Shown piece after piece: positions 1 through 64,000 of a stretch of 64,000 bases of DNA. This DNA comes from an uncultured Roseobacter sp. GTDB lineage: Bacteria > Pseudomonadota > Alphaproteobacteria > Rhodobacterales > Rhodobacteraceae. Location of the stretch: assembly GCF_947492555.1 (NCBI RefSeq), contig NZ_CANLNE010000002.1, forward strand, positions 111,001 through 175,000. The letters run 5' to 3'. Both the position numbers and the translations under genes were made by a program. Position 1 is the stretch's first letter. Each line of letters starts with the position of its first letter. The notes beneath the pieces are model-generated. The model saw only the letters and a list, made by a program, of their open reading frames with translations. It searched no databases and was not told where the DNA came from.

Positions 1-1
1 T

Positions 2-2266
2 GCTGTGGTGGGTCAGCTGTCTGTTGTCGATCCGAACGCCAGTGACCAACATACTTTTTTGATTTCAGACGATCGGTTTGAAATCGTCGAGGGACGGATC
101 AGGCTGAAGCCAGGTGTTTCGCTCGATCACGAGCAACAGGCTTCTCTGCAGTTTGACGTCACAGCCACCGACGCGGATGGCGCAAGCTTCACTGAAACAT
201 TCGAGATTTTCGTCGCTGATGTGAACGAAGCGCCCACAAGTGTTTCCATCGACCAAAGCCTGATTGCGACGAACCAACCAGGCGCTGGTGTCGGCCTGAT
301 ATCCGTGATCGATCCTGACGAGGAGGGTACTTACGAATTCACCCTGTCTGACAACAGGTTCGAGGTGGCGCAGGGGCAGCTGAAACTACGGGATGACGTT
401 TCTTTGGACACCGGCAGTCTGGGAAACCTGGCAATTGACGTCACAGTTACCGATCAGGGCGGCGAAACGATTACTCAGACCTTTGAAATCGGCGTGGTAG
501 AGCCTGCGAGCATCACAATGACCTCCGGGTTTCAGGCCAGTTACTACGACGTGGATCACCGCCTCTCCGAGCTTGATCAGATCGACTGGTCCGGCGACGC
601 CACACACGAAGAAGTGGTTGGCGAAATCAACTACACCAACAGCCGTAATTCTTTCTGGGACGGTGGTTCAAAGGACACTTTCGGCGCGAAGATTACCGGC
701 AATATTGAAGTGGAGGAAGGCGGTTCGTTCGACTTCTTCCTCGGCGGTGACGACGGTGTCGTTTTGCTGATCAACGGTGAAGAAGTCATCGATAACGACG
801 GGCTGCATAGTTACCGCACACGAAGCGGGGAGATTGAACTGGAGCCCGGAACACACAGCATTGAAGTACGGTACTTTGAGAACTACGGCCACGCGGGACT
901 GAAACTGGAATGGGAAGGCCCCGGCACAGATGGACGCGAGTTGGTAACCGCCCCAGGTCTTGACGATCTGCAAACCGTGAATGGCATGCCCATCGCTCTT
1001 GAAATCGACGTGGCGACCCCGGAAACAGCGGCGGCCGACCAAGTATCTCATCACGTGGAGGGCCTGCCTCCGGGGGCGATACTCGAAGCTGGCAACACGA
1101 GCATCGAGGCAGATGCCGATGGCACCGCTGATATCTCAGGCTTGGACCTATCGTTGCTGACCGTGACGACACCAATCGATTTTACCGGGCAAGTCTCCGC
1201 ACAGATCGTGACAACGACACAAATCGGTAACGAGGGCGAAGTATCAGTTGCCAGTGATCTTAGCTTTACGGTCAATCAGGCAGATATCACCCCGCCCTCT
1301 GCCCAGCTGGAAACCGGTTTCAGGGCCAGCTACTTCGACGTGGATCACAGGTTGTCAAAGCTGGATCAGATCGACTGGTCCAGTGAAGCTACGCACGAAG
1401 AGGTTGTGGGTGACATCAATTACACCGACAGCAGCGAGTCGTTCTGGCAGGGCGGTTCGAAAGACACCTTTGGTGTGCAAATCACTGGCAGCATCGAAGT
1501 GGAGGAAGGTGGTTCGTTCGACTTCTTCCTCGGCGGCGACGACGGAGCCATCCTGCTGATCAACGGCGAAGAAGTCATCGATAACGACGGGCTGCATGGT
1601 TACCGGACGCGCACGGGTGAAGTGGAACTGGAGCCCGGCACGCATGAGATTGAAGTGCGATACTTCGAGAATTATGGCCACGCGGGGCTGAAACTGGAAT
1701 GGGAAGGCCCCGGCACCGAAGGTCGAGAATTGGTGACGGCGAATGACGAATTGGCAGTACCACAGAACGGCATGTTGGATCTTGGCATAAACGATGCATC
1801 GCTGTCTGATGCGGCGACGGTGACGATATCTGGGCTTCCGGCGGACACAATCCTGATCAGTGATAACAATGTCGCTGTTGCAGACGGCGGCGAAATTGAT
1901 CTTTCGGGCTGGGACCTGTCCCTTCTCGAAATGGCGCCACCCCCTGATTTCCAAGGCGTAATTTCCGGAGAAATCACCACAACGGACACTGCGTTCAATG
2001 GCCAGCAAATGACTGGAAACGACACTTTTTCAATCGAGGTCGGGGACGTTGAAAACCAGCAAGACCAAAACGCAAATGCTGGGGCATCCGATGAGTGGGC
2101 GTCATACGAAAATGACGGTTCCTCGCCCTCTTGGACCGATGCTGCCAATGATGACGATAATGCCGAAGAACAAGGTGATGACCCGATGTCAGAGGAGGTT
2201 ATCGACAACCAGGGGGCAGAGCAGGGCCCGGAAATGAACGAAACTTACGAGCGACAGGACTGGTAA
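2..2266 (+). CDS. Cadherin/PA14 repeat protein, 3' part (5' end outside window)
   Basis: The reading frame is open at the left edge, so this is the C-terminal part (at least 753 residues) of a larger protein. Two cadherin-like repeats of about 90 residues come first, with motifs such as TDADGASFTETFEI and VADVNEAPT. Two PA14-type modules follow, at about residues 175-316 and 438-579, both with GFxASYxDVDHRLS, FFLGGDDG and YFENYGHAGLKLEWEGPG. The last 90 residues are strongly acidic (Asp/Glu/Asn/Gln-rich) with no membrane segment. PA14 modules usually bind glycans and cadherin-like repeats are calcium-stiffened stalks, so a secreted or surface adhesin, perhaps exported by a type I system, is the best guess. 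No RTX nonapeptides or sorting signal are visible. The exact function is unknown. Confidence 0.8.
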   Translation, partial: AVVGQLSVVDPNASDQHTFLISDDRFEIVEGRIRLKPGVSLDHEQQASLQFDVTATDADGASFTETFEIFVADVNEAPTSVSIDQSLIATNQPGAGVGLISVIDPDEEGTYEFTLSDNRFEVAQGQLKLRDDVSLDTGSLGNLAIDVTVTDQGGETITQTFEIGVVEPASITMTSGFQASYYDVDHRLSELDQIDWSGDATHEEVVGEINYTNSRNSFWDGGSKDTFGAKITGNIEVEEGGSFDFFLGGDDGVVLLINGEEVIDNDGLHSYRTRSGEIELEPGTHSIEVRYFENYGHAGLKLEWEGPGTDGRELVTAPGLDDLQTVNGMPIALEIDVATPETAAADQVSHHVEGLPPGAILEAGNTSIEADADGTADISGLDLSLLTVTTPIDFTGQVSAQIVTTTQIGNEGEVSVASDLSFTVNQADITPPSAQLETGFRASYFDVDHRLSKLDQIDWSSEATHEEVVGDINYTDSSESFWQGGSKDTFGVQITGSIEVEEGGSFDFFLGGDDGAILLINGEEVIDNDGLHGYRTRTGEVELEPGTHEIEVRYFENYGHAGLKLEWEGPGTEGRELVTANDELAVPQNGMLDLGINDASLSDAATVTISGLPADTILISDNNVAVADGGEIDLSGWDLSLLEMAPPPDFQGVISGEITTTDTAFNGQQMTGNDTFSIEVGDVENQQDQNANAGASDEWASYENDGSSPSWTDAANDDDNAEEQGDDPMSEEVIDNQGAEQGPEMNETYERQDW
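527..1741 (+). repeat. Tandem duplicated PA14 module (527-952 and 1316-1741)
   Basis: Two 426-bp units of identical length, offset by 789 bp, encode nearly identical PA14 modules. Long DNA stretches are shared, for example around GACTTCTTCCTCGGCGG in both. The intervening 363 bp is also echoed after the second unit (both linkers contain GLP and DLSLL motifs), so the duplicated unit is probably PA14 plus linker, about 263 residues. Confidence 0.85.
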
Positions 2267-2537
2267 CCAAAAAGCTTGAGATGGGTGCAGGCGTGATCAG
2301 GCATCCGCCCGCTCCAATGGGTCATAAACACAAGGCGTCGCCAAAAGCATAGTCTGGCACTGTGACCGCGCAGGTAACCTGCTTCAGCTGAGGATCTCTT
2401 GCGACTGCGTGACTTGCGTCAAGATGCATGTGAAATCGCGCAGCAAAAGTCCTCGTATGGATCGGATTTGCCGATTGGGCGAGGCTGGTTCCAGCGACTG
2501 CAAGTTGACCGTTACACAGGCCTGGTTTGCAAGGATA

Positions 2538-3077
2538 TCAACATGCAGCATCCGCCCGAGCGGCCTTGTCAAAGGAAATAGATGCACGCTCCAGCCACTG
2601 GATAAGGACGCGGATATCAGGCTCCAACTCCTCACCAAGACCCCCGGTGAAGTCCAGAAAAGCGCTCTTGTTCAACGCGTTAAGCCCGACAACCACGGGA
2701 ATGCCCAAGGACAGGGCGTCGGCGATCACATCCCGGAACCCGCGCCCGTCCGCTTCGTGCTTGCCAAACTTGTTGACGATCAGACAATCGGTTTCAGGGC
2801 GTATCGATCTGCGCACCAATCCAACAGCGGTTTCAAGGGCATCAGGATCCAACCGACACCCTTTCGCCTCCGGTCCAAGGCTCTGAGATATTCTGATCAC
2901 CGGGCCATCTGGCAGAACCCGCACATCCATATCGCAGGGTCCAGCATCGGGGCATTCCGTGTTGATCTGAACCGTTCCGGCGGATTTCAGACCGCGGACG
3001 CCCAACTCCTGGGCAAATCTGCACAGCAGCAAATCTGTATCACCCCGCGCCGGCGCCATAGTGTATGCAATCTTCAT
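2538..3077 (-). CDS. DUF2478 family protein, molybdenum-linked
   Basis: A 179-residue cytosolic protein starting MKIAYTMAPARGDTDLLL. Features typical of DUF2478 proteins are the early MAPARGDTD segment, a central DCLIVNKFGKHEADGRGFRD block and GIPVVVGLN near the C-terminus. This family is usually found beside molybdate transport and molybdenum-cofactor genes and has a P-loop-NTPase-like fold, but its reaction is not established. It is the last gene of the minus-strand nitrate reductase/molybdenum cluster, 12 bp after moeA, so it is probably co-transcribed and serves cofactor supply for NarG. Family assignment is from memory of the motifs. Confidence 0.65.
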   Translation of the reverse strand: MKIAYTMAPARGDTDLLLCRFAQELGVRGLKSAGTVQINTECPDAGPCDMDVRVLPDGPVIRISQSLGPEAKGCRLDPDALETAVGLVRRSIRPETDCLIVNKFGKHEADGRGFRDVIADALSLGIPVVVGLNALNKSAFLDFTGGLGEELEPDIRVLIQWLERASISFDKAARADAAC

Positions 3078-3089
3078 CTTGAAAATCCT

Positions 3090-4370
3090 TCAAATGGACT
3101 GAAGGGGGTGAAATTCCACCAAGGCACCTTCCGGCAGTATGTCAGTTTCGGACGATAGAAAGATGAGCCCATCGGCGTCCGGTAATGCGCCGACCCGGCC
3201 AGAGTAGCTCGCATCCTCAAACTCGACGATTTCTCTTCCCAATGCGTCCATCCCGACGATCCGAGCCGGACGGAGCTCGCACCGTCCGGGGGTGTGCTTG
3301 ATCGGTCTACTGGTGACCACATGTCGGCGCGTGGATTCCCCTTCATCTTGACCTGCCAGCGCAAAAAAGAGTGAGGGACCGAAGAGCGACCAAGTGACAA
3401 ATGCAGACAGCGGATTTCCTGGCAGCCCCAGCCAATGCGCGCGGGACAGTCGTCCGAAAGAAACCGGCTTGCCGGGCTTGATTGCAACCCCGCTGAAGGC
3501 AATGCGCGCACCCAGATCTGCAAGAGCCGGTTTCACATGATCTTCTTCACCGACCGATACGCCCCCGGTCGTGACAATCAGATCAACCTTTCCGTCGAGC
3601 GCTTTGATCTGCTCACGCAAGGAACCCCTGCTGTCACCCGCAATTTCGGTACTGCGCAGAGCAATTCCGATGGCCCCCATCGCGGCGGACAACATGGGGG
3701 TATTCACATCCCGGATCCCCGCTTTCCCACGCGCCTCACCAACCTGACGTACCTCGTCACCCGTCACAATCAGCGCTGCCGTGATGATACGGCGCACCCG
3801 AACGGTCCCGTGCCCGGCGGCAGCGCAGGCGGCAATATCGCGGGACGACAGCCTGCGCCCAGCGGGAACAACCGTCTTGCCTGCTACCATGTCCTCGCCG
3901 GCAAACCGGATATTTGTGCGTGGCTCAACCGCTTGTGTCAGAACAATGGTCTGACCGGTTCTGTCCACCGCCTCCTGCATCACCACGGCATCAGCACCCT
4001 CGGGAACCGGCGCGCCCGTGAACACCTGAAACGCGCAGGCCTGGGGCAAACGCTCGTCGCACGGCTGCCCGGCAGTAATCCGATCTCGGATCGACAGCTC
4101 CCAAGGGCCAGCGCCGCGCAAATCCGCCGTACATATCGCGTACCCATCCATTGCGGCATCGTCGAAGGCCGGAACCTGACCGCGCGATCTGACTGAGGAC
4201 GCTAAAACACGGCCCCTGGCCAGGGCCAAAGGCAGATCTTCCGTCTCCCGGACCGGAACCGTGTTCTGCACGATACGCAGTAGCGCGTCGTCTATGGAAA
4301 TGAGCCCCTTGGTGCCCTGCATATGTCCGCAGCCACACCCAACGCTTCTGATCTTTTCGATGACTGCCAT
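3090..4370 (-). CDS. moeA: Molybdopterin molybdotransferase MoeA
   Basis: MoeA inserts molybdate into adenylated molybdopterin to make the Mo cofactor. The 426-residue product has the family landmarks: PAFDDAAMDGYA, TGAPVPEGADAVVMQE, the VTGDE segment, DLIVTTGGVSVGEEDHVK and the C-terminal WLGLPGNPLSAFV. The ATG at 4370 is preferred because GGAGA lies 7 nt upstream. In-frame starts further upstream lack such a site. The N-terminus carries an unusual VGCGCGHMQG segment before the usual ISIDDALLR start of the domain, with possible metal ligands. It lies 144 bp behind the parvulin gene in the nar gene order, consistent with NarG being a molybdoenzyme. A housekeeping moeA may exist elsewhere. Confidence 0.9.
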   Translation of the reverse strand: MAVIEKIRSVGCGCGHMQGTKGLISIDDALLRIVQNTVPVRETEDLPLALARGRVLASSVRSRGQVPAFDDAAMDGYAICTADLRGAGPWELSIRDRITAGQPCDERLPQACAFQVFTGAPVPEGADAVVMQEAVDRTGQTIVLTQAVEPRTNIRFAGEDMVAGKTVVPAGRRLSSRDIAACAAAGHGTVRVRRIITAALIVTGDEVRQVGEARGKAGIRDVNTPMLSAAMGAIGIALRSTEIAGDSRGSLREQIKALDGKVDLIVTTGGVSVGEEDHVKPALADLGARIAFSGVAIKPGKPVSFGRLSRAHWLGLPGNPLSAFVTWSLFGPSLFFALAGQDEGESTRRHVVTSRPIKHTPGRCELRPARIVGMDALGREIVEFEDASYSGRVGALPDADGLIFLSSETDILPEGALVEFHPLQSI

Positions 4371-4501
4371 GATCTCGTCTCCATCCCGCATCTTTCCGCG
4401 CCATTGCAAGGAGAGCGTCCTTTGGTACTTCGCGCTCCAGTAAAATGGGCATGTTCTTCGGCACAAAACGCCGTTGTGGCGTTGTGTTTTTGTGTTTCTA
4501 T

Positions 4502-4533
4502 AGACATCGGGCGCTCAAGCGCGCCCGATGTCT
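4502..4533 (-). terminator. 13-bp perfect inverted repeat over the ppiC stop codon
   Basis: AGACATCGGGCGC (4502-4514) pairs perfectly with 4521-4533 across a 6-nt loop that contains the parvulin stop codon. On the minus strand no clear U run follows, so it may be an intrinsic terminator with a poor tail, or an RNA-stabilising hairpin that lowers expression of moeA relative to nar. Confidence 0.45.
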
Positions 4534-5312
4534 GCCCCTTCGATCTCCGAGGCTTCGATAAGCCGGCTGACGAACGTCCGGGCCTGTCGGGCCCAGTTGG
4601 TTTTTTCCAGTGCCAGTGCAATCCTGTCACGAACGACATCGAAAGGCAGGACCTCACCCTCGGCGCAGGCATCCAACCGGATGACATGATAACCGTTGCG
4701 CGTCAGCACCGGTGCTTTGGTGATCTCTCCCTCGGCCAAGGTACGCAAGGAGGACTCGAACTCCGGGACGGTGTCTCCGGGCCCAAGCTGTCCGAGGGCA
4801 CCCCCGGCGGCTTTCGAGCCACAATCACTTTCACGCGCGGCAAGCGCGGCAAATCCCGCCGAATCGTGAGCTGCACGGGTGGCAATGGCCTCGGCACGCG
4901 CCAATGCATGCTGTCGCCCCGCTTCGTCCCTGGGATCGCAGGCGCAGAGGATATGCGACACTTCCCACAAGGGGGGTGCCCGAAACCGAGACGGGTCCTT
5001 TTGCCATTCTGCGTGGACTTCCGCCTCGCTTGGCGGGTGCGTCTCAACTTCGGTTTCGAGAAGGCTCCGGATCAGGGCCTCCTCTTCTGTCTCAAACCGC
5101 CCCTTGCCGACCTCTCTTGGCACAGCAGAAACATTGCGGGACCGCGCCTCCTGCAACAAAAGGGTCCGGATGGCGACCGCGTCAGCGGCCTTGCGCCACG
5201 CGATACCCGGCTTGCCCCTCGGGGCGTCTTGGTTCTGCGTCTCTGCAGCGATCAAGGCATGGGGGACCTCTTCGCCGTTGACGACGAGATCGGGGAATAA
5301 TGCAGTTGTCAT
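4515..5312 (-). CDS. PpiC/NifM-type peptidyl-prolyl isomerase of the nar operon
   Basis: A 265-residue parvulin-type isomerase that speeds cis-trans isomerisation of prolyl bonds. The C-terminal half has the parvulin pattern: VSHILCACDPRDE, GFAALAARESDCGSKAAGGALGQLGPGDTVPEFE, then APVLTRNGYHVIRLD. The N-terminal part is SurA/NifM-like helical, with no signal peptide, so it is cytosolic. The start at 5312 follows the narI stop by 5 nt and has GGAG upstream. A longer open frame runs back into narI and is rejected. A parvulin gene after narI is also seen in the Pseudomonas aeruginosa nar operon, so a role in maturation of the nitrate reductase subunits is a reasonable inference. Confidence 0.85.
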   Translation of the reverse strand: MTTALFPDLVVNGEEVPHALIAAETQNQDAPRGKPGIAWRKAADAVAIRTLLLQEARSRNVSAVPREVGKGRFETEEEALIRSLLETEVETHPPSEAEVHAEWQKDPSRFRAPPLWEVSHILCACDPRDEAGRQHALARAEAIATRAAHDSAGFAALAARESDCGSKAAGGALGQLGPGDTVPEFESSLRTLAEGEITKAPVLTRNGYHVIRLDACAEGEVLPFDVVRDRIALALEKTNWARQARTFVSRLIEASEIEGADIGRA

Positions 5313-5317
5313 TGCAC

Positions 5318-6103
5318 CTACTCCGCTGGGGTTTGTGCGGCACCATCCTTTGGGCCGCTTTGGCGTCCCGCCGGCACTGCGCTGCGTTTGGGCAGAACAG
5401 TGCGCCGCCGGGATCGAACGAGTTGATATCCGGGGCGCAAGAGGAACCGGAACGGCGCCGCAAAGCCCGAAATCATGTGCACAAGCCGCGTGAACGGGAA
5501 CAGCATGGTAATCAAAAGCCCGAGGAAGATGTGCAGCTTGTAGAGCCAGTGAACATCCACGACCATCGCCCAGGCATTGAGGTTCCAGGTCACAATGCTC
5601 TGCGACCAAGTCATGAAGCGCACCATATCGGCACCGTCCATGTGTTGCAGAGTTTGGGTAATGGTCAAAAGCCCGATCACCAGCTGGAGCCAGATCAGCA
5701 CCATGATCAGGATATCCGCATGGCTTGATGTGACGCGGATCCGCGCATCAAAGAGCCGCCGGTGCAAAAGCATCGTACCCCCGATGAGGGCAGCAAGCCC
5801 GGCAGGGCCGCCAATCAGCACCGCCATCCATTGCTTCAGCCAATAGGGAATACCCAGCGCATCCAGCACCCAGACCGGGGTGAAAAGCCCAACGAGGTGA
5901 CCGAAAAACACAGTGATAATGCCAACGTGGAACAGAATGGAGCCCCAGATCAGTTGCTTGCGGCGCAACAGCTGGCTTGAGGAGCTCTTCCAGGTGAAAG
6001 GGTCACGTTCATAGCGGGCGATGGAGCCAACCACCAGAACCGCCAAGGCCACATAGGGCATGACACCGAAGATGATGAAGTCGATATCGAGATTGGGAAA
6101 CAT
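5318..6103 (-). CDS. narI: Respiratory nitrate reductase gamma subunit (cytochrome b)
   Basis: NarI anchors the nitrate reductase complex in the inner membrane and passes electrons from quinol to NarH through two b haems. The 261-residue product has five hydrophobic segments. Candidate haem-ligand histidines sit in FHVGIITVFFGHLVG and in DVHWLYKLHIFLGL, as expected of the family. The positively charged C-terminal tail after the last helix (RSRRRTVLPKRS) is somewhat long. It starts 11 bp after narJ and is followed after 5 bp by the parvulin gene. Confidence 0.96.
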   Translation of the reverse strand: MFPNLDIDFIIFGVMPYVALAVLVVGSIARYERDPFTWKSSSSQLLRRKQLIWGSILFHVGIITVFFGHLVGLFTPVWVLDALGIPYWLKQWMAVLIGGPAGLAALIGGTMLLHRRLFDARIRVTSSHADILIMVLIWLQLVIGLLTITQTLQHMDGADMVRFMTWSQSIVTWNLNAWAMVVDVHWLYKLHIFLGLLITMLFPFTRLVHMISGFAAPFRFLLRPGYQLVRSRRRTVLPKRSAVPAGRQSGPKDGAAQTPAE

Positions 6104-6114
6104 GTGCTTGCCTC

Positions 6115-6840
6115 CTATTCGGCCACGTGATGCGGCGCGGGATTTACGGGCGAGACCGGGTCGATGCGTGCGAGCATGTCGCGCACTTGCGGACAGCCGG
6201 CGTTCGGGTCAGGGCCAAAGCGCACTTCGCTTTCCTCCCAGACCTCATCCAGGGCCTCGAGGTCGGTCGGATCGTCGTCAGGCTGCGCCAGCATTTCGGC
6301 CACCGCTTCCTGATCGGGCGTCACACCGGCCAGCTGCAAAAGGCTGGCGAACACGGCCGCATAGGGGTTTTCCCTCCGGACAAGCCGGGCGTTCAGTGCC
6401 TCAAAGATATGGGCCGCGTCCGCCAGAGTTTCCTGTACTTCCGCGCAGGGCCGCGTCGACAGGTATTCCAGAAGCACCGGCAGGTGATCGGGCAATTCAG
6501 AGGTAACAGGGTCGAAGCCGCCTGCCCTGTAGGTTTCGACCAGCGACACCATGGCCCCGCCCCGGTCCCGGCTTTCGCCGTGGACATGTTCGAAGAGGTT
6601 GAGCGACAGCGTGCGCGACCGGTCAAAGAGCATGACATATTGTTCTTCAAGGTCATAGATGTCGCGCCCACTCAGCTCCTCCAGGAGTGGGCGCAACCCC
6701 CGACGCGCTGCTGCTGTCAATCGCGTGTCCGAGGCCAGAACGGCGCTGATCTCGGGCATGGCATGCTGCAGCTCGCGTGTCGGGTAACTCAGGATAAGCG
6801 ACAGGGCTTTCAGGGGTCGGTCTTGGGGGTGGATAGTCAT
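6115..6840 (-). CDS. narJ: Nitrate reductase assembly chaperone NarJ (delta subunit)
   Basis: NarJ is a cytosolic TorD-like chaperone that holds apo-NarGH until the Mo cofactor is inserted, and is not part of the final enzyme. The 241-residue protein has the family blocks KALSLILSYPTRELQ, DIYDLEEQYVMLFDRSRTLSLNLFEHVHGESRDRG and DHLPVLLEYLST. The ATG at 6840 lies one base after the narH stop with GGAGG upstream inside narH. The longer open frame antisense to other genes is ignored. Confidence 0.95.
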   Translation of the reverse strand: MTIHPQDRPLKALSLILSYPTRELQHAMPEISAVLASDTRLTAAARRGLRPLLEELSGRDIYDLEEQYVMLFDRSRTLSLNLFEHVHGESRDRGGAMVSLVETYRAGGFDPVTSELPDHLPVLLEYLSTRPCAEVQETLADAAHIFEALNARLVRRENPYAAVFASLLQLAGVTPDQEAVAEMLAQPDDDPTDLEALDEVWEESEVRFGPDPNAGCPQVRDMLARIDPVSPVNPAPHHVAE

Positions 6841-6841
6841 A

Positions 6842-8365
6842 TCACATCGCCTCCGTTGGCATTTTGAGAGGTTTCTTGGCACCGCCAAAGAGCGAGCCCT
6901 TGGACGACCCGGACGAACACCCGTTACTGTCGGTAAATCCGCAGCCCCCGCGCAGGTCATAGGCTTCCTCAACCTGTTCGCGGTGCGTTGTCGGGATGAC
7001 AAAGCGGTCTTCGTAGTCGGCGAGGGCCATGATCTTGTACATGTCCTCGATCACCCGACCACTCAGGCCGACACGGGCGGCGATTGCCTCATCAATGACG
7101 CCCTCAACGGTCTTGGACCGCATATAGGCGCGCATCGCCAACATCCGTTCCAATGCGCTGACCACAGGTGCCTCATCCCCGGCCGTTAGCATGTTGGCCA
7201 GATACCGCACCGGGATGCGCAGGTTGCGCACATCGGGCATCGCGCCATCCATGCCGATTGCCCCTGCCTCGGCGGCGTTCTGGATGGGCGACAGCGGCGG
7301 AATGTACCAGACCATCGGCAGCGTCCGGTATTCGGGATGCAGTGGGAAGGCGACTTTCCACTCCATCGCCATCTTCCAGATCGGACTTTCCTGTGCCGCC
7401 TTGATCCAATCCTCCGGGATACCGTCTGCTCGCGCGGTTTCGATTACCACGGGGTCATTGGGGTCAAGGAACACATCAAGCTGCGCGTCGTAGAGGTCTT
7501 TTTCATCCGCCACGCCTGCGGCGGTATCGATCTTGTCCGCGTCATAGAGCATGACGCCCAGATAACGGATGCGACCCACGCAGGTTTCCGAACAAACCGT
7601 GGGGTTGCCGCTCTCGATCCTCGGATAACAGAGCGTGCATTTCTCCGACTTTCCGGTCGACCAGTTGTAGTACACCTTCTTGTAGGGGCAGCCTGAAACA
7701 CACATACGCCAGCCGCGGCATTTTTCCTGGTCAATGAGGACAATGCCGTCTTCTTCGCGCTTGTAGATCGCCCCGGATGGGCAGGATGCAGCACATGCCG
7801 GGTTCAGGCAGTGCTCGCAGAGCCGCGGCAGATACATCATGAAGGTGTTTTCGTATTCTCCGTAAATTTCCTTCTGGATGCCTTCAAAGTTGTAATCCTC
7901 GGAGCGTTTAGAGAATTCACCACCCAGGATTTCCTCCCAGTTCGGCCCCTTCTCGATCTTTTCGATCCGTTCCCCGGTGATCTTGGAGCGGGGGCGCGCA
8001 GTGGGGAACGCCTCCAGCTCGGGCGCTGATTTCAGGTGGTCGTAATCGAAATCAAATGGCTCGTAGTAGTCGTCGATCTCGGGCAGATCGGGGTTGGCAA
8101 AGATTTTCGCCAGTATCCGCCATTTGCTGCCCTGTTTCGGCTGCAGCTTGCCCGATGCGCTGCGCTCCCAGCCGCCATTCCACCGTTTCTGGTTCTCCCA
8201 GTCGGTGGGATAGCCTGTCCCCGGTTTGGTTTCCACGTTGTTGAACCAAGCGTATTCAACGCCATCGCGGCTGGTCCAGACGTTCTTGCAGGTTACAGAA
8301 CAGGTGTGGCACCCAATGCATTTGTCGAGATTCAGCACCATGCCGATTTGTGCACGTACTCTCAT
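6842..8365 (-). CDS. narH: Respiratory nitrate reductase beta subunit (iron-sulfur)
   Basis: NarH carries three [4Fe-4S] and one [3Fe-4S] cluster that wire NarI to NarG. The 507-residue product shows four Cys groups: CIGCHTCSVTCKNVW near the start, CEHCLNPACAASCPSGAI, CRGWRMCVSGCPYKK (Trp replacing one Cys, the mark of the [3Fe-4S] site) and CTLCYPRIESGNPTVCSETC. Length matches the family. Its ATG overlaps the narG stop by 4 bp, indicating translational coupling. Confidence 0.97.
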   Translation of the reverse strand: MRVRAQIGMVLNLDKCIGCHTCSVTCKNVWTSRDGVEYAWFNNVETKPGTGYPTDWENQKRWNGGWERSASGKLQPKQGSKWRILAKIFANPDLPEIDDYYEPFDFDYDHLKSAPELEAFPTARPRSKITGERIEKIEKGPNWEEILGGEFSKRSEDYNFEGIQKEIYGEYENTFMMYLPRLCEHCLNPACAASCPSGAIYKREEDGIVLIDQEKCRGWRMCVSGCPYKKVYYNWSTGKSEKCTLCYPRIESGNPTVCSETCVGRIRYLGVMLYDADKIDTAAGVADEKDLYDAQLDVFLDPNDPVVIETARADGIPEDWIKAAQESPIWKMAMEWKVAFPLHPEYRTLPMVWYIPPLSPIQNAAEAGAIGMDGAMPDVRNLRIPVRYLANMLTAGDEAPVVSALERMLAMRAYMRSKTVEGVIDEAIAARVGLSGRVIEDMYKIMALADYEDRFVIPTTHREQVEEAYDLRGGCGFTDSNGCSSGSSKGSLFGGAKKPLKMPTEAM

Positions 8366-11300
8366 TCCGCTGCCTCCTGTGCAGGTGCTTTCCAGCTCTT
8401 TTCACGGTCGAGCCAGTCCACTTTTTTCATCTTTCTGACCACGACGAATTCGTCCCGGTTCGACCCTACGGTGCCGTAGTAGTTGAAGCCGTAGGATTGC
8501 TGGGCATAAGCGCCGATCATATGGGTCGGTTTCAGGATCGCGCGGGTGACAGAATTGTGGATGCCCCCGCGATGGCCGGTCTTTTCCGACCCCGGCGTGT
8601 TCACGATCTTTTCCTGAGCGTGATACATAAAGGTGGTCCCGTCCTTGATCCGCTGGCTCACCACCGCCCGCGCCGTCAGCGCGCCGTTACTGTTGTAAAG
8701 CTCGACCCAGTCGTTATCGACGATGCCCGCCGATTTCGCATCGTTCTCACTGATCCAGATCACCGGCCCGCCCCGGTTGAGCGTCAGCATCAAAAGGTTG
8801 TCGGTATAGGTGGAGTGGATGCCCCATTTCTGGTGGGGTGTGATGAAGTTCAGCACCAAATTATCGCCATCGTCCTGCACGTCCGCGGTGATGGTTTTCA
8901 AGTCCACCGGCGGGCGGTAAGACATGAAGCCCTCGCCAAAGGCGCGCATCCACAGGTGATCCTGATAGAGCTGTTGACGCCCGGTGAGGGTCCGCCAGGG
9001 GATCAGCTCATGCACGTTGGTGTAACCCGCATTGTAGCTGACTTTCTCGCTCTCGATGCCCGACCATGTAGGCGAAGAAATAATCTTGCGCGGTTGCGCC
9101 GCGATATCATGGAAGCGAATCTTCTGGTGGTGCTCGCCCTCGGCCAGATGCGCATGCGCGCGACCTGTGGCTTTGCCAAGCGCCTCCCAGGCCTTGACCG
9201 CGACGTTGCCGTTGGTTTCTGGCGCCAGCATCAGGATGACCTCGCAGGCGTCGATTGCGCTGTCGATCTTTGCTCGCCCGGCCGCGGCCCCGTCAAGTTG
9301 CACTCCGTTCAGATCAGCCAGGTTGTCGATCTCTTCCTGGGTGTTCCAGGCGATGCCCTTGCCGCCATTGCCGAGCTTGTCCATAAGCGGCCCAAGCGCG
9401 GTGAAGCGATCATAAATCGCCTCATAGTCACGTTCGACGGCCACATAGGCAGGGGCGGTCTTGCCCGGAATCAGTTCGCATTCGCCTTTCTTCCAGTCCT
9501 TGACCTGATCCTGCGCGATCTCTGCCGGGGTGTCGTGCAGGATCGGCAACGCAACGATATCGGTTTCCTTGCCCAGATAGCCGGGCACGATCTGCTGGAA
9601 CTTCTTGGCGATTGCCTTGAAGATTTCCCAATCCGACTTGCTTTCATAGGCCGGGTCCACTGCCGCTTGCAGCGGGTGGATGAACGGATGCATGTCGGAG
9701 GTGTTAAGGTCATCCTTTTCGTACCAACTGGCGGTTGGCAGTACGATGTCGGAATAGACGGCCGTGGTACTCATCCGGAAATCGATGGTCACCAGCAGGT
9801 CAAGCTTGCCGCGCGGACCCTCAGGATGCCATTTTGCTTCCTTGGGCAGCTGTGCGCCTTCTTCGCCCAGATCTTTGCCCATCACACCGTGGTCAGTGCC
9901 CAGGAGGTGTTTGAGAAAATACTCGTGTCCCTTGCCGCTGGACCCCAGAAGGTTGGAGCGCCAGACAAAGAGGTTGCGTGGCCAGTTGGCCGGGTTGTCC
10001 GGATCCTCGCAGGCCATTTCCAGATCACCGGATTTCAGAGTCTCCGCCACATAGGCGGGGATTTCCTTTTCCGCCGCTTTTGCCGCCTTCGCGACCTCCA
10101 GCGGGTTGGTCTTGAGCTGCGGCGCAGAGGGCAGCCATCCCATCCGTTCGGCGCGGATGTTATAATCGATCAGGTTGATGTCCCAATCGCCTTCCGGCGC
10201 GGTGGGTGACAGGATGTCACCGGCCCCGATGGTTTCATAGCGCCACTGATCGGTGTGTGCGTACCAGGCCGAAGTCGAATTCATATGCCTTGGCGGACGG
10301 CCCCAGTCGAGCGCGAAAGCCAGAGGCTGCCAGCCGGTTTGCGGGCGCAGTTTCTCCTGCCCCACGTAGTGCGCCCAGCCGCCGCCGGACTGTCCAACAC
10401 AGCCACACATCACCAGCATGTTGATGACACCGCGATAATTCATATCCATATGGAACCAGTGGTTCATCGCCGCGCCGATGATGATCATCGATTTGCCTTG
10501 GGTCTTTTCGGCGTTATCCGCAAATTCGCGGGCCACATGGATGATCTTGTCCGCGGGCACGCCGGTGATCTTTTCCGCCCAGGCCGGGGTGCCCGGCATG
10601 TCGTTGGCGTAATCCGAGGTGACCCAGTCGCCCCCCAGCCCACGGTCAAGCCCGTAGTTCGCACAGAAAAGATCAAACACGGTTGCGACGGCCATCTCGC
10701 CGTCCGCGGTCTTGACCTTCTTAATCGGGATGTTGCGGGTCAGCACATCGGGGTGATCCGCATCGGTGGCGAACTGACCGTAAGCCTGACCTCCAAAATA
10801 GGGGAAATCCACGCTCAGAACGTCGTCGTGGTCCTCTTCCAGCACAAAGCTCATCTTGAGCCGGGTGTCGGCTTCCTTCGCCCGCTCCTCAAGGTTCCAT
10901 TCGCCGTCCTCGCCCCAGCGGTATCCAACGGACCCATTGGGGGCGACGAAACCCTTCGACAGATCATCGAAGGCGACAGTTTTCCATTCGGGATTGTTGT
11001 CTTCGCCCAGCTTGCCGTCCAGATCATTCGCCCGCAGGAAGCGACCCGGCACAAGCCGCCCGTCCTTTTCATCTAGCTTCACCAGCATAGGGAAATCGGA
11101 ATACTTGCGGGTGTAGTCCTCGAAATACTCGGTCTGACGGTCGAGGTGGAATTCGCGCAGAATGACGTGACCAAACGCCATGGCAAGGGCCGCATCTGTG
11201 CCCTGCTTGGCGTTCAGCCACACATCCCCGAACTTCGCGGCCTCTGAATAGTCCGGACAGATTACGGCGGACTTGGTGCCTTTGTAGCGTGCTTCGGTAT

Positions 11301-12102
11301 AGAAATGCGCATCCGGTGTCCGGGTCTGCGGCACGTTCGAGCCCCAGATCAGCAGGTAGCCCGCATTGTACCAATCGGCACTTTCCGGCACGTCGGTCTG
11401 TTCGCCCCAGGTCATTGGTGAGGCAGGCGGAAGATCGCAGTACCAGTCGTAGAAAGACATGCAGACGCCGCCCATCAGGCTGAGATAGCGCGACCCTGCC
11501 GCATAGCTGACCATGGACATGGCCGGGATCGGTGAAAAGCCAAAGACGCGGTCGGGCCCGTACGTCTTTGCGGTATAGGCGTTGGCGGCTGCAGTGATCT
11601 CCGTCGCCTCATCCCATGTGGCGCGAACAAAGCCGCCCTTGCCCCGTGTTTCGACGTAAGAGGCGCGCAGGATCGGATCGGCCTGCAGCTTGGTCCAGGC
11701 CTCGATCGGTCCCATGGTTTCGCGCATCTTGCGCCAGACCTTCATCAGGCGGCCGCGCACCAGCGGGTTCTTCACCCGGTTCGCCGAATAGAGGTACCAG
11801 CTATAGGACGCCCCCCGTGCGCAACCACGTGGTTCATGGTTGGGCAGATCGGGCCGCGTGCGCGGGTAATCCGTCTGCTGGGTTTCCCAGGTCACGATCC
11901 CGGATTTGACGTAGATCTTCCAGCTGCACGACCCGGTGCAGTTCACACCGTGGGTCGACCGGACAACCTTGTCGTGACGCCAACGGTTTCTATAGGTGTC
12001 CTCCCAGGATCGGTCTTCGCGGGTAACCTGACCGTGGCTGTTGGAGAACTCTTCCAGCTTGTTGGAGTGGAGGAAGTTCAGTCTGTCAAGCAGGTGGCTC
12101 AT
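8362..12102 (-). CDS. narG: Respiratory nitrate reductase alpha subunit (Mo-bisMGD)
   Basis: NarG reduces nitrate to nitrite on the cytoplasmic face using a bis-MGD molybdenum centre and one [4Fe-4S] cluster. The 1246-residue length is typical. The N-terminus holds SWEDTYRNRWRHDKVVRSTHGVNC, a vestige of a Tat-like motif followed by the His/Cys cluster site HGVNCTGSCSW. Further landmarks are CARGASYSWYLYS, SFYDWYCDLPPASP with the conserved Asp region near Mo, and GCVGQSGGGWAHYVGQEKLRPQ. It lies 68 bp after narK2 in the same orientation. Confidence 0.97.
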   Translation of the reverse strand: MSHLLDRLNFLHSNKLEEFSNSHGQVTREDRSWEDTYRNRWRHDKVVRSTHGVNCTGSCSWKIYVKSGIVTWETQQTDYPRTRPDLPNHEPRGCARGASYSWYLYSANRVKNPLVRGRLMKVWRKMRETMGPIEAWTKLQADPILRASYVETRGKGGFVRATWDEATEITAAANAYTAKTYGPDRVFGFSPIPAMSMVSYAAGSRYLSLMGGVCMSFYDWYCDLPPASPMTWGEQTDVPESADWYNAGYLLIWGSNVPQTRTPDAHFYTEARYKGTKSAVICPDYSEAAKFGDVWLNAKQGTDAALAMAFGHVILREFHLDRQTEYFEDYTRKYSDFPMLVKLDEKDGRLVPGRFLRANDLDGKLGEDNNPEWKTVAFDDLSKGFVAPNGSVGYRWGEDGEWNLEERAKEADTRLKMSFVLEEDHDDVLSVDFPYFGGQAYGQFATDADHPDVLTRNIPIKKVKTADGEMAVATVFDLFCANYGLDRGLGGDWVTSDYANDMPGTPAWAEKITGVPADKIIHVAREFADNAEKTQGKSMIIIGAAMNHWFHMDMNYRGVINMLVMCGCVGQSGGGWAHYVGQEKLRPQTGWQPLAFALDWGRPPRHMNSTSAWYAHTDQWRYETIGAGDILSPTAPEGDWDINLIDYNIRAERMGWLPSAPQLKTNPLEVAKAAKAAEKEIPAYVAETLKSGDLEMACEDPDNPANWPRNLFVWRSNLLGSSGKGHEYFLKHLLGTDHGVMGKDLGEEGAQLPKEAKWHPEGPRGKLDLLVTIDFRMSTTAVYSDIVLPTASWYEKDDLNTSDMHPFIHPLQAAVDPAYESKSDWEIFKAIAKKFQQIVPGYLGKETDIVALPILHDTPAEIAQDQVKDWKKGECELIPGKTAPAYVAVERDYEAIYDRFTALGPLMDKLGNGGKGIAWNTQEEIDNLADLNGVQLDGAAAGRAKIDSAIDACEVILMLAPETNGNVAVKAWEALGKATGRAHAHLAEGEHHQKIRFHDIAAQPRKIISSPTWSGIESEKVSYNAGYTNVHELIPWRTLTGRQQLYQDHLWMRAFGEGFMSYRPPVDLKTITADVQDDGDNLVLNFITPHQKWGIHSTYTDNLLMLTLNRGGPVIWISENDAKSAGIVDNDWVELYNSNGALTARAVVSQRIKDGTTFMYHAQEKIVNTPGSEKTGHRGGIHNSVTRAILKPTHMIGAYAQQSYGFNYYGTVGSNRDEFVVVRKMKKVDWLDREKSWKAPAQEAAE

Positions 12103-12170
12103 GTCTTTTGCTCCCTAAAGGGTATGAGGGGGACCTGCCCGGTGCGATCTCCGGGCAGGCAAAGATCGGA

Positions 12171-13778
12171 TCAGGGGTTCTTGATGTAGGCGTTCGGACG
12201 CAGGTAGAACCACCAGTTGATGGCGATGCAGACCATGTAGAAGACTGCAAAACCATAGAGGGCGTATTCCGGCGACCCTGCCTTCATTTGCTCGCCAAAG
12301 ATCTGTGGGATCAGGAAGGCCCCATAGGCGGCCACGGCGGAGGTCCAACCCAGCACCGGCCCGGCCTGTTCCTTGTTGAACGCCACGGCGATGGTCCGGA
12401 AAGTGGAGCCGTTGCCGATGCCGGTTGCTGCAAAGAGCAGCAAGAAGATCAGCAGGAAGGGCACGAAATATGCTTCCGGTGTCGCTGAGGCATAGGCCTG
12501 CTGCAGGATGTAGGCGAGTGCGAGCGCACAGCCGACCATCACGACAGAGATGATCTGGGTCACTTTCGCGCCCCCGGCCCGGTCGGCCCAGACCCCGCCC
12601 AGCGGACGGATCAACGCGCCGATAAACGGCCCCATCCAGGCGAACATCAAGGCAGAAGGCCCGTTCGGGTTCGCGGTATCATGAGTCATGACGCCATCGA
12701 CAACAAGGTGCTGGAACCCGAAGACCACTTTGATGGTCAGACCCATGGCCGCCGAATAGCCAATGAAGGACCCAAAGGTCATCACATAGATGATGGTCAT
12801 CGCCCAGGTGTGCTTGTTGCCAAATATCTTGTATTGGCGCGACAGGTTCTGGCCGACCTGACCGGGGATCATCCGCAGGGCGGCGACGGTCAGTACAATC
12901 ACGATGGGCAGGACGACCCATTTCGAGAGGCCAAAGCCGGACCCGCCCACGGACGCAGGCAGCATCAACCAGAGTCCGAACGCCGCCGCCACAAGGCCAA
13001 TGCCATACATAAACCCGATGATGCTGAAAGCACCGATGGGGCCGGGGATATTGGGACTGACGTGCTCATCCCGGATGTTGTTCATCCCGAACCACCCCAG
13101 GAAGGCCAGCGGCACAAGGGCCAGCAGCCAGACCAGACCGGCGTTGTGGATGTAGGTCTCGGTGCCCGCCGGGATTTTGCCGATCAGTGTGCCGGAGGTA
13201 TTCACCAACTCACGGCCCTCGCCGCCAAAGAGCGCGAAGGTCATCACCAAGGGGATCAATATCTGCATGGTGGTCACACCAAAGTTGCCCAGACCGGCGT
13301 TCATCCCCAGCGAATACCCCTGGATTTTCTTGGGGAAGAAAAATGAGATGTTGGACATGGAGGCTGCGAAGTTACCGCCGCCGATCCCGGAAAGAAGTGC
13401 CAGGACCTGATACTGCCAGAGCGGCGTGTCAGGGTTCTGCAGTGCGATGCCAGTGCCCGCAGCTGGGATCATCAAAAGTGCGGTGGTAAAGAAGATTGTA
13501 TTCCGTCCACCGGCGATCCGGATAAAGAAGGTCGCCGGAATACGCAGCGTGGCACCGGAAAGTCCGGCGATTGCGGTCAATGTGAAGAGCTGTGAGGTTT
13601 CAAACGGATAACCGAGGTTGATCATCTGAACAGTGATGATCCCCCAATAGAGCCAGACCGCAAAACCGCAGAGCAGCGACGGAATGGAAATCCACAGATT
13701 GCGGTTCGCAATCCCCTTGCCGGTGGCAGCCCAGAAGGCCTCGTCATCCGGCGTGTAGTTTCTAAGATCTTGTCCCAC
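12171..13778 (-). CDS. narK2: NarK2-type nitrate/nitrite transporter
   Basis: A 535-residue major facilitator protein with about 12 hydrophobic segments. It has the nitrate signatures GNFAASMSNISFFFPKKIQGYSLGMNAGLGNFG and FAATGIGNGSTFRTIAVAFN. NarK2-type proteins exchange nitrate for nitrite. GTG at 13778 is chosen because AAGGAG lies 7 nt upstream. The longer frame would overlap narK1 and lacks a site. It sits between narK1 and narG. In some Paracoccus species one polypeptide fuses NarK1- and NarK2-like halves. Here they are two separate genes. Confidence 0.92.
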   Translation of the reverse strand: MGQDLRNYTPDDEAFWAATGKGIANRNLWISIPSLLCGFAVWLYWGIITVQMINLGYPFETSQLFTLTAIAGLSGATLRIPATFFIRIAGGRNTIFFTTALLMIPAAGTGIALQNPDTPLWQYQVLALLSGIGGGNFAASMSNISFFFPKKIQGYSLGMNAGLGNFGVTTMQILIPLVMTFALFGGEGRELVNTSGTLIGKIPAGTETYIHNAGLVWLLALVPLAFLGWFGMNNIRDEHVSPNIPGPIGAFSIIGFMYGIGLVAAAFGLWLMLPASVGGSGFGLSKWVVLPIVIVLTVAALRMIPGQVGQNLSRQYKIFGNKHTWAMTIIYVMTFGSFIGYSAAMGLTIKVVFGFQHLVVDGVMTHDTANPNGPSALMFAWMGPFIGALIRPLGGVWADRAGGAKVTQIISVVMVGCALALAYILQQAYASATPEAYFVPFLLIFLLLFAATGIGNGSTFRTIAVAFNKEQAGPVLGWTSAVAAYGAFLIPQIFGEQMKAGSPEYALYGFAVFYMVCIAINWWFYLRPNAYIKNP

Positions 13779-13852
13779 CTTGGTCTCCTTGGGATTCTGT
13801 AGTGCGTCAGTTTCTGAGGCGCGGCAGGCGGTTCCGACCGCGCCCGGTTGGA

Positions 13853-15505
13853 TCATTCAGCCGGTTTGATGCCCTTGTCCTTTCCGGCAAGGCGGCTGAG
13901 GGTTGAGCGCAGATCGTCGAGGTCCTTGAACCTGGCGGTCACCATCAGACCATCGCTGCGTTCTGCCAGCGCCACGCGGGAGGAGCCTTGGAAAATCACG
14001 GCAAGGTCAGCCTCGGCGTCGAGCTTGTTCTGTGCTTCAGCTGCGATGGCTTCATCGACAGATGACAGGATGTATTCCTCGCCAAAGCCGCCTTCCGGTT
14101 CTTTCAGCCAGAAGAAGCACACCAGCCAGGAGATCGACGCGCCGACCGCGATGATGAAGAAGAAGGTCGAGGGTTCGACAAACATGAAGATGAAGAGGTA
14201 GAAAACCGCACCGACGTTGCCGTAGGCGCCGGCCATGCCCGCGATCTGACCGGTCACACGGCGCTTGATCGACGGGATGATCCCAAAGGTCGCGCCCTCT
14301 GCGCCCTGCACGAAGAACGAGCAGCAGATGGTGATCGCGATGGCAACAATGAGCGGCCAGGAGCTGTTCAAGAGACCCATCATGGCAAAGCCAATGGCGA
14401 TGCCCATCATGTAGGCCAGCATCACAAAACGCCGGTTGCCCATGCGGTCAGAGACGAGGCCCCCCATCGGACGTGCCACAAGGTTCACGAAGGCAAAGGC
14501 CGACGCAATGATCCCTGCAGTCACCGGGTTTAGCCCCCAGGTTTCCTGGAAGAACAGCGGTAACATCGAAACCACGGCCAGTTCCGCGCCAAAGTTGGCG
14601 AAGTAGGTGGTGTTGAGTGCCGCCACCGAACTGAACGGATAACGGTCATCTTCGGGCACACCCTGCTTGAGGATCGGAAGATTGACGCGCAGCACCTGCC
14701 AGACCTGATAGAGGACCACGACAACAATCGCAGCGTAGCAGATCGAAGCGACGAAACCGTCGATATAGCCCATCATCTGAATCCGGTAGACAAGGATCGA
14801 CAGGATACCGACAAGCGGGATGGTGAAGATCACCAGCAGCGCCAGGTCCCGGTAGGTTGAGACCTCAAGGGCCATGGCTTTGCGCGGTTTCTTGTGGGTG
14901 TCCTTGGTCGGACCATCGGTGATCGCAAACCAGTAGAAGACACCGTAGACGGCCATGACGACGCCCGATGTGGCGATGGCATAGCGCCAGCCGTCATCGC
15001 CGCCAAAGATGGTCAGCGCCACGGTAGGAATGGTCAGCGCCGCGGCAGCGGACCCAAAGTTGCCCCATCCGGCGTAAAACCCTTCGGCAAATCCGATGTC
15101 GCGTGGTTTGAACCACAGCGCAGTCATGTGGATGCCGATCACGAAGGAGGCGCCCACGGAGGACAGGACCAGCCGCGAGATAAAAAGCTGCATCTTGCTG
15201 TCGCCAAAGGCGAAAAACAGCGTGGGGACGGCCATGGTGACCATGAGAACGGAAAACACGCGCCGTGGCCCCCAGTGGTCAAGTGCCATGCCGACGATGA
15301 TCCGGGCGGGGATGGTGAGCGCCACGTTTGCGATTGCAAAGAGACGGATATCGTCGCGGGTCAACCAGTCGTTCGCGGCCAGCATCGACGAGGCCAGCGG
15401 CGCCATGTTGAACCAGACGTAAAAGGTGATGAAAAACGCGATCCAGGTCAGGTGGAGCGCACGAATTTCCCGGTTCTTGAACCGGAACAGGTCAGAGACT
15501 TGCAT
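13853..15505 (-). CDS. narK1: NarK1-type nitrate/proton symporter
   Basis: A 550-residue major facilitator protein, about 12 membrane segments, with the nitrate-transporter motifs GWGNFGSAAAALTIP and CSFFVQGAEGATFGIIPSIKRR. NarK1-type carriers import nitrate with protons, which starts nitrate respiration before nitrite builds up. The ATG at 15505 has GAGGG 9 nt upstream. After the last membrane segment there is an extra soluble tail of about 80 residues with no recognised domain. It follows uspA by 19 bp and precedes narK2 by 74 bp. Confidence 0.92.
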   Translation of the reverse strand: MQVSDLFRFKNREIRALHLTWIAFFITFYVWFNMAPLASSMLAANDWLTRDDIRLFAIANVALTIPARIIVGMALDHWGPRRVFSVLMVTMAVPTLFFAFGDSKMQLFISRLVLSSVGASFVIGIHMTALWFKPRDIGFAEGFYAGWGNFGSAAAALTIPTVALTIFGGDDGWRYAIATSGVVMAVYGVFYWFAITDGPTKDTHKKPRKAMALEVSTYRDLALLVIFTIPLVGILSILVYRIQMMGYIDGFVASICYAAIVVVVLYQVWQVLRVNLPILKQGVPEDDRYPFSSVAALNTTYFANFGAELAVVSMLPLFFQETWGLNPVTAGIIASAFAFVNLVARPMGGLVSDRMGNRRFVMLAYMMGIAIGFAMMGLLNSSWPLIVAIAITICCSFFVQGAEGATFGIIPSIKRRVTGQIAGMAGAYGNVGAVFYLFIFMFVEPSTFFFIIAVGASISWLVCFFWLKEPEGGFGEEYILSSVDEAIAAEAQNKLDAEADLAVIFQGSSRVALAERSDGLMVTARFKDLDDLRSTLSRLAGKDKGIKPAE

Positions 15506-15524
15506 TGGAAATGTCCCTCTTAAA

Positions 15525-16022
15525 TCATTCAGCCGCGTGTGCCGCATCGGCACCCACGTGGGTTGGGATAATCAGGATCGGGCATTTGACCCGACGCGCC
15601 AGAAAGGCCGAGACGGACCCAAAGGTCATGTGGTCAAATTCTTCGACAAGGGCATCGATACGCTTGGTAATGAAGCCAAGCGGCCCGCTGTCCGGTTGGT
15701 GACTGTGACGCGCCATGACCAACAGGTCGGGATGCCGTTCTTCGGTCGCGCGCAGGATCATCTTGCGGGCATCACCTTCGGCCAGCATGACCTTTGCGCC
15801 AATGCCCACCGCCATCAGTTCAGCCGCGGCGGCTTCGACCCCTGCTTTCTGGGTCGCGAACTGTTCGTTAAAGAGATCGTCCGCCCCGGCGGTAGCACTG
15901 CCAACATCTTCGACGACCGACACAAGCGTCACGTTCGGGCTCAGGGCACCAAACATCGTCTTGATGGCATCAAGTGCGATCCGCGCATTGCGCGAATTGT
16001 CGTATGCGAGCATGATTTCCAT
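15525..16022 (-). CDS. Universal stress protein (UspA family)
   Basis: A 165-residue single-domain cytosolic protein. It begins EIMLAYDNSRNARIALD and has DLLVMARHSHQP, then a FGSVSAFLARRVKCPILIIP tail, matching the usual UspA order. The classical ATP-binding G-2x-G-9x-G-S/T signature is partly altered here (MARHSHQPDSGPLG), so ATP binding is uncertain. It is the first gene of the nar transcription unit, directly behind the Fnr-type box, so it is probably induced at low oxygen. Confidence 0.85.
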   Translation of the reverse strand: MEIMLAYDNSRNARIALDAIKTMFGALSPNVTLVSVVEDVGSATAGADDLFNEQFATQKAGVEAAAAELMAVGIGAKVMLAEGDARKMILRATEERHPDLLVMARHSHQPDSGPLGFITKRIDALVEEFDHMTFGSVSAFLARRVKCPILIIPTHVGADAAHAAE

Positions 16023-16102
16023 CGCGTTTCCTCCGTCTTGGGCAGCGCCGTGGCTGCCATATTGGGTTGGAGGTGGTGTGCGCTTTGGCGGAAGAGACTT
16101 GG

Positions 16103-16116
16103 TTGATCTCGATCAA
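16103..16116. promoter_or_regulatory. Fnr/Dnr/NarR-type box upstream of the nar operon
   Basis: TTGATCTCGATCAA is a perfect match to the TTGAT-N4-ATCAA consensus for Fnr-family regulators. Its right edge is 81 bp from the uspA start codon, a suitable place for activation of the minus-strand nar operon. The regulator encoded just to the right is the obvious candidate to bind it. Confidence 0.8.
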
Positions 16117-16216
16117 CAAATGAAAATTATTGTTCAAAATAAATGGTTTAACAAAATATGTTTGGTACGTCTGCGGAGTGTGACAAGCCGGATGACTGGC
16201 AAGGTCAAACAGGTAC

Positions 16217-16230
16217 TTGACAAATATCAA
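16217..16230. promoter_or_regulatory. Second Fnr-type box, upstream of the Crp/Fnr regulator gene
   Basis: TTGACAAATATCAA differs from TTGAT-N4-ATCAA at one position. It ends 48 bp before the regulator start codon, where it could serve autoregulation. It could also act as a distal site for the nar operon. Confidence 0.6.
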
Positions 16231-16278
16231 TCGAAATCTGAGCATTTGTTAATCTTCTGCCAAGGACCACTTGCCGAA

Positions 16279-16974
16279 ATGCCTGAGACATATCGCGCTG
16301 AAATTCGGCAACTTGACCTGTTTGCTGACATGGAGGATTCGAATTTCGAAACCCTCATGCGCGGAACCTATGTTCAGACTTTCCCACCACGCATCGATCT
16401 GATCACCGAAGGGGACCCATCGGATTTCCTGCACATCGTATTGTCCGGGTCGGTGGATCTCTTTGCATGCTGGAACGGTCGCGAGACAAGCATGGCAACG
16501 GTGCGCCCGGTTTCAACCTTCATCCTTGCCGCAACGATCAGAGAGGCGCCCAATTTGATGTCGGCGCGTACGCTGGAAAAAAGCAGGATCGCGCTTTTGC
16601 CATCAGAAGATGTGCGTGCTGTTTTTGACACGGATGGCGCGTTTGCACGCGCTATCGTGCGTGAGCTGGCGCAGTGCTACAGGACGGTGGTGAAAAACAC
16701 AAAGGACCTCAAGCTCCGCACGTCTCTTGAGCGTTTGGCAAACTACCTCATTCGCCACTCGGCGCGCACTGCTTCATCTGAATTTGAGCTGAATATGGAA
16801 AAACGCCGACTGGCCGCGTTTCTGGGAATGACCCCCGAAAACCTGAGTCGTGCATTCAAAGGTTTAGAACCCTATGGCGTTAAGGTTTCCGGGAGTAACA
16901 TTTCAATCTCGGACCCTGACGACCTCGCGCGCTTCGCAAAGCCGGATCTTCTGATCGACGATTATTCCACTTGA
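16279..16974 (+). CDS. Crp/Fnr-family regulator, NarR/Dnr-like
   Basis: A 231-residue regulator with an N-terminal cyclic-nucleotide-binding-like beta barrel (LDLFADMEDSNFETLMRG to about residue 120), a dimerisation helix and a C-terminal winged helix containing AAFLGMTPENLSRAFKGLEPYGV. It lacks the N-terminal Cys cluster of true Fnr, so it should not sense oxygen through [4Fe-4S]. It resembles the NarR/Dnr/NnrR class that responds to nitrate, nitrite or nitric oxide. The start at 16279 gives the usual family length. The open frame extends much further upstream, across the uspA gene and both boxes, and is rejected. Its divergent position and the two Fnr boxes make it the likely activator of nar. 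Confidence 0.85.
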   Translation: MPETYRAEIRQLDLFADMEDSNFETLMRGTYVQTFPPRIDLITEGDPSDFLHIVLSGSVDLFACWNGRETSMATVRPVSTFILAATIREAPNLMSARTLEKSRIALLPSEDVRAVFDTDGAFARAIVRELAQCYRTVVKNTKDLKLRTSLERLANYLIRHSARTASSEFELNMEKRRLAAFLGMTPENLSRAFKGLEPYGVKVSGSNISISDPDDLARFAKPDLLIDDYST

Positions 16975-17237
16975 TCCGTGTTCCGAACCTGTGACCCTCG
17001 TTCATCTAAACTATGGCATGAGATCCAGCGTCTTCTGACACGACTATAGACCGATACAGATCGTGACCCTCTCCCGGACTACACTTAGAAATGCGAAAAG
17101 CGCCCCGTAGAGCGCCAAAACACCGTGGTGACTTGGATATTGGTTGCAAGAGGGCGCCCAAATCTCAACTTGCTTTTTCGATCTGCCACATAAGGCCGGC
17201 AAATCCGGCAATTGAACCCAAAACCTAGACTACAATC

Positions 17238-17681
17238 TCAGTTGGAACGTCCAATTCTTCCCGTCATTTTCAAACCATCGCGAATGTTCAGTCCCATCAT
17301 GGTGAGGTTTGCCGCACCGGCAATCAGTTCAATAGTTTGAATGATGTAGAAGGTGGTGTCGAATTCGTCTGCATCAGCCTTGCCCGCCAAAAACCAAGCG
17401 GCTGGCAAAAGGATCAGTAGACCGTTCATCGCGATGATGGGCATGCGTTTTTTCTTGGCTCTCGCAGGGGCGTCCTTGCGTCTGCGGCCCATGGCCATGC
17501 CCGACCCGCCAACGATGACCATTGCCGGGATCAGGACAAACATGCCTGTGAGGATCCAGGCTTTGACCGCTGCAATCGTTTCATGGCTCCCAAACAGCTC
17601 GCTGATCGCAGTGGAGGTCCAGAAGGTCAGGATCATCAGGAAGCCGATGCCGCCTGCGACTGCGTGAATGCGCTTTTTCAT
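17238..17681 (-). CDS. Small four-helix membrane protein
   Basis: A 147-residue inner-membrane protein with four hydrophobic stretches (GFLMILTFWTSTAI, WILTGMFVLIPAMVIVGGSG, MPIIAMNGLLILLPAAWFLAG, IIQTIELIAGAANLTMMGL) and a basic cytoplasmic loop GRRRKDAPARAKKKR. The ATG at 17681 is used. A GTG three codons earlier is possible. No known family is recognised with certainty. It lies 28 bp after the ABM-domain gene in the same orientation, so the two probably form one unit under the MarR-type operator. Confidence 0.7.
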   Translation of the reverse strand: MKKRIHAVAGGIGFLMILTFWTSTAISELFGSHETIAAVKAWILTGMFVLIPAMVIVGGSGMAMGRRRKDAPARAKKKRMPIIAMNGLLILLPAAWFLAGKADADEFDTTFYIIQTIELIAGAANLTMMGLNIRDGLKMTGRIGRSN

Positions 17682-17709
17682 TTCTTTCACTTACTTCTCG
17701 GGGGGTTAC

Positions 17710-18078
17710 TCAGGCCGTGCAGCAGTTCGCCACGGCAATCTTCTCAAAGAGATGTGGTGCGGTGACGGCACTGGATGGATAGTGGCTGAGTGCGTTCTGA
17801 AATTCGGGGTTTGTGAACGCCGCGCGGAAATCAGCGACCGAGTCCCAGATGGCATAATTCAAGTACATAGCGCTGTCGCCAACAGCCTTGTGCAGCTGTG
17901 TGCTGATGTAGCCGGGCTGTTTTTTCATCCAAAGCGCGTCATCTTTCCAGGCCGCAACCAACGCGTCCTGATCTTTGGCATCAACAGTGAACAGGTTGAC
18001 CAGAACGACCGGGCCAGCGTCGACGCCAAGTTGCTGATCGATCGGACACTCGGGATCGAGGGGTTTGAATGTGACCAT
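17710..18078 (-). CDS. Antibiotic biosynthesis monooxygenase (ABM) domain protein
   Basis: A 122-residue protein with the ferredoxin-like ABM fold pattern: VVLVNLFTVDAKDQDALVAAW, then PGYISTQLHKAVGDSAMYLNYAIWDSVADFRAAF. Family members oxidise small aromatic or quinone substrates or degrade haem, but substrate cannot be told from sequence. The C-terminus ends CCTA. It is transcribed divergently from a MarR regulator across a 97-bp region with two inverted repeats, so it is probably repressed by that regulator and induced by a small phenolic or reactive compound. Confidence 0.8.
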   Translation of the reverse strand: MVTFKPLDPECPIDQQLGVDAGPVVLVNLFTVDAKDQDALVAAWKDDALWMKKQPGYISTQLHKAVGDSAMYLNYAIWDSVADFRAAFTNPEFQNALSHYPSSAVTAPHLFEKIAVANCCTA

Positions 18079-18116
18079 GTGTATTGCTCCACAACAGGGT
18101 AAAGTTGGTGATATGT

Positions 18117-18128
18117 TGTCAATTTTGA
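18117..18128. promoter_or_regulatory. Candidate MarR operator 1
   Basis: GTCAA-TT-TTGAC is a perfect short inverted repeat between the ABM and MarR genes. It shares the half-site TTGAC with the second repeat about 15 bp away. Confidence 0.45.
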
Positions 18129-18140
18129 CTACTAACTAAT

Positions 18141-18158
18141 TTGACAATGTGTTGTCAA
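18141..18158. promoter_or_regulatory. Candidate MarR operator 2
   Basis: TTGACAATGTGTTGTCAA is a 7-bp perfect inverted repeat with a 4-bp spacer, ending 17 bp before the marR start codon. Size and AT content suit a MarR dimer site. Confidence 0.6.
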
Positions 18159-18175
18159 TAAAATAGGCAACCGAC

Positions 18176-18646
18176 ATGACGGATGAAAAATGGACCGAGG
18201 CCGGAGAAGCGGTGACCGCGCTGATACTGGATGTGTTCCGGCTGAATGGTCGGTTGCAGCTCACCGGTGACCGGCTTGTTGCCGAACTGGGATTGACCAG
18301 CGCGCGCTGGCAGATTCTTGGCGCCATCGCTCAGGCAGAAAAGCCAGAACCCGTTGCGTGGCATGCGCGAAACATGGGCGTTCACCGACAAGGCGTACAA
18401 CGCATCATAAATGAGCTGGCAAGCGAAGGAATTGTTGAGTTCCGGCCGAACCCCCAACACAAGCGCGCAAATCTGGTCATTCTGACACCTACGGGCGAAG
18501 ACCTGTACGAAGCGGCGATTGCGTTACAAATCCCTTGGGTGAATGAGCTGTCAAAAGGTCTTTCGCCTGAAGAAATCTCGATTGCGCAACAAGTGATCGG
18601 CCAGCTGAAAGCGCGCTTGCTAGAAGCCTCTAATTCCCAAAGCTGA
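18176..18646 (+). CDS. MarR-family transcriptional regulator
   Basis: A 156-residue winged-helix regulator. The DNA-binding part includes LGLTSARWQILGAIAQ, HARNMGVHRQGVQRIINELASEGIVEFRPNPQHKRANLVILTPTGEDLYE, the usual recognition helix and wing with the Arg at its tip. N- and C-terminal helices form the dimer. It is divergent from the ABM monooxygenase gene and two TTGAC inverted repeats lie between them, so it most likely represses both directions and is released by a small ligand. Confidence 0.88.
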   Translation: MTDEKWTEAGEAVTALILDVFRLNGRLQLTGDRLVAELGLTSARWQILGAIAQAEKPEPVAWHARNMGVHRQGVQRIINELASEGIVEFRPNPQHKRANLVILTPTGEDLYEAAIALQIPWVNELSKGLSPEEISIAQQVIGQLKARLLEASNSQS

Positions 18647-18866
18647 CATTCGTTCCAACCGCAGCATTCTGGAGGTATGGGCTCGTAGGGACTTCGGATG
18701 CGTTGCTGGCTCCGAACTTTTTACAACCCGTCGCTTGGCTGAGCTGGTCCAAACCGGTCGTTGATCATGATGAATGACTCTGCATCACAGCTTCCCCGAA
18801 AAGCATGGAGGCCAGCGGCAAAATCAACAACGGCAAAAGGGACTCAGCTTTGAGTGCAGACCTTCG

Positions 18867-19625
18867 TCACAGACATTCCCCGCCGTCAATGACAAGGGCA
18901 TGACCCGTCATGAATGTCGAACGATCGGACGCAAGGTAGACAATCGCATCCGCCATTTCCGCAACCGTGCCAAAGCGTCCCATCGGGATTTCGTCCGCGA
19001 TATAGGCCTCCAGCCTGTCGCGCCCGCCCATCTGGATCTCAAAGCCCTGGTTGAACGGCGTGTCGATAAAGCCCGGGCAGAGGGCGTTTACCCTTACATT
19101 GTCTTTACCGAAATCCTTGGCAATCTGCCGCGCCATCGCCACGGCGGCGTGTTTGGTTGTGGCATAGGCGATCATTTCGCTGTCATACTGCACACCCGAT
19201 CCCGAGGCCGTGATGATGATCGAGCCGCGCCGCGCCGGTTTCATATAGGCCATTGCGGCCTTGGCCGCGACAAAGTGAGAGCGCACATTCAACCGCCAGG
19301 ACGCGTCCATGTCATCGACCGTGACCTGTTCCAGGGTGCCTTCGATCTGAAGGCCGGGGTGCGAGTGCAGAACGTCCAGACGGCCATGTCGCGCCGCACA
19401 GGTGTCGATGGCCGCCATCAGATCTGCGTCGTCGCCCACATCCAGGGGAATGGCATGGGCGGTGCCCCCGTCGGCTGTTATCCGGTCCGCCACCGATTGC
19501 ACCGCATCTGCGTTGATATCGGCCAGCGTCACATCTGCCCCCTCGCGCGCCATCGCAATTGCGCCCGCGGCACCGATGCCGGAGGCAGCACCCGTGACAA
19601 AGGCGACCTTGTCTTTCAGAAGCAT
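18867..19625 (-). CDS. Short-chain dehydrogenase/reductase (SDR)
   Basis: A 252-residue NAD(P)-dependent oxidoreductase. Visible elements are the cofactor loop TGAASGIGAAG, Asp after the second strand (VTLADINAD, favouring NAD), the catalytic Ser in IIITASGSGV, and YATTK. The C-terminus ends GHALVIDGGECL, as in classical SDRs. Oddly, the NNAG motif is replaced by LHSHPGLQIEG, so the structural Asn of that motif is missing. It is the last gene of the potABCD-like operon, 13 bp after the permease, suggesting it oxidises the imported compound or a derivative. Confidence 0.88.
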   Translation of the reverse strand: MLLKDKVAFVTGAASGIGAAGAIAMAREGADVTLADINADAVQSVADRITADGGTAHAIPLDVGDDADLMAAIDTCAARHGRLDVLHSHPGLQIEGTLEQVTVDDMDASWRLNVRSHFVAAKAAMAYMKPARRGSIIITASGSGVQYDSEMIAYATTKHAAVAMARQIAKDFGKDNVRVNALCPGFIDTPFNQGFEIQMGGRDRLEAYIADEIPMGRFGTVAEMADAIVYLASDRSTFMTGHALVIDGGECL

Positions 19626-19638
19626 GGGGCGTGTCCTT

Positions 19639-20451
19639 TCATTTGCGATCTCCCCGTCGCAGGATCAGCTGCGCCACAATTAGCAGGAGGAGCGAGGCGA
19701 GCATCACCATTGTGCCAATGGCATTGATCTCCGGCGTTACACCGCGCCGGATGGACGAGAAGATATAGATTGGCAGGGTTGTCTCGGAACCGGCCACAAA
19801 GAAGGCGATGATGAAATCATCAAAACTGAAGGTGAAGCTGAGCAGGAACCCCGCCAGCACCGCAGGCGCGATCAATGGCAGAGTCACCTGACGAAAGGTT
19901 CCGAGCGGCGTGGCATAGAGATCAGCGGAGGCTTCGCCCAGCGACTTTTCCAGTGTGCCCAGCCGCGCGCGCACGATGATGATGACCAGCGCCATCGTGA
20001 ACATCGTGTGGGCCGCGATCAGCGACCCCCTGCCCATGGAAAGCCTGGGCGCGCCCTCTGCGTCCCCCCACAGGTTTTCGATCCATGGGTTCATCACATC
20101 AAAGACGGTCACCAGTGCGATCAGGGTCGCGATGCCGATCACGATGCCCGGGATCATCACCGCGATATAGATCAGCGCGTCGAAAATGGCGCGGGCCGGG
20201 CCGCGCAGCCCCTGCAGGCCGACCGCCGCCAGGGTGCCGAGGATACTGGCCAGGGTTGCCGTGATGAATGCGACGATCAGGCTGGTCTCCAGCGCGTCCA
20301 TCACAAAGGGGTTGTTCAGTGCGCGCCCATACCACTGGACCGAAAAGCCCTGGAAGTCGCTAGCATGCCGGCCCGCATTGAAACTGAACAGCGCGATGAT
20401 TGCGATGGGTGCGTAAAGGAACACATAGACGACAAGGGAATACAGTCTCAT
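19639..20451 (-). CDS. ABC transporter permease, PotC type
   Basis: A 270-residue inner-membrane permease with about six hydrophobic segments and the cytoplasmic EAA loop ASADLYATPLGTFRQVTLPLIAPAVLAGF, which docks on the ATPase. The family imports spermidine, putrescine or related cationic solutes. It follows the PotB-type permease by 9 bp. Substrate cannot be fixed from sequence. Confidence 0.92.
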   Translation of the reverse strand: MRLYSLVVYVFLYAPIAIIALFSFNAGRHASDFQGFSVQWYGRALNNPFVMDALETSLIVAFITATLASILGTLAAVGLQGLRGPARAIFDALIYIAVMIPGIVIGIATLIALVTVFDVMNPWIENLWGDAEGAPRLSMGRGSLIAAHTMFTMALVIIIVRARLGTLEKSLGEASADLYATPLGTFRQVTLPLIAPAVLAGFLLSFTFSFDDFIIAFFVAGSETTLPIYIFSSIRRGVTPEINAIGTMVMLASLLLLIVAQLILRRGDRK

Positions 20452-20460
20452 GGCTGGCCC

Positions 20461-21312
20461 TCACATCACCGCGACATCTTCGCGGCCAGTCTGAAGCCGC
20501 GCGATGAGGCGCATGTAAATTGTGACGGTGATCAGCATGATGACGATCAGTGTGAAGGCAACCGCCGAGCCATAAGCCCAGTTGCGTGACTGCAGGAAGA
20601 GGTCCACCAGCGCGTTTCCGACAAAGAATACTTTGCCCCCGCCAAGCAGCGCGGGGATCAGAAACTCTCCCATCAGCAGGATAAAGACGAGCATGCAGCC
20701 GGTCGCCACACCCGGAACCGACAGCGGCAGCGTCACCCTGAGAAAGGTCGTAGCCGGGCGGGCACCAAGGTCGCTGGAGGCCTCAAGCAGCCGCATGTCC
20801 AGACGGTCGAGCGCGACATAGATCGGAAAGACCATCAGCGGCAGGTAGCCGTAGATGATACCGATGGTGACGGCAAAGGGCGTATAGATCAGCCTGACGT
20901 TTTCAATGCCGATGCTGCCCAGCAGCGCCGGGATCCCCTGTCCGCCCAGAATGTAAATCCAGGCGTAGCTGCGGATCAGGATCGAGGTCCAGAACGGCAC
21001 GATGACCAAAACCAGCAGCAGGGTTTTCCATTTCGGGCTGGTCCTGACCGCCAGCTGATAAGCCAGTGGATAGGCGATCAGCAGGGCGGCGAGCGTGCCA
21101 AGCGGTGCGAGGATCAGCGTATTTTTGAACGCCGTCCACCGCGCCGGAAGGTTGGCATATTGCTCCAGCGTAAAGGCGGGGACATAGCCGCCCGACGGCC
21201 CCCGCTCGCCAAAGCTGAACACGAAAACGAACGAGAGCGGCAGCACGAGCATCACGAGAAGCAGCGCACCCGAGGGGGCGATCAGCAACCAGTTCCGCGC
21301 GCGCTGCGTCAT
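20461..21312 (-). CDS. ABC transporter permease, PotB type
   Basis: A 283-residue permease with six hydrophobic segments and the EAA loop EASSDLGARPATTFLRVTLPLSVPGVATG. It pairs with the PotC-type protein to form the channel. It follows the binding-protein gene by 15 bp. The residues WKTLLLVLVIVPFWTSILIRSYAW are typical of PotB/spermidine permeases. Confidence 0.92.
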   Translation of the reverse strand: MTQRARNWLLIAPSGALLLVMLVLPLSFVFVFSFGERGPSGGYVPAFTLEQYANLPARWTAFKNTLILAPLGTLAALLIAYPLAYQLAVRTSPKWKTLLLVLVIVPFWTSILIRSYAWIYILGGQGIPALLGSIGIENVRLIYTPFAVTIGIIYGYLPLMVFPIYVALDRLDMRLLEASSDLGARPATTFLRVTLPLSVPGVATGCMLVFILLMGEFLIPALLGGGKVFFVGNALVDLFLQSRNWAYGSAVAFTLIVIMLITVTIYMRLIARLQTGREDVAVM

Positions 21313-21327
21313 TCCCGTTCGCCCGCC

Positions 21328-22479
21328 TCAGGCCGACTTGAAGCGCGCGAGAAGTTCGGCGCGGTTCGGATCGGTCAGCGTTGCCGCCGCCCCGAATTCG
21401 AGCGCATCGAGCTTTTCGGCTGCCGGATAGAGGATCGGATCGTTCAGTATCTCTTCGGGCAGCAGTGCATTGGTGCGGCTGTCGGCAACAGGATAGCCAT
21501 GCGCCAGAACCTCGCGCGCGTTCACGTCCGGGTCGAGCATGAAATTGATCAGCGCATAAGCGGCTTCTTTGTGCGGCGCGCCTTTCGGAATGGCATAATA
21601 GTCGCTCCACAGCTCGCCGCCCTCTTTTCCCAGTGCGAAGGCGATCTCGGGGATATCGGTGTTGAGCTGCTTGCCATCACCGGTCCAGCAGATCGTCAGC
21701 CAGGCATCGCCTGAGCGCATGGCCGGCTGATAATCTGACGTGATCGCAAAGAGATGCGGTTTGACGTCGATCAGCAGTTTCTCTGCATCCGCCAGTTCTG
21801 CCTCGTCGACAGAATTGAACGAATAGCCGTGATAGTTCAGCGCGGCACCGATGGTGGTGAGCTGATAGTCATGCACCATCGTCCGGCCCGAATAATCATC
21901 CATCGTGCGGTCAAAGAACTGCTTCCAGCTGTCGAACGCCTTGCCACCGTTGTGGGAGGTATTGATCGCCATACCGGTCGTGCCCCAGTTCTTGGGCACC
22001 GCATAAACGACGCCGTCGACGATGCCCGCATCCGAGAAACGGGCGTCAAAGGCGGCCGGGTCGTAGTTTGGCAATTTGGACAGATCGAGCGGTTCAATCA
22101 GGTCCTCTTCCACATAGGTCGTGATCGTGTAGTTCGTGGGCACATACACGTCCCAGCCGGACCCGCCGGCCTGCAGTTTGGCCAGCATTTCCTCGTTCGA
22201 GCCAAAGACGTTGACCTGAACCGCAGCACCGGTTTTGTCTGTGAAGGCGTCAAAATTGGCCTGATCGTGATAGTTCGGCCAGGTCGCGAGGATCGCGCGG
22301 TCACCGATATCCTGGGCGAAGGCCGGACGCGGCCGCAGCCCCGGGACCGCAGCCCCCATAACCGCCGTTGCAGCGCCAAGACCGGTCACGTGCAGAAAGT
22401 GCCTGCGTGTGACCGAGCCTTTCTCGTAGCGGCGCAGTTCTTCCATGAATTTCTTTTTGGAAATTGTGTCGTTTGTCAT
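21328..22479 (-). CDS. Periplasmic spermidine/putrescine-type binding protein with Tat signal
   Basis: A 383-residue solute-binding protein. The N-terminus has a twin-arginine signal (TRRHFLHVTG at about residue 25) followed by a hydrophobic stretch and a probable cleavage near PAFA-QD, so it is exported folded. The mature part shows the PotD pattern: NYHDQANFDAFTDKTGAAVQVNVFGSNEEMLAKLQAG, DVYVPTNYTI and the late segment INFMLDPDVNAREVLAHGYPVAD. It delivers substrate to the PotBC-type permeases. It lies 28 bp behind the ATPase gene. Confidence 0.92.
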   Translation of the reverse strand: MTNDTISKKKFMEELRRYEKGSVTRRHFLHVTGLGAATAVMGAAVPGLRPRPAFAQDIGDRAILATWPNYHDQANFDAFTDKTGAAVQVNVFGSNEEMLAKLQAGGSGWDVYVPTNYTITTYVEEDLIEPLDLSKLPNYDPAAFDARFSDAGIVDGVVYAVPKNWGTTGMAINTSHNGGKAFDSWKQFFDRTMDDYSGRTMVHDYQLTTIGAALNYHGYSFNSVDEAELADAEKLLIDVKPHLFAITSDYQPAMRSGDAWLTICWTGDGKQLNTDIPEIAFALGKEGGELWSDYYAIPKGAPHKEAAYALINFMLDPDVNAREVLAHGYPVADSRTNALLPEEILNDPILYPAAEKLDALEFGAAATLTDPNRAELLARFKSA

Positions 22480-22507
22480 GTCGTTCTCCCGTTGGCAGGT
22501 GTCATGG

Positions 22508-23626
22508 TCAATCCGCCCTCAGGATCAGGGCGGCGTCTGGGTTCCAGGCGATGTAAGCCTGTGTGCCGGCATCCAGTGGCGGTTCGCGGTCCTCGGCCCG
22601 CCGGGAGGCGAGGACAATAAAAGTGCCGATCTCGTCATGTCGCACCACGTATTCGGTATGTTCTCCAAGAAATATCCGGTTCTGAACGGTGACCGGATGG
22701 CCGCCGTCAAGCGGGCTGCGCGAGATGTTGATCTGTTCGGGCCGCAGGCTGAGCGTGCCGGTGGCCCCCTCTTCGATGCCCGGGCCGGCCTGCCCGAAGA
22801 AGCTGTGCCCCGACACGCCGGTGAAATCCGCGCGCCCGTCCGTGATGCGCCCGATGCGGCCTTCGAGAAAATTCGAAGAGCCCACGAAATCAGCAACATA
22901 GCGCGATGCGGGGGCATCATAGAGCTCTCTGGGCGTGCCGATCTGCACGATACGCCCGTCGCGCATCACGCAGATCCGATCTGACAGGGACAGCGCCTCT
23001 TCCTGGTCGTGGGTGACCAGAATGAAGGTGATGCCAAGCTGGCGCTGAAGGTCCTGCAGCTCAATCTGCATGGCCTTTCTGAGCTTGCGGTCGAGCGCTG
23101 CCAGCGGCTCGTCCAGCAGCAGAAGTTTCGGTTCATTGACGATGGCGCGCGCCAGGGCCACGCGCTGTTGCTGACCACCCGACATCTCCCAGATGCGCCG
23201 CGCGCCGAAATCTCCCAGCCGGACGACATCCAGTGTCCGCGAGACCTTTTCCGCGATCTCTACGCGCGAAAGCCTGGGCCGGCGCTGGCGCAACCCATAG
23301 GCCACGTTGTCAAAAACGCTGAGATGCGGAAACAGAGCATAGCTCTGAAAAACCATGTTCACCGGACGTCGGAAAGGTTCGAGGGTGTTCACCACCGCGC
23401 CGTCGATCAGAACCTCGCCGTCGCTCGGCGTCTCGAACCCCGCCAGCATGCGCAGCGCGGTCGTCTTGCCGCATCCCGACGGGCCGAGGAACGACAGGAA
23501 TTCACCGGGCGCCACACTGAGGTTCAGATCGCGTGCGGCCTCGACATCGCCAAAGCGTTTTGAGACGTGCCGCAGCTCGGCGACCACCTGGGACAGGTCG
23601 GTCTGCACAATCGACTCATATTTCAT
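22508..23626 (-). CDS. ABC transporter ATP-binding protein, PotA type
   Basis: A 372-residue ATPase energising the importer. Walker A is GPSGCGKTT, the Q-loop is in MVFQSYALFPH, the signature is MSGGQQQRVALARA, Walker B is LLLLDEPLAALD, and the switch His is in ILVTHDQEEA. A C-terminal TOBE-like regulatory domain (SLRPEQINIS region) follows. ATG at 23626 is chosen since it matches the family start; a longer frame extends into the control region. It is the first gene of the operon and is divergent from a LuxR-type regulator. Confidence 0.94.
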   Translation of the reverse strand: MKYESIVQTDLSQVVAELRHVSKRFGDVEAARDLNLSVAPGEFLSFLGPSGCGKTTALRMLAGFETPSDGEVLIDGAVVNTLEPFRRPVNMVFQSYALFPHLSVFDNVAYGLRQRRPRLSRVEIAEKVSRTLDVVRLGDFGARRIWEMSGGQQQRVALARAIVNEPKLLLLDEPLAALDRKLRKAMQIELQDLQRQLGITFILVTHDQEEALSLSDRICVMRDGRIVQIGTPRELYDAPASRYVADFVGSSNFLEGRIGRITDGRADFTGVSGHSFFGQAGPGIEEGATGTLSLRPEQINISRSPLDGGHPVTVQNRIFLGEHTEYVVRHDEIGTFIVLASRRAEDREPPLDAGTQAYIAWNPDAALILRAD

Positions 23627-23669
23627 ATTCGAGGCATCTGAGATCAAACATCCACCTGTAAGCCATATG

Positions 23670-23682
23670 TTGGCATAGCCAA
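23670..23682. promoter_or_regulatory. Inverted repeat in the potA/luxR control region
   Basis: TTGGC-ATA-GCCAA is a perfect inverted repeat in the 140-bp divergent region between the ABC operon and the LuxR-type gene, at a place where a regulator of both could bind. Confidence 0.3.
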
Positions 23683-23766
23683 TCGTCCGTCGATCCGTGC
23701 CGTTGTGTAAATATACCGAATGTAATAGAAGAGAATGTATATAACGGATGAAATGGGTTGCTGCAG

Positions 23767-24573
23767 ATGGAGTGGGTCGAACATGCGGCATGTCTTGTCG
23801 AAACGCTTAAGACACCGCGGTTTCCCGGCGCCCTGGCCGAGGCGCTTCAGGCGGTCGCACCCTATGACTACACGGTGATCTTCGGGTATGTCGGGTCGTC
23901 GAAACCTCTGGCGCTTTACGACGACTTCACGCCGAAGAGGCATCGGCTGCATGTCACCGAATATCTGGAAGGCCCCTATCTGCTGGACCCCTTCTTTCTG
24001 GCGACCATCGACGACACCGAAGAGGGCCTTTGGCGGTTGCGGGAGATAGCCCCGGACCGATTTTATCAAGGCGAATACTATCGCAGCTACTATGGCCAAA
24101 CCGGACTTGCCGAGGAGATCGGCTTTCTAGTCCATGCCGACCGCCGCTTGAACGTCGTAATCTCGCTCATGCGCAAGCAAAAGCGGTTCTCAAGTGCCGA
24201 GATCCGGGCGTTGAAGCGCATCTGGCCGATCATCCGTGCAACATCAGAAGCGCATTGGCGAGGCTTCGCGCGTGACGACGAGGACGGTGAACAACAGACG
24301 CGGGAAGAACGCATAGAACAGGCCTTTCACTCGATCGGACAAGGCGTGCTGACCCCGCGCGAAAGGGAAGTCGTTGAAATGACGCTCAGAGGCCATTCCG
24401 CCGAGGCCACCGGTAATGAACTCGGGATCTCCCCCGGAACCGTCCGAATTCACCGGCGCAACATTTACGTGAAACTGCGGATCGGTTCGCAGGGCGAACT
24501 ATTCTCGCTATTCATTAACGCGATCCTGAACGATCGTGCCGACAATGCCACGCGTGCAACAGCACTGCTATAG
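23767..24573 (+). CDS. LuxR-family regulator divergent from the ABC operon
   Basis: A 268-residue protein with an N-terminal sensory region (about residues 1-170, containing YYRSYYGQTGLAEEIGFLVH) and a C-terminal LuxR-type HTH, GVLTPREREVVEMTLRGHSAEATGNELGISPGTVRIHRRNIYVKL. The N-terminal region is not a clear acyl-homoserine-lactone domain, so a metabolite from the divergent transport/SDR operon is a more likely signal. ATG at 23767 is used; a TTG three codons earlier is also open. Confidence 0.82.
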   Translation: MEWVEHAACLVETLKTPRFPGALAEALQAVAPYDYTVIFGYVGSSKPLALYDDFTPKRHRLHVTEYLEGPYLLDPFFLATIDDTEEGLWRLREIAPDRFYQGEYYRSYYGQTGLAEEIGFLVHADRRLNVVISLMRKQKRFSSAEIRALKRIWPIIRATSEAHWRGFARDDEDGEQQTREERIEQAFHSIGQGVLTPREREVVEMTLRGHSAEATGNELGISPGTVRIHRRNIYVKLRIGSQGELFSLFINAILNDRADNATRATALL

Positions 24574-24700
24574 TCGAACGGCCGTTTACAAAACGCTGTC
24601 TCTTGCAGGACAAATGCGTCTGCGGTTTCTGCCTCTCACGGACCACTCCCAACATTGGGTTCCCGGTCTGGATGCTGCAGTCACAGCCTGCAATGAGTTC

Positions 24701-26137
24701 TCAAGCAAAACCTGCTTTGGACAAGCGCGCCCGCAGCTCATTCAGTTTATCGTAATCCCTCAGAGGAACACGATCCAGGTCCTTGATGCAGATTTCGGGC
24801 AGCATATTCCGACAGGTCTTGACCGCTTCGACAGCATTTTCTCGGCGTTCAAGTGCAACATGGCTGGCGGCTAAAACAAAGTGCGCGAAATACCACCGTG
24901 GCATTCGGTGGATCGCACGCTCTGCCCATTCGATTGCGGTCTCAAAACGTCCCGCCATGTAGTGCGCCAGTGCGAGGCCAGAAAAGCGGAAGAAGATACT
25001 TGGGTCGAGGGGATTGGAGCGGATGGCGATTTCCTGATTGGCAATGGCCTCTTCTGAGCGGCCAAGGATGCCGAGCAAAGTGCCAAGGCTGCCGTAGGCC
25101 AGCGAGCAGTTTGGGTTGAGGGCTACGGCGCGCTCCAAGGCTGCGAGGGACTCGTCGTACTTGAGCAAACCCCAGCAAGAAATTCCTAAAGCCCAGTGCG
25201 CGTATTCATTGCGGTCATCCAGCTGCGTCGCGCGCCGCGCCAGTGCATATGCCGTTTCCATTGCGGGCCGGACGTCGGGAACAAATCCCATGATGGCGAT
25301 GTGGTGGTTGATCAACGACAGGACCATGTTCGCCTCTGCGCTCTCCGGATCAATCGCCAAGGCGCGCTCCAGCAAGGTCTTGGCAGCAGCATAGCTTTCG
25401 GGAGTGAAATCATAGAGCAGATGCCAGGACCGCATTGTCAATTCCCAGACGGTCAGATCAGGGCGAGATGCGCGTTCGACAGGTTCTTGGATTGTACTCA
25501 GATGAACGGTTGTCTGGATAGACGCCACAACGTTGCGGGTGATCTCATCCTGCAAGTCAAAGACATCCTCAAGCTGCCCGTCATAGCGTTCGGACCAGAC
25601 ATGTCCGCCTGTGATGCCATCGATCAACTGCGCGGTGACACGCACCCGTTCACCCGACCGCCTGACACTACCTTCTAGGACAAACCGAACCCCCAGCTCC
25701 TCTGCAACGCGCCGGACATCGACGGATGTACCTTTATAGGTAAACGTGGTGTTGCGCGCGATAATGAAAAGCCAAGGGGAACGCGACAGGGCCGTGATGA
25801 TGTCGTCACTGATACCGTCTGAGAAGTATTCCTGTTCTAGGTCACCGGACATGTTTTCAAAAGCCAGCACTGCGATGGAGGGTTTTTCTGGCCGGACGGG
25901 GTTTTCAATGGGCAGATCATTGAGCGTGGTTGCTACAGGGATCAGCCTATCGCGCAGCTCCAACTTCGAGGATACCCCAAGTTTGCGGTAGATCGTGGCC
26001 AGATGCGTGCGCACCGTCGACGGCGCAAGACACAAGCGATCCGCGATCTGCTGATAGCTTTCGCCTTGCGCATAGTCCGCCGCAATTTGCGTTTCGCGGG
26101 TACTGAGCGTGCTTGTTTCGTCGGGTGTCTCGGTCAC
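24701..26137 (-). CDS. LuxR-type HTH fused to TolB-like and TPR regions
   Basis: A 478-residue fusion. Residues 1-70 hold a LuxR-type HTH (LSTRETQIAADYAQGESYQQIADRLCLAPSTVRTHLATIYRKL). Residues 85-210 resemble the TolB-like region of adenylate-cyclase-associated proteins (IAVLAFENMSGDLEQEYFSDGISDDIITALSR, FVLEGSVRR, HVWSERYD). The rest is TPR-like helical repeats (ALERAVALNPNCSLAYGSLGTLLGILGRSEEAI). No cyclase catalytic domain is present. Having the HTH at the N-terminus is unusual for LuxR proteins. It overlaps the preceding GAF gene by 4 bp and shares an almost identical HTH with it. Confidence 0.85.
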   Translation of the reverse strand: MTETPDETSTLSTRETQIAADYAQGESYQQIADRLCLAPSTVRTHLATIYRKLGVSSKLELRDRLIPVATTLNDLPIENPVRPEKPSIAVLAFENMSGDLEQEYFSDGISDDIITALSRSPWLFIIARNTTFTYKGTSVDVRRVAEELGVRFVLEGSVRRSGERVRVTAQLIDGITGGHVWSERYDGQLEDVFDLQDEITRNVVASIQTTVHLSTIQEPVERASRPDLTVWELTMRSWHLLYDFTPESYAAAKTLLERALAIDPESAEANMVLSLINHHIAIMGFVPDVRPAMETAYALARRATQLDDRNEYAHWALGISCWGLLKYDESLAALERAVALNPNCSLAYGSLGTLLGILGRSEEAIANQEIAIRSNPLDPSIFFRFSGLALAHYMAGRFETAIEWAERAIHRMPRWYFAHFVLAASHVALERRENAVEAVKTCRNMLPEICIKDLDRVPLRDYDKLNELRARLSKAGFA

Positions 26138-26940
26138 GAATGCGCCGCCTGTATCGCTCTGATCATGCGCGCATTCTCCAATGCGATCACGCTTTGGGCG
26201 GCAAACATCTGCGCAAGCCGAGTTGTGTCGTCAGAAAACGGACGCACTGTCTGGCGATAGATCGTGAATGCGCCGACCAACCTGTCACCGGCAAGCATAG
26301 GAATGGCAACAAAGGATCGCGCCCCGCCCAGATCCGCCGTGGCATAGCGCAAGGGGTCGTCCGTTTGGTAAACTGCCTCGGATTTGACGTCTATGATATT
26401 GATCACCGCGCGCAACTCGTCCATCCGGCCAAGTCCGGTCTCGGGGCTGACCGCAAAGACACCCTGATCGTCCAGCCACGTCTTAAACGGTTTCGGAATT
26501 CCGACAGCGTGATTGGCAAGAAACCTGCCGTCCTGCTGATACTCGAACAGGATACCAAACTCCGCATCGCAAAGTTCAAGTGCGTAGGTCAGGATCAATG
26601 GCATCACAGCAGTGAGATCACCTTGCGCCGCACTGATGATCCGCAACACTTCGCTCAGCGCTTTTTCCCGGCTGATCGCTTCCTCCAAGCTCAACGCCAA
26701 TTCCGAAACCACGGCGGCCATTTCCGACGAGCTGCGGGGTTGCTGTACTTCGCCATTCAGATGGGTTGCCAGTTCCAACTTTGAGGATACTTCCAGTTTG
26801 CGATAGATCGTCGCCAGATGGGTGCGCACTGTGGACGGTGCGATGCATAGCGTATCGGCGATTGTCTGATAGGTCTCCCCACCCGCATAAGAACGCGCGA
26901 TCTGCAATTCCCTTTGGCTGAGACCCGATTGTCCAGACAC
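26134..26940 (-). CDS. LuxR-type HTH fused to a GAF domain
   Basis: A 268-residue protein with an N-terminal LuxR HTH (LSQRELQIARSYAGGETYQTIADTLCIAPSTVRTHLATIYRKL) and a GAF sensor domain from about residue 90 (ISREKALSEVLRIISAAQGDLTAVMPLILTYALELCDAEFGILFEY to ARSFVAIPMLAGDRLVGAFTIYR). The GAF domain is of the kind found in two-component kinases, but no kinase part is present. It is the first gene of a two-gene unit with the TolB/TPR protein and a 4-bp overlap. Its ligand is unknown. Confidence 0.85.
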   Translation of the reverse strand: MSGQSGLSQRELQIARSYAGGETYQTIADTLCIAPSTVRTHLATIYRKLEVSSKLELATHLNGEVQQPRSSSEMAAVVSELALSLEEAISREKALSEVLRIISAAQGDLTAVMPLILTYALELCDAEFGILFEYQQDGRFLANHAVGIPKPFKTWLDDQGVFAVSPETGLGRMDELRAVINIIDVKSEAVYQTDDPLRYATADLGGARSFVAIPMLAGDRLVGAFTIYRQTVRPFSDDTTRLAQMFAAQSVIALENARMIRAIQAAHS

Positions 26941-27125
26941 CTAAAATACTCCGAAAAAAACAACTTGCTATGAGTTTGATGAGAACGCGCTCAACAAGCA
27001 ATCCTGCAAATGCTGTAGTTCGAATACTGCACGCAGGACGCGGATCTTACAGCATCTGCACGATATCCGGCACCGCGGGCGTTGGTCTAAGCTGACTTCA
27101 TCACATCAACATGGAGGATGGCACA

Positions 27126-27539
27126 ATGACACAATACGAAACCGCAAAGGCATTTTTCGAAGCCTGCGAAACCGGCAAGGGATGGCAGGGTTGCAAAACA
27201 TATTGCCACGAAGGTGCTACCTTTTCATGTCAAGCTGATGCGTTGAGACAAACGACGACACTCGCCGCCTATGCCGACTGGATGAAGGGGCTTTTAACGC
27301 CCGTACCGGATGGCCGTTACAAACTGACGGGTTTTGCGCTGGACTACGCGAGGGGCACTGTCGTTGCTGCCGCCGAATTCCACGGAACGCAAACGGGTGA
27401 AGGCGGACCAGTCGCACCAACTGGCAAATCCGTGGTCTCGGATTACGCATACATTATGCAGTTCGATGGCGATAAGATCAGCCACATGACCAAGATTTGG
27501 AACGACGTACACGCGCTGCGCGGACTTGGCTGGGCGTGA
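27126..27539 (+). CDS. SnoaL-like (NTF2 fold) protein
   Basis: A 137-residue single-domain protein with the SnoaL/NTF2-like pattern: AKAFFEACETGKGWQGCKTYCHEGATFSCQ, YADWMKGLL, then SDYAYIMQFDGDKISHMTKIWND. The family includes cyclases, isomerases and binding proteins, and function cannot be set. ATG at 27126 has GGAGG 8 nt upstream. Its stop codon overlaps the start of the MFS gene (TGATG), so they are co-translated. Confidence 0.8.
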   Translation: MTQYETAKAFFEACETGKGWQGCKTYCHEGATFSCQADALRQTTTLAAYADWMKGLLTPVPDGRYKLTGFALDYARGTVVAAAEFHGTQTGEGGPVAPTGKSVVSDYAYIMQFDGDKISHMTKIWNDVHALRGLGWA

Positions 27540-28711
27540 TGCGCTGGTGCATTTTGAGCTTACTTTTTCTGGCCCGTATCGGGCTTGGCTTCCAGTTTCA
27601 AACCGTGGCGTCCGTGGGTAACGATCTGGTCGTTGCCTTCGGGCTGAACTATGTTGATATCGGTTTCTTGATCGGGCTGTTCATGGCACCGGGATTGGTT
27701 CTGGCCATCCCCGCCGGGTATTGGGGACGCTACGTATCAGATCGCGTTATGGTGGTGTTTGGGTTGAGCGCATTGGCTGCGGGTGGGGCCGCGTCCTCCC
27801 TTGCAACAGATAGCTGGACCATTGGGATGGGCCGGGTCTTTGCCGGGATTGGTTTTCTGTTCACCTCGCTTTATTTCACCAAGATGGTCGCGGATTGGTT
27901 CGAAGGCCGCGAGATCGCGACGGCCATGAGCATCCTCGTCATGTCCTGGCCTTTCGGCATCGCAATGGGGCAAGTCGGCCATGCTTGGCTTTCCCAGACA
28001 TATGGCTGGCAGGTCCCGTTTCAGGCGGCCTCAGTCTATTGCCTGATCGCAGCCCTCGGCGTCTTTCTGTTGTACCGCCCGCCACACGATTTGCCGCACG
28101 CAGATAGCGGCAAACGGGTCATAATGACCGCGCAAGAATGGCGTCTGATCTTCTGTGCCGCTGCCGCATGGGGCGTGTTTAATGCCGCCTATGTCACCTA
28201 TCTCGCCTTTGGGCCGAAGGTTCTTGAGAACCACGGCCAATCCGCCATCGCCGCCGCTGGCATCATCAGCATCGGCAGCTGGATCATGATCTTTTCCGGT
28301 GCGGTCTGCGGGCAGATCGTAGATCGCTTTGGTGGGCGGAATACTGTTTTGGTGTTCTGCATGGGTGGCGCAATCGCTGCGCTCCTACTGCTCAGCCTGC
28401 CGGGCGCCAGCTTCGGTGCAAGTATGCTATTTGGTCTAATCGGCATGGCCCCGGCTGGCGTTATCATGGCAATGGCAGGGCAGGCCATGCGGCCTCAGGT
28501 CAGGGCCTTCGGCATGGGGATTTTCTTTACGGTTTACTACGCGATCATGTTGGTCACGCCACCCGTCGCAGGCGCGATCCTTGATGCGACAGGCAATGCG
28601 CGGGGGCCACTTTGGCTTGCAATGATCCTCTTCGCAACGGTGGTTCCGCTTGGCATCGCGTTTCAGTTTCTCAAGGGTGCACCCCTTACAGGTCAGGAGA
28701 AGACAGTGTGA
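27539..28711 (+). CDS. Major facilitator superfamily transporter
   Basis: A 390-residue carrier with 12 hydrophobic segments. It opens with LSLLFLARIGLGFQFQTVASVG and has the loop 2-3 motif GYWGRYVSDRVMVVFG. The pattern is that of cyanate/organic-anion-type MFS carriers, but substrate is not recognisable. It starts within the stop codon of the SnoaL-like gene and is followed by a DUF1185 gene, suggesting uptake or export of a small acid handled by the neighbours. Confidence 0.85.
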   Translation: MRWCILSLLFLARIGLGFQFQTVASVGNDLVVAFGLNYVDIGFLIGLFMAPGLVLAIPAGYWGRYVSDRVMVVFGLSALAAGGAASSLATDSWTIGMGRVFAGIGFLFTSLYFTKMVADWFEGREIATAMSILVMSWPFGIAMGQVGHAWLSQTYGWQVPFQAASVYCLIAALGVFLLYRPPHDLPHADSGKRVIMTAQEWRLIFCAAAAWGVFNAAYVTYLAFGPKVLENHGQSAIAAAGIISIGSWIMIFSGAVCGQIVDRFGGRNTVLVFCMGGAIAALLLLSLPGASFGASMLFGLIGMAPAGVIMAMAGQAMRPQVRAFGMGIFFTVYYAIMLVTPPVAGAILDATGNARGPLWLAMILFATVVPLGIAFQFLKGAPLTGQEKTV

Positions 28712-28713
28712 CT

Positions 28714-29259
28714 ATGGACGCTCGAAAAACGGTATTCACCAAGGAAATCATCACTGCAGATGAAATGGGTGTGGTCTGTGACCGGATCACGCGCGTTGCC
28801 GCGATGGCGGTTTTCAGGAACCCATTCGCCGGGATGCATCAAGACGACCTGTCGCCCCTATTCGACGTTGGCGCGCAGCTTGGCCAATCGCTGACTGAGG
28901 AGCTTGTGAACATGTTGGAGCGGCCTCCAGTTTGCTACGGAAAAGCGGCCCTTGTCGGGTCGGCTGGCACGATGGAGCATGGTGCCGCTGTGTTGCACCC
29001 CGCGCTTGGCAAACCTGTGCGCGCAACCGTTGGTGGCGGGAAATCCCTGATGCCTTCCAACCACAAAGTCGGGGCTTTGGCCGGGTCCATTGATTTGCCA
29101 CTGGGTCATAAAGACGAGGCATGGTCATTTGATCACATCGACACGATGACCCTCTGCGTGCCAGACGCACCCCGCGCAGACGAGGTTGTACTTTGTATTG
29201 GACTGTCGGACGGAACACGCGCACATCCGCGTGTTGGCAAAGGCCCAAGTCCCTCTTGA
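28714..29259 (+). CDS. Amino acid synthesis family protein (DUF1185)
   Basis: A 181-residue protein with segments GKAALVGSAGTMEHGAAVLHP, VGGGKSLMPSNHKVG, DEAWSFDHIDTMTL and PRADEVVLCIGLSDGTRAHPRVG, characteristic of DUF1185. Members adopt a Bacillus-chorismate-mutase-like fold and are often found in amino-acid or heterocycle degradation clusters; biochemical function is unclear. The ATG at 28714 is 2 bp after the MFS stop codon, and GTG at 28708 is an alternative. It closes a SnoaL-MFS-DUF1185 unit. Confidence 0.75.
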   Translation: MDARKTVFTKEIITADEMGVVCDRITRVAAMAVFRNPFAGMHQDDLSPLFDVGAQLGQSLTEELVNMLERPPVCYGKAALVGSAGTMEHGAAVLHPALGKPVRATVGGGKSLMPSNHKVGALAGSIDLPLGHKDEAWSFDHIDTMTLCVPDAPRADEVVLCIGLSDGTRAHPRVGKGPSPS

Positions 29260-29556
29260 TCAGATATTCTGTCTTTAAGCTGCCATTGGTAACAAGCGCA
29301 GCATTGGTGACTGCGGGGTCGAAGCAGATAACGGCGACGGTGCAGCACCCCGCCTGCCCTACACGTAGCCTTGGATCTTGACGGCCCCAAGCCGACGTCC
29401 AGCAGGGGGTAGCGAATGCTGCGGTCGCAACCCATATTGCCGCCATGCGCTGCAAGTATTCGGTTTCGACGTTTGTCGAGGTCTGGACCGCGGAACGAAC
29501 GCGCCATTCGACAAGTATCGCGAGACACCATCTCAGGCGCATGCTAGCCCTATGGA
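29260..29556. other. Gap with no supported gene
   Basis: About 300 bp between DUF1185 and the EamA gene. A minus-strand frame stays open through it (with segments such as NVETEYLQRMAAIW and AVTNAALVTNGSLKTEYL) and looks mildly protein-like, but it continues antisense to the DUF1185 gene, has no usable start and matches nothing I recognise. A decayed gene fragment is possible. Confidence 0.4.
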
Positions 29557-30483
29557 ATGACGACAACTTGCACTGAATCTCGGCCAGCTGTTCCACAGAC
29601 CGTCGCGACTATAGGAGTGCTTTTCGCATCAATCTGTTTTGGGTTGGTTCCTTACTTCAGCCGGGGACTGACTGAGCAGGGCGTTGCACCTCATACTGTT
29701 GCATTCTATCGCTACATTGTCGCGGCAGTGGTGCTATGCCCTGTCCTCTTTGCGAACCGAAAAGCGTGGCGACAGATCGCGTGGGGCCTTTCCGCCGGGG
29801 CAGTTATGGGACTTGGGTGGATAGGGTATGTAACGGCATTAGAGACGTTGCCTGCGTCTACCGTAGGTGTGCTCTACATGACGTATCCGGTGTTCACCAT
29901 TGTCATCGCCTGGGCCTTGTTTGCCGATGCCCCGACACGGCGCGCCTCGATGGCCTCTGGCCTGATCGTGCTGGCCGCAATCATCGCAGGATCACCGGCC
30001 TCTGTCCCCATTGAGCACATGCCGCTTTTGGTGATGTCGCTCGCAGCTCCCTTCGGTTTCGGTTTCGGGATTTGCGTACTGGTGTATAAACTGTCCCAGA
30101 TCGCTCCACTCGCACGAATTGCCTCGGTTTCGTTGGGGTCTGTTCTTGGTCTTGCACCGCTTGTTCTGAGTTCTGAAGTTGCCGAATTGCTCCCCGGGGA
30201 TCGGACTGATTGGCTGTTAATCGTCGGAATCGGCCTGGTCACAGCGCTTGTCCCACAACTCATTTACACCGTCTGCTCGCCCGTGATTGGTGCATCCCAG
30301 ACTGCCGTTGTCGGCAGCGTGGAATTGCCCACCATGTTTGCGGTTGGATTTCTTGCATTCGGCGAGGCGATCACAGCGCCCCAGGCTATCGCCTGCGCTT
30401 TGGTGCTTGGCGCGGTTGCCATAACGAAAAGTCGAAAAGCGCGTACCGTTTCGACCGTTCTCGCCAAGAGTCCAAAGCAGTGA
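29557..30483 (+). CDS. EamA/DMT-family transporter
   Basis: A 308-residue membrane protein made of two EamA repeats of five helices each. Family signs are GLVPYFSRGLTEQGVAPHTVAFYRYIVAA near the start, ALETLPASTVGVLYMTYPVFTIVIAWALF closing repeat 1, and VVGSVELPTMFAVGFLAFGEAITAPQAIACALVLGAV closing repeat 2. Such proteins usually export amino acids or related metabolites. Substrate is unknown and it stands alone between unrelated units. Confidence 0.88.
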   Translation: MTTTCTESRPAVPQTVATIGVLFASICFGLVPYFSRGLTEQGVAPHTVAFYRYIVAAVVLCPVLFANRKAWRQIAWGLSAGAVMGLGWIGYVTALETLPASTVGVLYMTYPVFTIVIAWALFADAPTRRASMASGLIVLAAIIAGSPASVPIEHMPLLVMSLAAPFGFGFGICVLVYKLSQIAPLARIASVSLGSVLGLAPLVLSSEVAELLPGDRTDWLLIVGIGLVTALVPQLIYTVCSPVIGASQTAVVGSVELPTMFAVGFLAFGEAITAPQAIACALVLGAVAITKSRKARTVSTVLAKSPKQ

Positions 30484-30621
30484 CTCTGGGCCCATTGCTG
30501 ACCTGGGATGGGGGCAGCGCAATATCCGGTCCTCGCCGCCAGGACGGCTGCCACTGGCGGCCCTGACCAGCCACTGACCGTCCCATCCAGCGCTGCGGTG
30601 CAACTTCCGCGAAACGGACCT

Positions 30622-30840
30622 TTAGCTCAGCGTTTTTCGCATCAATACAAAGGGGCCTTCATCGTGCATTTGGAATTCTGAATAATCATAACCAAGAGCG
30701 GTGTAGAAACTCTGCGCAGTAAGCGAGGAATGAAGCGTGACTTCCGAAAGTGCATTTTCCTGCACTAACTCTTCCATATACTCAACAAGCATCTTTGGTT
30801 CCTCTCTTTTTGCTTTTCTCCTTCCCATGAACGGATTCAT
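30622..30840 (-). pseudogene. GNAT acetyltransferase C-terminal fragment
   Basis: Seventy-two codons ending EVTLHSSLTAQSFYTALGYDYSEFQMHDEG and FVLMRKTL, which matches the last third of GNAT acetyltransferases (the part after the acetyl-CoA-binding loop). The acetyl-CoA-binding R/Q-x-x-G-x-G/A loop and the first two thirds of the fold are missing, so it cannot be active. It ends against the TetR control region, suggesting truncation by recombination there. Confidence 0.6.
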
Positions 30841-30860
30841 CCATGGAAGGTCTTGAATAG

Positions 30861-30878
30861 ATGTCTCATATGAGACAT
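30861..30878. promoter_or_regulatory. Perfect 18-bp palindrome, TetR operator
   Basis: ATGTCTCATATGAGACAT is a perfect palindrome, followed at 30882 by a further half-site GTCTCAT. It lies just upstream of the tetR start codon at 30888, the usual place for an autoregulatory TetR operator. It covers an in-frame ATG at 30861, which argues against that being the real start. Confidence 0.75.
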
Positions 30879-30887
30879 ATTAGTCTC

Positions 30888-31445
30888 ATGAATCGAATTA
30901 GACCAACAACTCGAGACGCGATCATCGAAGCCGCCTTCGAGGTTTTCTCAGAAAACCAAGCGGCTTCGCTTAGCGACATCGCACAGCGTGCAGGTGTAGG
31001 CCGCGCGACGCTGCATCGGCACTTTCCTGGTAGACCCGAGCTGATGCGCGCTTTGGCCAAGACTGCGATGGCAGAACTCGATAACGCTGTCGACGAGGCA
31101 ACAGCCGACGCATCGAGCTATGCAGAGGGCTTTCGCCTTTCCCTGGTTGCAACTGTGCCGCTGGCGAATCGGCAATGGTTCCTGGCCAACGAAGGGCTGG
31201 AAGCAGACCCTGAGATTGCCGCCGCTTACGACGCGAGCCTCGAAGAGCTTCGGCGTGATGTCGAGGAAGCAAAGAAGGAAGGCGCCTTCGACGCGAATGT
31301 GCCGACAGCATGGATCGTCCAAGCCTATGAAAACCTCACCTATGCAGCGTGGTCCCTTGTCCGATCAGGCGAAGCGACACCGAAACAAGCGGCGGATTTG
31401 GCCTGGCGAACGCTGTCTCAAGGATTGAAAGGAAGCACCCAATGA
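30888..31445 (+). CDS. TetR-family transcriptional regulator
   Basis: A 185-residue repressor with an N-terminal HTH, RDAIIEAAFEVFSENQAASLSDIAQRAGVGRATLHRHFPGRPELMRAL, and a helical ligand-binding domain. ATG at 30888 is chosen because the earlier ATG lies in a perfect palindrome that is best read as operator. Its stop codon overlaps the start of the sterol-desaturase-family gene by 4 bp, so both form one autoregulated unit. Confidence 0.88.
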   Translation: MNRIRPTTRDAIIEAAFEVFSENQAASLSDIAQRAGVGRATLHRHFPGRPELMRALAKTAMAELDNAVDEATADASSYAEGFRLSLVATVPLANRQWFLANEGLEADPEIAAAYDASLEELRRDVEEAKKEGAFDANVPTAWIVQAYENLTYAAWSLVRSGEATPKQAADLAWRTLSQGLKGSTQ

Positions 31446-32296
31446 GCCTGGAAAATCTTACGATTCAGATCGATGACGCGTTCTTCCTCATCGGTGCCGC
31501 GATCCTGCTGATCGAGATTGCCGAGATGGTGTTCAAGGGCGAGTTCAGGGCAAGGACATTCGGTGAAATGCTAGCGAGTGCATCGACGCAAATCCCGTAC
31601 CTATTGGTTGAAACCTTCATCTTGACCGGGGCCTACGGTCTCTACTGGATTATTGCCCAGGGGCTTCCTTGGACAATCCCGGTGACCTGGTGGAGCTTGC
31701 TCATCATCGTCCTGCTGGCGGACATCACCTATTATTGGGAACACCGCATTGCGCATGAGGTGCGCCTGCTTTGGACACAGCACGCTGTGCATCATTCGTC
31801 CCGAGACATGAACATCATCACGGGTGTCCGGTTTGGTCCGCTGGAGGGTGTGTGGTCGCTCATTGCTCATATCCCCCTAGCGCTCATGGGCTTTCCACCG
31901 GAGGCAATCATCTTTGGGGTGATCTCCGTACTGGCCTATCAGACATGGCTGCACACCGAGCTGATAAGTAAGTTGGGGCCGCTCGAAAGTGTTCTGAACA
32001 CCCCTTCGCACCACCGGGTCCATCATGGTTGCGATGATAAGTATCTCGACAAGAACTACGGTGGCATCCTGATTGTTTGGGATCGGATTTGGGGGACGTT
32101 TCAGGTTGAAGAAGAAACCCCGCGCTATGGCCTGAAGCGCGACTTCAACAGCCAGAACCCAATCAAGGTGTGGTTCTCGGAATGGCCCGATCTTCTCCGA
32201 GATGTTCGTCGCTCCAAAAGTGTGAGCGAAGCCATCTCCGTTCTCTTTCGCGCACCCGGTTGGTCGCAAAAGGAACAACCAACGACTGAAAGCTGA
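31442..32296 (+). CDS. Sterol desaturase / fatty acid hydroxylase family membrane protein
   Basis: A 284-residue membrane di-iron oxygenase. The His boxes are visible: WEHRIAHE (HxxxH), QHAVHHSS (HxxHH), HTELI, and a final HHRVHHGCDDKYLDKNYGG. Three to four hydrophobic segments flank them. The family uses oxygen to desaturate or hydroxylate lipids, sterols or carotenoids; the substrate here cannot be told. It is translationally coupled to the TetR gene. It is the last intact gene before the island. Confidence 0.88.
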   Translation: MSLENLTIQIDDAFFLIGAAILLIEIAEMVFKGEFRARTFGEMLASASTQIPYLLVETFILTGAYGLYWIIAQGLPWTIPVTWWSLLIIVLLADITYYWEHRIAHEVRLLWTQHAVHHSSRDMNIITGVRFGPLEGVWSLIAHIPLALMGFPPEAIIFGVISVLAYQTWLHTELISKLGPLESVLNTPSHHRVHHGCDDKYLDKNYGGILIVWDRIWGTFQVEEETPRYGLKRDFNSQNPIKVWFSEWPDLLRDVRRSKSVSEAISVLFRAPGWSQKEQPTTES

Positions 32297-32421
32297 GGTT
32301 AAGCGCCATACCAGCGGCTTGTGTTTCAAACTCGCCGTCTTGCCCCCACAATGGCACGCAACCCGGTTCTGCTGCCGCTACTCGCGCCAGAACGCAGCCC
32401 GGTGCATCGTCGCTCGCAAGA

Positions 32422-32670
32422 ATGCCGGAGGCGACGGAAGTTGTCCGATCCCTGATCGATAAGATCGTTCTGACACCAGATGTAGGCGAGAACCGTATGT
32501 TATCTAATCTTCATGGATCACTCGCGGGTATCATTGGGATGGCCACACAAGAGAAAGCCAAACCACGACTGACGGACCATGCGATTGCGCAGCAGAAAGC
32601 GGTGATTGACGGGTCTAAAAACAACAGAAGCGCCCCAGATTTGGCATCTGTTGGCGCTTCGGAAGTTTAG
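32422..32670 (+). pseudogene. C-terminal remnant of a large serine recombinase
   Basis: The 82 codons contain EVVRSLIDKIVLTPDVGENRMLSNLHGSLAGIIGMAT, the typical C-terminus of large serine recombinases (compare the intact one at 48684-50306, which has IDTIQGLIDHIKVTPT and VELHGELGAILEM at the same place). The catalytic, recombinase and zinc-ribbon parts are gone. It ends in a hairpin and the 13-bp tRNA-fMet repeat, as the intact gene does, so it is probably what is left of an earlier element that used the same site. Confidence 0.7.
32627..32660. terminator. Hairpin next to the left attachment repeat
   Basis: GAAGCGCC and CAGAT pair with ATCTG and GGCGCTTC, with small bulges and the loop TTGGC. 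The hairpin ends 11 bp before the att repeat. The intact tRNA-fMet at the right end has a hairpin at the same distance, so this was probably the terminator of tRNA-fMet in an earlier integration state. Confidence 0.5.
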
Positions 32671-32671
32671 T

Positions 32672-32684
32672 TGGTTGCGGGAGT
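32672..32684. repeat. Left attachment site of the island (att, 13 bp)
   Basis: TGGTTGCGGGAGT is identical to 50263-50275, the 3' end (acceptor stem, discriminator and CCA, antisense) of tRNA-fMet, and in the same orientation. The two copies bound the 17.6-kb island. Confidence 0.65.
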
Positions 32685-32922
32685 TCGTCACTACCGAAAG
32701 CGAACAGTCTTCGCTCTCGAAGTCTGAGACATTTAAATCTAATGCTTCCCGAAGTAAACGATCTGATCAAAGCAACATAATTAGCACTAAATGTAGTGGA
32801 TATCCTGCGCATCTTCGAAGAAGTGTCCAATAAGCGGTTTTAAGAAGCCCCTGTATTTCAAGGATATTTTGAGCATAAAAAATCTTGACATGGGGGTAAG
32901 CGGAAAAGAATCATCTCTAGAC

Positions 32923-34332
32923 CTAGACAGACCATGCAGGAACATAACGTGCGTACTTTCTGGAACCTGCAACGGTCGGATCGGCGACAACCAAACCAGC
33001 ATCAACGGTCGCCTTGATTATCCTTGATACAGTCTTCTTACCACTATCATCATCAAATCCAAACCTTCGACACAAAGATTCATTCGTCATCTGCTCCCTC
33101 ATCACATGCTTCAACCCACAATGCTGATAACAGGCTCGGATTTTGTCGTCAGCGGTCATTTGTGTGAAACGTCGAGGACCATGAACCACGACAGTAGTAG
33201 ACTCAAAGGAAGACAAGAATTCTGGAGCAGGTAGCTGAAAGAATTCAGCGGTCTCAACCAACCTGTCGATTCCACTGCTTCGTTCTTCACAAATATTGAA
33301 TTGGTTCATCGCCCAAGCAAGTTGCTCATTCCTCGACTTGTGAGCGTCGATAAAGCGTTCCACGGGAACAATGGGGACGCCGGGGTTGGATACCTCCAAT
33401 CGGTTCAGGTAAATTTCAAAAATCGGTCCGGTGCCCGTTGCATAGAAGTCCTGGTGGATCAACGCATTCGCCAGTATCTCACGCAATGGTCTCTCAGGCA
33501 GAAGCGGCACTGTCTTTCGCAGCGCATCCTCAACCACTTCATTCTGTGGAATGTGTGTCATACACTCACGAACCAGTCCCTGAAATCCGACCGCATATCC
33601 ACGCTGACCAATAATATCGTGCCTCGTGTCGAGTTTGTTGTTCCCGTTGTAAACGATAAGACGGGGAGCCTTACGGCTTAGCCCGGAGAACTTCGTGAGG
33701 TCTTTGGCCAACATCATCGCAGCCATGTTCGTCATGTTAAGACGCTTGCCGTCACGGTGGACAAGACGAAGGTTAACCATGTCATTGATGGATTCTTCTA
33801 GGTTATCAGGCTGGGTCGACTTCCGAAGAGAATAGAACGCACCAATATCCAAGAGTTCTTCAACATCACCAGCTTCCAACCCGAAGAGAATGTGCTGCGT
33901 GTCCCATGCGCGACCTTCGTTGAAAATCTCTCTCAAGCGATCTTCAGTCATTGGCACAAGCTCGTCGCCAGACCGCATGTAATACGCACCCTTGAAGTCA
34001 TATGCAGTGCCATTTGGACGGCTCGGTGCGCGAAGAACGAGAACTCGCACACCATCAACGGTTAACTCTTGAACATTTACATTTAACCCCGTGTTTGCCC
34101 GGATATCGCCTTTGAGTTTACCAAGATCAGGGAATGCCTCAGTGCCAACAATCTGGCGTGGAATCTTGTCAGAGACTCCAAAAACAAGATACCCACCTCT
34201 TTCATTGGCCAGAGCGACGCAATACTTAAACATTTTGTTTCGGTCATATTGAGTCTTTGCTTCTTTAAACTCAAGATTTTCGTTTTCTGGATCAGAGTCT
34301 CGCCAACCTTGAAGTGTCTGCTCTGTGATCAT
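32923..34332 (-). CDS. AlbA_2 / HATPase_c_4 helix-turn-helix protein
   Basis: A 469-residue protein of the divergent-AAA/Schlafen-AlbA_2 group. The N-terminal AlbA_2 domain shows NLEFKEAKTQYDRNKMFKYCVALANERGGYLVFGVSD. The middle has a GHKL-ATPase-like region with PLREILANALIHQDFYATGTGPIFEIYLNRLEVSNPG. The C-terminus ends in a winged-helix-like region. The ATG at 34332 is preferred to one 16 codons earlier. Such proteins act as regulators or in defence islands, with roles mostly unknown. It is the first gene inside the left island end, transcribed toward that end. Confidence 0.75.
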   Translation of the reverse strand: MITEQTLQGWRDSDPENENLEFKEAKTQYDRNKMFKYCVALANERGGYLVFGVSDKIPRQIVGTEAFPDLGKLKGDIRANTGLNVNVQELTVDGVRVLVLRAPSRPNGTAYDFKGAYYMRSGDELVPMTEDRLREIFNEGRAWDTQHILFGLEAGDVEELLDIGAFYSLRKSTQPDNLEESINDMVNLRLVHRDGKRLNMTNMAAMMLAKDLTKFSGLSRKAPRLIVYNGNNKLDTRHDIIGQRGYAVGFQGLVRECMTHIPQNEVVEDALRKTVPLLPERPLREILANALIHQDFYATGTGPIFEIYLNRLEVSNPGVPIVPVERFIDAHKSRNEQLAWAMNQFNICEERSSGIDRLVETAEFFQLPAPEFLSSFESTTVVVHGPRRFTQMTADDKIRACYQHCGLKHVMREQMTNESLCRRFGFDDDSGKKTVSRIIKATVDAGLVVADPTVAGSRKYARYVPAWSV

Positions 34333-34580
34333 CGATGTTCCAATCCAATTTGCCCTGTTTCCCGAGACTACATGGCCCATTTCGGCGTTGCCAGCATGAG
34401 ATGAGCTAACAACCTATTCACTTGATACATGAGGTGTTTGCCCTGGGAAGCAGCTTTTTTAACGGTAGTTTTCCGGAGAACGGGTGCGGGCAAAAACCGC
34501 TTCGACCCTTCATCACCTTGATTTTGAATCCAAAGGACCTCGGCTGGGTGAGTCTAATAGCATTGCAAGCGATCCTTGGG

Positions 34581-35162
34581 TTATTGGCTTTGCTTGATCC
34601 GGTGCACCATGCCGACGCTGCACCCGACCAATTTGGCCGTCTGCCGGATACTCTTACCTGAGATCAAGTGCTGACGAACCTCCTTCATCTTATACCCCTG
34701 AAGTGGTGGACGCCCAATCCGCTTTCCCTGGGCTCGTGCCCGCTGCTGCCCGGCAATCACACGTGAACGGGTCGTTGCGATTTCGAATTCAGCAAACACG
34801 CCCAGAAGGCCCAACATGGCTCGGCCCGACGGTGTTGTGGTGTCCAAATTCTGCTGGTGAAGATATAATCCGATGTCCCGGGAACGCAGATCATCCATGA
34901 ACCCCACAAGGTCGCTGAGAGACCGTGACAGCCGATCTACAGACCATGCAGCCACCAGATCAATCTCACGTCGGTTTACGGCCTGCATCATCTGATTGAA
35001 CGCAGGGCGCTGATCTCTACCCTTCGAGCCACTGATACCATCATCAACGAAGGTATGGATGATATCCCATCCGAGACGCCCTCCGGTTTCAGTCAGGTCA
35101 CGCAACTGGTTTTCGGTTGTCTGGTGGTCGGTCGATACACGGGCGTAGATTGCAGTTTTCAT
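34581..35162 (-). CDS. Small serine resolvase/invertase
   Basis: A 193-residue serine recombinase of resolvase size. The catalytic Ser is in AIYARVSTD (residue 10), followed by VDDGISGSKGRDQRPAFNQMM, the LVAAWSVDRLSRSLSDLV block and a C-terminal HTH (GKSIRQTAKLVGCSVGMVHRIKQ). Proteins of this size resolve cointegrates or multimers, or invert short segments, rather than integrate elements. It lies 53 bp downstream of the RAMA-like gene in the same orientation. Its target site may be the repeat-rich DNA at 35769-35917. Confidence 0.9.
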   Translation of the reverse strand: MKTAIYARVSTDHQTTENQLRDLTETGGRLGWDIIHTFVDDGISGSKGRDQRPAFNQMMQAVNRREIDLVAAWSVDRLSRSLSDLVGFMDDLRSRDIGLYLHQQNLDTTTPSGRAMLGLLGVFAEFEIATTRSRVIAGQQRARAQGKRIGRPPLQGYKMKEVRQHLISGKSIRQTAKLVGCSVGMVHRIKQSQ

Positions 35163-35215
35163 CAGATGCATGGTTCCTCGCTGTCAGGGTGGGGTGATCG
35201 ATGCTGGTATTGAAA

Positions 35216-35701
35216 TCACTTCCCCTGCCGCCTCAGATCGTCAGCAAACTTCCAATCGGCCTCACCGGGGAACTGAACATAGATGTCCCGCCATGCATTG
35301 CGGTTTGTATTGTTGGCCACCGACCGGGCAAATTCGGATGGTGACAAATCCTGTGACCCGAACCTGAGGCGTTCATGTTGAATGTATGCGTAATGGGCCT
35401 CACCACGGTAGGTCATTCGAATTTGACTGCCATTGGGCAGAAACAGGTTCTGCCACTGATACCCCCGGCTCGGGTTACCGTACTTCTTGAAAAACTCCTG
35501 ATCCGTGTCCTGGGCCTGACGCTCAATGTATTCTGCCGACCAGATCGAGGGGTCACCCTTCGTCGCCTCCAGGAAATCCTGCACCTGGTTCTCGACATAC
35601 ACAGACACATCTGATCGGCCTGAACGTCGGATCAACTCAGCAAACAGGTCGGCACGAAGCGGCACATATACGTAGTCGGTTGGGTTGGTTGAGATGCTCA
35701 T
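35216..35701 (-). CDS. Putative modified-DNA reader (RAMA-like) protein
   Basis: A 161-residue protein. The first 50 residues look like a short regulator-type helical segment (VYVPLRADLFAELIRRSG). The C-terminal 75 residues (LPNGSQIRMTYRGEAHYAYIQHERLRFG, then SPSEFARSVANNTNRNAWRDIYV) follow the RAMA domain pattern: a G..L...Y.G..A.V strand set, an SPS..A motif and a final N.W. RAMA domains are predicted to read modified bases and occur with restriction and mobile elements. The match is by eye and not certain. It precedes the resolvase and may work with it. Confidence 0.5.
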   Translation of the reverse strand: MSISTNPTDYVYVPLRADLFAELIRRSGRSDVSVYVENQVQDFLEATKGDPSIWSAEYIERQAQDTDQEFFKKYGNPSRGYQWQNLFLPNGSQIRMTYRGEAHYAYIQHERLRFGSQDLSPSEFARSVANNTNRNAWRDIYVQFPGEADWKFADDLRRQGK

Positions 35702-36116
35702 GGATGAATCCTATTTTCAGCACTATCTAATGCTACAAATAGTCATCGACGCTCTATTCTGTCAATAGCACTGATTTAAACTATCGGCAGCAAAGCCCCC
35801 CAAAGCCCATTGAGGTGTTCAAGAACCATCTGTTTTGTGAACGCCAATGGCAGGAACGAAAAAACGATAGAAATCAGTGACAGATGTTATCCATTTCCCG
35901 GTGGGTTTTTTGAACACTAGTTAAGTCCACTGGATAGCACATCGCACATCCACGGCAGCAGTCAGATGCGGGAGGAGTTCGGATTCCACAAGACGTGCGT
36001 CATCAACACGATCATGGATCATGTGGGCGTTTGGGGCATCTGAAAGCGTAAATACTTGGTTTAACCGGACGGGGATGGCAGATTATTGGTCCATCAGACC
36101 CGGATCACCCAAATAC
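35702..36116. other. Gene-free region with nested inverted repeats
   Basis: About 415 bp without a credible gene, between the Rep-like gene and the RAMA-like/resolvase unit. Two interleaved inverted repeats are visible: CACTGATTT-aaa-CTATCG at 35769-35786 against CGATAGAAATCAGTG at 35865-35879, and GTGTTCAA at 35815-35822 against TTGAACAC at 35910-35917. This could be a resolution site, a replication origin or a transfer origin. It is also the promoter region of the RAMA-like gene. Confidence 0.45.
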
Positions 36117-37352
36117 TTAGTCGGATGGCTGCGAAACCAGTTTGCCGTACAATCCTGAACTGACGATCCAATTTGCGCCTTTTTTTATTGGGGTTTCAAA
36201 ATCCGGTGGTGGGGACGAGTTACTCATATATGAGAGCAATATATCCGGAAAATCATCAATGATCCTGGCAAAGGTCCTGGTCTTTACCGTTTCCAGACAA
36301 CCCTTCGGATCAGTCATCCAGATGTGAATAAACTGCTCCGCATAGCTCAACGTCTTCCAGTTCTTTTTTATCCTCTTCCTGAACCGCTGTGCTTCCAGTT
36401 CTTTCACTCGGTCCGTATCAACTATGGTGTTGATATCATCAGGACGCTTTCCAGTGCTAAAGTTCCTGTTGCGACGTGACCAGGTTTCATCAAGACGAGC
36501 AAATTCTATAACGGCCTGGGCTGAATCCATGCCGAAGTCGATCTCAACCTTCTCCAGGCTGGCGTACTCAAGGAACCCCTGCACGCCATGCGTAACGGTG
36601 CCGTCGTCATGCTTGATGTCTTGATATGGTGCACGGACACATACCCGCTTTCTGCCGGGGAATTCAGCGACGAGTACCTTCCGGATTTCTTCAGACGACA
36701 TCCAGGGATCGAAAAGAACAAAGTGGATGTGCAGCATCCCACATCGCTGACCAGCAATGTGAGATTTGAGCGCAGTACGGTCCAGTTCTTCCTCAGGGAT
36801 ATCGAAGGTAAGCCCATCAATGGTCTTCAACACCATATCAAACTTACCACGGGCAATGTGCCCAGGGGTCAACCTGTTCAGAGCTTTTCGAAGGCGGCGT
36901 TTTATCCGTTCGATTTCATCACACAAGCTCCCATCAAGTGCCACCAGGGCCAGATTGATGGTAATGCAATGAAGCAGGATCAATGGTAAACCGACAAAAG
37001 GCTCGACCATTCTCTGACCACCACGGACCTGGTAGTTAGACGACAGGGCACCGAGGGCTGTCGAAGTACCATTGCATGCATTCTGGGTCAGACGCCTGTC
37101 TGATTTCAGGTGGCGTTTACTTCGCCGTTTGCGTGGGTTTGAACAGGTGGTGCACCACTTATTGTTGCAGGGGCGCTTTCTGGTGCAAGACTGTACCTTT
37201 TGGGTGATGTGATCGAATTCACGGTGTTGTGCCAATACTGAGAGTGCTGCCTCCTTCTGCTTAGGTAATCCACGATTGGTTAGTTCTGTACACTTGTGCA
37301 CGGCTCTGATTTTATCAATCGAAAGTCGTTTCCGTTTTGTAATTTGTGCCAT
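36117..37352 (-). CDS. HUH-type replication initiator/relaxase-like protein
   Basis: A 411-residue basic protein. Near the N-terminus is a zinc-binding-like cluster, C56, C62, C67 and C70 (RKRPCNNKWCTTCSNPRKRR). The segment GMLHIHFVLF (residues 205-214) contains the His-hydrophobic-His core of HUH endonucleases, and FLEYASLEK (Tyr263, Lys268) could be the nicking tyrosine motif. A long charged helical C-terminus follows. HUH proteins nick one DNA strand to start rolling-circle replication or transfer. This is inference from motifs. The overall family is not recognised. It is divergent from a small ribbon-helix-helix gene. Confidence 0.5.
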   Translation of the reverse strand: MAQITKRKRLSIDKIRAVHKCTELTNRGLPKQKEAALSVLAQHREFDHITQKVQSCTRKRPCNNKWCTTCSNPRKRRSKRHLKSDRRLTQNACNGTSTALGALSSNYQVRGGQRMVEPFVGLPLILLHCITINLALVALDGSLCDEIERIKRRLRKALNRLTPGHIARGKFDMVLKTIDGLTFDIPEEELDRTALKSHIAGQRCGMLHIHFVLFDPWMSSEEIRKVLVAEFPGRKRVCVRAPYQDIKHDDGTVTHGVQGFLEYASLEKVEIDFGMDSAQAVIEFARLDETWSRRNRNFSTGKRPDDINTIVDTDRVKELEAQRFRKRIKKNWKTLSYAEQFIHIWMTDPKGCLETVKTRTFARIIDDFPDILLSYMSNSSPPPDFETPIKKGANWIVSSGLYGKLVSQPSD

Positions 37353-37526
37353 TTATTTTGCCTCATATGCAGGGCCGTTTATCGACCTCTTCGTCATACT
37401 TAGGCGCAGATTTCCAAAAGTGGGCATCCCAAGGGATTCCGGCAGGTTTACCATCAATGTTATTCGGGCTCCTCAGGGTACGGCGGATGTTTCCCCGGAC
37501 ATAAATAGTCTGAGGAGGTGAACGAC

Positions 37527-37703
37527 ATGAAACGCAAAACAATTACGATAAAAAACGTCGATCAGGATGTCATCGAGATGTTGGCCGATTTGAGATTGAC
37601 GGAACGCAGGCAGCTTGCAGCCATCCTTGAGGACTGCGTAAACGCCTATGTTTATGCGGACGGTGATGAAGAGAGTGATGAGTTGCTGACATCAGCAGCA
37701 TGA
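37527..37703 (+). CDS. Small ribbon-helix-helix-like protein
   Basis: A 58-residue protein, MKRKTITIKNVDQDVIEMLADLR and onward, with one beta strand (TITIKNV) and two helices, the pattern of Arc/CopG/FitA-type ribbon-helix-helix DNA-binding proteins. The C-terminus is acidic. ATG at 37527 has GAGGAGG 8 nt upstream. It is divergent from the Rep-like gene, a common place for a copy-number or antitoxin-like repressor. Its last 17 codons overlap the end of a convergent gene. Confidence 0.7.
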   Translation: MKRKTITIKNVDQDVIEMLADLRLTERRQLAAILEDCVNAYVYADGDEESDELLTSAA

Positions 37704-38056
37704 TTGCTGATCGCACTCACACCCCAAACACCGAACCCCAGAGTGCGGAGATATGGTTCCAGGTTCAGGCCATGGTAATCTGGCTCGATGTGAACTGCTT
37801 CGACTATTACATTGCCGTCCTGCCAAGCGAAGGATGCTTTGGCCGCGATTTCATCGACATCACCACGGTTCCAGATTTCGAAGTACCACCGGCTCTTGGC
37901 AACATCGATATCAATGCCATGGTCATGAAGGAAATCCGCAATCCCTCCCTCAAGAGGAAGCCCTGCTCCAAGCGATAGCACAATGGTAACCATTGGATGC
38001 GGAAGGAACCGTGGTGCACCAGGCTCTAGGTCGGATTTGTGAAATGATAGCATCAT
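37652..38056 (-). CDS. Hypothetical island protein
   Basis: A 134-residue protein not recognised. It has a hydrophobic strand (MVTIVLSLGAGLPLEGGIADFLHDHGIDIDV) and a second half with WYFEIWNRGDVDEIAAK and VHIEPDYHGLNLEPYLRTLG. The Ser-rich end (NSSLSSSPSA) is unusual. A good GAGGAG site sits just before three consecutive ATG codons, the second of which is best spaced. It overlaps the RHH gene tail-to-tail by 52 bp. No transmembrane segment. Confidence 0.5.
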   Translation of the reverse strand: MMLSFHKSDLEPGAPRFLPHPMVTIVLSLGAGLPLEGGIADFLHDHGIDIDVAKSRWYFEIWNRGDVDEIAAKASFAWQDGNVIVEAVHIEPDYHGLNLEPYLRTLGFGVWGVSAISNHAADVSNSSLSSSPSA

Positions 38057-38129
38057 CATCGTTCTCCTCAAATTGGCGTTTTTGGTATTTGGGGAAAAAC
38101 GGTGATCCGGTGACCAGGTTCGAAGAAGC

Positions 38130-38519
38130 CTATACCGGTGGCAGCTTGCTGGACGTGTACAGTGTCGTTACTTTCTGAAGAGTTGTGGGTTCTGGGTCTG
38201 GGTTGCAGTGACCCTCAGCTTCGAGCAGAGCCTGCCGGGCATGGGCCATAGCATCGCGATGTAGCTTCATTCGCCCCGGGATGCCCGGGGTACCCGGAAA
38301 CTGCTCACAAGCCGCTTCCAGATATGGCTTCAATCGTTCCCGGTACTTCTGATCCATGAGCCGCTCAAGCTGCTGTCGATAAAGCTTCGGGATATCGAGG
38401 GAAGGCAGGCTCACCTCGGCACGGATATGATTCCGGCGAAGCAGTCGCTCAAAAATGGCCTGCTTCTCATCGGCTGTAACAGTGATGTATTCGATCTGAT
38501 TGATCTGTTTTTTCTTCAC
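38130..38519 (-). CDS. Hypothetical island protein (charged, helical)
   Basis: A 129-residue soluble protein, KKKQINQIEYITVTADEKQAIFERLLRR at the start and a long charged helical middle (KLYRQQLERLMDQKYRERLKPYLEAACEQF). No family recognised. GTG at 38519 is chosen because GGGAGGA lies 8 nt upstream. An ATG 39 codons earlier would overlap the previous gene. Fourth gene of the leftward unit starting with the HTH gene at 39422. Confidence 0.55.
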   Translation of the reverse strand: MKKKQINQIEYITVTADEKQAIFERLLRRNHIRAEVSLPSLDIPKLYRQQLERLMDQKYRERLKPYLEAACEQFPGTPGIPGRMKLHRDAMAHARQALLEAEGHCNPDPEPTTLQKVTTLYTSSKLPPV

Positions 38520-38557
38520 GAATGAAATCCTCCCACTATGACCGATGTCGTCAATGC

Positions 38558-38908
38558 TTATCGGTCGATCTCTTCCAAGGCTTCGGAGAAGCTTTGGCCC
38601 AGTCCCCGGAAACCATCCGGTCCACCACGCATCCACATGATCATCAAGGGCCCTCTACGGCGCTCTGACCAGGCCAGCCGCTGTGTTGGTGTCATCATTG
38701 CCCAGCGAGTGCGCAACCAGCCTGAACGGGCCGCTCTTGGGCTCTGTGCGATGGTATTGATCTCGTCAACGATTTGCTGGGCAGTGAGATCAGGAACGGA
38801 TAGGTTAATCACGGTCACCGAGGGGTCAAACCATCGATCCACAACGCCCTTCAGTCTTTGCCAAATTCGGTATGGTGAAAACCGTTTGTGAAAAATGAAG
38901 CGCCACAC
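38558..38908 (-). CDS. Hypothetical island protein
   Basis: A 116-residue basic protein with GTG start overlapping the previous stop codon. It includes PDLTAQQIVDEINTIAQSPRAARSGWLRTRWAMMTPTQRLAWSERRRGPL. Function not recognised. Overlap with its neighbours shows it belongs to the same leftward operon as the HTH gene. Confidence 0.55.
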   Translation of the reverse strand: MWRFIFHKRFSPYRIWQRLKGVVDRWFDPSVTVINLSVPDLTAQQIVDEINTIAQSPRAARSGWLRTRWAMMTPTQRLAWSERRRGPLMIMWMRGGPDGFRGLGQSFSEALEEIDR

Positions 38909-39204
38909 TAGCTGCCTTCGGTTGCGATCTGATCCTGTGCATCGCGCTCCAACTGCACCACCAGGGTCGAGTTCTCATCCCGCCAGGCAATGTATCCAGC
39001 ATATCCCCTACGGTTCACCTCAGCCCGCTCAGAGGTGCTCAATGCATCGTAATCATCACGATCCACTCCATCCACAAATGACAGCTTCACATCGGTGTAG
39101 ATGTCCACACAGGCTGCTGCTTCGGCAGGGGGCAGGACTCTGACTTCGGCAGCTTCGGAGCACAGGAAATAGGCGGCAATCAGAGCGAGGGTTTCAGCGG
39201 TCAT
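38908..39204 (-). CDS. Hypothetical island protein
   Basis: A 98-residue acidic protein. It starts with a short hydrophobic segment (AETLALIAAYFLCSEAAEV) that could be a weak signal or membrane segment, then YDALSTSERAEVNRRGYAGYIAW. The ATG at 39204 overlaps the stop of the HTH gene (ATGA) and has GGAGA just upstream. Not recognised. Confidence 0.55.
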   Translation of the reverse strand: MTAETLALIAAYFLCSEAAEVRVLPPAEAAACVDIYTDVKLSFVDGVDRDDYDALSTSERAEVNRRGYAGYIAWRDENSTLVVQLERDAQDQIATEGS

Positions 39205-39422
39205 CGGGTCTCCTTCTTGGTCACAGAACAATCGTCGATCCGCCACACGTCAGCCGGTGTGACCTGGCCATCAGTTGCTTTGATGATAGCCTGCATGGTC
39301 TTCCGGCTGGGCAACACAACACCATCACGGGCGCGTAGGATGGTCGCTGCACTTACACCGCAGCGTTCACCAAATGCCTTCAGGCTTACTTTATTGAGAT
39401 CGAGATATTCCTTCAGCGTCAT
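39201..39422 (-). CDS. Cro/XRE-type HTH protein
   Basis: A 73-residue HTH protein: LKEYLDLNKVSLKAFGERCGVSAATILRARDGVVLPSRKTMQAIIKATDGQVTPADVW, the compact five-helix Cro/CI form with the recognition helix around SAATILRARDG. It faces a second XRE gene across 113 bp, giving a CI/Cro-like switch arrangement. It leads a leftward operon of small genes. ATG at 39446 is an alternative start. Confidence 0.75.
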   Translation of the reverse strand: MTLKEYLDLNKVSLKAFGERCGVSAATILRARDGVVLPSRKTMQAIIKATDGQVTPADVWRIDDCSVTKKETR

Positions 39423-39535
39423 GAGATGTTGCATATTAAGAAACATAATGATTCGCTATAAGAATCTTACATGATTGTTGCATTTGATCGGGAAACGTTG
39501 CACAAAATGAAACGCCATCACAAACAGGCATCATT
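39423..39535. promoter_or_regulatory. Divergent control region between the two HTH genes
   Basis: The region is AT-rich, holds GATTC-GCTATAA-GAATC (39450-39466) as an inverted repeat and three copies of GTTGCA (near 39429, 39477 and 39497). These are candidate operators for the two HTH proteins that control the leftward small-gene operon and the rightward restriction/Kiwa operon. Confidence 0.5.
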
Positions 39536-39970
39536 GTGGACACTCTCTTCGAACGCATCAAGGACGCCCGGGAAAAAGCTGGTCTGTCGGTCAACCAGGC
39601 AGCGGAAGCATTGGGCGTGAAGCGGACACAAATCTGGCGTATGGAAAATCGATCAGAAACCCTGACCGCTGAACGCTTGTTCGAGCTTGCCGATCTTTAC
39701 GGCGTCGATGCCAGAAAGCTTTTCCAGGGGGATACTGTCTCAGCATCGCCGGACAAACTCTATGATCTGATAGGCGCGGTGGTCATCATGGTTGAGGAAT
39801 GCGTTCAGACCTTGGAGGCAAGACCATCACCAGACCTTATACGTGATGCTGTCGTTGAAGTTCTCAGACAGGAGGGTAACCAGCCGCCTGACATCCGGGC
39901 AAAGGGTTTTGACGCCAGTCGATATCAAGGGTTGGTCACACTAATATTCAAACAGGTAAAACAATCATGA
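39536..39970 (+). CDS. XRE-family regulator leading the hsd/Kiwa operon
   Basis: A 144-residue protein with an N-terminal XRE HTH (RIKDAREKAGLSVNQAAEALGVKRTQIWRMENRSETLTAERLFELADLYGVD) and a C-terminal region rich in helices (LYDLIGAVVIMVEECVQTL). GTG start at 39536. Its stop codon overlaps the hsdM start by 4 bp, so it is made with HsdM and may act like a controller protein of the restriction system, repressing or timing expression. The sensory part is unknown. Confidence 0.8.
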   Translation: MDTLFERIKDAREKAGLSVNQAAEALGVKRTQIWRMENRSETLTAERLFELADLYGVDARKLFQGDTVSASPDKLYDLIGAVVIMVEECVQTLEARPSPDLIRDAVVEVLRQEGNQPPDIRAKGFDASRYQGLVTLIFKQVKQS

Positions 39971-41472
39971 ACCCCATCACCCAATCTGAAATCAACAAAG
40001 CTGCATGGGGAGCATGTGATACCTTCCGGGGCGTGGTCGATCCGTCGATCTACAAGGATTTCGTTCTTACCATGCTCTTCCTCAAATACGTCAGCGACGT
40101 ATGGAAGGACCATCGTGCCCGCTACACGGAAGAGCATCCCGATGCCCCTGATCTTGTAGAGGCAATGATGCTGCAAGAGGCATTTGTGTTACCAAATGGG
40201 GCTGGGTTCGACGCGCTCCATAGACGCCGTCATGAGGCAGGAAATGGGGAACGGATTGACAAGGCCCTGCATGCCATTGAAGAAGCCAATGGCACCAAGC
40301 TGCGGGGCGTATTCCAGGATATCAGCTTCAACAGCAACAAACTGGGTGATGAAGAACAGAAGAACGACATCCTCCGCCACCTGCTTGAAGACTTCGCCAA
40401 ACCCGCCCTCGATCTGCGGCCATCCCGGGTGGGTCAACTCGACATCATCGGTGGGGCCTATGAATACCTGATCAGCCGGTTTGCCGCCACGGCGGGCAAG
40501 AAGGCCGGGGAATTTTATACCCCCGCTGAGGTCAGTGAACTCATGGCCCGGCTGGTCGATCCTCAGGAAGGGGATGACATCTGCGATCCCACATGTGGCT
40601 CAGCATCCTTGCTGATGAAGTGTGGGCGGCTGATCCGGGACCGTACCAGCACCAAACGTTATGCGCTGTTCGGTCAGGAGGCGATTGGCTCCACCTGGGC
40701 CCTGGCCAAGATGAACCTGTTTCTGCATGGGGAAGAGAACCATCAGGTCGAATGGGGGGATACCATCCGCAACCCCAAGCTACGCACCACAGACGACACC
40801 CTTCGCCACTATGACGTGGTTGTAGCCAATCCGCCCTTCAGTCTGGAAAAGTGGGGGACTGAAGCCGCCGAGACCGACAAGTTTGGCCGGTTCCGCCGGG
40901 GTATGCCGCCCAAGACCAAGGGGGATTATGCCTTCATCCTGCATATGATCGAGACCATGAAACCCCAGACCGGGCGTATGGCCGTGGTGGTGCCCCATGG
41001 GGTGCTGTTCCGGGGATCATCCGAGGGCAAGATAAGGCAAAAGCTGGTCGAGGAAAACCTGTTGGATGCAGTTATCGGCGTGCCGGAAAAGCTGTTCTTT
41101 GGCACTGGCATCCCGGCGGCGGTCCTGCTGTTCCGGAAGTTCAAACCCGATACCTCGGTAATGTTCATCGATGCGAGCCGGGAGTTCGAGGCAGGCACCA
41201 ACCAGAACGCGCTGAACGAGGCACATCTGACCAAGATCGTAGAGACATACCGGACCCGGGAAACGGTGGACAAATACGCCTATCGGGCCACAGTGGAGGA
41301 GATCACCGAGAACGACTTCAACCTCAACATTCCCCGGTATGTGGACACGTTTGAGGAAGAAGAAGAGATCGACCTAATGGCCGTTCGTGAAGAACGAACC
41401 CGGCTGAAAACTGATCTGGCCGAGTTGGAAACCCGCATGGAGGGGTATCTCCAAGAGCTTGGTTACTCATGA
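39967..41472 (+). CDS. hsdM: Type I restriction-modification methyltransferase HsdM
   Basis: A 501-residue DNA adenine N6 methyltransferase. The AdoMet-binding motif is DPTCGSASLL (from residue 207) and the catalytic motif IV is NPPF (from residue 288). The N-terminal HsdM helical domain (AAWGACDTFRGVVDPSIYKDFVLTMLFLKYVSDVW) and coiled C-terminus match the family. Together with HsdS it methylates the recognition site, and with HsdR it cleaves unmethylated DNA. It overlaps the upstream regulator gene and hsdS by 4 bp each. Confidence 0.96.
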   Translation: MNPITQSEINKAAWGACDTFRGVVDPSIYKDFVLTMLFLKYVSDVWKDHRARYTEEHPDAPDLVEAMMLQEAFVLPNGAGFDALHRRRHEAGNGERIDKALHAIEEANGTKLRGVFQDISFNSNKLGDEEQKNDILRHLLEDFAKPALDLRPSRVGQLDIIGGAYEYLISRFAATAGKKAGEFYTPAEVSELMARLVDPQEGDDICDPTCGSASLLMKCGRLIRDRTSTKRYALFGQEAIGSTWALAKMNLFLHGEENHQVEWGDTIRNPKLRTTDDTLRHYDVVVANPPFSLEKWGTEAAETDKFGRFRRGMPPKTKGDYAFILHMIETMKPQTGRMAVVVPHGVLFRGSSEGKIRQKLVEENLLDAVIGVPEKLFFGTGIPAAVLLFRKFKPDTSVMFIDASREFEAGTNQNALNEAHLTKIVETYRTRETVDKYAYRATVEEITENDFNLNIPRYVDTFEEEEEIDLMAVREERTRLKTDLAELETRMEGYLQELGYS

Positions 41473-42749
41473 ACGCAGTCACCTTAACCAGTTCTTTCCC
41501 TGCTACAGTCCAGCCTGGCATTCCCAAGTTAGGCGATACCCCTGACGGTTGGGCCAGAGCGCCACTTGGTCGTTTTCTGCATGAGGTTCGGCGGCCAATA
41601 AGGATGGTGGATGATGAGGAATACAAACTCGTCACTGTGAAACGTGCACGTGGCGGTGTTGTCGACCGTGGTAGTTTTCTTGGCCGAGATGTGTTGGTCA
41701 AATCCCAGTATCTTATTGAGCCAGGTGACTTCCTGATTTCCAAGCGTCAAATCGTCCATGGAGCATGTGGTTTGGTGCCGGACGAACTGGGTGGGTCTGT
41801 GGTGTCCAACGAGTACGCCGTGCTCAATGGTACCAACGAGATCGACCTGAAATTCTTGAATTATTTGGCCCATTCGATTTTCTTCCAGCAGACGTGTTTT
41901 CATTCGAGCATTGGCGTTCACGTCGAAAAGATGATCTTCAAGCTTGACCGGTGGCTGAATTTTGAGTTCGACCTTCCCCCACTCCCCGAACAACGAAAGA
42001 TCGCGGATATTCTCTCCACCTGGGACCGGGCCATTGAGGTGAGTGAGGCGCTGCTCTCCACCGCCCGCACCCAGAAACGCGCCCTCATGCAGTCGCTCCT
42101 CACCGGCAAACGCCGCTTCCCTGAATTTGAAGGTCAGGAATGGAAAGAGGTGCGGTTGGGGGATGTTTGTAAATTACAAACAGGCCCGTTTGGGAGCCAA
42201 CTGAAGGCTGAAGAGTATTCCACCCACAAGGATGGTGTCGCGGTAGTCATGCCCAAAGCTTTGATCAATGGATCGGTGGATTTCTCAGTTTGTGACTTCA
42301 TCGAGCAAGAAAGGTCCAACGACTTAGTGAAACATCGTCTCTTGGTCGGAGATTTGCTTTTTAGTCGCAGGGGCGACGTTGCTCGAACTGCGCTGGTCAC
42401 AGAAGCAGATGGACCGTGCATCTGCGGGACTGGCTGTTTGCGAGCAAGACCATCGAGTTTCAGACTCGCACGCTTTCTATCCAAACTCCTCCAGATGGAG
42501 TTTTGCCGAAGCTGGCTTGAGGAAAACGCTGTCGGTCAGACAATGCTGAACCTCAATACGAAAATAATTGGAGCTTTGCCGATACAAGTTCCCTGCGAGA
42601 ACGAGCAGGAGAAGATAGTTGCCGTTTTTGATGACGTAGACGCTCAGATTGAGGAGCATCGCTTGTCGATAGAAAAACTCCGCACCGAGAAGAAGGCCCT
42701 GATGCAGCAACTCCTGACCGGTAAACGTCGGGTGGCAATCAATGCGTAG
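41469..42749 (+). CDS. hsdS: Type I restriction specificity subunit HsdS
   Basis: A 426-residue subunit with two target-recognition domains (about residues 20-170 and 225-360), each followed by a conserved coiled spacer: PLPEQRKIADILSTWDRAIEVSEALL, then RALMQSLLTGKRRFPEF, and ENEQEKIVAVFDDVDAQIEEHRLSIEKLRTEKKALMQQLLTGKRRV. The recognition sequence is bipartite and not predictable here. Its end overlaps kwaA by 8 bp, tying the Kiwa pair into the restriction operon. Confidence 0.95.
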   Translation: MNAVTLTSSFPATVQPGIPKLGDTPDGWARAPLGRFLHEVRRPIRMVDDEEYKLVTVKRARGGVVDRGSFLGRDVLVKSQYLIEPGDFLISKRQIVHGACGLVPDELGGSVVSNEYAVLNGTNEIDLKFLNYLAHSIFFQQTCFHSSIGVHVEKMIFKLDRWLNFEFDLPPLPEQRKIADILSTWDRAIEVSEALLSTARTQKRALMQSLLTGKRRFPEFEGQEWKEVRLGDVCKLQTGPFGSQLKAEEYSTHKDGVAVVMPKALINGSVDFSVCDFIEQERSNDLVKHRLLVGDLLFSRRGDVARTALVTEADGPCICGTGCLRARPSSFRLARFLSKLLQMEFCRSWLEENAVGQTMLNLNTKIIGALPIQVPCENEQEKIVAVFDDVDAQIEEHRLSIEKLRTEKKALMQQLLTGKRRVAINA

Positions 42750-43287
42750 TGGGCTTACGATCTTTGCACGGCTTGCTTTGACAGCAACAGCAATAGCACC
42801 GGTTGGCTTCACATATGCAGCAGTAGCAGCATTGAACAAGCATTATGGCACGATGATGATGCTGTTCCTTGGCTCCGCGCTTCTTGTTCGAGTCTGTGTC
42901 TTCGTTCTTGATGCCATAAAGACAAAAAGCGGCGTGAGTACAGAAGCGAGTTCGCCTGAAGATCATCCCATAACTTTTGTTGAACCTGCTGATCGTGAAA
43001 ACACAGCGATCATACTGCTCTACTTGATGCCGTTGTTCACCGCAGATTTTAATGATCTCAACTGGATCGTCTGGGTGCCCACAATTCTAGTATTCGCCGT
43101 GATTGCCATGACGAGCCACAGTTATTTTTTCAACCCACTTCTGGGACTGTTCGGATGGCATTTCTACCGTGTGGGAACACCTGAAAATGTGACCCGGCTG
43201 TTGATATCCAAACAAACAATTAACAAGGGTGACCGCGTAATTTCAGGCATCCAATTAAGCGATTATGTGATTTTAGATACGGAGTAA
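42742..43287 (+). CDS. KwaA-like membrane protein of a Kiwa system
   Basis: A 181-residue membrane protein with four hydrophobic segments (IFARLALTATAIAPVGF, GTMMMLFLGSALLVRVCVFV, TAIILLYLMPLFTADF, IVWVPTILVFAVIAMTSHSYFFNPLLGL) and a short soluble tail, HFYRVGTPENVTRLLISKQ and IQLSDYVILDTE. Size, topology and the directly following DUF4868 gene match KwaA of the Kiwa anti-phage system, which senses infection at the membrane and works with KwaB. It overlaps hsdS by 8 bp and precedes kwaB by 3 bp. Identity rests on topology and context. Confidence 0.65.
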   Translation: MRSGLTIFARLALTATAIAPVGFTYAAVAALNKHYGTMMMLFLGSALLVRVCVFVLDAIKTKSGVSTEASSPEDHPITFVEPADRENTAIILLYLMPLFTADFNDLNWIVWVPTILVFAVIAMTSHSYFFNPLLGLFGWHFYRVGTPENVTRLLISKQTINKGDRVISGIQLSDYVILDTE

Positions 43288-43290
43288 GAG

Positions 43291-44160
43291 ATGCCAAGAA
43301 CGTTTTTTGCAGTGTGTCGTGTGGGCGATGAAAACGACATTAAACGCATTCCTCTTCGTGCCGGGGTCCAGCAGGAGCTTGAGCAACTCTTTGATGAGCA
43401 GGAGCAGGCATTTCTCGGAGGTAGAGATGAAGAAATTCCCTTTGACGGTGACTGGAAGCCAGATGGCAACGAATTGCTTGTCATTGAAGACGCTGACCTT
43501 GCTGCCCCGTTTGGTCAAACTCTGGTGGATGGACCGGCGGCGTATCAACAGCTTGATGTGACGAACTATGCAGACGCCGGGATCAAAGGGATTTTTACCC
43601 GCTCCGAAGTTTTAGATGGTCGCCTACTTCTTCAGCGATTTCAGACTTCTCAATACTTGCAGAAGAGTGGTCTTACGCTGGTTTTCAGCAATAATCAGTT
43701 CGGCAAGTTATCCGAAAACGGCTTTGCTCTGGATGCAAGGCTCGCGGCTGTCATCGAGGGTAACCACTTCAAGTTTCTGAGTTTCCGCAACCTGCGCACC
43801 ATCCTGACAATCCAGCATCATTTTGAACAGGCAACCGAAACTGAAATAGCTGAATTTCGAGATCACGCTTCTTTCCATGTTGAAAACGCTGCACTGTTTG
43901 ATGCTGCAATGGATGAACGATCAAGAAAGCTGATTTGTGGTATTAGCCGAGCCGGTATTCTCAACGACCATGATGCCCAATCAATCCAAACCAAAGCTGG
44001 AAGTGTCGGTCTACAGATCGACATGCAAGATGGTCGCCTAGTTCTGCCAGGCGAAAAGCGACGCCTCAAAACAATACTGAGCTTCTTGGAGGAAAGCGTA
44101 TACAAGGGGGTTTTCTCCGATGAAACGTTCCAAACCAACTCAAAGAGACCGGTTCAGTAG
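43291..44160 (+). CDS. KwaB-like DUF4868 protein of a Kiwa system
   Basis: A 289-residue soluble protein. The middle and end (DGRLLLQRFQTSQYLQKSGLTLVFSNNQFGKLSENGFALDARLAAVIEGNHFKFLSFRNLRTIL) follow the DUF4868 pattern, the domain that defines KwaB. In published Kiwa systems KwaB binds DNA and blocks phage replication or late transcription together with KwaA. Here it is 3 bp after kwaA and 2 bp before hsdR, so all are translated from one message. Family assignment is from recall of the pattern. Confidence 0.7.
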   Translation: MPRTFFAVCRVGDENDIKRIPLRAGVQQELEQLFDEQEQAFLGGRDEEIPFDGDWKPDGNELLVIEDADLAAPFGQTLVDGPAAYQQLDVTNYADAGIKGIFTRSEVLDGRLLLQRFQTSQYLQKSGLTLVFSNNQFGKLSENGFALDARLAAVIEGNHFKFLSFRNLRTILTIQHHFEQATETEIAEFRDHASFHVENAALFDAAMDERSRKLICGISRAGILNDHDAQSIQTKAGSVGLQIDMQDGRLVLPGEKRRLKTILSFLEESVYKGVFSDETFQTNSKRPVQ

Positions 44161-44162
44161 GG

Positions 44163-47100
44163 ATGCAACGCGCACCGGACACCCGCGAAGAAGCTGCGGC
44201 CAAGCTGCCAGCCCTGCATGTGCTGATGGTCATGGGGTGGGAGTATCTGTCACCGGCGGATTCTCTTGCATCCCGTGGGTCTGAACGGACAGTAGTGTTG
44301 GAGGATGTGCTGCGGGATCGGCTGGGCACCCATCGGTTTGACTACAAGGGTCAGAACTATCCACTGTCACCTGCCGGTATCGATCAGGTGGTGCGGACCA
44401 TCTCGGCCACCGGGCTCAGTGAGGGGCTGATTCCGGCGAACAAGGCAATCTATCAGCATCTTACGTTTGGGATAACGGTCACCGAGTTCGTGGATGGGCA
44501 ACGAACATCGGTGACGGTGCCATTGATCGACTGGGCCAACATCGACGCCAATCAGTTTCATGTGACCGAAGAACTGAGTGTTGAACGCCCGGCAGGCATG
44601 GGTCGGTATCGGCCTGATATCGTGTGCTATGTGAATGGTATCCCCCTGGTGGTGATCGAGGCGAAGCGGCCCGTGTCCTCAACCAAACCCACCGCGATGG
44701 TGGAAGAGGGGATAAGCCAGCACCTGAGAAACCAGCAGGGCGATGGTATCCAGGACCTCTATGCATATTCACAGCTTTTGCTGTCGATTTCTGGGGTAGA
44801 GGGCCGTTATGGCACCACGGGCACCGCCAAGAAATTCTGGTCTACCTGGCGGGAGGAGGATCTGACTGAAGCCAAGATGCAGCAGATACGCTCACAGCCG
44901 CTCACAGAAGCCCAGAAAGACCATCTATTTACCGACAGGCCCCACTGGGCCCTCAAGGACTATGACCGGCTCCACAGCGGCCTTGTGCTTCTTTCTGAGC
45001 AGGACCGGCTTGTCATCAGCCTGTTGCGGCCTGATCGGCTGTTGGATTTCACCCGGCGGTTCATCTTCTTTGATCGGAAACTGGGAAAGATCGCAGCCCG
45101 CTACCAACAGGTCCGTGGGACCAACGCGATCATCGACCAGATCAGCCAGCAGAAACCTGATGGAAGCCGTGAAAGTGGTGTCATCTGGCACACCACGGGC
45201 AGTGGTAAATCCAATCTGATGGTGTTTCTGACCAAGGCCCTGCTGCTGGAGCAGGAGTTGGCGGGATGTCGTATCATCATTGTCACTGACCGCGTTGATC
45301 TGGAAAAACAACTGGCTGCGACCTTCCTGACCGGTGGTGCATTCGGATCGGATGTGGCCACGAAGAAGGATGGTGAAAAGGCCAAGGTGCAGTCAGGTAA
45401 GGACCTGGCCAAAAGAATTGGGTCCGGGACTGAGCGGATTATCTTCACACTGCTTCAGAAGTTCAATTCGGCCACCAAACTCCCGGAGTGTTATAATCCG
45501 TCCGACAAGATGATCGTGCTGGTGGACGAAGGCCACCGCAGCCAGGGTGGTGAGAACCATGAACGGATGCGGAAGACCCTGCCGAATGCGGCCTTCATCG
45601 CGTTCACGGGCACACCGCTGCTCAAGGGGGACAAAACACGCAACAAGTTTGGCCCGATCCTGCATGCATATACCATGCAGGATGCCATCGATGATGGTGC
45701 CGTCACGCCGTTGATTTATGAAGAACGAAAACCTGTCGTTGATATCAATGATGCCGCTATCGATGCATGGTTCGACAAGATCACGGCCCCTCTGTCGGAC
45801 AAACAGAAGTCCGACCTGAAACAGAAATATGCCACCCGTGGCCAATTATACGGGGCCGGGAACCGGATCGATCTTATTGCTTGGGACATCGCAACACACT
45901 TCACCGAGAACTTTGCCAAGCTCGATCTTGGATTGAAAGCCCAACTTGCAACTGACAGCAAATTGTCGGCCATTCGGTACAAGCAGGCATTGGACGCCAC
46001 CGGCATGGTAACCAGTGCGGTGGTGATCTCACCACCGGATACGAGAGAGGACCACGAAGATATCGATGAAGCCAACATTCCAGAGGTTCAAGCCTGGTGG
46101 AAGGCAAATGTCGGGAATGATCCGGAAGCATATGAAAGCGGTGTGATCGAGGATTTCAGCACGGATGGTGCCCCGGATATTCTGATCGTCGTGGATAAGC
46201 TGCTGACCGGGTTTGATGAGCCGAGGAATGCTGTGCTTTACATCGATAAACATCTGAGGGGGCATAACCTGCTTCAGGCCATCGCCCGGGTAAACAGATT
46301 GCACGAGGCCAAGCAGCATGGATATCTCATTGACTACCGGGGTATTCTGTCGGAACTGGACACGTCGATTAAGGACTACCAGGACCTCGCTGAGCAGACC
46401 CAGGCCGGTTATGAAATTGATGATCTGATTGGGACGATCTCCAACGTATCAACAGAGTACAAACGATTGCCTGCTTTGCACGATGCACTGTGGGCCATCT
46501 TTGCCGATGTCGAGAACAGAGCCGACCGGGAACAGTTCAGACGGGTTCTGGTACCAGAATTTGTCGATGATGAAACAGGTCAAAACATCGATGCGAGACA
46601 GCAGGTCCGAGAGGATTTCTATGACGCACTAACCAACTTCGGATTATGCCTGAAACTGGCTTTGTCATCCCGGGCATTCTTCGAAGATGGTGCGTTTTCT
46701 GAAAAGATCATCCAAACCTACAAACGTGATCTGAAGTTTTTCACCGAGGTCCGCATCCAGGCAAAACGTGATGCACAGGAAGTCGTGGATTTCTCGGAAT
46801 ACGAAGATCAGATCAGACGGCTGGTGGACAAGCAGGTGATCGGCCAGGAAATCGTCGATCCTGAAGGTTTCATTCTGGTTGGTGATCTGGGGGGTAAAGA
46901 TGATGATCCTGCTGATTGGTCCGAGGAAAAAACCCGTACTGAAGCTGATCTGATCAAGACCCGCATCAGAAAGACGATTGAACAGGACCTGATCGATGAT
47001 CCTTACGCCCAAACTGTTTTCTCGGAACTTTTGAAAGAAGCCATCCGCGAAGCTGAGGCGCTGTTTGACCACCCATCCAAGCAGTACACGTTGTTCAAGG

Positions 47101-47447
47101 ACCTGGAGGCACAGGTGGACGACCGCGCAACCCCTGGCGTCCCAGAGAGGTTTGCCGATCACCCGATGGCCCAATCCTATTTTGGGGCATTCTTCGAGGC
47201 CCTGGGGCCAGAACGAGCCGGTGAGTACCCACAGGATGATCTGGTGGGGGAGGCCCTGTACATCGATGAAACCGTTGATGGTGCGATCAAAACACATTCG
47301 ATCAATCCCGGCAGTATCGAAGCGGAAATCCGACGTGCATTGCTGCCAAGGTATTTCAAGTTTCTTGGTGGTCTGGATGCCGCGAACGCCGTCATCGACC
47401 AGGTTATCGACATTGTTCGTGCTGGCAATGCTAAGGGTAAGAGATGA
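44163..47447 (+). CDS. hsdR: Type I restriction endonuclease subunit HsdR
   Basis: A 1094-residue motor and nuclease subunit. The N-terminal nuclease domain has the PD-(D/E)xK-like run RPDIVCYVNGIPLVVIEAKRP. Walker A is TTGSGKS with Lys349. The helicase DEGH box is in VDEGHRSQGG, then FTGTP and the second RecA domain with VDKLLTGFDEPRNAVLYIDKHLRGHNLLQAIARVNR. It uses ATP to translocate DNA and cleaves away from the recognition site. It directly follows kwaB and overlaps the metallopeptidase gene by 4 bp. Confidence 0.96.
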   Translation: MQRAPDTREEAAAKLPALHVLMVMGWEYLSPADSLASRGSERTVVLEDVLRDRLGTHRFDYKGQNYPLSPAGIDQVVRTISATGLSEGLIPANKAIYQHLTFGITVTEFVDGQRTSVTVPLIDWANIDANQFHVTEELSVERPAGMGRYRPDIVCYVNGIPLVVIEAKRPVSSTKPTAMVEEGISQHLRNQQGDGIQDLYAYSQLLLSISGVEGRYGTTGTAKKFWSTWREEDLTEAKMQQIRSQPLTEAQKDHLFTDRPHWALKDYDRLHSGLVLLSEQDRLVISLLRPDRLLDFTRRFIFFDRKLGKIAARYQQVRGTNAIIDQISQQKPDGSRESGVIWHTTGSGKSNLMVFLTKALLLEQELAGCRIIIVTDRVDLEKQLAATFLTGGAFGSDVATKKDGEKAKVQSGKDLAKRIGSGTERIIFTLLQKFNSATKLPECYNPSDKMIVLVDEGHRSQGGENHERMRKTLPNAAFIAFTGTPLLKGDKTRNKFGPILHAYTMQDAIDDGAVTPLIYEERKPVVDINDAAIDAWFDKITAPLSDKQKSDLKQKYATRGQLYGAGNRIDLIAWDIATHFTENFAKLDLGLKAQLATDSKLSAIRYKQALDATGMVTSAVVISPPDTREDHEDIDEANIPEVQAWWKANVGNDPEAYESGVIEDFSTDGAPDILIVVDKLLTGFDEPRNAVLYIDKHLRGHNLLQAIARVNRLHEAKQHGYLIDYRGILSELDTSIKDYQDLAEQTQAGYEIDDLIGTISNVSTEYKRLPALHDALWAIFADVENRADREQFRRVLVPEFVDDETGQNIDARQQVREDFYDALTNFGLCLKLALSSRAFFEDGAFSEKIIQTYKRDLKFFTEVRIQAKRDAQEVVDFSEYEDQIRRLVDKQVIGQEIVDPEGFILVGDLGGKDDDPADWSEEKTRTEADLIKTRIRKTIEQDLIDDPYAQTVFSELLKEAIREAEALFDHPSKQYTLFKDLEAQVDDRATPGVPERFADHPMAQSYFGAFFEALGPERAGEYPQDDLVGEALYIDETVDGAIKTHSINPGSIEAEIRRALLPRYFKFLGGLDAANAVIDQVIDIVRAGNAKGKR

Positions 47448-48175
47448 GCAATCAGTTCACCTTGGTCTACGGCACCGAACGGGTACCATACTCGGTAAAT
47501 CCTGATCCCAAGCGGACCACACGGATTGCCATCCATGTTGAACCCAATGGCGTGGTTCAGGTCGATGCACCACCTGATTTTCCAGAGAAAGCAGTTCAGA
47601 AAGCCGTGCAAAAACGGGCACGTTGGGTGGTCGATCACGTGGCAGAAGCCCGGCAACGGTATGCACATGTGTCACCCAGAGAGTACGTATCCGGTGAACA
47701 GATACTGTATCTTGGTCGCCGGTACGTGTTGAAGGTGATAGCAACACAAAGTGGTGGTACGAGTGTGAAGCTCAAGGCGAACCGTCTGGAGGTTGTCACA
47801 CGATCATCCGACCCAGATGATATCCGGGGACGAGTTCGGGGATGGTATCGTGCCAAGGCCAGAGACTATTTCTGTCGGCGACTGGATGAATTGTCGATCA
47901 AGTTGCCATGGGTAGAAGCAGCACCACCGTTCAAGCTTCAGGAAATGACCCGGCAATGGGGGAGTTGCTCACCAAGTGGTCAGATCATTCTCAACCCGCA
48001 TTTGATCAAAGCCCCACGGGAATGCATCGAATATGTACTTGTCCATGAACTTACCCATCTCAAGCATCATGATCATGGTGCTCAGTTCTGGACGCTCATA
48101 GACCGGCAGGTACCGGGCTGGGAGAAGCCCAAAGCGGTGTTGGATAACATGGTCGAGTTGTTACACAACGGGTGA
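47444..48175 (+). CDS. YgjP-type zinc metallopeptidase (COG1451/DUF45)
   Basis: A 243-residue protein with QWGSCSPSGQIILNPHLIKAP and the zinc motif HELTHLKHHDHGAQFW, the SprT/WLM-like signature of the YgjP family. Genes of this family commonly follow hsdR in type I restriction operons, and the role there is unknown, possibly control of the restriction enzyme by proteolysis. It overlaps hsdR by 4 bp and is the last gene of the operon. Confidence 0.88.
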   Translation: MSNQFTLVYGTERVPYSVNPDPKRTTRIAIHVEPNGVVQVDAPPDFPEKAVQKAVQKRARWVVDHVAEARQRYAHVSPREYVSGEQILYLGRRYVLKVIATQSGGTSVKLKANRLEVVTRSSDPDDIRGRVRGWYRAKARDYFCRRLDELSIKLPWVEAAPPFKLQEMTRQWGSCSPSGQIILNPHLIKAPRECIEYVLVHELTHLKHHDHGAQFWTLIDRQVPGWEKPKAVLDNMVELLHNG

Positions 48176-48683
48176 GATTATTGATGGCGTTCCGTAGCAT
48201 CCATTTGATTGCCTTAGAGGTTTAAAAATGGGTTCTTTTTCGCAGCTAATGTGCTCCACCAAACCAAGCTTGAAAACCCGAACGATATGTCCTGCTTCCT
48301 CAAGAAACTGCCTTCTTAGAGTATCTACTTGAAATTCCACCAAACGATCACCAACTCAAGCAGACTGTGACGTTCCCTTGCTTAGATCGTTGATCGGAGC
48401 CGAACCACAGATAGGTGAAGCAGCCATGCAATCGGTAAATTTGACCGAGCCTATTTGTGCGCGTTGGTAACTGGTCGTGAGGGTGGAAAACTCGGACCCC
48501 GGTAACGGGTCTGCATATGGAAACCCCTCTTTCTCAGTCGTGTCTCGAACCGACAAACAAAACTGATACTCCCCACAAGAATGCAGTTGATGGAGCGCTC
48601 TTGGCGCTCTGCCGACTAATTGCACGGCAAACAGCGTTGGACTTCATTCAAGATGCTGACATTCTGTCTGTGGAGGATACAGA
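48176..48683. other. Gene-free region before the recombinase
   Basis: About 500 bp with no supported gene. Short minus-strand frames at 48161-48343 and 48356-48625 have no recognisable motifs. It should hold the recombinase promoter, but no clear -10/-35 pair or strong hairpin was found. Confidence 0.4.
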
Positions 48684-50339
<1,656 letters not shown>

Positions 50340-50356
50340 ACAATTTCCGTTCGCAT

Positions 50357-50385
50357 GTATTATGTCCCCAAAGTAGGGAGTTCAA
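50357..50385 (-). promoter_or_regulatory. Promoter of tRNA-fMet
   Basis: On the minus strand TTGAAC (50385-50380) and TAATAC (50362-50357) are separated by 17 bp and lie 18 bp before the tRNA 5' end, a good sigma-70-type arrangement. The tRNA therefore has its own promoter. Confidence 0.55.
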
Positions 50386-50412
50386 GCGAATTCAGGTGAA
50401 TTTTTTGAGGTT

Positions 50413-50927
50413 TTTTACCTGCTCGTCAAACAGAACAAGTATCCGCGCATCTCGGCAATGCGGTCCAGTTCACGGGCCATACGGTCGTCTGACGGGGGCG
50501 TATCGACAACAGCAGCAAGACATTTGCGGCTGCAGTCAGCGATCACATTCAGAATGCGGAACCGGCGACCACATGACAGGCTGTCTGGCACAAAGTCCAG
50601 CGACCATCACTGGTTCGGCCCCTGCGGGATCGCCATGGGCTTTCTGGTGCCCACTGCACGCTTGCGACCGCCCCGTTTATGGACTGTCAATCCTTCTTCA
50701 CGGTAGATTCGGTACAGCGTCTTCCAATTCACTTGCCAGCCCTCGCGCTTCAGCAGAATATGTAGCCGTCGATGTCCAAAACGCCACCGCTCAGACGACA
50801 ATGCCGTCAGCCTGCCACGCAGTTCGGTATCCGTCGGTCGCTTGGATGTACGCCGCTGGCCACACAGACCAATCCCAGCCACGGCACACACGCGCTTCTT
50901 ATTGTATCGCTTCTCAGTCATGGACAA
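50413..50927 (-). pseudogene. IS3-family transposase OrfB remnant
   Basis: The first part has LTALSSERWRFGHRRLHILLKREGWQVNWKTLYRIYREEGLTVHKRGGRKRAVGT, the N-terminal region of IS3-family OrfB. After MAIPQGPNQ an in-frame TGA interrupts the frame, and the same frame then continues WSLDFVPDSLSCGRRFRILNVIAD, the start of the DDE integrase core. The frame stops near 50413, so most of the catalytic core is lost. One nonsense codon and 3' truncation make it inactive. It abuts the tRNA promoter. Confidence 0.8.
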
Positions 50928-51056
50928 GGTTGCTCATTGCGTCGCGATCCGGGCCCCAAAAGTTTGTTCCTAGCATTCGGGCGAGCAGGTCAATAGGCAC
51001 GTACAAACACCTCAACCAATTGGATACAACGCCAAAGCGATTGAGCGCTTTGGCAA

Positions 51057-51383
51057 CTATTTCATGGGCCCTACAGAAAAGAAAACAACAGCACCGTCTC
51101 GGCGGTTCACTTCAGCTTGTGCCGCATAATCTCGACCGGTTAGGGTGCTTAGCCAAGGGTTATCAAGTCTGTAGCCAAGAAGCGATACACCCTGAGGATC
51201 GTTCGGCGAGGGACCTGCGTAGACCTTCAGCCCGGCGCTCTCCAGAATGACCTGCATCCGCTCCGCGGTACAAGGCAGGCCGACCAATTCCTGCAGTCCA
51301 TGTCCAAATGCCCGGCTCAGGATCCGGAAATCCAAGCTTCGGTGAGCCGTGCTTGGAATTCTGTCCGTAGTCGTGGATGGCAT
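51057..51383 (-). CDS. Hypothetical protein, possibly a fragment
   Basis: A 108-codon frame with moderately protein-like content: LQELVGLPCTAERMQVILESAGLKVYAG and LSTLTGRDYAAQAEVNRRDGAVVFF. No family is recognised and no strong ribosome site is seen. It sits in degenerate DNA between the IS remnant and the hydantoinase operon, so a decaying gene is as likely as a real one. Confidence 0.35.
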   Translation of the reverse strand: MPSTTTDRIPSTAHRSLDFRILSRAFGHGLQELVGLPCTAERMQVILESAGLKVYAGPSPNDPQGVSLLGYRLDNPWLSTLTGRDYAAQAEVNRRDGAVVFFSVGPMK

Positions 51384-52587
51384 TCGCCGTTTTCAGTATC
51401 GACTTGAGCGTTTACGCTCGATGAAAGTACATCAAATCCAAATTCTCGCGGCGGAATCGAGCTATCAGAAGCAATTGCTCCTGCTCTTGACACAGCAAAG
51501 AGTACAAGCGCTGTGTGTTTTGAGCCTTTAAGTATTTCGGGCTCCTACATCGCCTTGATAGAATGTAGTTTTCCCACCACCCTCTATAACTAAACGAGAG
51601 CTAGCCAAGAATTAAACCAATTCACAAGATCAAACTGGGCGACGCGGGAAAACTGATCAAACTTAGGCGGAAAGCGTTTCAGTTGATAGTTTTGTCCCCC
51701 AAAAGGTTCAATGATTTCCCTGTGTAGGGCGAGAATTGAATGTCAGAACCTAGTCCCAATATGACCATTCTAAGAAGAGGCGCCAACCTCAGCAAACTCC
51801 GTGCCATCATAGTCGATCACGTTTTCAGCGAAAGGTCGGTTCGGGATCATGATCCCGAGGTGGCATTGAATGGCTGCTCAAGCGGCATAGGCTGCGTTCG
51901 CGTCTCGTTGGTTCGGTCAGAATTCGGTTCGAGCCAGTGCGACACCCGTTAACAAGCGCTATGGTGAAATCTTCTGCAACAGCAAAGTCTGCATGCTGCG
52001 CGTACTCGGGTTCAGTCTCAAAAACCGCTGCATGAGCGCAATGTCGGGAATTGTCCGCAGTGCAGTCATCCACCAGCCACAAATGCCGCGCAATGCACGA
52101 ATGCCTGACATGGAGGAGAGTAACGAGGCAATGTTTTCAACCTTGTGAATGTCGGCTAAGGGCCGGTAGCGCGGATCTCCAACTACGCCTTGTGGATGCT
52201 GCACCGCATCTGATGACCGAAATGAGCGCAATAAGCCAATCGCTTTAGCGAATACTGACTGCTGATACCTTCATTATCCAGGCATTTGCAGATGGTGGGC
52301 AATCCTATTCCTGAGGTCTCAAAGGTTTCTAAAGGCGACGATAGTACCGAACTAATTAGCTTTCCTCATTTGTGTTTGACACGCGGGCTCTGCCGCGTGC
52401 AGGTTTCGTTCAAGGAAATGTATGGAACGCAGCACATGCTGGGACAATGCATCAGGATCATTTTGGGGCGGCGCGCAACCGGCTGTGATCTCGTTGTCTG
52501 ACATGACCTTGGCCCCTTGAGGCCTCACCAGGCACGTTCCGTGTTCGCGGATGCCGTCAGATTTCCTTCCGATATGGTCCCCTCTTT
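51384..52587. other. Degenerate region without supported genes
   Basis: About 1.2 kb with only short frames on both strands. Minus-strand pieces between 51740 and 52231 (for example PFAENVIDYDGTEFAEVG and FETEPEYAQHADFAV) look protein-like but are broken by stops and frame changes, as expected of decayed mobile DNA. No clear promoter for the following operon was found. Confidence 0.4.
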
Positions 52588-54690
52588 ATGCTTACATCAA
52601 ATGGGCTTCGCCTTGCCGTCGATATTGGCGGGACATTCACCGACACAGTTATGGTGGACGGTCAGGGTACTATTCTTGCCACGGCCAAGACGCCGACAAC
52701 CCCGCCAAACCCGACCCTTGGGGCGCTTGCCGGGACGGAACGGGTGCTTGCCGATACCGGGGCAAACTGGTCAAAGATTCAAGGCTTTATTCACGGGACG
52801 ACCCTGGCCACCAACGCGTTGATTGAAAGACGTGGCGCGGTTGTGGCGACGATCACGACAGCGGGGTTTCGCGACATCCTTGAGATCGCTTATGAGCGGC
52901 GGTTTAGCCAATATGATATCAATCTGGTTAAACCCGACTTGCTGGTCCCGTCTGCGCGTGCCTTCACGATTGCGGGTCGCATGACAGCCAGTGGGCACCA
53001 GATCGAAGCCTTAGATGAGGCGGCCGTTACCGCTTTGGCAAACGACCTGGAGGCCAGCGGTGCGAAGGCGGTCGCCATCTGTCTGATGCACGCCTACGCC
53101 AACCCCGCTCACGAATTGCGCTTGCGGGCGCTTTTGCAAAGGGCCCTGCCGGATCTGGTAATTTCGCTTTCCCACGAGGTCAGCCCCGAGGCGCGTGAAT
53201 TTGACCGGCTTTCGACCACCATCGCGAACGCCTATATACAGCCGTTGATGGCCCGTTATCTGGCGGATTTTCAGGCGCGGTTTTCTGAGAACGGGTTGAC
53301 CTGTCCGATCCTGATGATGACCGCCGGCGGCGGTATGACGACAATAGAAACAGCAGCCCGCTTGCCGATCCGTTTGGTTGAAAGCGGCCCGGCGGGCGGG
53401 GCCATTCTGGCGGCGCGCATCGCCGCAGAAACCGCCGAAGCGGACGTGTTGAGCTTTGACATGGGCGGGACGACGGCCAAGCTGTGCCTGATTGATCAAT
53501 TTCGACCTCAAACCACCCGCAAGTTTGAGATTGCCCGCGCCGAGAGATTCATCAAAGGGTCAGGCATGCCCGTCCGCATCCCCGTCATTGAGATGATCGA
53601 GATCGGCGCAGGTGGCGGGTCAATCGCGCATGTCGATCGGCTGGGTCGGTTGCTGATCGGGCCCGAAAGTGCTGGTGCTGAGCCCGGGCCTGCCGCCTTT
53701 GCCAAGGGCGGCACCTCCCCCACGGTGACAGACGCGGATGTGATTCAAGGGCTCATCGACCCTGATCTGTTTGCCGAAGGGCAACTGAAAATCGACACAA
53801 CCGCAGCCGAGCATGCGCTGGTACAGCATGTCGGTGAACCAATGGACCTGAGCGCCGCCGAAGCGGCCCATGGCATCAGTGAGATCGTGGATGAGAATAT
53901 GGCTGGAGCGGGTCGGATGCACGCAGTCGAATCGGGCAAGGATTTGGCTACTCGGTTGATGATTGCCTTTGGCGGCAACGGCCCGTTGCATGCCACCCGG
54001 GTTGCCAGACGTGCTCAGGTGGAACGCATCCTTATACCACGAGACCCCAGCGTCGGCTCTGCCGTCGGGTTTTTGTTTGCACCGGTGTCTTTTGAAATCA
54101 TCCGGTCCCGCTACAGCACTCTCGACGCGCTAAATCTTGCAGATATCAACGCCTTTTTTGACGATATGTTGACGGAAGCGACAGGCGTGGTGCGGGCCGG
54201 TGTTCCAAGGGGGCCGCTAACAGAGCGCCGCGTGGGTTTCATGCGCTACCAAGGACAAGGTCACGAAGTTGAAATACCGCTGCCAGATCATGAACTGGAG
54301 GCCAAGGATATCCCTGCTCTCACCCGCGCGTTTGAAAAGGAATACAGCCGCCAGTTCAGCCGAGCTGTGCCGGGCATGACAATCGAAATACTCAACTGGG
54401 CTGTTGAGGTGTCTTCTGAGCCGCTTGCTTTGCGACCCATTCCGGAGCCTTCAACTGAGCAGTCCGCAACGCCCATGAGACGCCGAAACATTCTTTGTGA
54501 CGTCACCGGCAAATGGCGGAAGGCGGATATCTACTCCCGCGCCTCACTCCGCGCAGGCGATCACCTTGCAGGGCCTGCTTTGATCGTCGAGCCGCAAACC
54601 ACCACATTTGTCAGCGCTGACTTTTCGGCGCGTGTGGATGGAGGCGGCAACATCTGGCTCAATCGCGAAACGGAGCATAGCGATGCGTAA
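52588..54690 (+). CDS. hyuA: Hydantoinase/oxoprolinase subunit A (HyuA family)
   Basis: A 700-residue ATP-dependent amidohydrolase subunit of the actin-like ATPase fold. The N-terminus holds LAVDIGGTFTDTVMVDGQG, then HGTTLATNALIERRGA. Further marks are SHEVSPEAREFDRLSTTIANAYIQP, the ATP-binding SFDMGGTTAKLCLID and GAGGGSIAHVD, and FGGNGPLHATRVARR. With HyuB it opens cyclic amides such as hydantoins, N-methylhydantoin or 5-oxoproline; some relatives carboxylate ketones. Substrate is not determinable. It leads a six-gene overlapping operon and overlaps hyuB by 8 bp. Confidence 0.9.
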   Translation: MLTSNGLRLAVDIGGTFTDTVMVDGQGTILATAKTPTTPPNPTLGALAGTERVLADTGANWSKIQGFIHGTTLATNALIERRGAVVATITTAGFRDILEIAYERRFSQYDINLVKPDLLVPSARAFTIAGRMTASGHQIEALDEAAVTALANDLEASGAKAVAICLMHAYANPAHELRLRALLQRALPDLVISLSHEVSPEAREFDRLSTTIANAYIQPLMARYLADFQARFSENGLTCPILMMTAGGGMTTIETAARLPIRLVESGPAGGAILAARIAAETAEADVLSFDMGGTTAKLCLIDQFRPQTTRKFEIARAERFIKGSGMPVRIPVIEMIEIGAGGGSIAHVDRLGRLLIGPESAGAEPGPAAFAKGGTSPTVTDADVIQGLIDPDLFAEGQLKIDTTAAEHALVQHVGEPMDLSAAEAAHGISEIVDENMAGAGRMHAVESGKDLATRLMIAFGGNGPLHATRVARRAQVERILIPRDPSVGSAVGFLFAPVSFEIIRSRYSTLDALNLADINAFFDDMLTEATGVVRAGVPRGPLTERRVGFMRYQGQGHEVEIPLPDHELEAKDIPALTRAFEKEYSRQFSRAVPGMTIEILNWAVEVSSEPLALRPIPEPSTEQSATPMRRRNILCDVTGKWRKADIYSRASLRAGDHLAGPALIVEPQTTTFVSADFSARVDGGGNIWLNRETEHSDA

Positions 54691-56332
54691 ACCAAACACC
54701 CGATTGCAGGTCATGTGGAACCGGCTTTTGGCCGTAGTTGAAGAGCAAGGCCAGGCGCTGATCCGCGCTGCTTTCAGTCCCATTGTGCGGGAATGCGGTG
54801 ACATATCCGCAGGCATTTTTGATCTGCAGGGGCGCATGTTGGCCCAGGCCGTCACAGGCACACCAGGGCATATCAACACCATGGCCGAAGCCGTCAAAAC
54901 CCTGCGCGACCGGTTTGAGGTAAAGGATATGAAGCCGGGCGACATCTTTCTGACCAATGACCCTTGGATTGCCTCAGGGCATCTGAACGATTTTCTGTTG
55001 ATGATGCCAGTTTTCCACAACGGAGCGGTTGTTGGCTTTACGTCCTGCACCTCGCATCTTGTCGATTTGGGAGGACTGGGCATGGGGCCGGAGGGGGCGG
55101 ACGTCTACGACGAAGGCTTGTTGATACCGCCCTGCAAATTGATGGATCAGGGTGCACTGAATGCGCTGTTGATGGAGATCATCAAGGCCAACTCCCGCGA
55201 GCCGATTGCAAATGAGGGCGACATTTACGCGCTGATCGCATGCTGTGAAACGGGAGCTGCGCGGCTTGCCGGGATGATGGACGAATTCGGTCTAAACGAT
55301 CTGGACGCGCTGGCCGACTACATCATTGAGATATCCTATCAGGGCACGCTCGACGCCCTTACCGAGCTGCCCAAAGGCACTTGGAACAGTGTTCTGAAGG
55401 TCGATGGGTATGAAAAAGAGATCGACCTGCACGCCGCGCTTACACTTGCAGATGACCATGTGCTGCTTGATTTCAGCGGCACATCCGGACTGTCGAGAAA
55501 AGGCATCAACGTCCCGCTCAATTACGCCACCGCCTATGCGGTGTTTGCGCTGCGCTGCATCATCGGACCCGACATTCCCAACAATGCGGGTTCGCTTGCG
55601 CCGTTTCAGGTCACCGCCCCGACCGATTGCATCCTCAACGCGCAGGCGCCTGCACCCGTGGCGATGCGCCATACGCTGGGGCAAATGACGCCTGATCTTG
55701 TCTATGGGTGCCTGTCGCAGGCCGTGCCGGACAGGGTGCCCGCAGAGGGTGCGTCGTGCATGTATGACCTGCCGCTGCGCCACGTGGCTGAAACCGCCTT
55801 GAACGGTGGTGAGACGTTCGCGCTGGAGCTTGTCTTTAGCGGCGGCACGGGCGCGCGACCAGGTCTTGATGGGCTGTCTGCGACGGCCTTCCCGTCGGGG
55901 GTCTGGGGCTCTCAGATTGAAACCACGGAAGCTGTCGCACCGGTTCTGTTCACACGGCGCGAGCTGAAGCAAGACAGCGGTGGCCCCGGCAGCCACCGCG
56001 GGGGGCTTGGGCAGCACATCGAATTACGCTCAGCGATTGATGAGGATTTCATAGTGTTTCTGTCGGTGGAACGGGTGCTTAACCCCGCTAACGGACGCCA
56101 CGGCGGCATGGCGGGTGCGGCGGGGCGCATTCGGATCGGACATGACGGAGCCGACCTGCCCGGCAAAGGAAAGGTGCGGGTCAACGCGGGCAAGACATTG
56201 GTTTTTGAGACACCCGGTGGCGGTGGGTTTGGCCCGCCTCAGGACCGCAGCGCTGCTGCCGTTCGACGTGACCTCGAGGACGGTTTGATCAGTAGCCAGG
56301 CCGCGCGTGACATCTATGGGGTTGATACATGA
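54683..56332 (+). CDS. hyuB: Hydantoinase/oxoprolinase subunit B (HyuB family)
   Basis: A 549-residue partner of HyuA. Family blocks include VVEEQGQALIRAAFSPIVRECGDISAGIFD, GDIFLTNDPWIASGHLNDFLLMMPVF, the NVPLNYATAYAVFALRC segment and a Gly-rich C-terminus with DSGGPGSHRGGLGQ and FETPGGGGFGPPQDR. It carries the metal site of the amidohydrolase. ATG at 54683 overlaps the hyuA stop by 8 bp and matches the family start, while the longer frame within hyuA is rejected. Confidence 0.9.
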   Translation: MRKPNTRLQVMWNRLLAVVEEQGQALIRAAFSPIVRECGDISAGIFDLQGRMLAQAVTGTPGHINTMAEAVKTLRDRFEVKDMKPGDIFLTNDPWIASGHLNDFLLMMPVFHNGAVVGFTSCTSHLVDLGGLGMGPEGADVYDEGLLIPPCKLMDQGALNALLMEIIKANSREPIANEGDIYALIACCETGAARLAGMMDEFGLNDLDALADYIIEISYQGTLDALTELPKGTWNSVLKVDGYEKEIDLHAALTLADDHVLLDFSGTSGLSRKGINVPLNYATAYAVFALRCIIGPDIPNNAGSLAPFQVTAPTDCILNAQAPAPVAMRHTLGQMTPDLVYGCLSQAVPDRVPAEGASCMYDLPLRHVAETALNGGETFALELVFSGGTGARPGLDGLSATAFPSGVWGSQIETTEAVAPVLFTRRELKQDSGGPGSHRGGLGQHIELRSAIDEDFIVFLSVERVLNPANGRHGGMAGAAGRIRIGHDGADLPGKGKVRVNAGKTLVFETPGGGGFGPPQDRSAAAVRRDLEDGLISSQAARDIYGVDT

Positions 56333-57411
56333 TCGCACCAGTCTCTCATATCGCAGCGCTGTCGCCCTACGCGCTGGCCGACCTGACCGCGCCTGCCGGC
56401 TCGCGCCTGATCTCGCTGTCCCAAAACGAAAGCCTGCGCCCGCCCAGCCCGCATGTGATCAAAGCTGCGGCGCAGGCTATGGAAAGCGCGCAGCTTTATC
56501 CTGATCCCGATTGGGGCGCACTGCGGTCCGCCCTGACCGAACATCACGGTATTCCGGCAGGCGGAATACTGTGTGGCAACGGCTCAATGGAGTTGATTGC
56601 AGGCCTTACACTGGCTTTTGCAGACCCGCAAAACGCGGTTTTGGCGCCCGCACATGCCTATCCGTTTTTCCGAACCGCGGCGCAGCTGGCGCGCGCACGC
56701 TTTGACACCGCACCGGAAACCAACGGCGGCGTGTCTGTTGACGCGCTGCTTGCCGCTGTCCGACCCGACACGCGCATCGTGTTCGTCGCCAATCCGGGCA
56801 ACCCGACGGGGACACGGGTGTCGCGCAACGATTTGCTGCGCCTGCGCGACGGTCTGCGTGGCGATATCCTGTTGGTGATTGATGAGGCCTATGGTGAGTT
56901 TGCCGACCATTTGAACGAGCCGATGTTCGATCTGGTTGCGCGAGGTGATACCGTTGTGCTGCGGACCTTTTCCAAAGCCTATGGGCTTGCGGGCATGCGT
57001 GTGGGATGGGGGCTGTTCCCCGAACAGATCGCCGGGGCCGTGCGCAAGGTGATGAACCCGAACACTGTGTCCGTTGCGGGCCAAGCCGCCGCCTGTGCGG
57101 CACTGAAGGATCACGATTACATGCGCGCGACCTGTCAGGCTACGTCCCAACAGCGGGACCGGCTGGTCATACAATTGCGCGGGGCTGGCCTTGAGGTGGC
57201 GGACAGCTTCACCAACTTTACCCTGATCCGCTTTGCCAGCGCAGACGCCGCAGCCAGTGCAGATGCAAGCCTGCGCGCGCAGGGCGTGTTCCTTCGCGCG
57301 CAGGGCGGCGTCGGGCTGCCAGATTGCCTTAGGATCACGATCGGCTCGGAGGGCGACATGAGTTTTGCGGCATCCCTTTTGACGCGTTGGGCCGAGGAGG
57401 AGATGACATGA
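56329..57411 (+). CDS. HisC-like PLP aminotransferase
   Basis: A 360-residue fold-type I aminotransferase of the histidinol-phosphate group. The PLP Lys is in TFSKAYGLAGMRVGW. Other marks are SLSQNESLRPPSP, NPGNPTGTRVS and the Asp/Tyr site VIDEAYGEFAD. In this operon it more likely transaminates an amino acid released by HyuAB than acts in histidine synthesis. It overlaps hyuB and the next gene by 4 bp each. Confidence 0.88.
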   Translation: MIAPVSHIAALSPYALADLTAPAGSRLISLSQNESLRPPSPHVIKAAAQAMESAQLYPDPDWGALRSALTEHHGIPAGGILCGNGSMELIAGLTLAFADPQNAVLAPAHAYPFFRTAAQLARARFDTAPETNGGVSVDALLAAVRPDTRIVFVANPGNPTGTRVSRNDLLRLRDGLRGDILLVIDEAYGEFADHLNEPMFDLVARGDTVVLRTFSKAYGLAGMRVGWGLFPEQIAGAVRKVMNPNTVSVAGQAAACAALKDHDYMRATCQATSQQRDRLVIQLRGAGLEVADSFTNFTLIRFASADAAASADASLRAQGVFLRAQGGVGLPDCLRITIGSEGDMSFAASLLTRWAEEEMT

Positions 57412-58151
57412 CACAGTCGCGTGGGCGCGCCCGTTTTGGGATCTTGGTCCCCTTCACAAATACCAACCTTGAGCCGGACATGACCCTATTGCGGCCCGAA
57501 GGTGTGTCGCTCCATTTTGCGCGCCTTGGTGGGTACGATGAGGATGAAATTCCGGATGCGGACCAGATGCATGGGTTGGGGGCCTCTGATCTGGGCGAAC
57601 CGCTGCGCCTTTTGCAAGGTGTGAAGCCGGACGTGATCCTTTACGGCTGCACCTCAGCCACGCTCACCCATGGCCCTTCCTTTGATCGCGATCTGGCGCG
57701 CCAGATCAAACAGGACAGTGGCGCAGAAACGGTGACAGCAGCGGGTGCCTTGGTGCATGCTTTACAGAGCTTGGGCATCAAACGGATCGGTTTCGCCTCA
57801 CCCTATGTGGCCGCGATCAACGATTTGGCCGTCGCCTTTCTGTCGCAGGTTGGTATCAAGACTGTGGAGCGGTCAGAGGTTGCCACCGCGCTCGACAATT
57901 ACGGACAGGGTGAACTGGATCCGCAAACCGTTTGTGATCTGGGACTGGCCGCTGATCACCCCGACGCGCACGCCATTGTGATGTCGTGCACGGATATGCG
58001 CAGCGTCGAATGCATAGCGAGGATCGAGGCCAAACTGGGCAAGCCGGTGATCACCTCAAATCAGGCGATGGTGTTTCAGGCGATGCAGCTTGCCGGACTG
58101 CCCGACACCTTGCCGGGCTTCGGCCAATTGCTTGCGGGAGGCCAGCGATGA
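57408..58151 (+). CDS. Asp/Glu racemase / maleate isomerase family protein
   Basis: A 247-residue protein. Two Cys positions typical of the fold are present: GCTSATLTHGPSFD and MSCTDMRSVE. It also has RARFGILVPFTNTNLEPDM at the start and KPVITSNQAMVFQAMQLAG near the end. This pattern suits arylmalonate decarboxylase/maleate-isomerase relatives, which use a Cys pair for racemisation, isomerisation or decarboxylation. ATG at 57408 overlaps the aminotransferase stop (ATGA). Confidence 0.85.
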   Translation: MTQSRGRARFGILVPFTNTNLEPDMTLLRPEGVSLHFARLGGYDEDEIPDADQMHGLGASDLGEPLRLLQGVKPDVILYGCTSATLTHGPSFDRDLARQIKQDSGAETVTAAGALVHALQSLGIKRIGFASPYVAAINDLAVAFLSQVGIKTVERSEVATALDNYGQGELDPQTVCDLGLAADHPDAHAIVMSCTDMRSVECIARIEAKLGKPVITSNQAMVFQAMQLAGLPDTLPGFGQLLAGGQR

Positions 58152-59494
58152 CTTTTGAAAAGATCGCAAATTTCGCCCTTGCGGATAGCGACATGCCGGA
58201 CAGCGCGCTGGAGATGGCGGCGACGCTGCTGATCGACACTATCGGCGTCGCCGCCGGTGCTGCACATATGGAAGCAGGGCGCATCGCGCGCGATCATGCC
58301 TTTGCCTTTCACGGGGCCGGATCGTCGGAACATGCAGCGCATATGATGTTCGATGGGCGGCAAGCGTCCATTCCGGGTGCCGCCTTTGCGACCGCGACCC
58401 AAATTGATAACCTGGATGGCCATGACGGGCTGAATGCAACCAAAGGTCATATCGGCTGCGCCGTCGTGCCTGCGCTGTTTGCCTTTGCCGAAAGCCGCCC
58501 TGACCTGGCAGGTCGAGATGCGCTCGCGGCTTTGGTTATGTCCTATGAAGTTGCGGCCCGCGCAGCCTTTGCCTTGCACAGTTCAGTGTCTGACTACCAC
58601 ACATCCGGTGCATGGAACGCATTGGGTGTGGCTGCGTTAGGATGCCGCCTGCGCTGCGCGAACGCCGGGCAACTGCGCCACGCCTTGGGAATAGCAGAAT
58701 ACCATGGGCCTCGCAGTCAGATGATGCGCGAAATTGCGAACCCGACCATGCTGCATGACGGCTCTGGCATGGGGGCATTGGTCGGGGCCATGGCAACGTT
58801 GATGGCAATGAACGGGTTCACCGGCGCACCTGCAATCACTGTTGAAGGCGAAGACGCATCGGCGCACTGGGCAGATCTGGGCGCGGTCTGGACCGTTGAA
58901 GAGAACTATATCAAACCCTATCCGGTCTGCCGTTGGGCCCATGCGGCACTTGATGGATTGTCTGCATTGATGGGGGAACATGGGTTTACGGCGCAGACGG
59001 TCGCATCCATTCAGGTCAATACCTTTGAGGAGGCCGCAGCGCTGTATGCGGGGCTGCCATCTACGACATCTCAGGCGCAGTATTCGTTGGCCTTTGCTTT
59101 GTCCGCTATGCTGGCACATGGCACAATCGGTCCCGAACACATTGCTGGAACCGGGTTGAGAGACCGAAGTATTGCCGACATCCTGCCGCGCATCTCCGTA
59201 CGGGAAGAAGCGCGGCATTCGGTGCGCTTTCCCGCGGGGCGTTGGTCGGACGTCACGGTGACGCTGACGGACGGACGCCGGCTTGCCTCGGGCGATGTGC
59301 AGGCACGCGGTGGGCCCGAAGACCCAATGGAGCTGCACGAGGTCCAGCGGAAGTTCGAGATCATGACCGCAAGGCTCGGGCCCGAACGCACTGAAGCACT
59401 TTGGGCGATGCGGGATAAACTGCTGTCACCGGACGTGAAATTCGACGCGTTGGCAAAAATCGTTCGCGCGCCCGAGGAGGGACAACATGTCTGA
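58148..59494 (+). CDS. MmgE/PrpD family protein
   Basis: A 448-residue protein with the MmgE/PrpD pattern: LLIDTIGVAAGAA, ATQIDNLDGHDGLNATKGHIGCAVVPALFA, EVAARAAFALH, and ENYIKPYPVCRWAHAALDGL. The family includes 2-methylcitrate dehydratase, cis-aconitate decarboxylase and related dehydratases/decarboxylases. Residues equivalent to the Asp-His pair (NLDGHDG and KGHIG) are present, so it is probably active. Start at 58148 overlaps the racemase-like stop by 4 bp. Confidence 0.88.
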   Translation: MTFEKIANFALADSDMPDSALEMAATLLIDTIGVAAGAAHMEAGRIARDHAFAFHGAGSSEHAAHMMFDGRQASIPGAAFATATQIDNLDGHDGLNATKGHIGCAVVPALFAFAESRPDLAGRDALAALVMSYEVAARAAFALHSSVSDYHTSGAWNALGVAALGCRLRCANAGQLRHALGIAEYHGPRSQMMREIANPTMLHDGSGMGALVGAMATLMAMNGFTGAPAITVEGEDASAHWADLGAVWTVEENYIKPYPVCRWAHAALDGLSALMGEHGFTAQTVASIQVNTFEEAAALYAGLPSTTSQAQYSLAFALSAMLAHGTIGPEHIAGTGLRDRSIADILPRISVREEARHSVRFPAGRWSDVTVTLTDGRRLASGDVQARGGPEDPMELHEVQRKFEIMTARLGPERTEALWAMRDKLLSPDVKFDALAKIVRAPEEGQHV

Positions 59495-60455
59495 CACCCC
59501 GCGCATCATCTTGCACAACGACAGCACCACCGATATGGAACAGCAACTGCTTGATCGCTTTCCAGACGCTGATTTTCGCGTGTGCAACAGTTATGACGGC
59601 CTGCCTTCGTTGATCGATGACTACCGCCCGCATGTCCTGTATTCCGTTCGGTTCGCAGGCACGCCCGGCTTTCCGCGCGCAGCACTCTTTGGACCACAAG
59701 GGCCAGCATGGATCGCTGTTGGCGGTTCTGGAACTGATCATCTTGGGCAATGGGACATGGCCCGGACCACTGTCACCAATTCTGCAGGTGTAGCCGCCAA
59801 TATGATGGCCGAATATGTGTTTGGCGGGTTTCTGCATTTCACCCTGAACGTGATGGGCCTGCAAAGGGACAAGGCTGCAAAAGCATGGAACGCCCGCAAA
59901 GTTGCGCCACTTTCGGGCAAGACACTACTCATTGCTGGTTTGGGTCACACCGGCCGGGCGATTGCAAAACGAGCCAAAGCGTTTGGCATGTACGTTCTTG
60001 GAACCCGGGCCAACCCCAGAGTGATGGAAAATGTCGACGAAGTTCACCCGGCGGATGACTTGGCGATCCTTTTGCCGCGCGCAGACTTTGTTGCAATCGC
60101 GACACCTCTGACACCGGAAACACGCGGCCTCATTGGGAGGCATGAAGTTGCTGCGCTCAAATCTGGTGTGGTTATTGCCGACGTTTCTCGCGGTGGGGTC
60201 GTCGATCAAAGCGCGCTTCTGGACGCACTGAAAGCAGGGCAGATCGCCGGGGCTGCATTGGACGTGTTCGAGGTAGAACCGCTGCCTGCTGATAACGAGC
60301 TATGGACGCTCGACAATGTGATCATCTCTCCCCACTGCTCATCTGTTTACGCTGGCTGGGAAAAGGCTTCTTTCAACCTGTTCCTGGGTAACCTTGCAAG
60401 TTGGAAAGCAGGCGAAGACTTGGTCAACATCGTGAACCCGGCGCGGGGGTACTGA
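59487..60455 (+). CDS. D-isomer-specific 2-hydroxyacid dehydrogenase
   Basis: A 322-residue NAD(P)-dependent dehydrogenase. The cofactor loop is GLGHTGRAIAKRAKAFGM. Catalytic positions follow: Arg in VIADVSRGGVVD, Glu in FEVEPLP and His in IISPHCSSVYAGWE. It would reduce a 2-oxo acid, such as the product of the aminotransferase, or oxidise a D-hydroxy acid. It overlaps the MmgE/PrpD gene by 8 bp and ends the operon. Confidence 0.9.
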   Translation: MSDTPRIILHNDSTTDMEQQLLDRFPDADFRVCNSYDGLPSLIDDYRPHVLYSVRFAGTPGFPRAALFGPQGPAWIAVGGSGTDHLGQWDMARTTVTNSAGVAANMMAEYVFGGFLHFTLNVMGLQRDKAAKAWNARKVAPLSGKTLLIAGLGHTGRAIAKRAKAFGMYVLGTRANPRVMENVDEVHPADDLAILLPRADFVAIATPLTPETRGLIGRHEVAALKSGVVIADVSRGGVVDQSALLDALKAGQIAGAALDVFEVEPLPADNELWTLDNVIISPHCSSVYAGWEKASFNLFLGNLASWKAGEDLVNIVNPARGY

Positions 60456-60778
60456 CCAAACCATCCAAGTGGATGACCATCATTGTGTGCTGCAGATATC
60501 GACGCTGGCGACCGGAACATAGAAGGAAAGATGCATCCACGCGGATTTGGACAGCGCGAGGCAATGCGGTCTTGCCCGTGGTGTTCTCACCAACAATTCC
60601 AGCTAGGTCATCTATCACCAAAGCCTGGTGGCACCCTGTATTCGCGAAACAGGCTCTCTATCAAGAGAATTGCGCCACAAGATATTATCAGACGCACCAC
60701 ATGGAACATCTTCAAAAATGAACTGAAGGTTTAGGAAGATCATCGAAAGAGAGATACGGGAACAGAGGTTTTACTAGG
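60456..60778. other. Gap between the hydantoinase operon and the rRNA operon
   Basis: About 320 bp with short frames only. No tRNA gene is found just after the 5S gene on the minus strand, where many Rhodobacterales operons have tRNA-fMet. No clear terminator hairpin with a T run was seen for either side. Confidence 0.4.
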
Positions 60779-60893
60779 TTTGGCGGTGACTTACTCTCCC
60801 ACGTCTTAAGACGCAGTACCATCAGCGCTACGGCACTTAACGGCTGGGTTCGGGATGGGACCAGGTGTTTTGCTCGTGCTATGACCACCAAAC
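60779..60893 (-). rRNA. rrf: 5S ribosomal RNA
   Basis: The minus strand carries a full 5S rRNA: TTTGGTGGTCATAGCACGAG at the 5' side, CCCATCCCGAACCCAGCCGT in the centre and GAGAGTAAGTCACCGCCAAA at the 3' side, which pairs with the 5' end. Exact ends are within a few bases. Confidence 0.95.
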
Positions 60894-61408
60894 CATGAAA
60901 AACCTCTGTCGTCCAAGTCATGCACTCTAATGTGCTGTGTATGCTTTTGATATCACAAGTAAAAGTCCTGCTTCTACTGGATCAAATCAAGCCTATCGGG
61001 CAATTAGTACCGGTCAACTGAACACATTGCTGTGCTTACATCTCCGGCCTATCGACGAGGTGGTCTACCTCGGCCCTCAGGGATACCTTGTTTTGAGGGG
61101 GGCTTCCCGCTTAGATGCCTTCAGCGGTTATCCTTTCCGATCATAGCTACCCTGCACTGCTGCTGGCGCAACAACAGGTCCACCAGTGGATCGTTCACCC
61201 CGGTCCTCTCGTACTAGGGGCAACTCCTCTCAAGTATCCTACACCCACGGAAGATAGGGACCGAACTGTCTCACGACGTTCTAAACCCAGCTCACGTACC
61301 TCTTTAAACGGCGAACAGCCGTACCCTTGGGACCTGCTCCAGCCCCAGGATGAGATGAGCCGACATCGAGGTGCCAAACACTGCCGTCGATATGGACTCT
61401 TGGGCAGT

Positions 61409-61462
<54 letters not shown>

Positions 61463-61600
61463 TCGGGACCACCGGATCACTATGGCCGTCTTTCGACTCT
61501 GCTCGACTTGTCAGTCTCGCAGTCAGGCTGGCTTCTGCCATTGCACTCAACGAGCGATTTCCGACCGCTCTGAGCCAACCTTCGCGCGCCTCCGTTACGC

Positions 61601-61632
<32 letters not shown>

Positions 61633-61890
61633 ACCACACAGGGTCCCGGATCCGGATAACGGACCGCGGTTAGACATCAAGCAGAACAAGGGTGGTATCT
61701 CAAGGGAGGCTCCACGCAGACTGGCGTCCACGCTTCAAAGCCCACCACCTATCCTGCACATGTTCGGCCTAATGCCAGTGTGAAGTTGTAGTAAAGGTGC
61801 ACGGGGTCTTTCCGTCTAACCGCGGGAAACCTGCATCTTGACAGGTAATTCAATTTCGCTGAGTCTATGTTGGAGACAGCGGGGAAGTCG

Positions 61891-61973
<83 letters not shown>

Positions 61974-62708
61974 TGGGCTTCAATTCAAGGCTCTCACCTC
62001 TCCTTTTAACCTTCAGGCACCGGGCAGGCGTCAGACCCTATACGTCGTCTTGCGACTTCGCAGAGCCCTGTGTTTTTAATAAACAGTCGCCACCCCCTGG
62101 TTTGTGCCCCCAGCCAATACTTGCGTAGAAACTGGGCCTCCTTCTCGCGAACTTACGGAGGTATTTTGCCGAGTTCCTTCAACATAGTTCTCTCAAGCGC
62201 CTTGGTATTCTCTACCAGTCCACCTGTGTCGGTTTAGGGTACGATCTAGCGATGGAGCTATTTCCAGGAACCTCTAAGCAGCCCATTCAATCCAATAAGG
62301 ATGAACTACCCTCGAGATCCGTCACTTCCATCTGGCCCAGGAATATTAACCTGGTTCCCATCGACTACGCCTTTCGGCCTCGCCTTAGGGGTCGGCTTAC
62401 CCTGCTCAGATTAGCTTTAAGCAGGAACCCTTGGACTTTCGGCGACAGTGTCTCTCACACTGTTTGTCGCTACTCATGTCATCATTCTCACTAGTGATCT
62501 CTCCACCGGATCGCTCACGCGCCGGCTTCACAGAAAACCTCTCTCCTCCAACACGGGCAAGCCCGCTAAGGAGGAATGAGATTATGTCACACTACGCTCT
62601 GCTACCATGCGATAAACGCATCCTAAGCTTCGGCTCATGGCTTGAGCCCCGTTACATCTTCGCCGCAGGACAACTTATTTAGACCAGTGAGCTGTTACGC
62701 TATCTTTA

Positions 62709-62739
<31 letters not shown>

Positions 62740-63240
62740 TTGTTTTGGTCGTCCCACCTGCTTTCCCACTTAGCCATGAATTAGGGGCCTTAGCTGTAGG
62801 TCAGGGTTGTTTCCCTCTCCACGACGGACGTTAGCATTCGCCGTGTGTCTGCCATCTAGTACTCCTCGGTATTCGGAGTTTGGTTAGGATCAGTAAGCCT
62901 GTGGGGCCCCATTACCCATCCAGTGCTCTACCCCCGAGGGTATTCGGATGACGCTCTACCTAAATAGATTTCGCAGAGAACCAGCTATCTCCGAGTTTGA
63001 TTGGCCTTTCACCCCTAGGCACAGCTCATCCCGATCCTTTTCAACGGATGTGGGTTCGGTCCTCCAGTACGTGTTACCGTACCTTCAACCTGGCCATGCC
63101 TAGATCACTCGGTTTCGGGTCTGATCCCACGAACTCGACGCCCTATTAAGACTCGCTTTCGCTGCGCCTACACCTATCGGCTTAAGCTTGCTCGTGAGAC
63201 CAAGTCGATGACCCATTATACAAAAGGTACGCCGTCACAA

Positions 63241-63260
63241 GACTGGAGATCAATTTGGAT
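63241..63260. repeat. 3'-side arm of the IVS inverted repeat (RNA sense)
   Basis: These 20 bases are complementary to 63769-63788 with one mismatch. In the transcript they form a long stem closing the intervening sequence, a typical RNase III substrate. Confidence 0.85.
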
Positions 63261-63265
63261 CTTAT

Positions 63266-63754
63266 TCAGAAATCTAGAAAATATCTTACCGCAAGCGTTT
63301 CACTGCCCGGGTTTACATCTTCGATATCTGCGTTCGATTTATGGTCGATCGCAACTGAGATGCGACTGGTATCTGTTAGCCTGTAGCCAACACCAACCAG
63401 CGATCTAAACTGCAGATTGCCACCCAACTCACTACCGCCAGACCCCGCATCGTAGTAACCGGGCATGAAACTGCCCTCTACGAACCACGGCCCCTGGCCA
63501 ATAGACCAAATTCCTGACACCCCCACACCGATGAAAACGTCACCGTCTCCATCGATCTGACCGGCTCCTGCCAATGAATACGCTGAACGCTCTCCCGAAA
63601 AGAACGGGTTCGCGTGGTATTCGATGATCAGTGCACCGGATTGAGTGTCTGTTTGGTCTAGAACATCATCGACGCCGAGACCAACGACAAAGTCGCCAGC
63701 GACAGCATGTGATGTTGCAAGTGTTAACGTCAGTATGGAAGCGAATATTTTCAT
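63266..63754 (-). CDS. PagL-like lipid A 3-O-deacylase encoded in the 23S IVS
   Basis: A 162-residue protein with a Sec signal (MKIFASILTLTLATSHAVA, cleavage near residue 19) and an outer-membrane beta-barrel pattern of alternating strands ending in aromatic YFLDF. The C-terminal part reads IDHKSNADIEDVNPGSETLAV, with His138, Ser140 and Glu152. This spacing equals the catalytic His126-Ser128-Glu140 of Pseudomonas aeruginosa PagL, an outer-membrane enzyme that removes the 3-position acyl chain of lipid A. FRSLVGVGYR also fits the family. ATG at 63754 is chosen: GGAAG precedes it and the signal peptide starts there. A TTG start at 63790 lies in the rRNA stem. The gene is in the sense of the 23S transcript. 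Confidence 0.88.
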   Translation of the reverse strand: MKIFASILTLTLATSHAVAGDFVVGLGVDDVLDQTDTQSGALIIEYHANPFFSGERSAYSLAGAGQIDGDGDVFIGVGVSGIWSIGQGPWFVEGSFMPGYYDAGSGGSELGGNLQFRSLVGVGYRLTDTSRISVAIDHKSNADIEDVNPGSETLAVRYFLDF

Positions 63755-63768
63755 AAGCTTCCAATGAC

Positions 63769-63788
63769 ATCCAAATTGAACTCCAGTC
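63769..63788. repeat. 5'-side arm of the IVS inverted repeat (RNA sense)
   Basis: Pairs with 63241-63260 (19 of 20 positions). It ends 14 bp before the pagL-like start codon, so the stem and the ribosome-binding region are close together. Confidence 0.85.
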
Positions 63789-64000
63789 AAGCTCCGACTG
63801 ATTGTAGGCGTTCGGTTTCAGGTACTGTTTCACTCCCCTCGTCGGGGTGCTTTTCACCTTTCCCTCACGGTACTGGTTCACTATCGGTCAGTAAGGAGTA
63901 CTTAGCCTTCGAAGGTGGTCCTCCGATCTTCAGACAGAATTTCACGTGTTCCGCCCTACTTAATACGTCCAATCATGCTTCTTATACGGGACTATCACCC

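Follow-up and report, generated by a model that had tools for sequence, protein, structure and literature searches.

We analysed a 64,000-nucleotide stretch of DNA from an uncultured Roseobacter sp., called the window here; all coordinates refer to it. Its right-hand end carries ribosomal RNA genes on the minus strand, the 5S gene lying downstream of the 23S gene, and the window ends within the 23S gene. This is the single 23S gene in the draft assembly and it lies within a 1.2-Mb contig. The features at the locus are the following:

60778–60892, minus strand: 5S rRNA gene (Rfam RF00001)
60983–64000, minus strand: 23S rRNA gene, split at helix 25 and extending past the window end (Rfam RF02541, 2325 bits)
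63238–63792, minus strand: helix 25 intervening sequence, in place of the apex loop of the compact helix (compact sites of relatives and E. coli numbering)
63266–63754, minus strand: PagL ORF, 162 aa plus stop (ORF translation, Pfam, predicted structure)
63769–63788, minus strand: 5' arm of the closing stem, 8 bp, a 1x1 mismatch at 63780, then 11 bp (folding)
63241–63260, minus strand: 3' arm of the closing stem, mismatch at 63249 (folding)
63758–63762, minus strand: weak Shine-Dalgarno-like GGAAG (sequence; energy −3.9 kcal/mol)
63299–63343, minus strand: codons 138–152 with putative catalytic His138, Ser140 and Glu152 (alignment to 2ERV)

Alignment of a compact relative to the E. coli 23S placed the insertion at a hairpin apex, at about E. 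coli positions 540–553; we take E. coli 533–560 to be helix 25. An earlier note on this DNA had proposed that helix 25 is split by about 555 bp holding a 162-codon sense-strand ORF with complete start and stop. Comparison with compact relatives and the E. coli numbering confirmed the split, and the ORF is as described: it starts with ATG, ends with TGA and reads sense relative to the 23S rRNA. Elsewhere in the window, genes for hydantoinase A, an aminotransferase, an arylmalonate decarboxylase-like protein and a 2-hydroxyacid dehydrogenase (52588–60455, plus strand) converge on the rRNA operon, and a tRNA-Met (cat) gene lies at 50263–50339 (minus strand), about 10 kb from the 5S gene.

The encoded protein is a predicted lipid A deacylase (PagL). 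Pfam matched the window ORF to PF09411 (PagL) alone, at 60.1 bits against a cut-off of 23, with no endonuclease or transposase domain, and 8/8 further embedded or relocated proteins tested matched the same family at 53–66 bits. The predicted model is an eight-stranded barrel like 2ERV, preceded by an N-terminal hydrophobic helix (residues 2–13). Two of the checks proposed in the earlier note, a PF09411 search and a structure prediction, thus came back as PagL. The same note had placed a His-x-Ser...Glu set at PagL catalytic spacing, and the alignment bears this out: in H138-x-S140...E152, as in 2ERV, the Glu lies 14 residues past the His. We take these His, Ser and Glu residues of 2ERV to be catalytic. 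They are present in 28/28 embedded rows, with a spacing of 14 in 27 and of 15 in L155, where the Glu lies one residue later. In predicted fold, catalytic set and length the protein thus resembles the PagL lipid A 3-O-deacylase (PF09411; PDB 2ERV). To our knowledge, the PagL genes described so far are free-standing and have promoters of their own. It is very improbable that the protein is a different small outer-membrane barrel without enzymatic activity: OmpA, NspA and OmpX-like barrels also match the predicted fold in structure comparison and NCBIfam offers no name for the window protein, but PagL ranks best by Pfam, PDB sequence profile, Foldseek and VIA-align, and the catalytic set is kept. 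As a separate observation, Asn or Asp replaces the triad Glu in 29/55 motif-bearing standalone PagL rows of the family, against none of the embedded ones (a comparison uncorrected for relatedness); G199 has both an embedded PagL (L157, of group B below) and a second, standalone one (L094) with Asn for Glu.

We searched other genomes for helix 25 inserts with this ORF, as the earlier note had suggested, and found PagL within the 23S gene in 29 genomes, 26 of them with both 23S flanks. In the other three (G043, G406 and G329) a contig end or masking leaves just the 3' side visible. In the same genus, 10 of the 19 genomes searched (G000, G004–G010, G014, G016) have PagL between both flanks, and in five (G003, G011, G013, G017, G018) helix 25 is compact, 14 bases separating the flank matches, and PagL lies elsewhere; the remaining four (G001, G002, G012, G015) are without a PagL match and their helix 25 site is unreadable. 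Each of the 15 PagL-bearing genomes of the genus has exactly one PagL match, inside or outside the 23S gene. Four named Roseobacter records, including R. insulae and R. sp. WL0113, likewise have PagL inside 23S; a fifth, more distant named record (L010) has PagL without 23S.

Across the family, the PagL profile matched 107/394 genomes. Apart from G000 these are 106 genomes; the 23S 3' flank was located in 42/80 and 14/26 of them, and in 18 of the flank-bearing genomes outside the genus the PagL match ends within 150 bases of the flank, with contig and strand shared by both. Of the 394 family genomes, 21 contain the junction word CAGTCTTGTGACGGCGTACCTTTTG: G000, those 18, G329, where the PagL C-terminus is visible beside the mask, and G128. 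The G128 junction is masked, so 20/20 readable CAGTCTTGTGACGGCGTACCTTTTG junctions have PagL. This count is too low, because CAGTCTTGTGACGGCGTACCTTTTG misses one stem type (A', below). Embedded PagL occurs in at least 19 other genera; among 385 class-wide genomes, with one mismatch allowed, the junction word was found only in G000. One correction to the earlier note is that PagL-bearing helix 25 inserts recur across the family.

The alternative to an insert is a compact helix, which 29 family genomes have while matching the PagL profile at another locus, in a few cases weakly. Among control genomes without a PagL-profile match, the search gave a match in 20/80, and 17/17 readable sites were compact (G105 and G128 are masked and G130 is partial). 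The compact span is 56–75 nt in these 46 family genomes and in the five of the genus (G018 is common to both sets), and the span between anchors in embedded genomes is 557–752 nt. No PagL-free long helix 25 insert was found among readable sites; these readings leave out G186, G155, G211, G234, G237, G262, G280, G031 and G317, where the flank was found with no PagL adjoining.

The draft assembly of the window genome contains one 23S gene only, which could suggest an assembly chimera or a dead second rRNA operon. We give these readings practically no weight, and the recurrence refutes them: the same arrangement in 29 separate genomes excludes both chance and chimera. G016 is a single-contig genome with one 23S match, and it carries the insert; G373 has the insert in 3/3 23S copies found and G319 in 2/2, the copies being identical within each genome; and the flanking 23S is about 97–100% identical within the genus. 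The chimera that the earlier note had named as a possible refutation is thus excluded. The arrangement is also an annotation blind spot, as the ORF reaches into the rRNA in some public gene calls. Protein records P0004, P0006, P0014 and P0015 open with about 34–42 residues translated mostly from 23S, because gene callers extended the ORF upstream.

On the PagL tree the embedded rows are divided between two distant regions: A and A', with a signal-peptide-like start, and B, mostly starting MADGTFAVL...NHCG...CLG. The embedded ORF is intact and, judged from sequence comparison, under purifying selection: median dN/dS is 0.11 in seven group-A rows, 0.16 in three A' rows and 0.19 in sixteen group-B rows, rough values because dS is high and near saturation. 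A dN/dS near 1, which the earlier note had held against its own claim, is therefore not what we see. Group-B PagL (L152–L168, L030, L035) has conserved cysteines and, in embedded and standalone proteins alike, an unusual N-terminus that is mostly ADGTFAVL...NHCG...CLG; by eye, it has no classical signal peptide.

How did PagL come to lie in so many 23S genes? On a quick PagL tree (86 rows, 28 embedded) the embedded label needs 10 changes, at least 3 of them forced. A quick 23S tree of 74 genomes, which leaves out G192, G335 and G329, requires 16 changes between embedded and compact states, at least 11 of them forced by supported branches. We therefore rejected the idea that the insert was always inherited in place, given the many state changes on both trees. 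Recombination via the conserved 23S flanks, together with PagL relocation, would most simply explain the repeated gain. A search for 23S remnants flanking 61 PagL rows outside the 23S gene, from 56 distinct loci, left five rows above a loose cut, and only L018, in G018, is convincing. There the genome's sole PagL match (L242:3146-3652) lies off the rRNA operon and has a 23S flank remnant on each side, with 81% identity over 66 bases upstream. Its ORF is an intact 162 codons and the genome's own 23S is compact. We read this PagL as a copy that left 23S, its protein kept while the rRNA part decayed. The nearest long ORF to it (L242:548-2212, minus strand) resembles an amidohydrolase by eye. Sulfitobacter plasmids NZ_CP139710, NZ_CP139709, NZ_CP139727 and NZ_CP116424 carry a PagL about 54% identical to that of the window, annotated as acyloxyacyl hydrolase; such a plasmid PagL is a possible source of mobile copies.

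This history raises the possibility that the insert is a hitchhiker, spread by recombination via the conserved 23S flanks, with PagL as accessory cargo that is made there little or not at all. The alternation of embedded and compact states on the 23S tree and the sharing of one site by two distant PagL subfamilies favour it, as do the weak Shine-Dalgarno sequence of group A (below) and the precedent of the Coxiella S23p insert, for which such a status has been proposed (PMC4990558). We nevertheless consider it unlikely: the ORF is under purifying selection, the catalytic residues are kept in every embedded row, the ORF stayed intact in the copy that left 23S, and each PagL-bearing genome of the genus has exactly one PagL, inside or outside. 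Moreover, spread and function can coexist.

The 26 complete inserts share a closing stem: the helix 25 base, 8 bp, a 1x1 mismatch and about 9–14 bp with occasional mismatches. The stem covaries. Over 22 distinct arm pairs, 89.9% of cells pair and 12/22 positions change on both sides; of 2000 shuffles, 0 reach this pairing and 5 reach this number of both-side-changed positions, and slid controls pair at 19–43%. The pair-type count is within the shuffle range (800/2000 reach it). In full folds of four inserts the stem foot has a pairing probability of 1.0; by inspection, the A' stem is intermediate between A and B, and the foot is near-identical in both subfamilies. At its 5' foot (63783–63801) the insert also has a local hairpin, CAGTC...GACTG, which competes with the long stem and is a possible folding switch; as a terminator, it is within chance expectation.

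The coding sequence of embedded PagL also shows extra predicted RNA folding, which is suggestive only, because no more than three independent pairs on supported branches remain once relatedness is taken into account; about two of them agree and almost none are opposed. The window insert with short flanks folds at z −9.5, and 0/20 shuffles are equally low. For the last 480 coding bases, the median z against dinucleotide shuffles is −2.9 in 26 embedded rows versus −0.28 in 54 standalone rows; with synonymous-codon shuffles as the reference the medians are −2.50 and −0.17, and none of 30 shuffles is as low in 15/26 embedded versus 3/54 standalone rows (L040, L166, L185, L101 and duplicates are excluded). 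The contrast has p 1.3e-9 before any correction for relatedness. In the nearest contrast, embedded A' rows have z −4.6, −2.5 and −3.0 versus −0.6, 0.2, 1.8 and 1.4 in related standalone rows; the relocated copy L018 has z −1.8, and the embedded group-A rows L015 (−1.0) and L017 (−1.2) are no lower. The covarying stem, the low-energy fold and the coding parts that beat synonymous shuffles might mean that the insert acts mainly as RNA, a folded expansion or ribosome cleavage device whose ORF is kept for a secondary reason. This we regard as distinctly improbable: every readable long insert encodes PagL and never another sequence, protein-level selection is strong, the folding contrast is unproved beyond relatedness, and some embedded rows (L015, L017) have little extra folding.

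The earlier note had also claimed a ribosome-binding site. A Shine-Dalgarno-like GGAAG is indeed present, but it is weak: 24% of 150 random 16-mers from the window do as well as its −3.9 kcal/mol. The energy is −3.9 in 7/7 group-A rows, −5.5 in 3/3 A' rows and −5.7 or lower in 15/16 group-B rows, the remaining row having −3.3. The motif lies on the loop side of the stem and so would remain with an excised RNA. The start region in the window is partly paired (0.37 unpaired). A consensus scan of 63200–64000 for sigma-70-like promoters found 0, versus 0.9 expected in shuffles, which fits expression from the rRNA promoter and proves nothing.

Intervening sequences in 23S rRNA are known to be excised by RNase III in Salmonella (h25/h45), alphaproteobacteria and R. 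sphaeroides, and helix 25 is a known site (PMC2672173, PMC6191907, PMC8708148). Such inserts are given as 100–200 nt (review, PMC8708148), their long stems as RNase III substrates (PMC4990558, PMC8708148, PMC2672173) and the role of the fragmentation as unclear (PMC8708148, PMC6191907). By analogy, the PagL arrangement would work like these inserts, with a long stem at a 23S helix tip that is compact in relatives. Its cargo differs in kind: the described inserts are mostly geneless, and here 557–752 nt hold a conserved enzyme gene. Inserts of the S23p type (PF05635; Leptospira, Coxiella, Xanthomonas) likewise interrupt 23S, are processed by RNase III and have a sense ORF in their loop (PMC4990558). 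S23p is an unrelated helical protein of unknown function, in contrast to PagL, a selected outer-membrane barrel by prediction. In Coxiella, the same source describes an excised RNA that is rapidly degraded, its Shine-Dalgarno sequence cut away and its ORF product probably not made; here the start region is on the loop side. We rejected an S23p-type insert: Pfam gives PagL alone, and PF05635 has no match in the window genome (it occurs in 4/394 family genomes, with no 23S sequence in those four loci). Protein genes within 23S also occur in homing-endonuclease rRNA introns of CPR bacteria and others (PMC11270868) and in transposon inserts of Deinococcus and Nostoc (PMC2672173). That cargo serves the element's own mobility, unlike PagL. 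A group I/II intron with a homing endonuclease was rejected, as no intron RNA family reached gathering score here and there is no endonuclease domain. Among those we found described, ORF-bearing 23S inserts carry S23p, endonucleases or transposases, with mobility or no known role. None of the literature matches listed, which cover few subscription journals, has PagL or a lipid A deacylase inside 23S.

Together, these data lead us to favour, with fair confidence, the reading that the insert is an rRNA intervening sequence carrying an intact predicted PagL gene in sense in helix 25, and that the rRNA transcript is the likely source of the enzyme. PagL would be transcribed from the rRNA promoter along with every 23S. 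RNase III would cut the stem of about 20 bp, giving a two-piece 23S rRNA and an RNA of about 520 nt that retains the start region, and ribosomes would translate the PagL message either within the precursor or once it is excised. A putative signal peptide would direct PagL to the outer membrane, and there it would take the 3-linked acyl chain off lipid A. As an intact gene for a predicted enzyme lies inside an rRNA gene, production of the enzyme is likely coupled to that of ribosomes, and its output would follow ribosome synthesis. The weak ribosome-binding site and the partly paired start in the window genome, like the fate of the insert RNA in Coxiella, are points against translation, and the tight fold of the coding RNA could hinder it. 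The group-B N-terminus, which by eye does not look like a classical signal peptide, also counts against the proposed pathway.

We incline, by little more than an even chance, to a broader reading in which the 23S gene serves Rhodobacteraceae as an expression chassis. Each pre-rRNA would yield one ribosome and one PagL message, hard-wiring lipid A remodelling to ribosome output; the coding sequence would carry two layers of information, one for the protein and one for a compact rRNA expansion fold; and the helix 25 site would have held two distant PagL subfamilies, loaded or unloaded many times. If true, a conserved, selected envelope enzyme in 23S would tie membrane remodelling to ribosome synthesis with no regulator in between, would give a purpose to one kind of 23S fragmentation, and would represent a gene shaped simultaneously by protein and rRNA folding.
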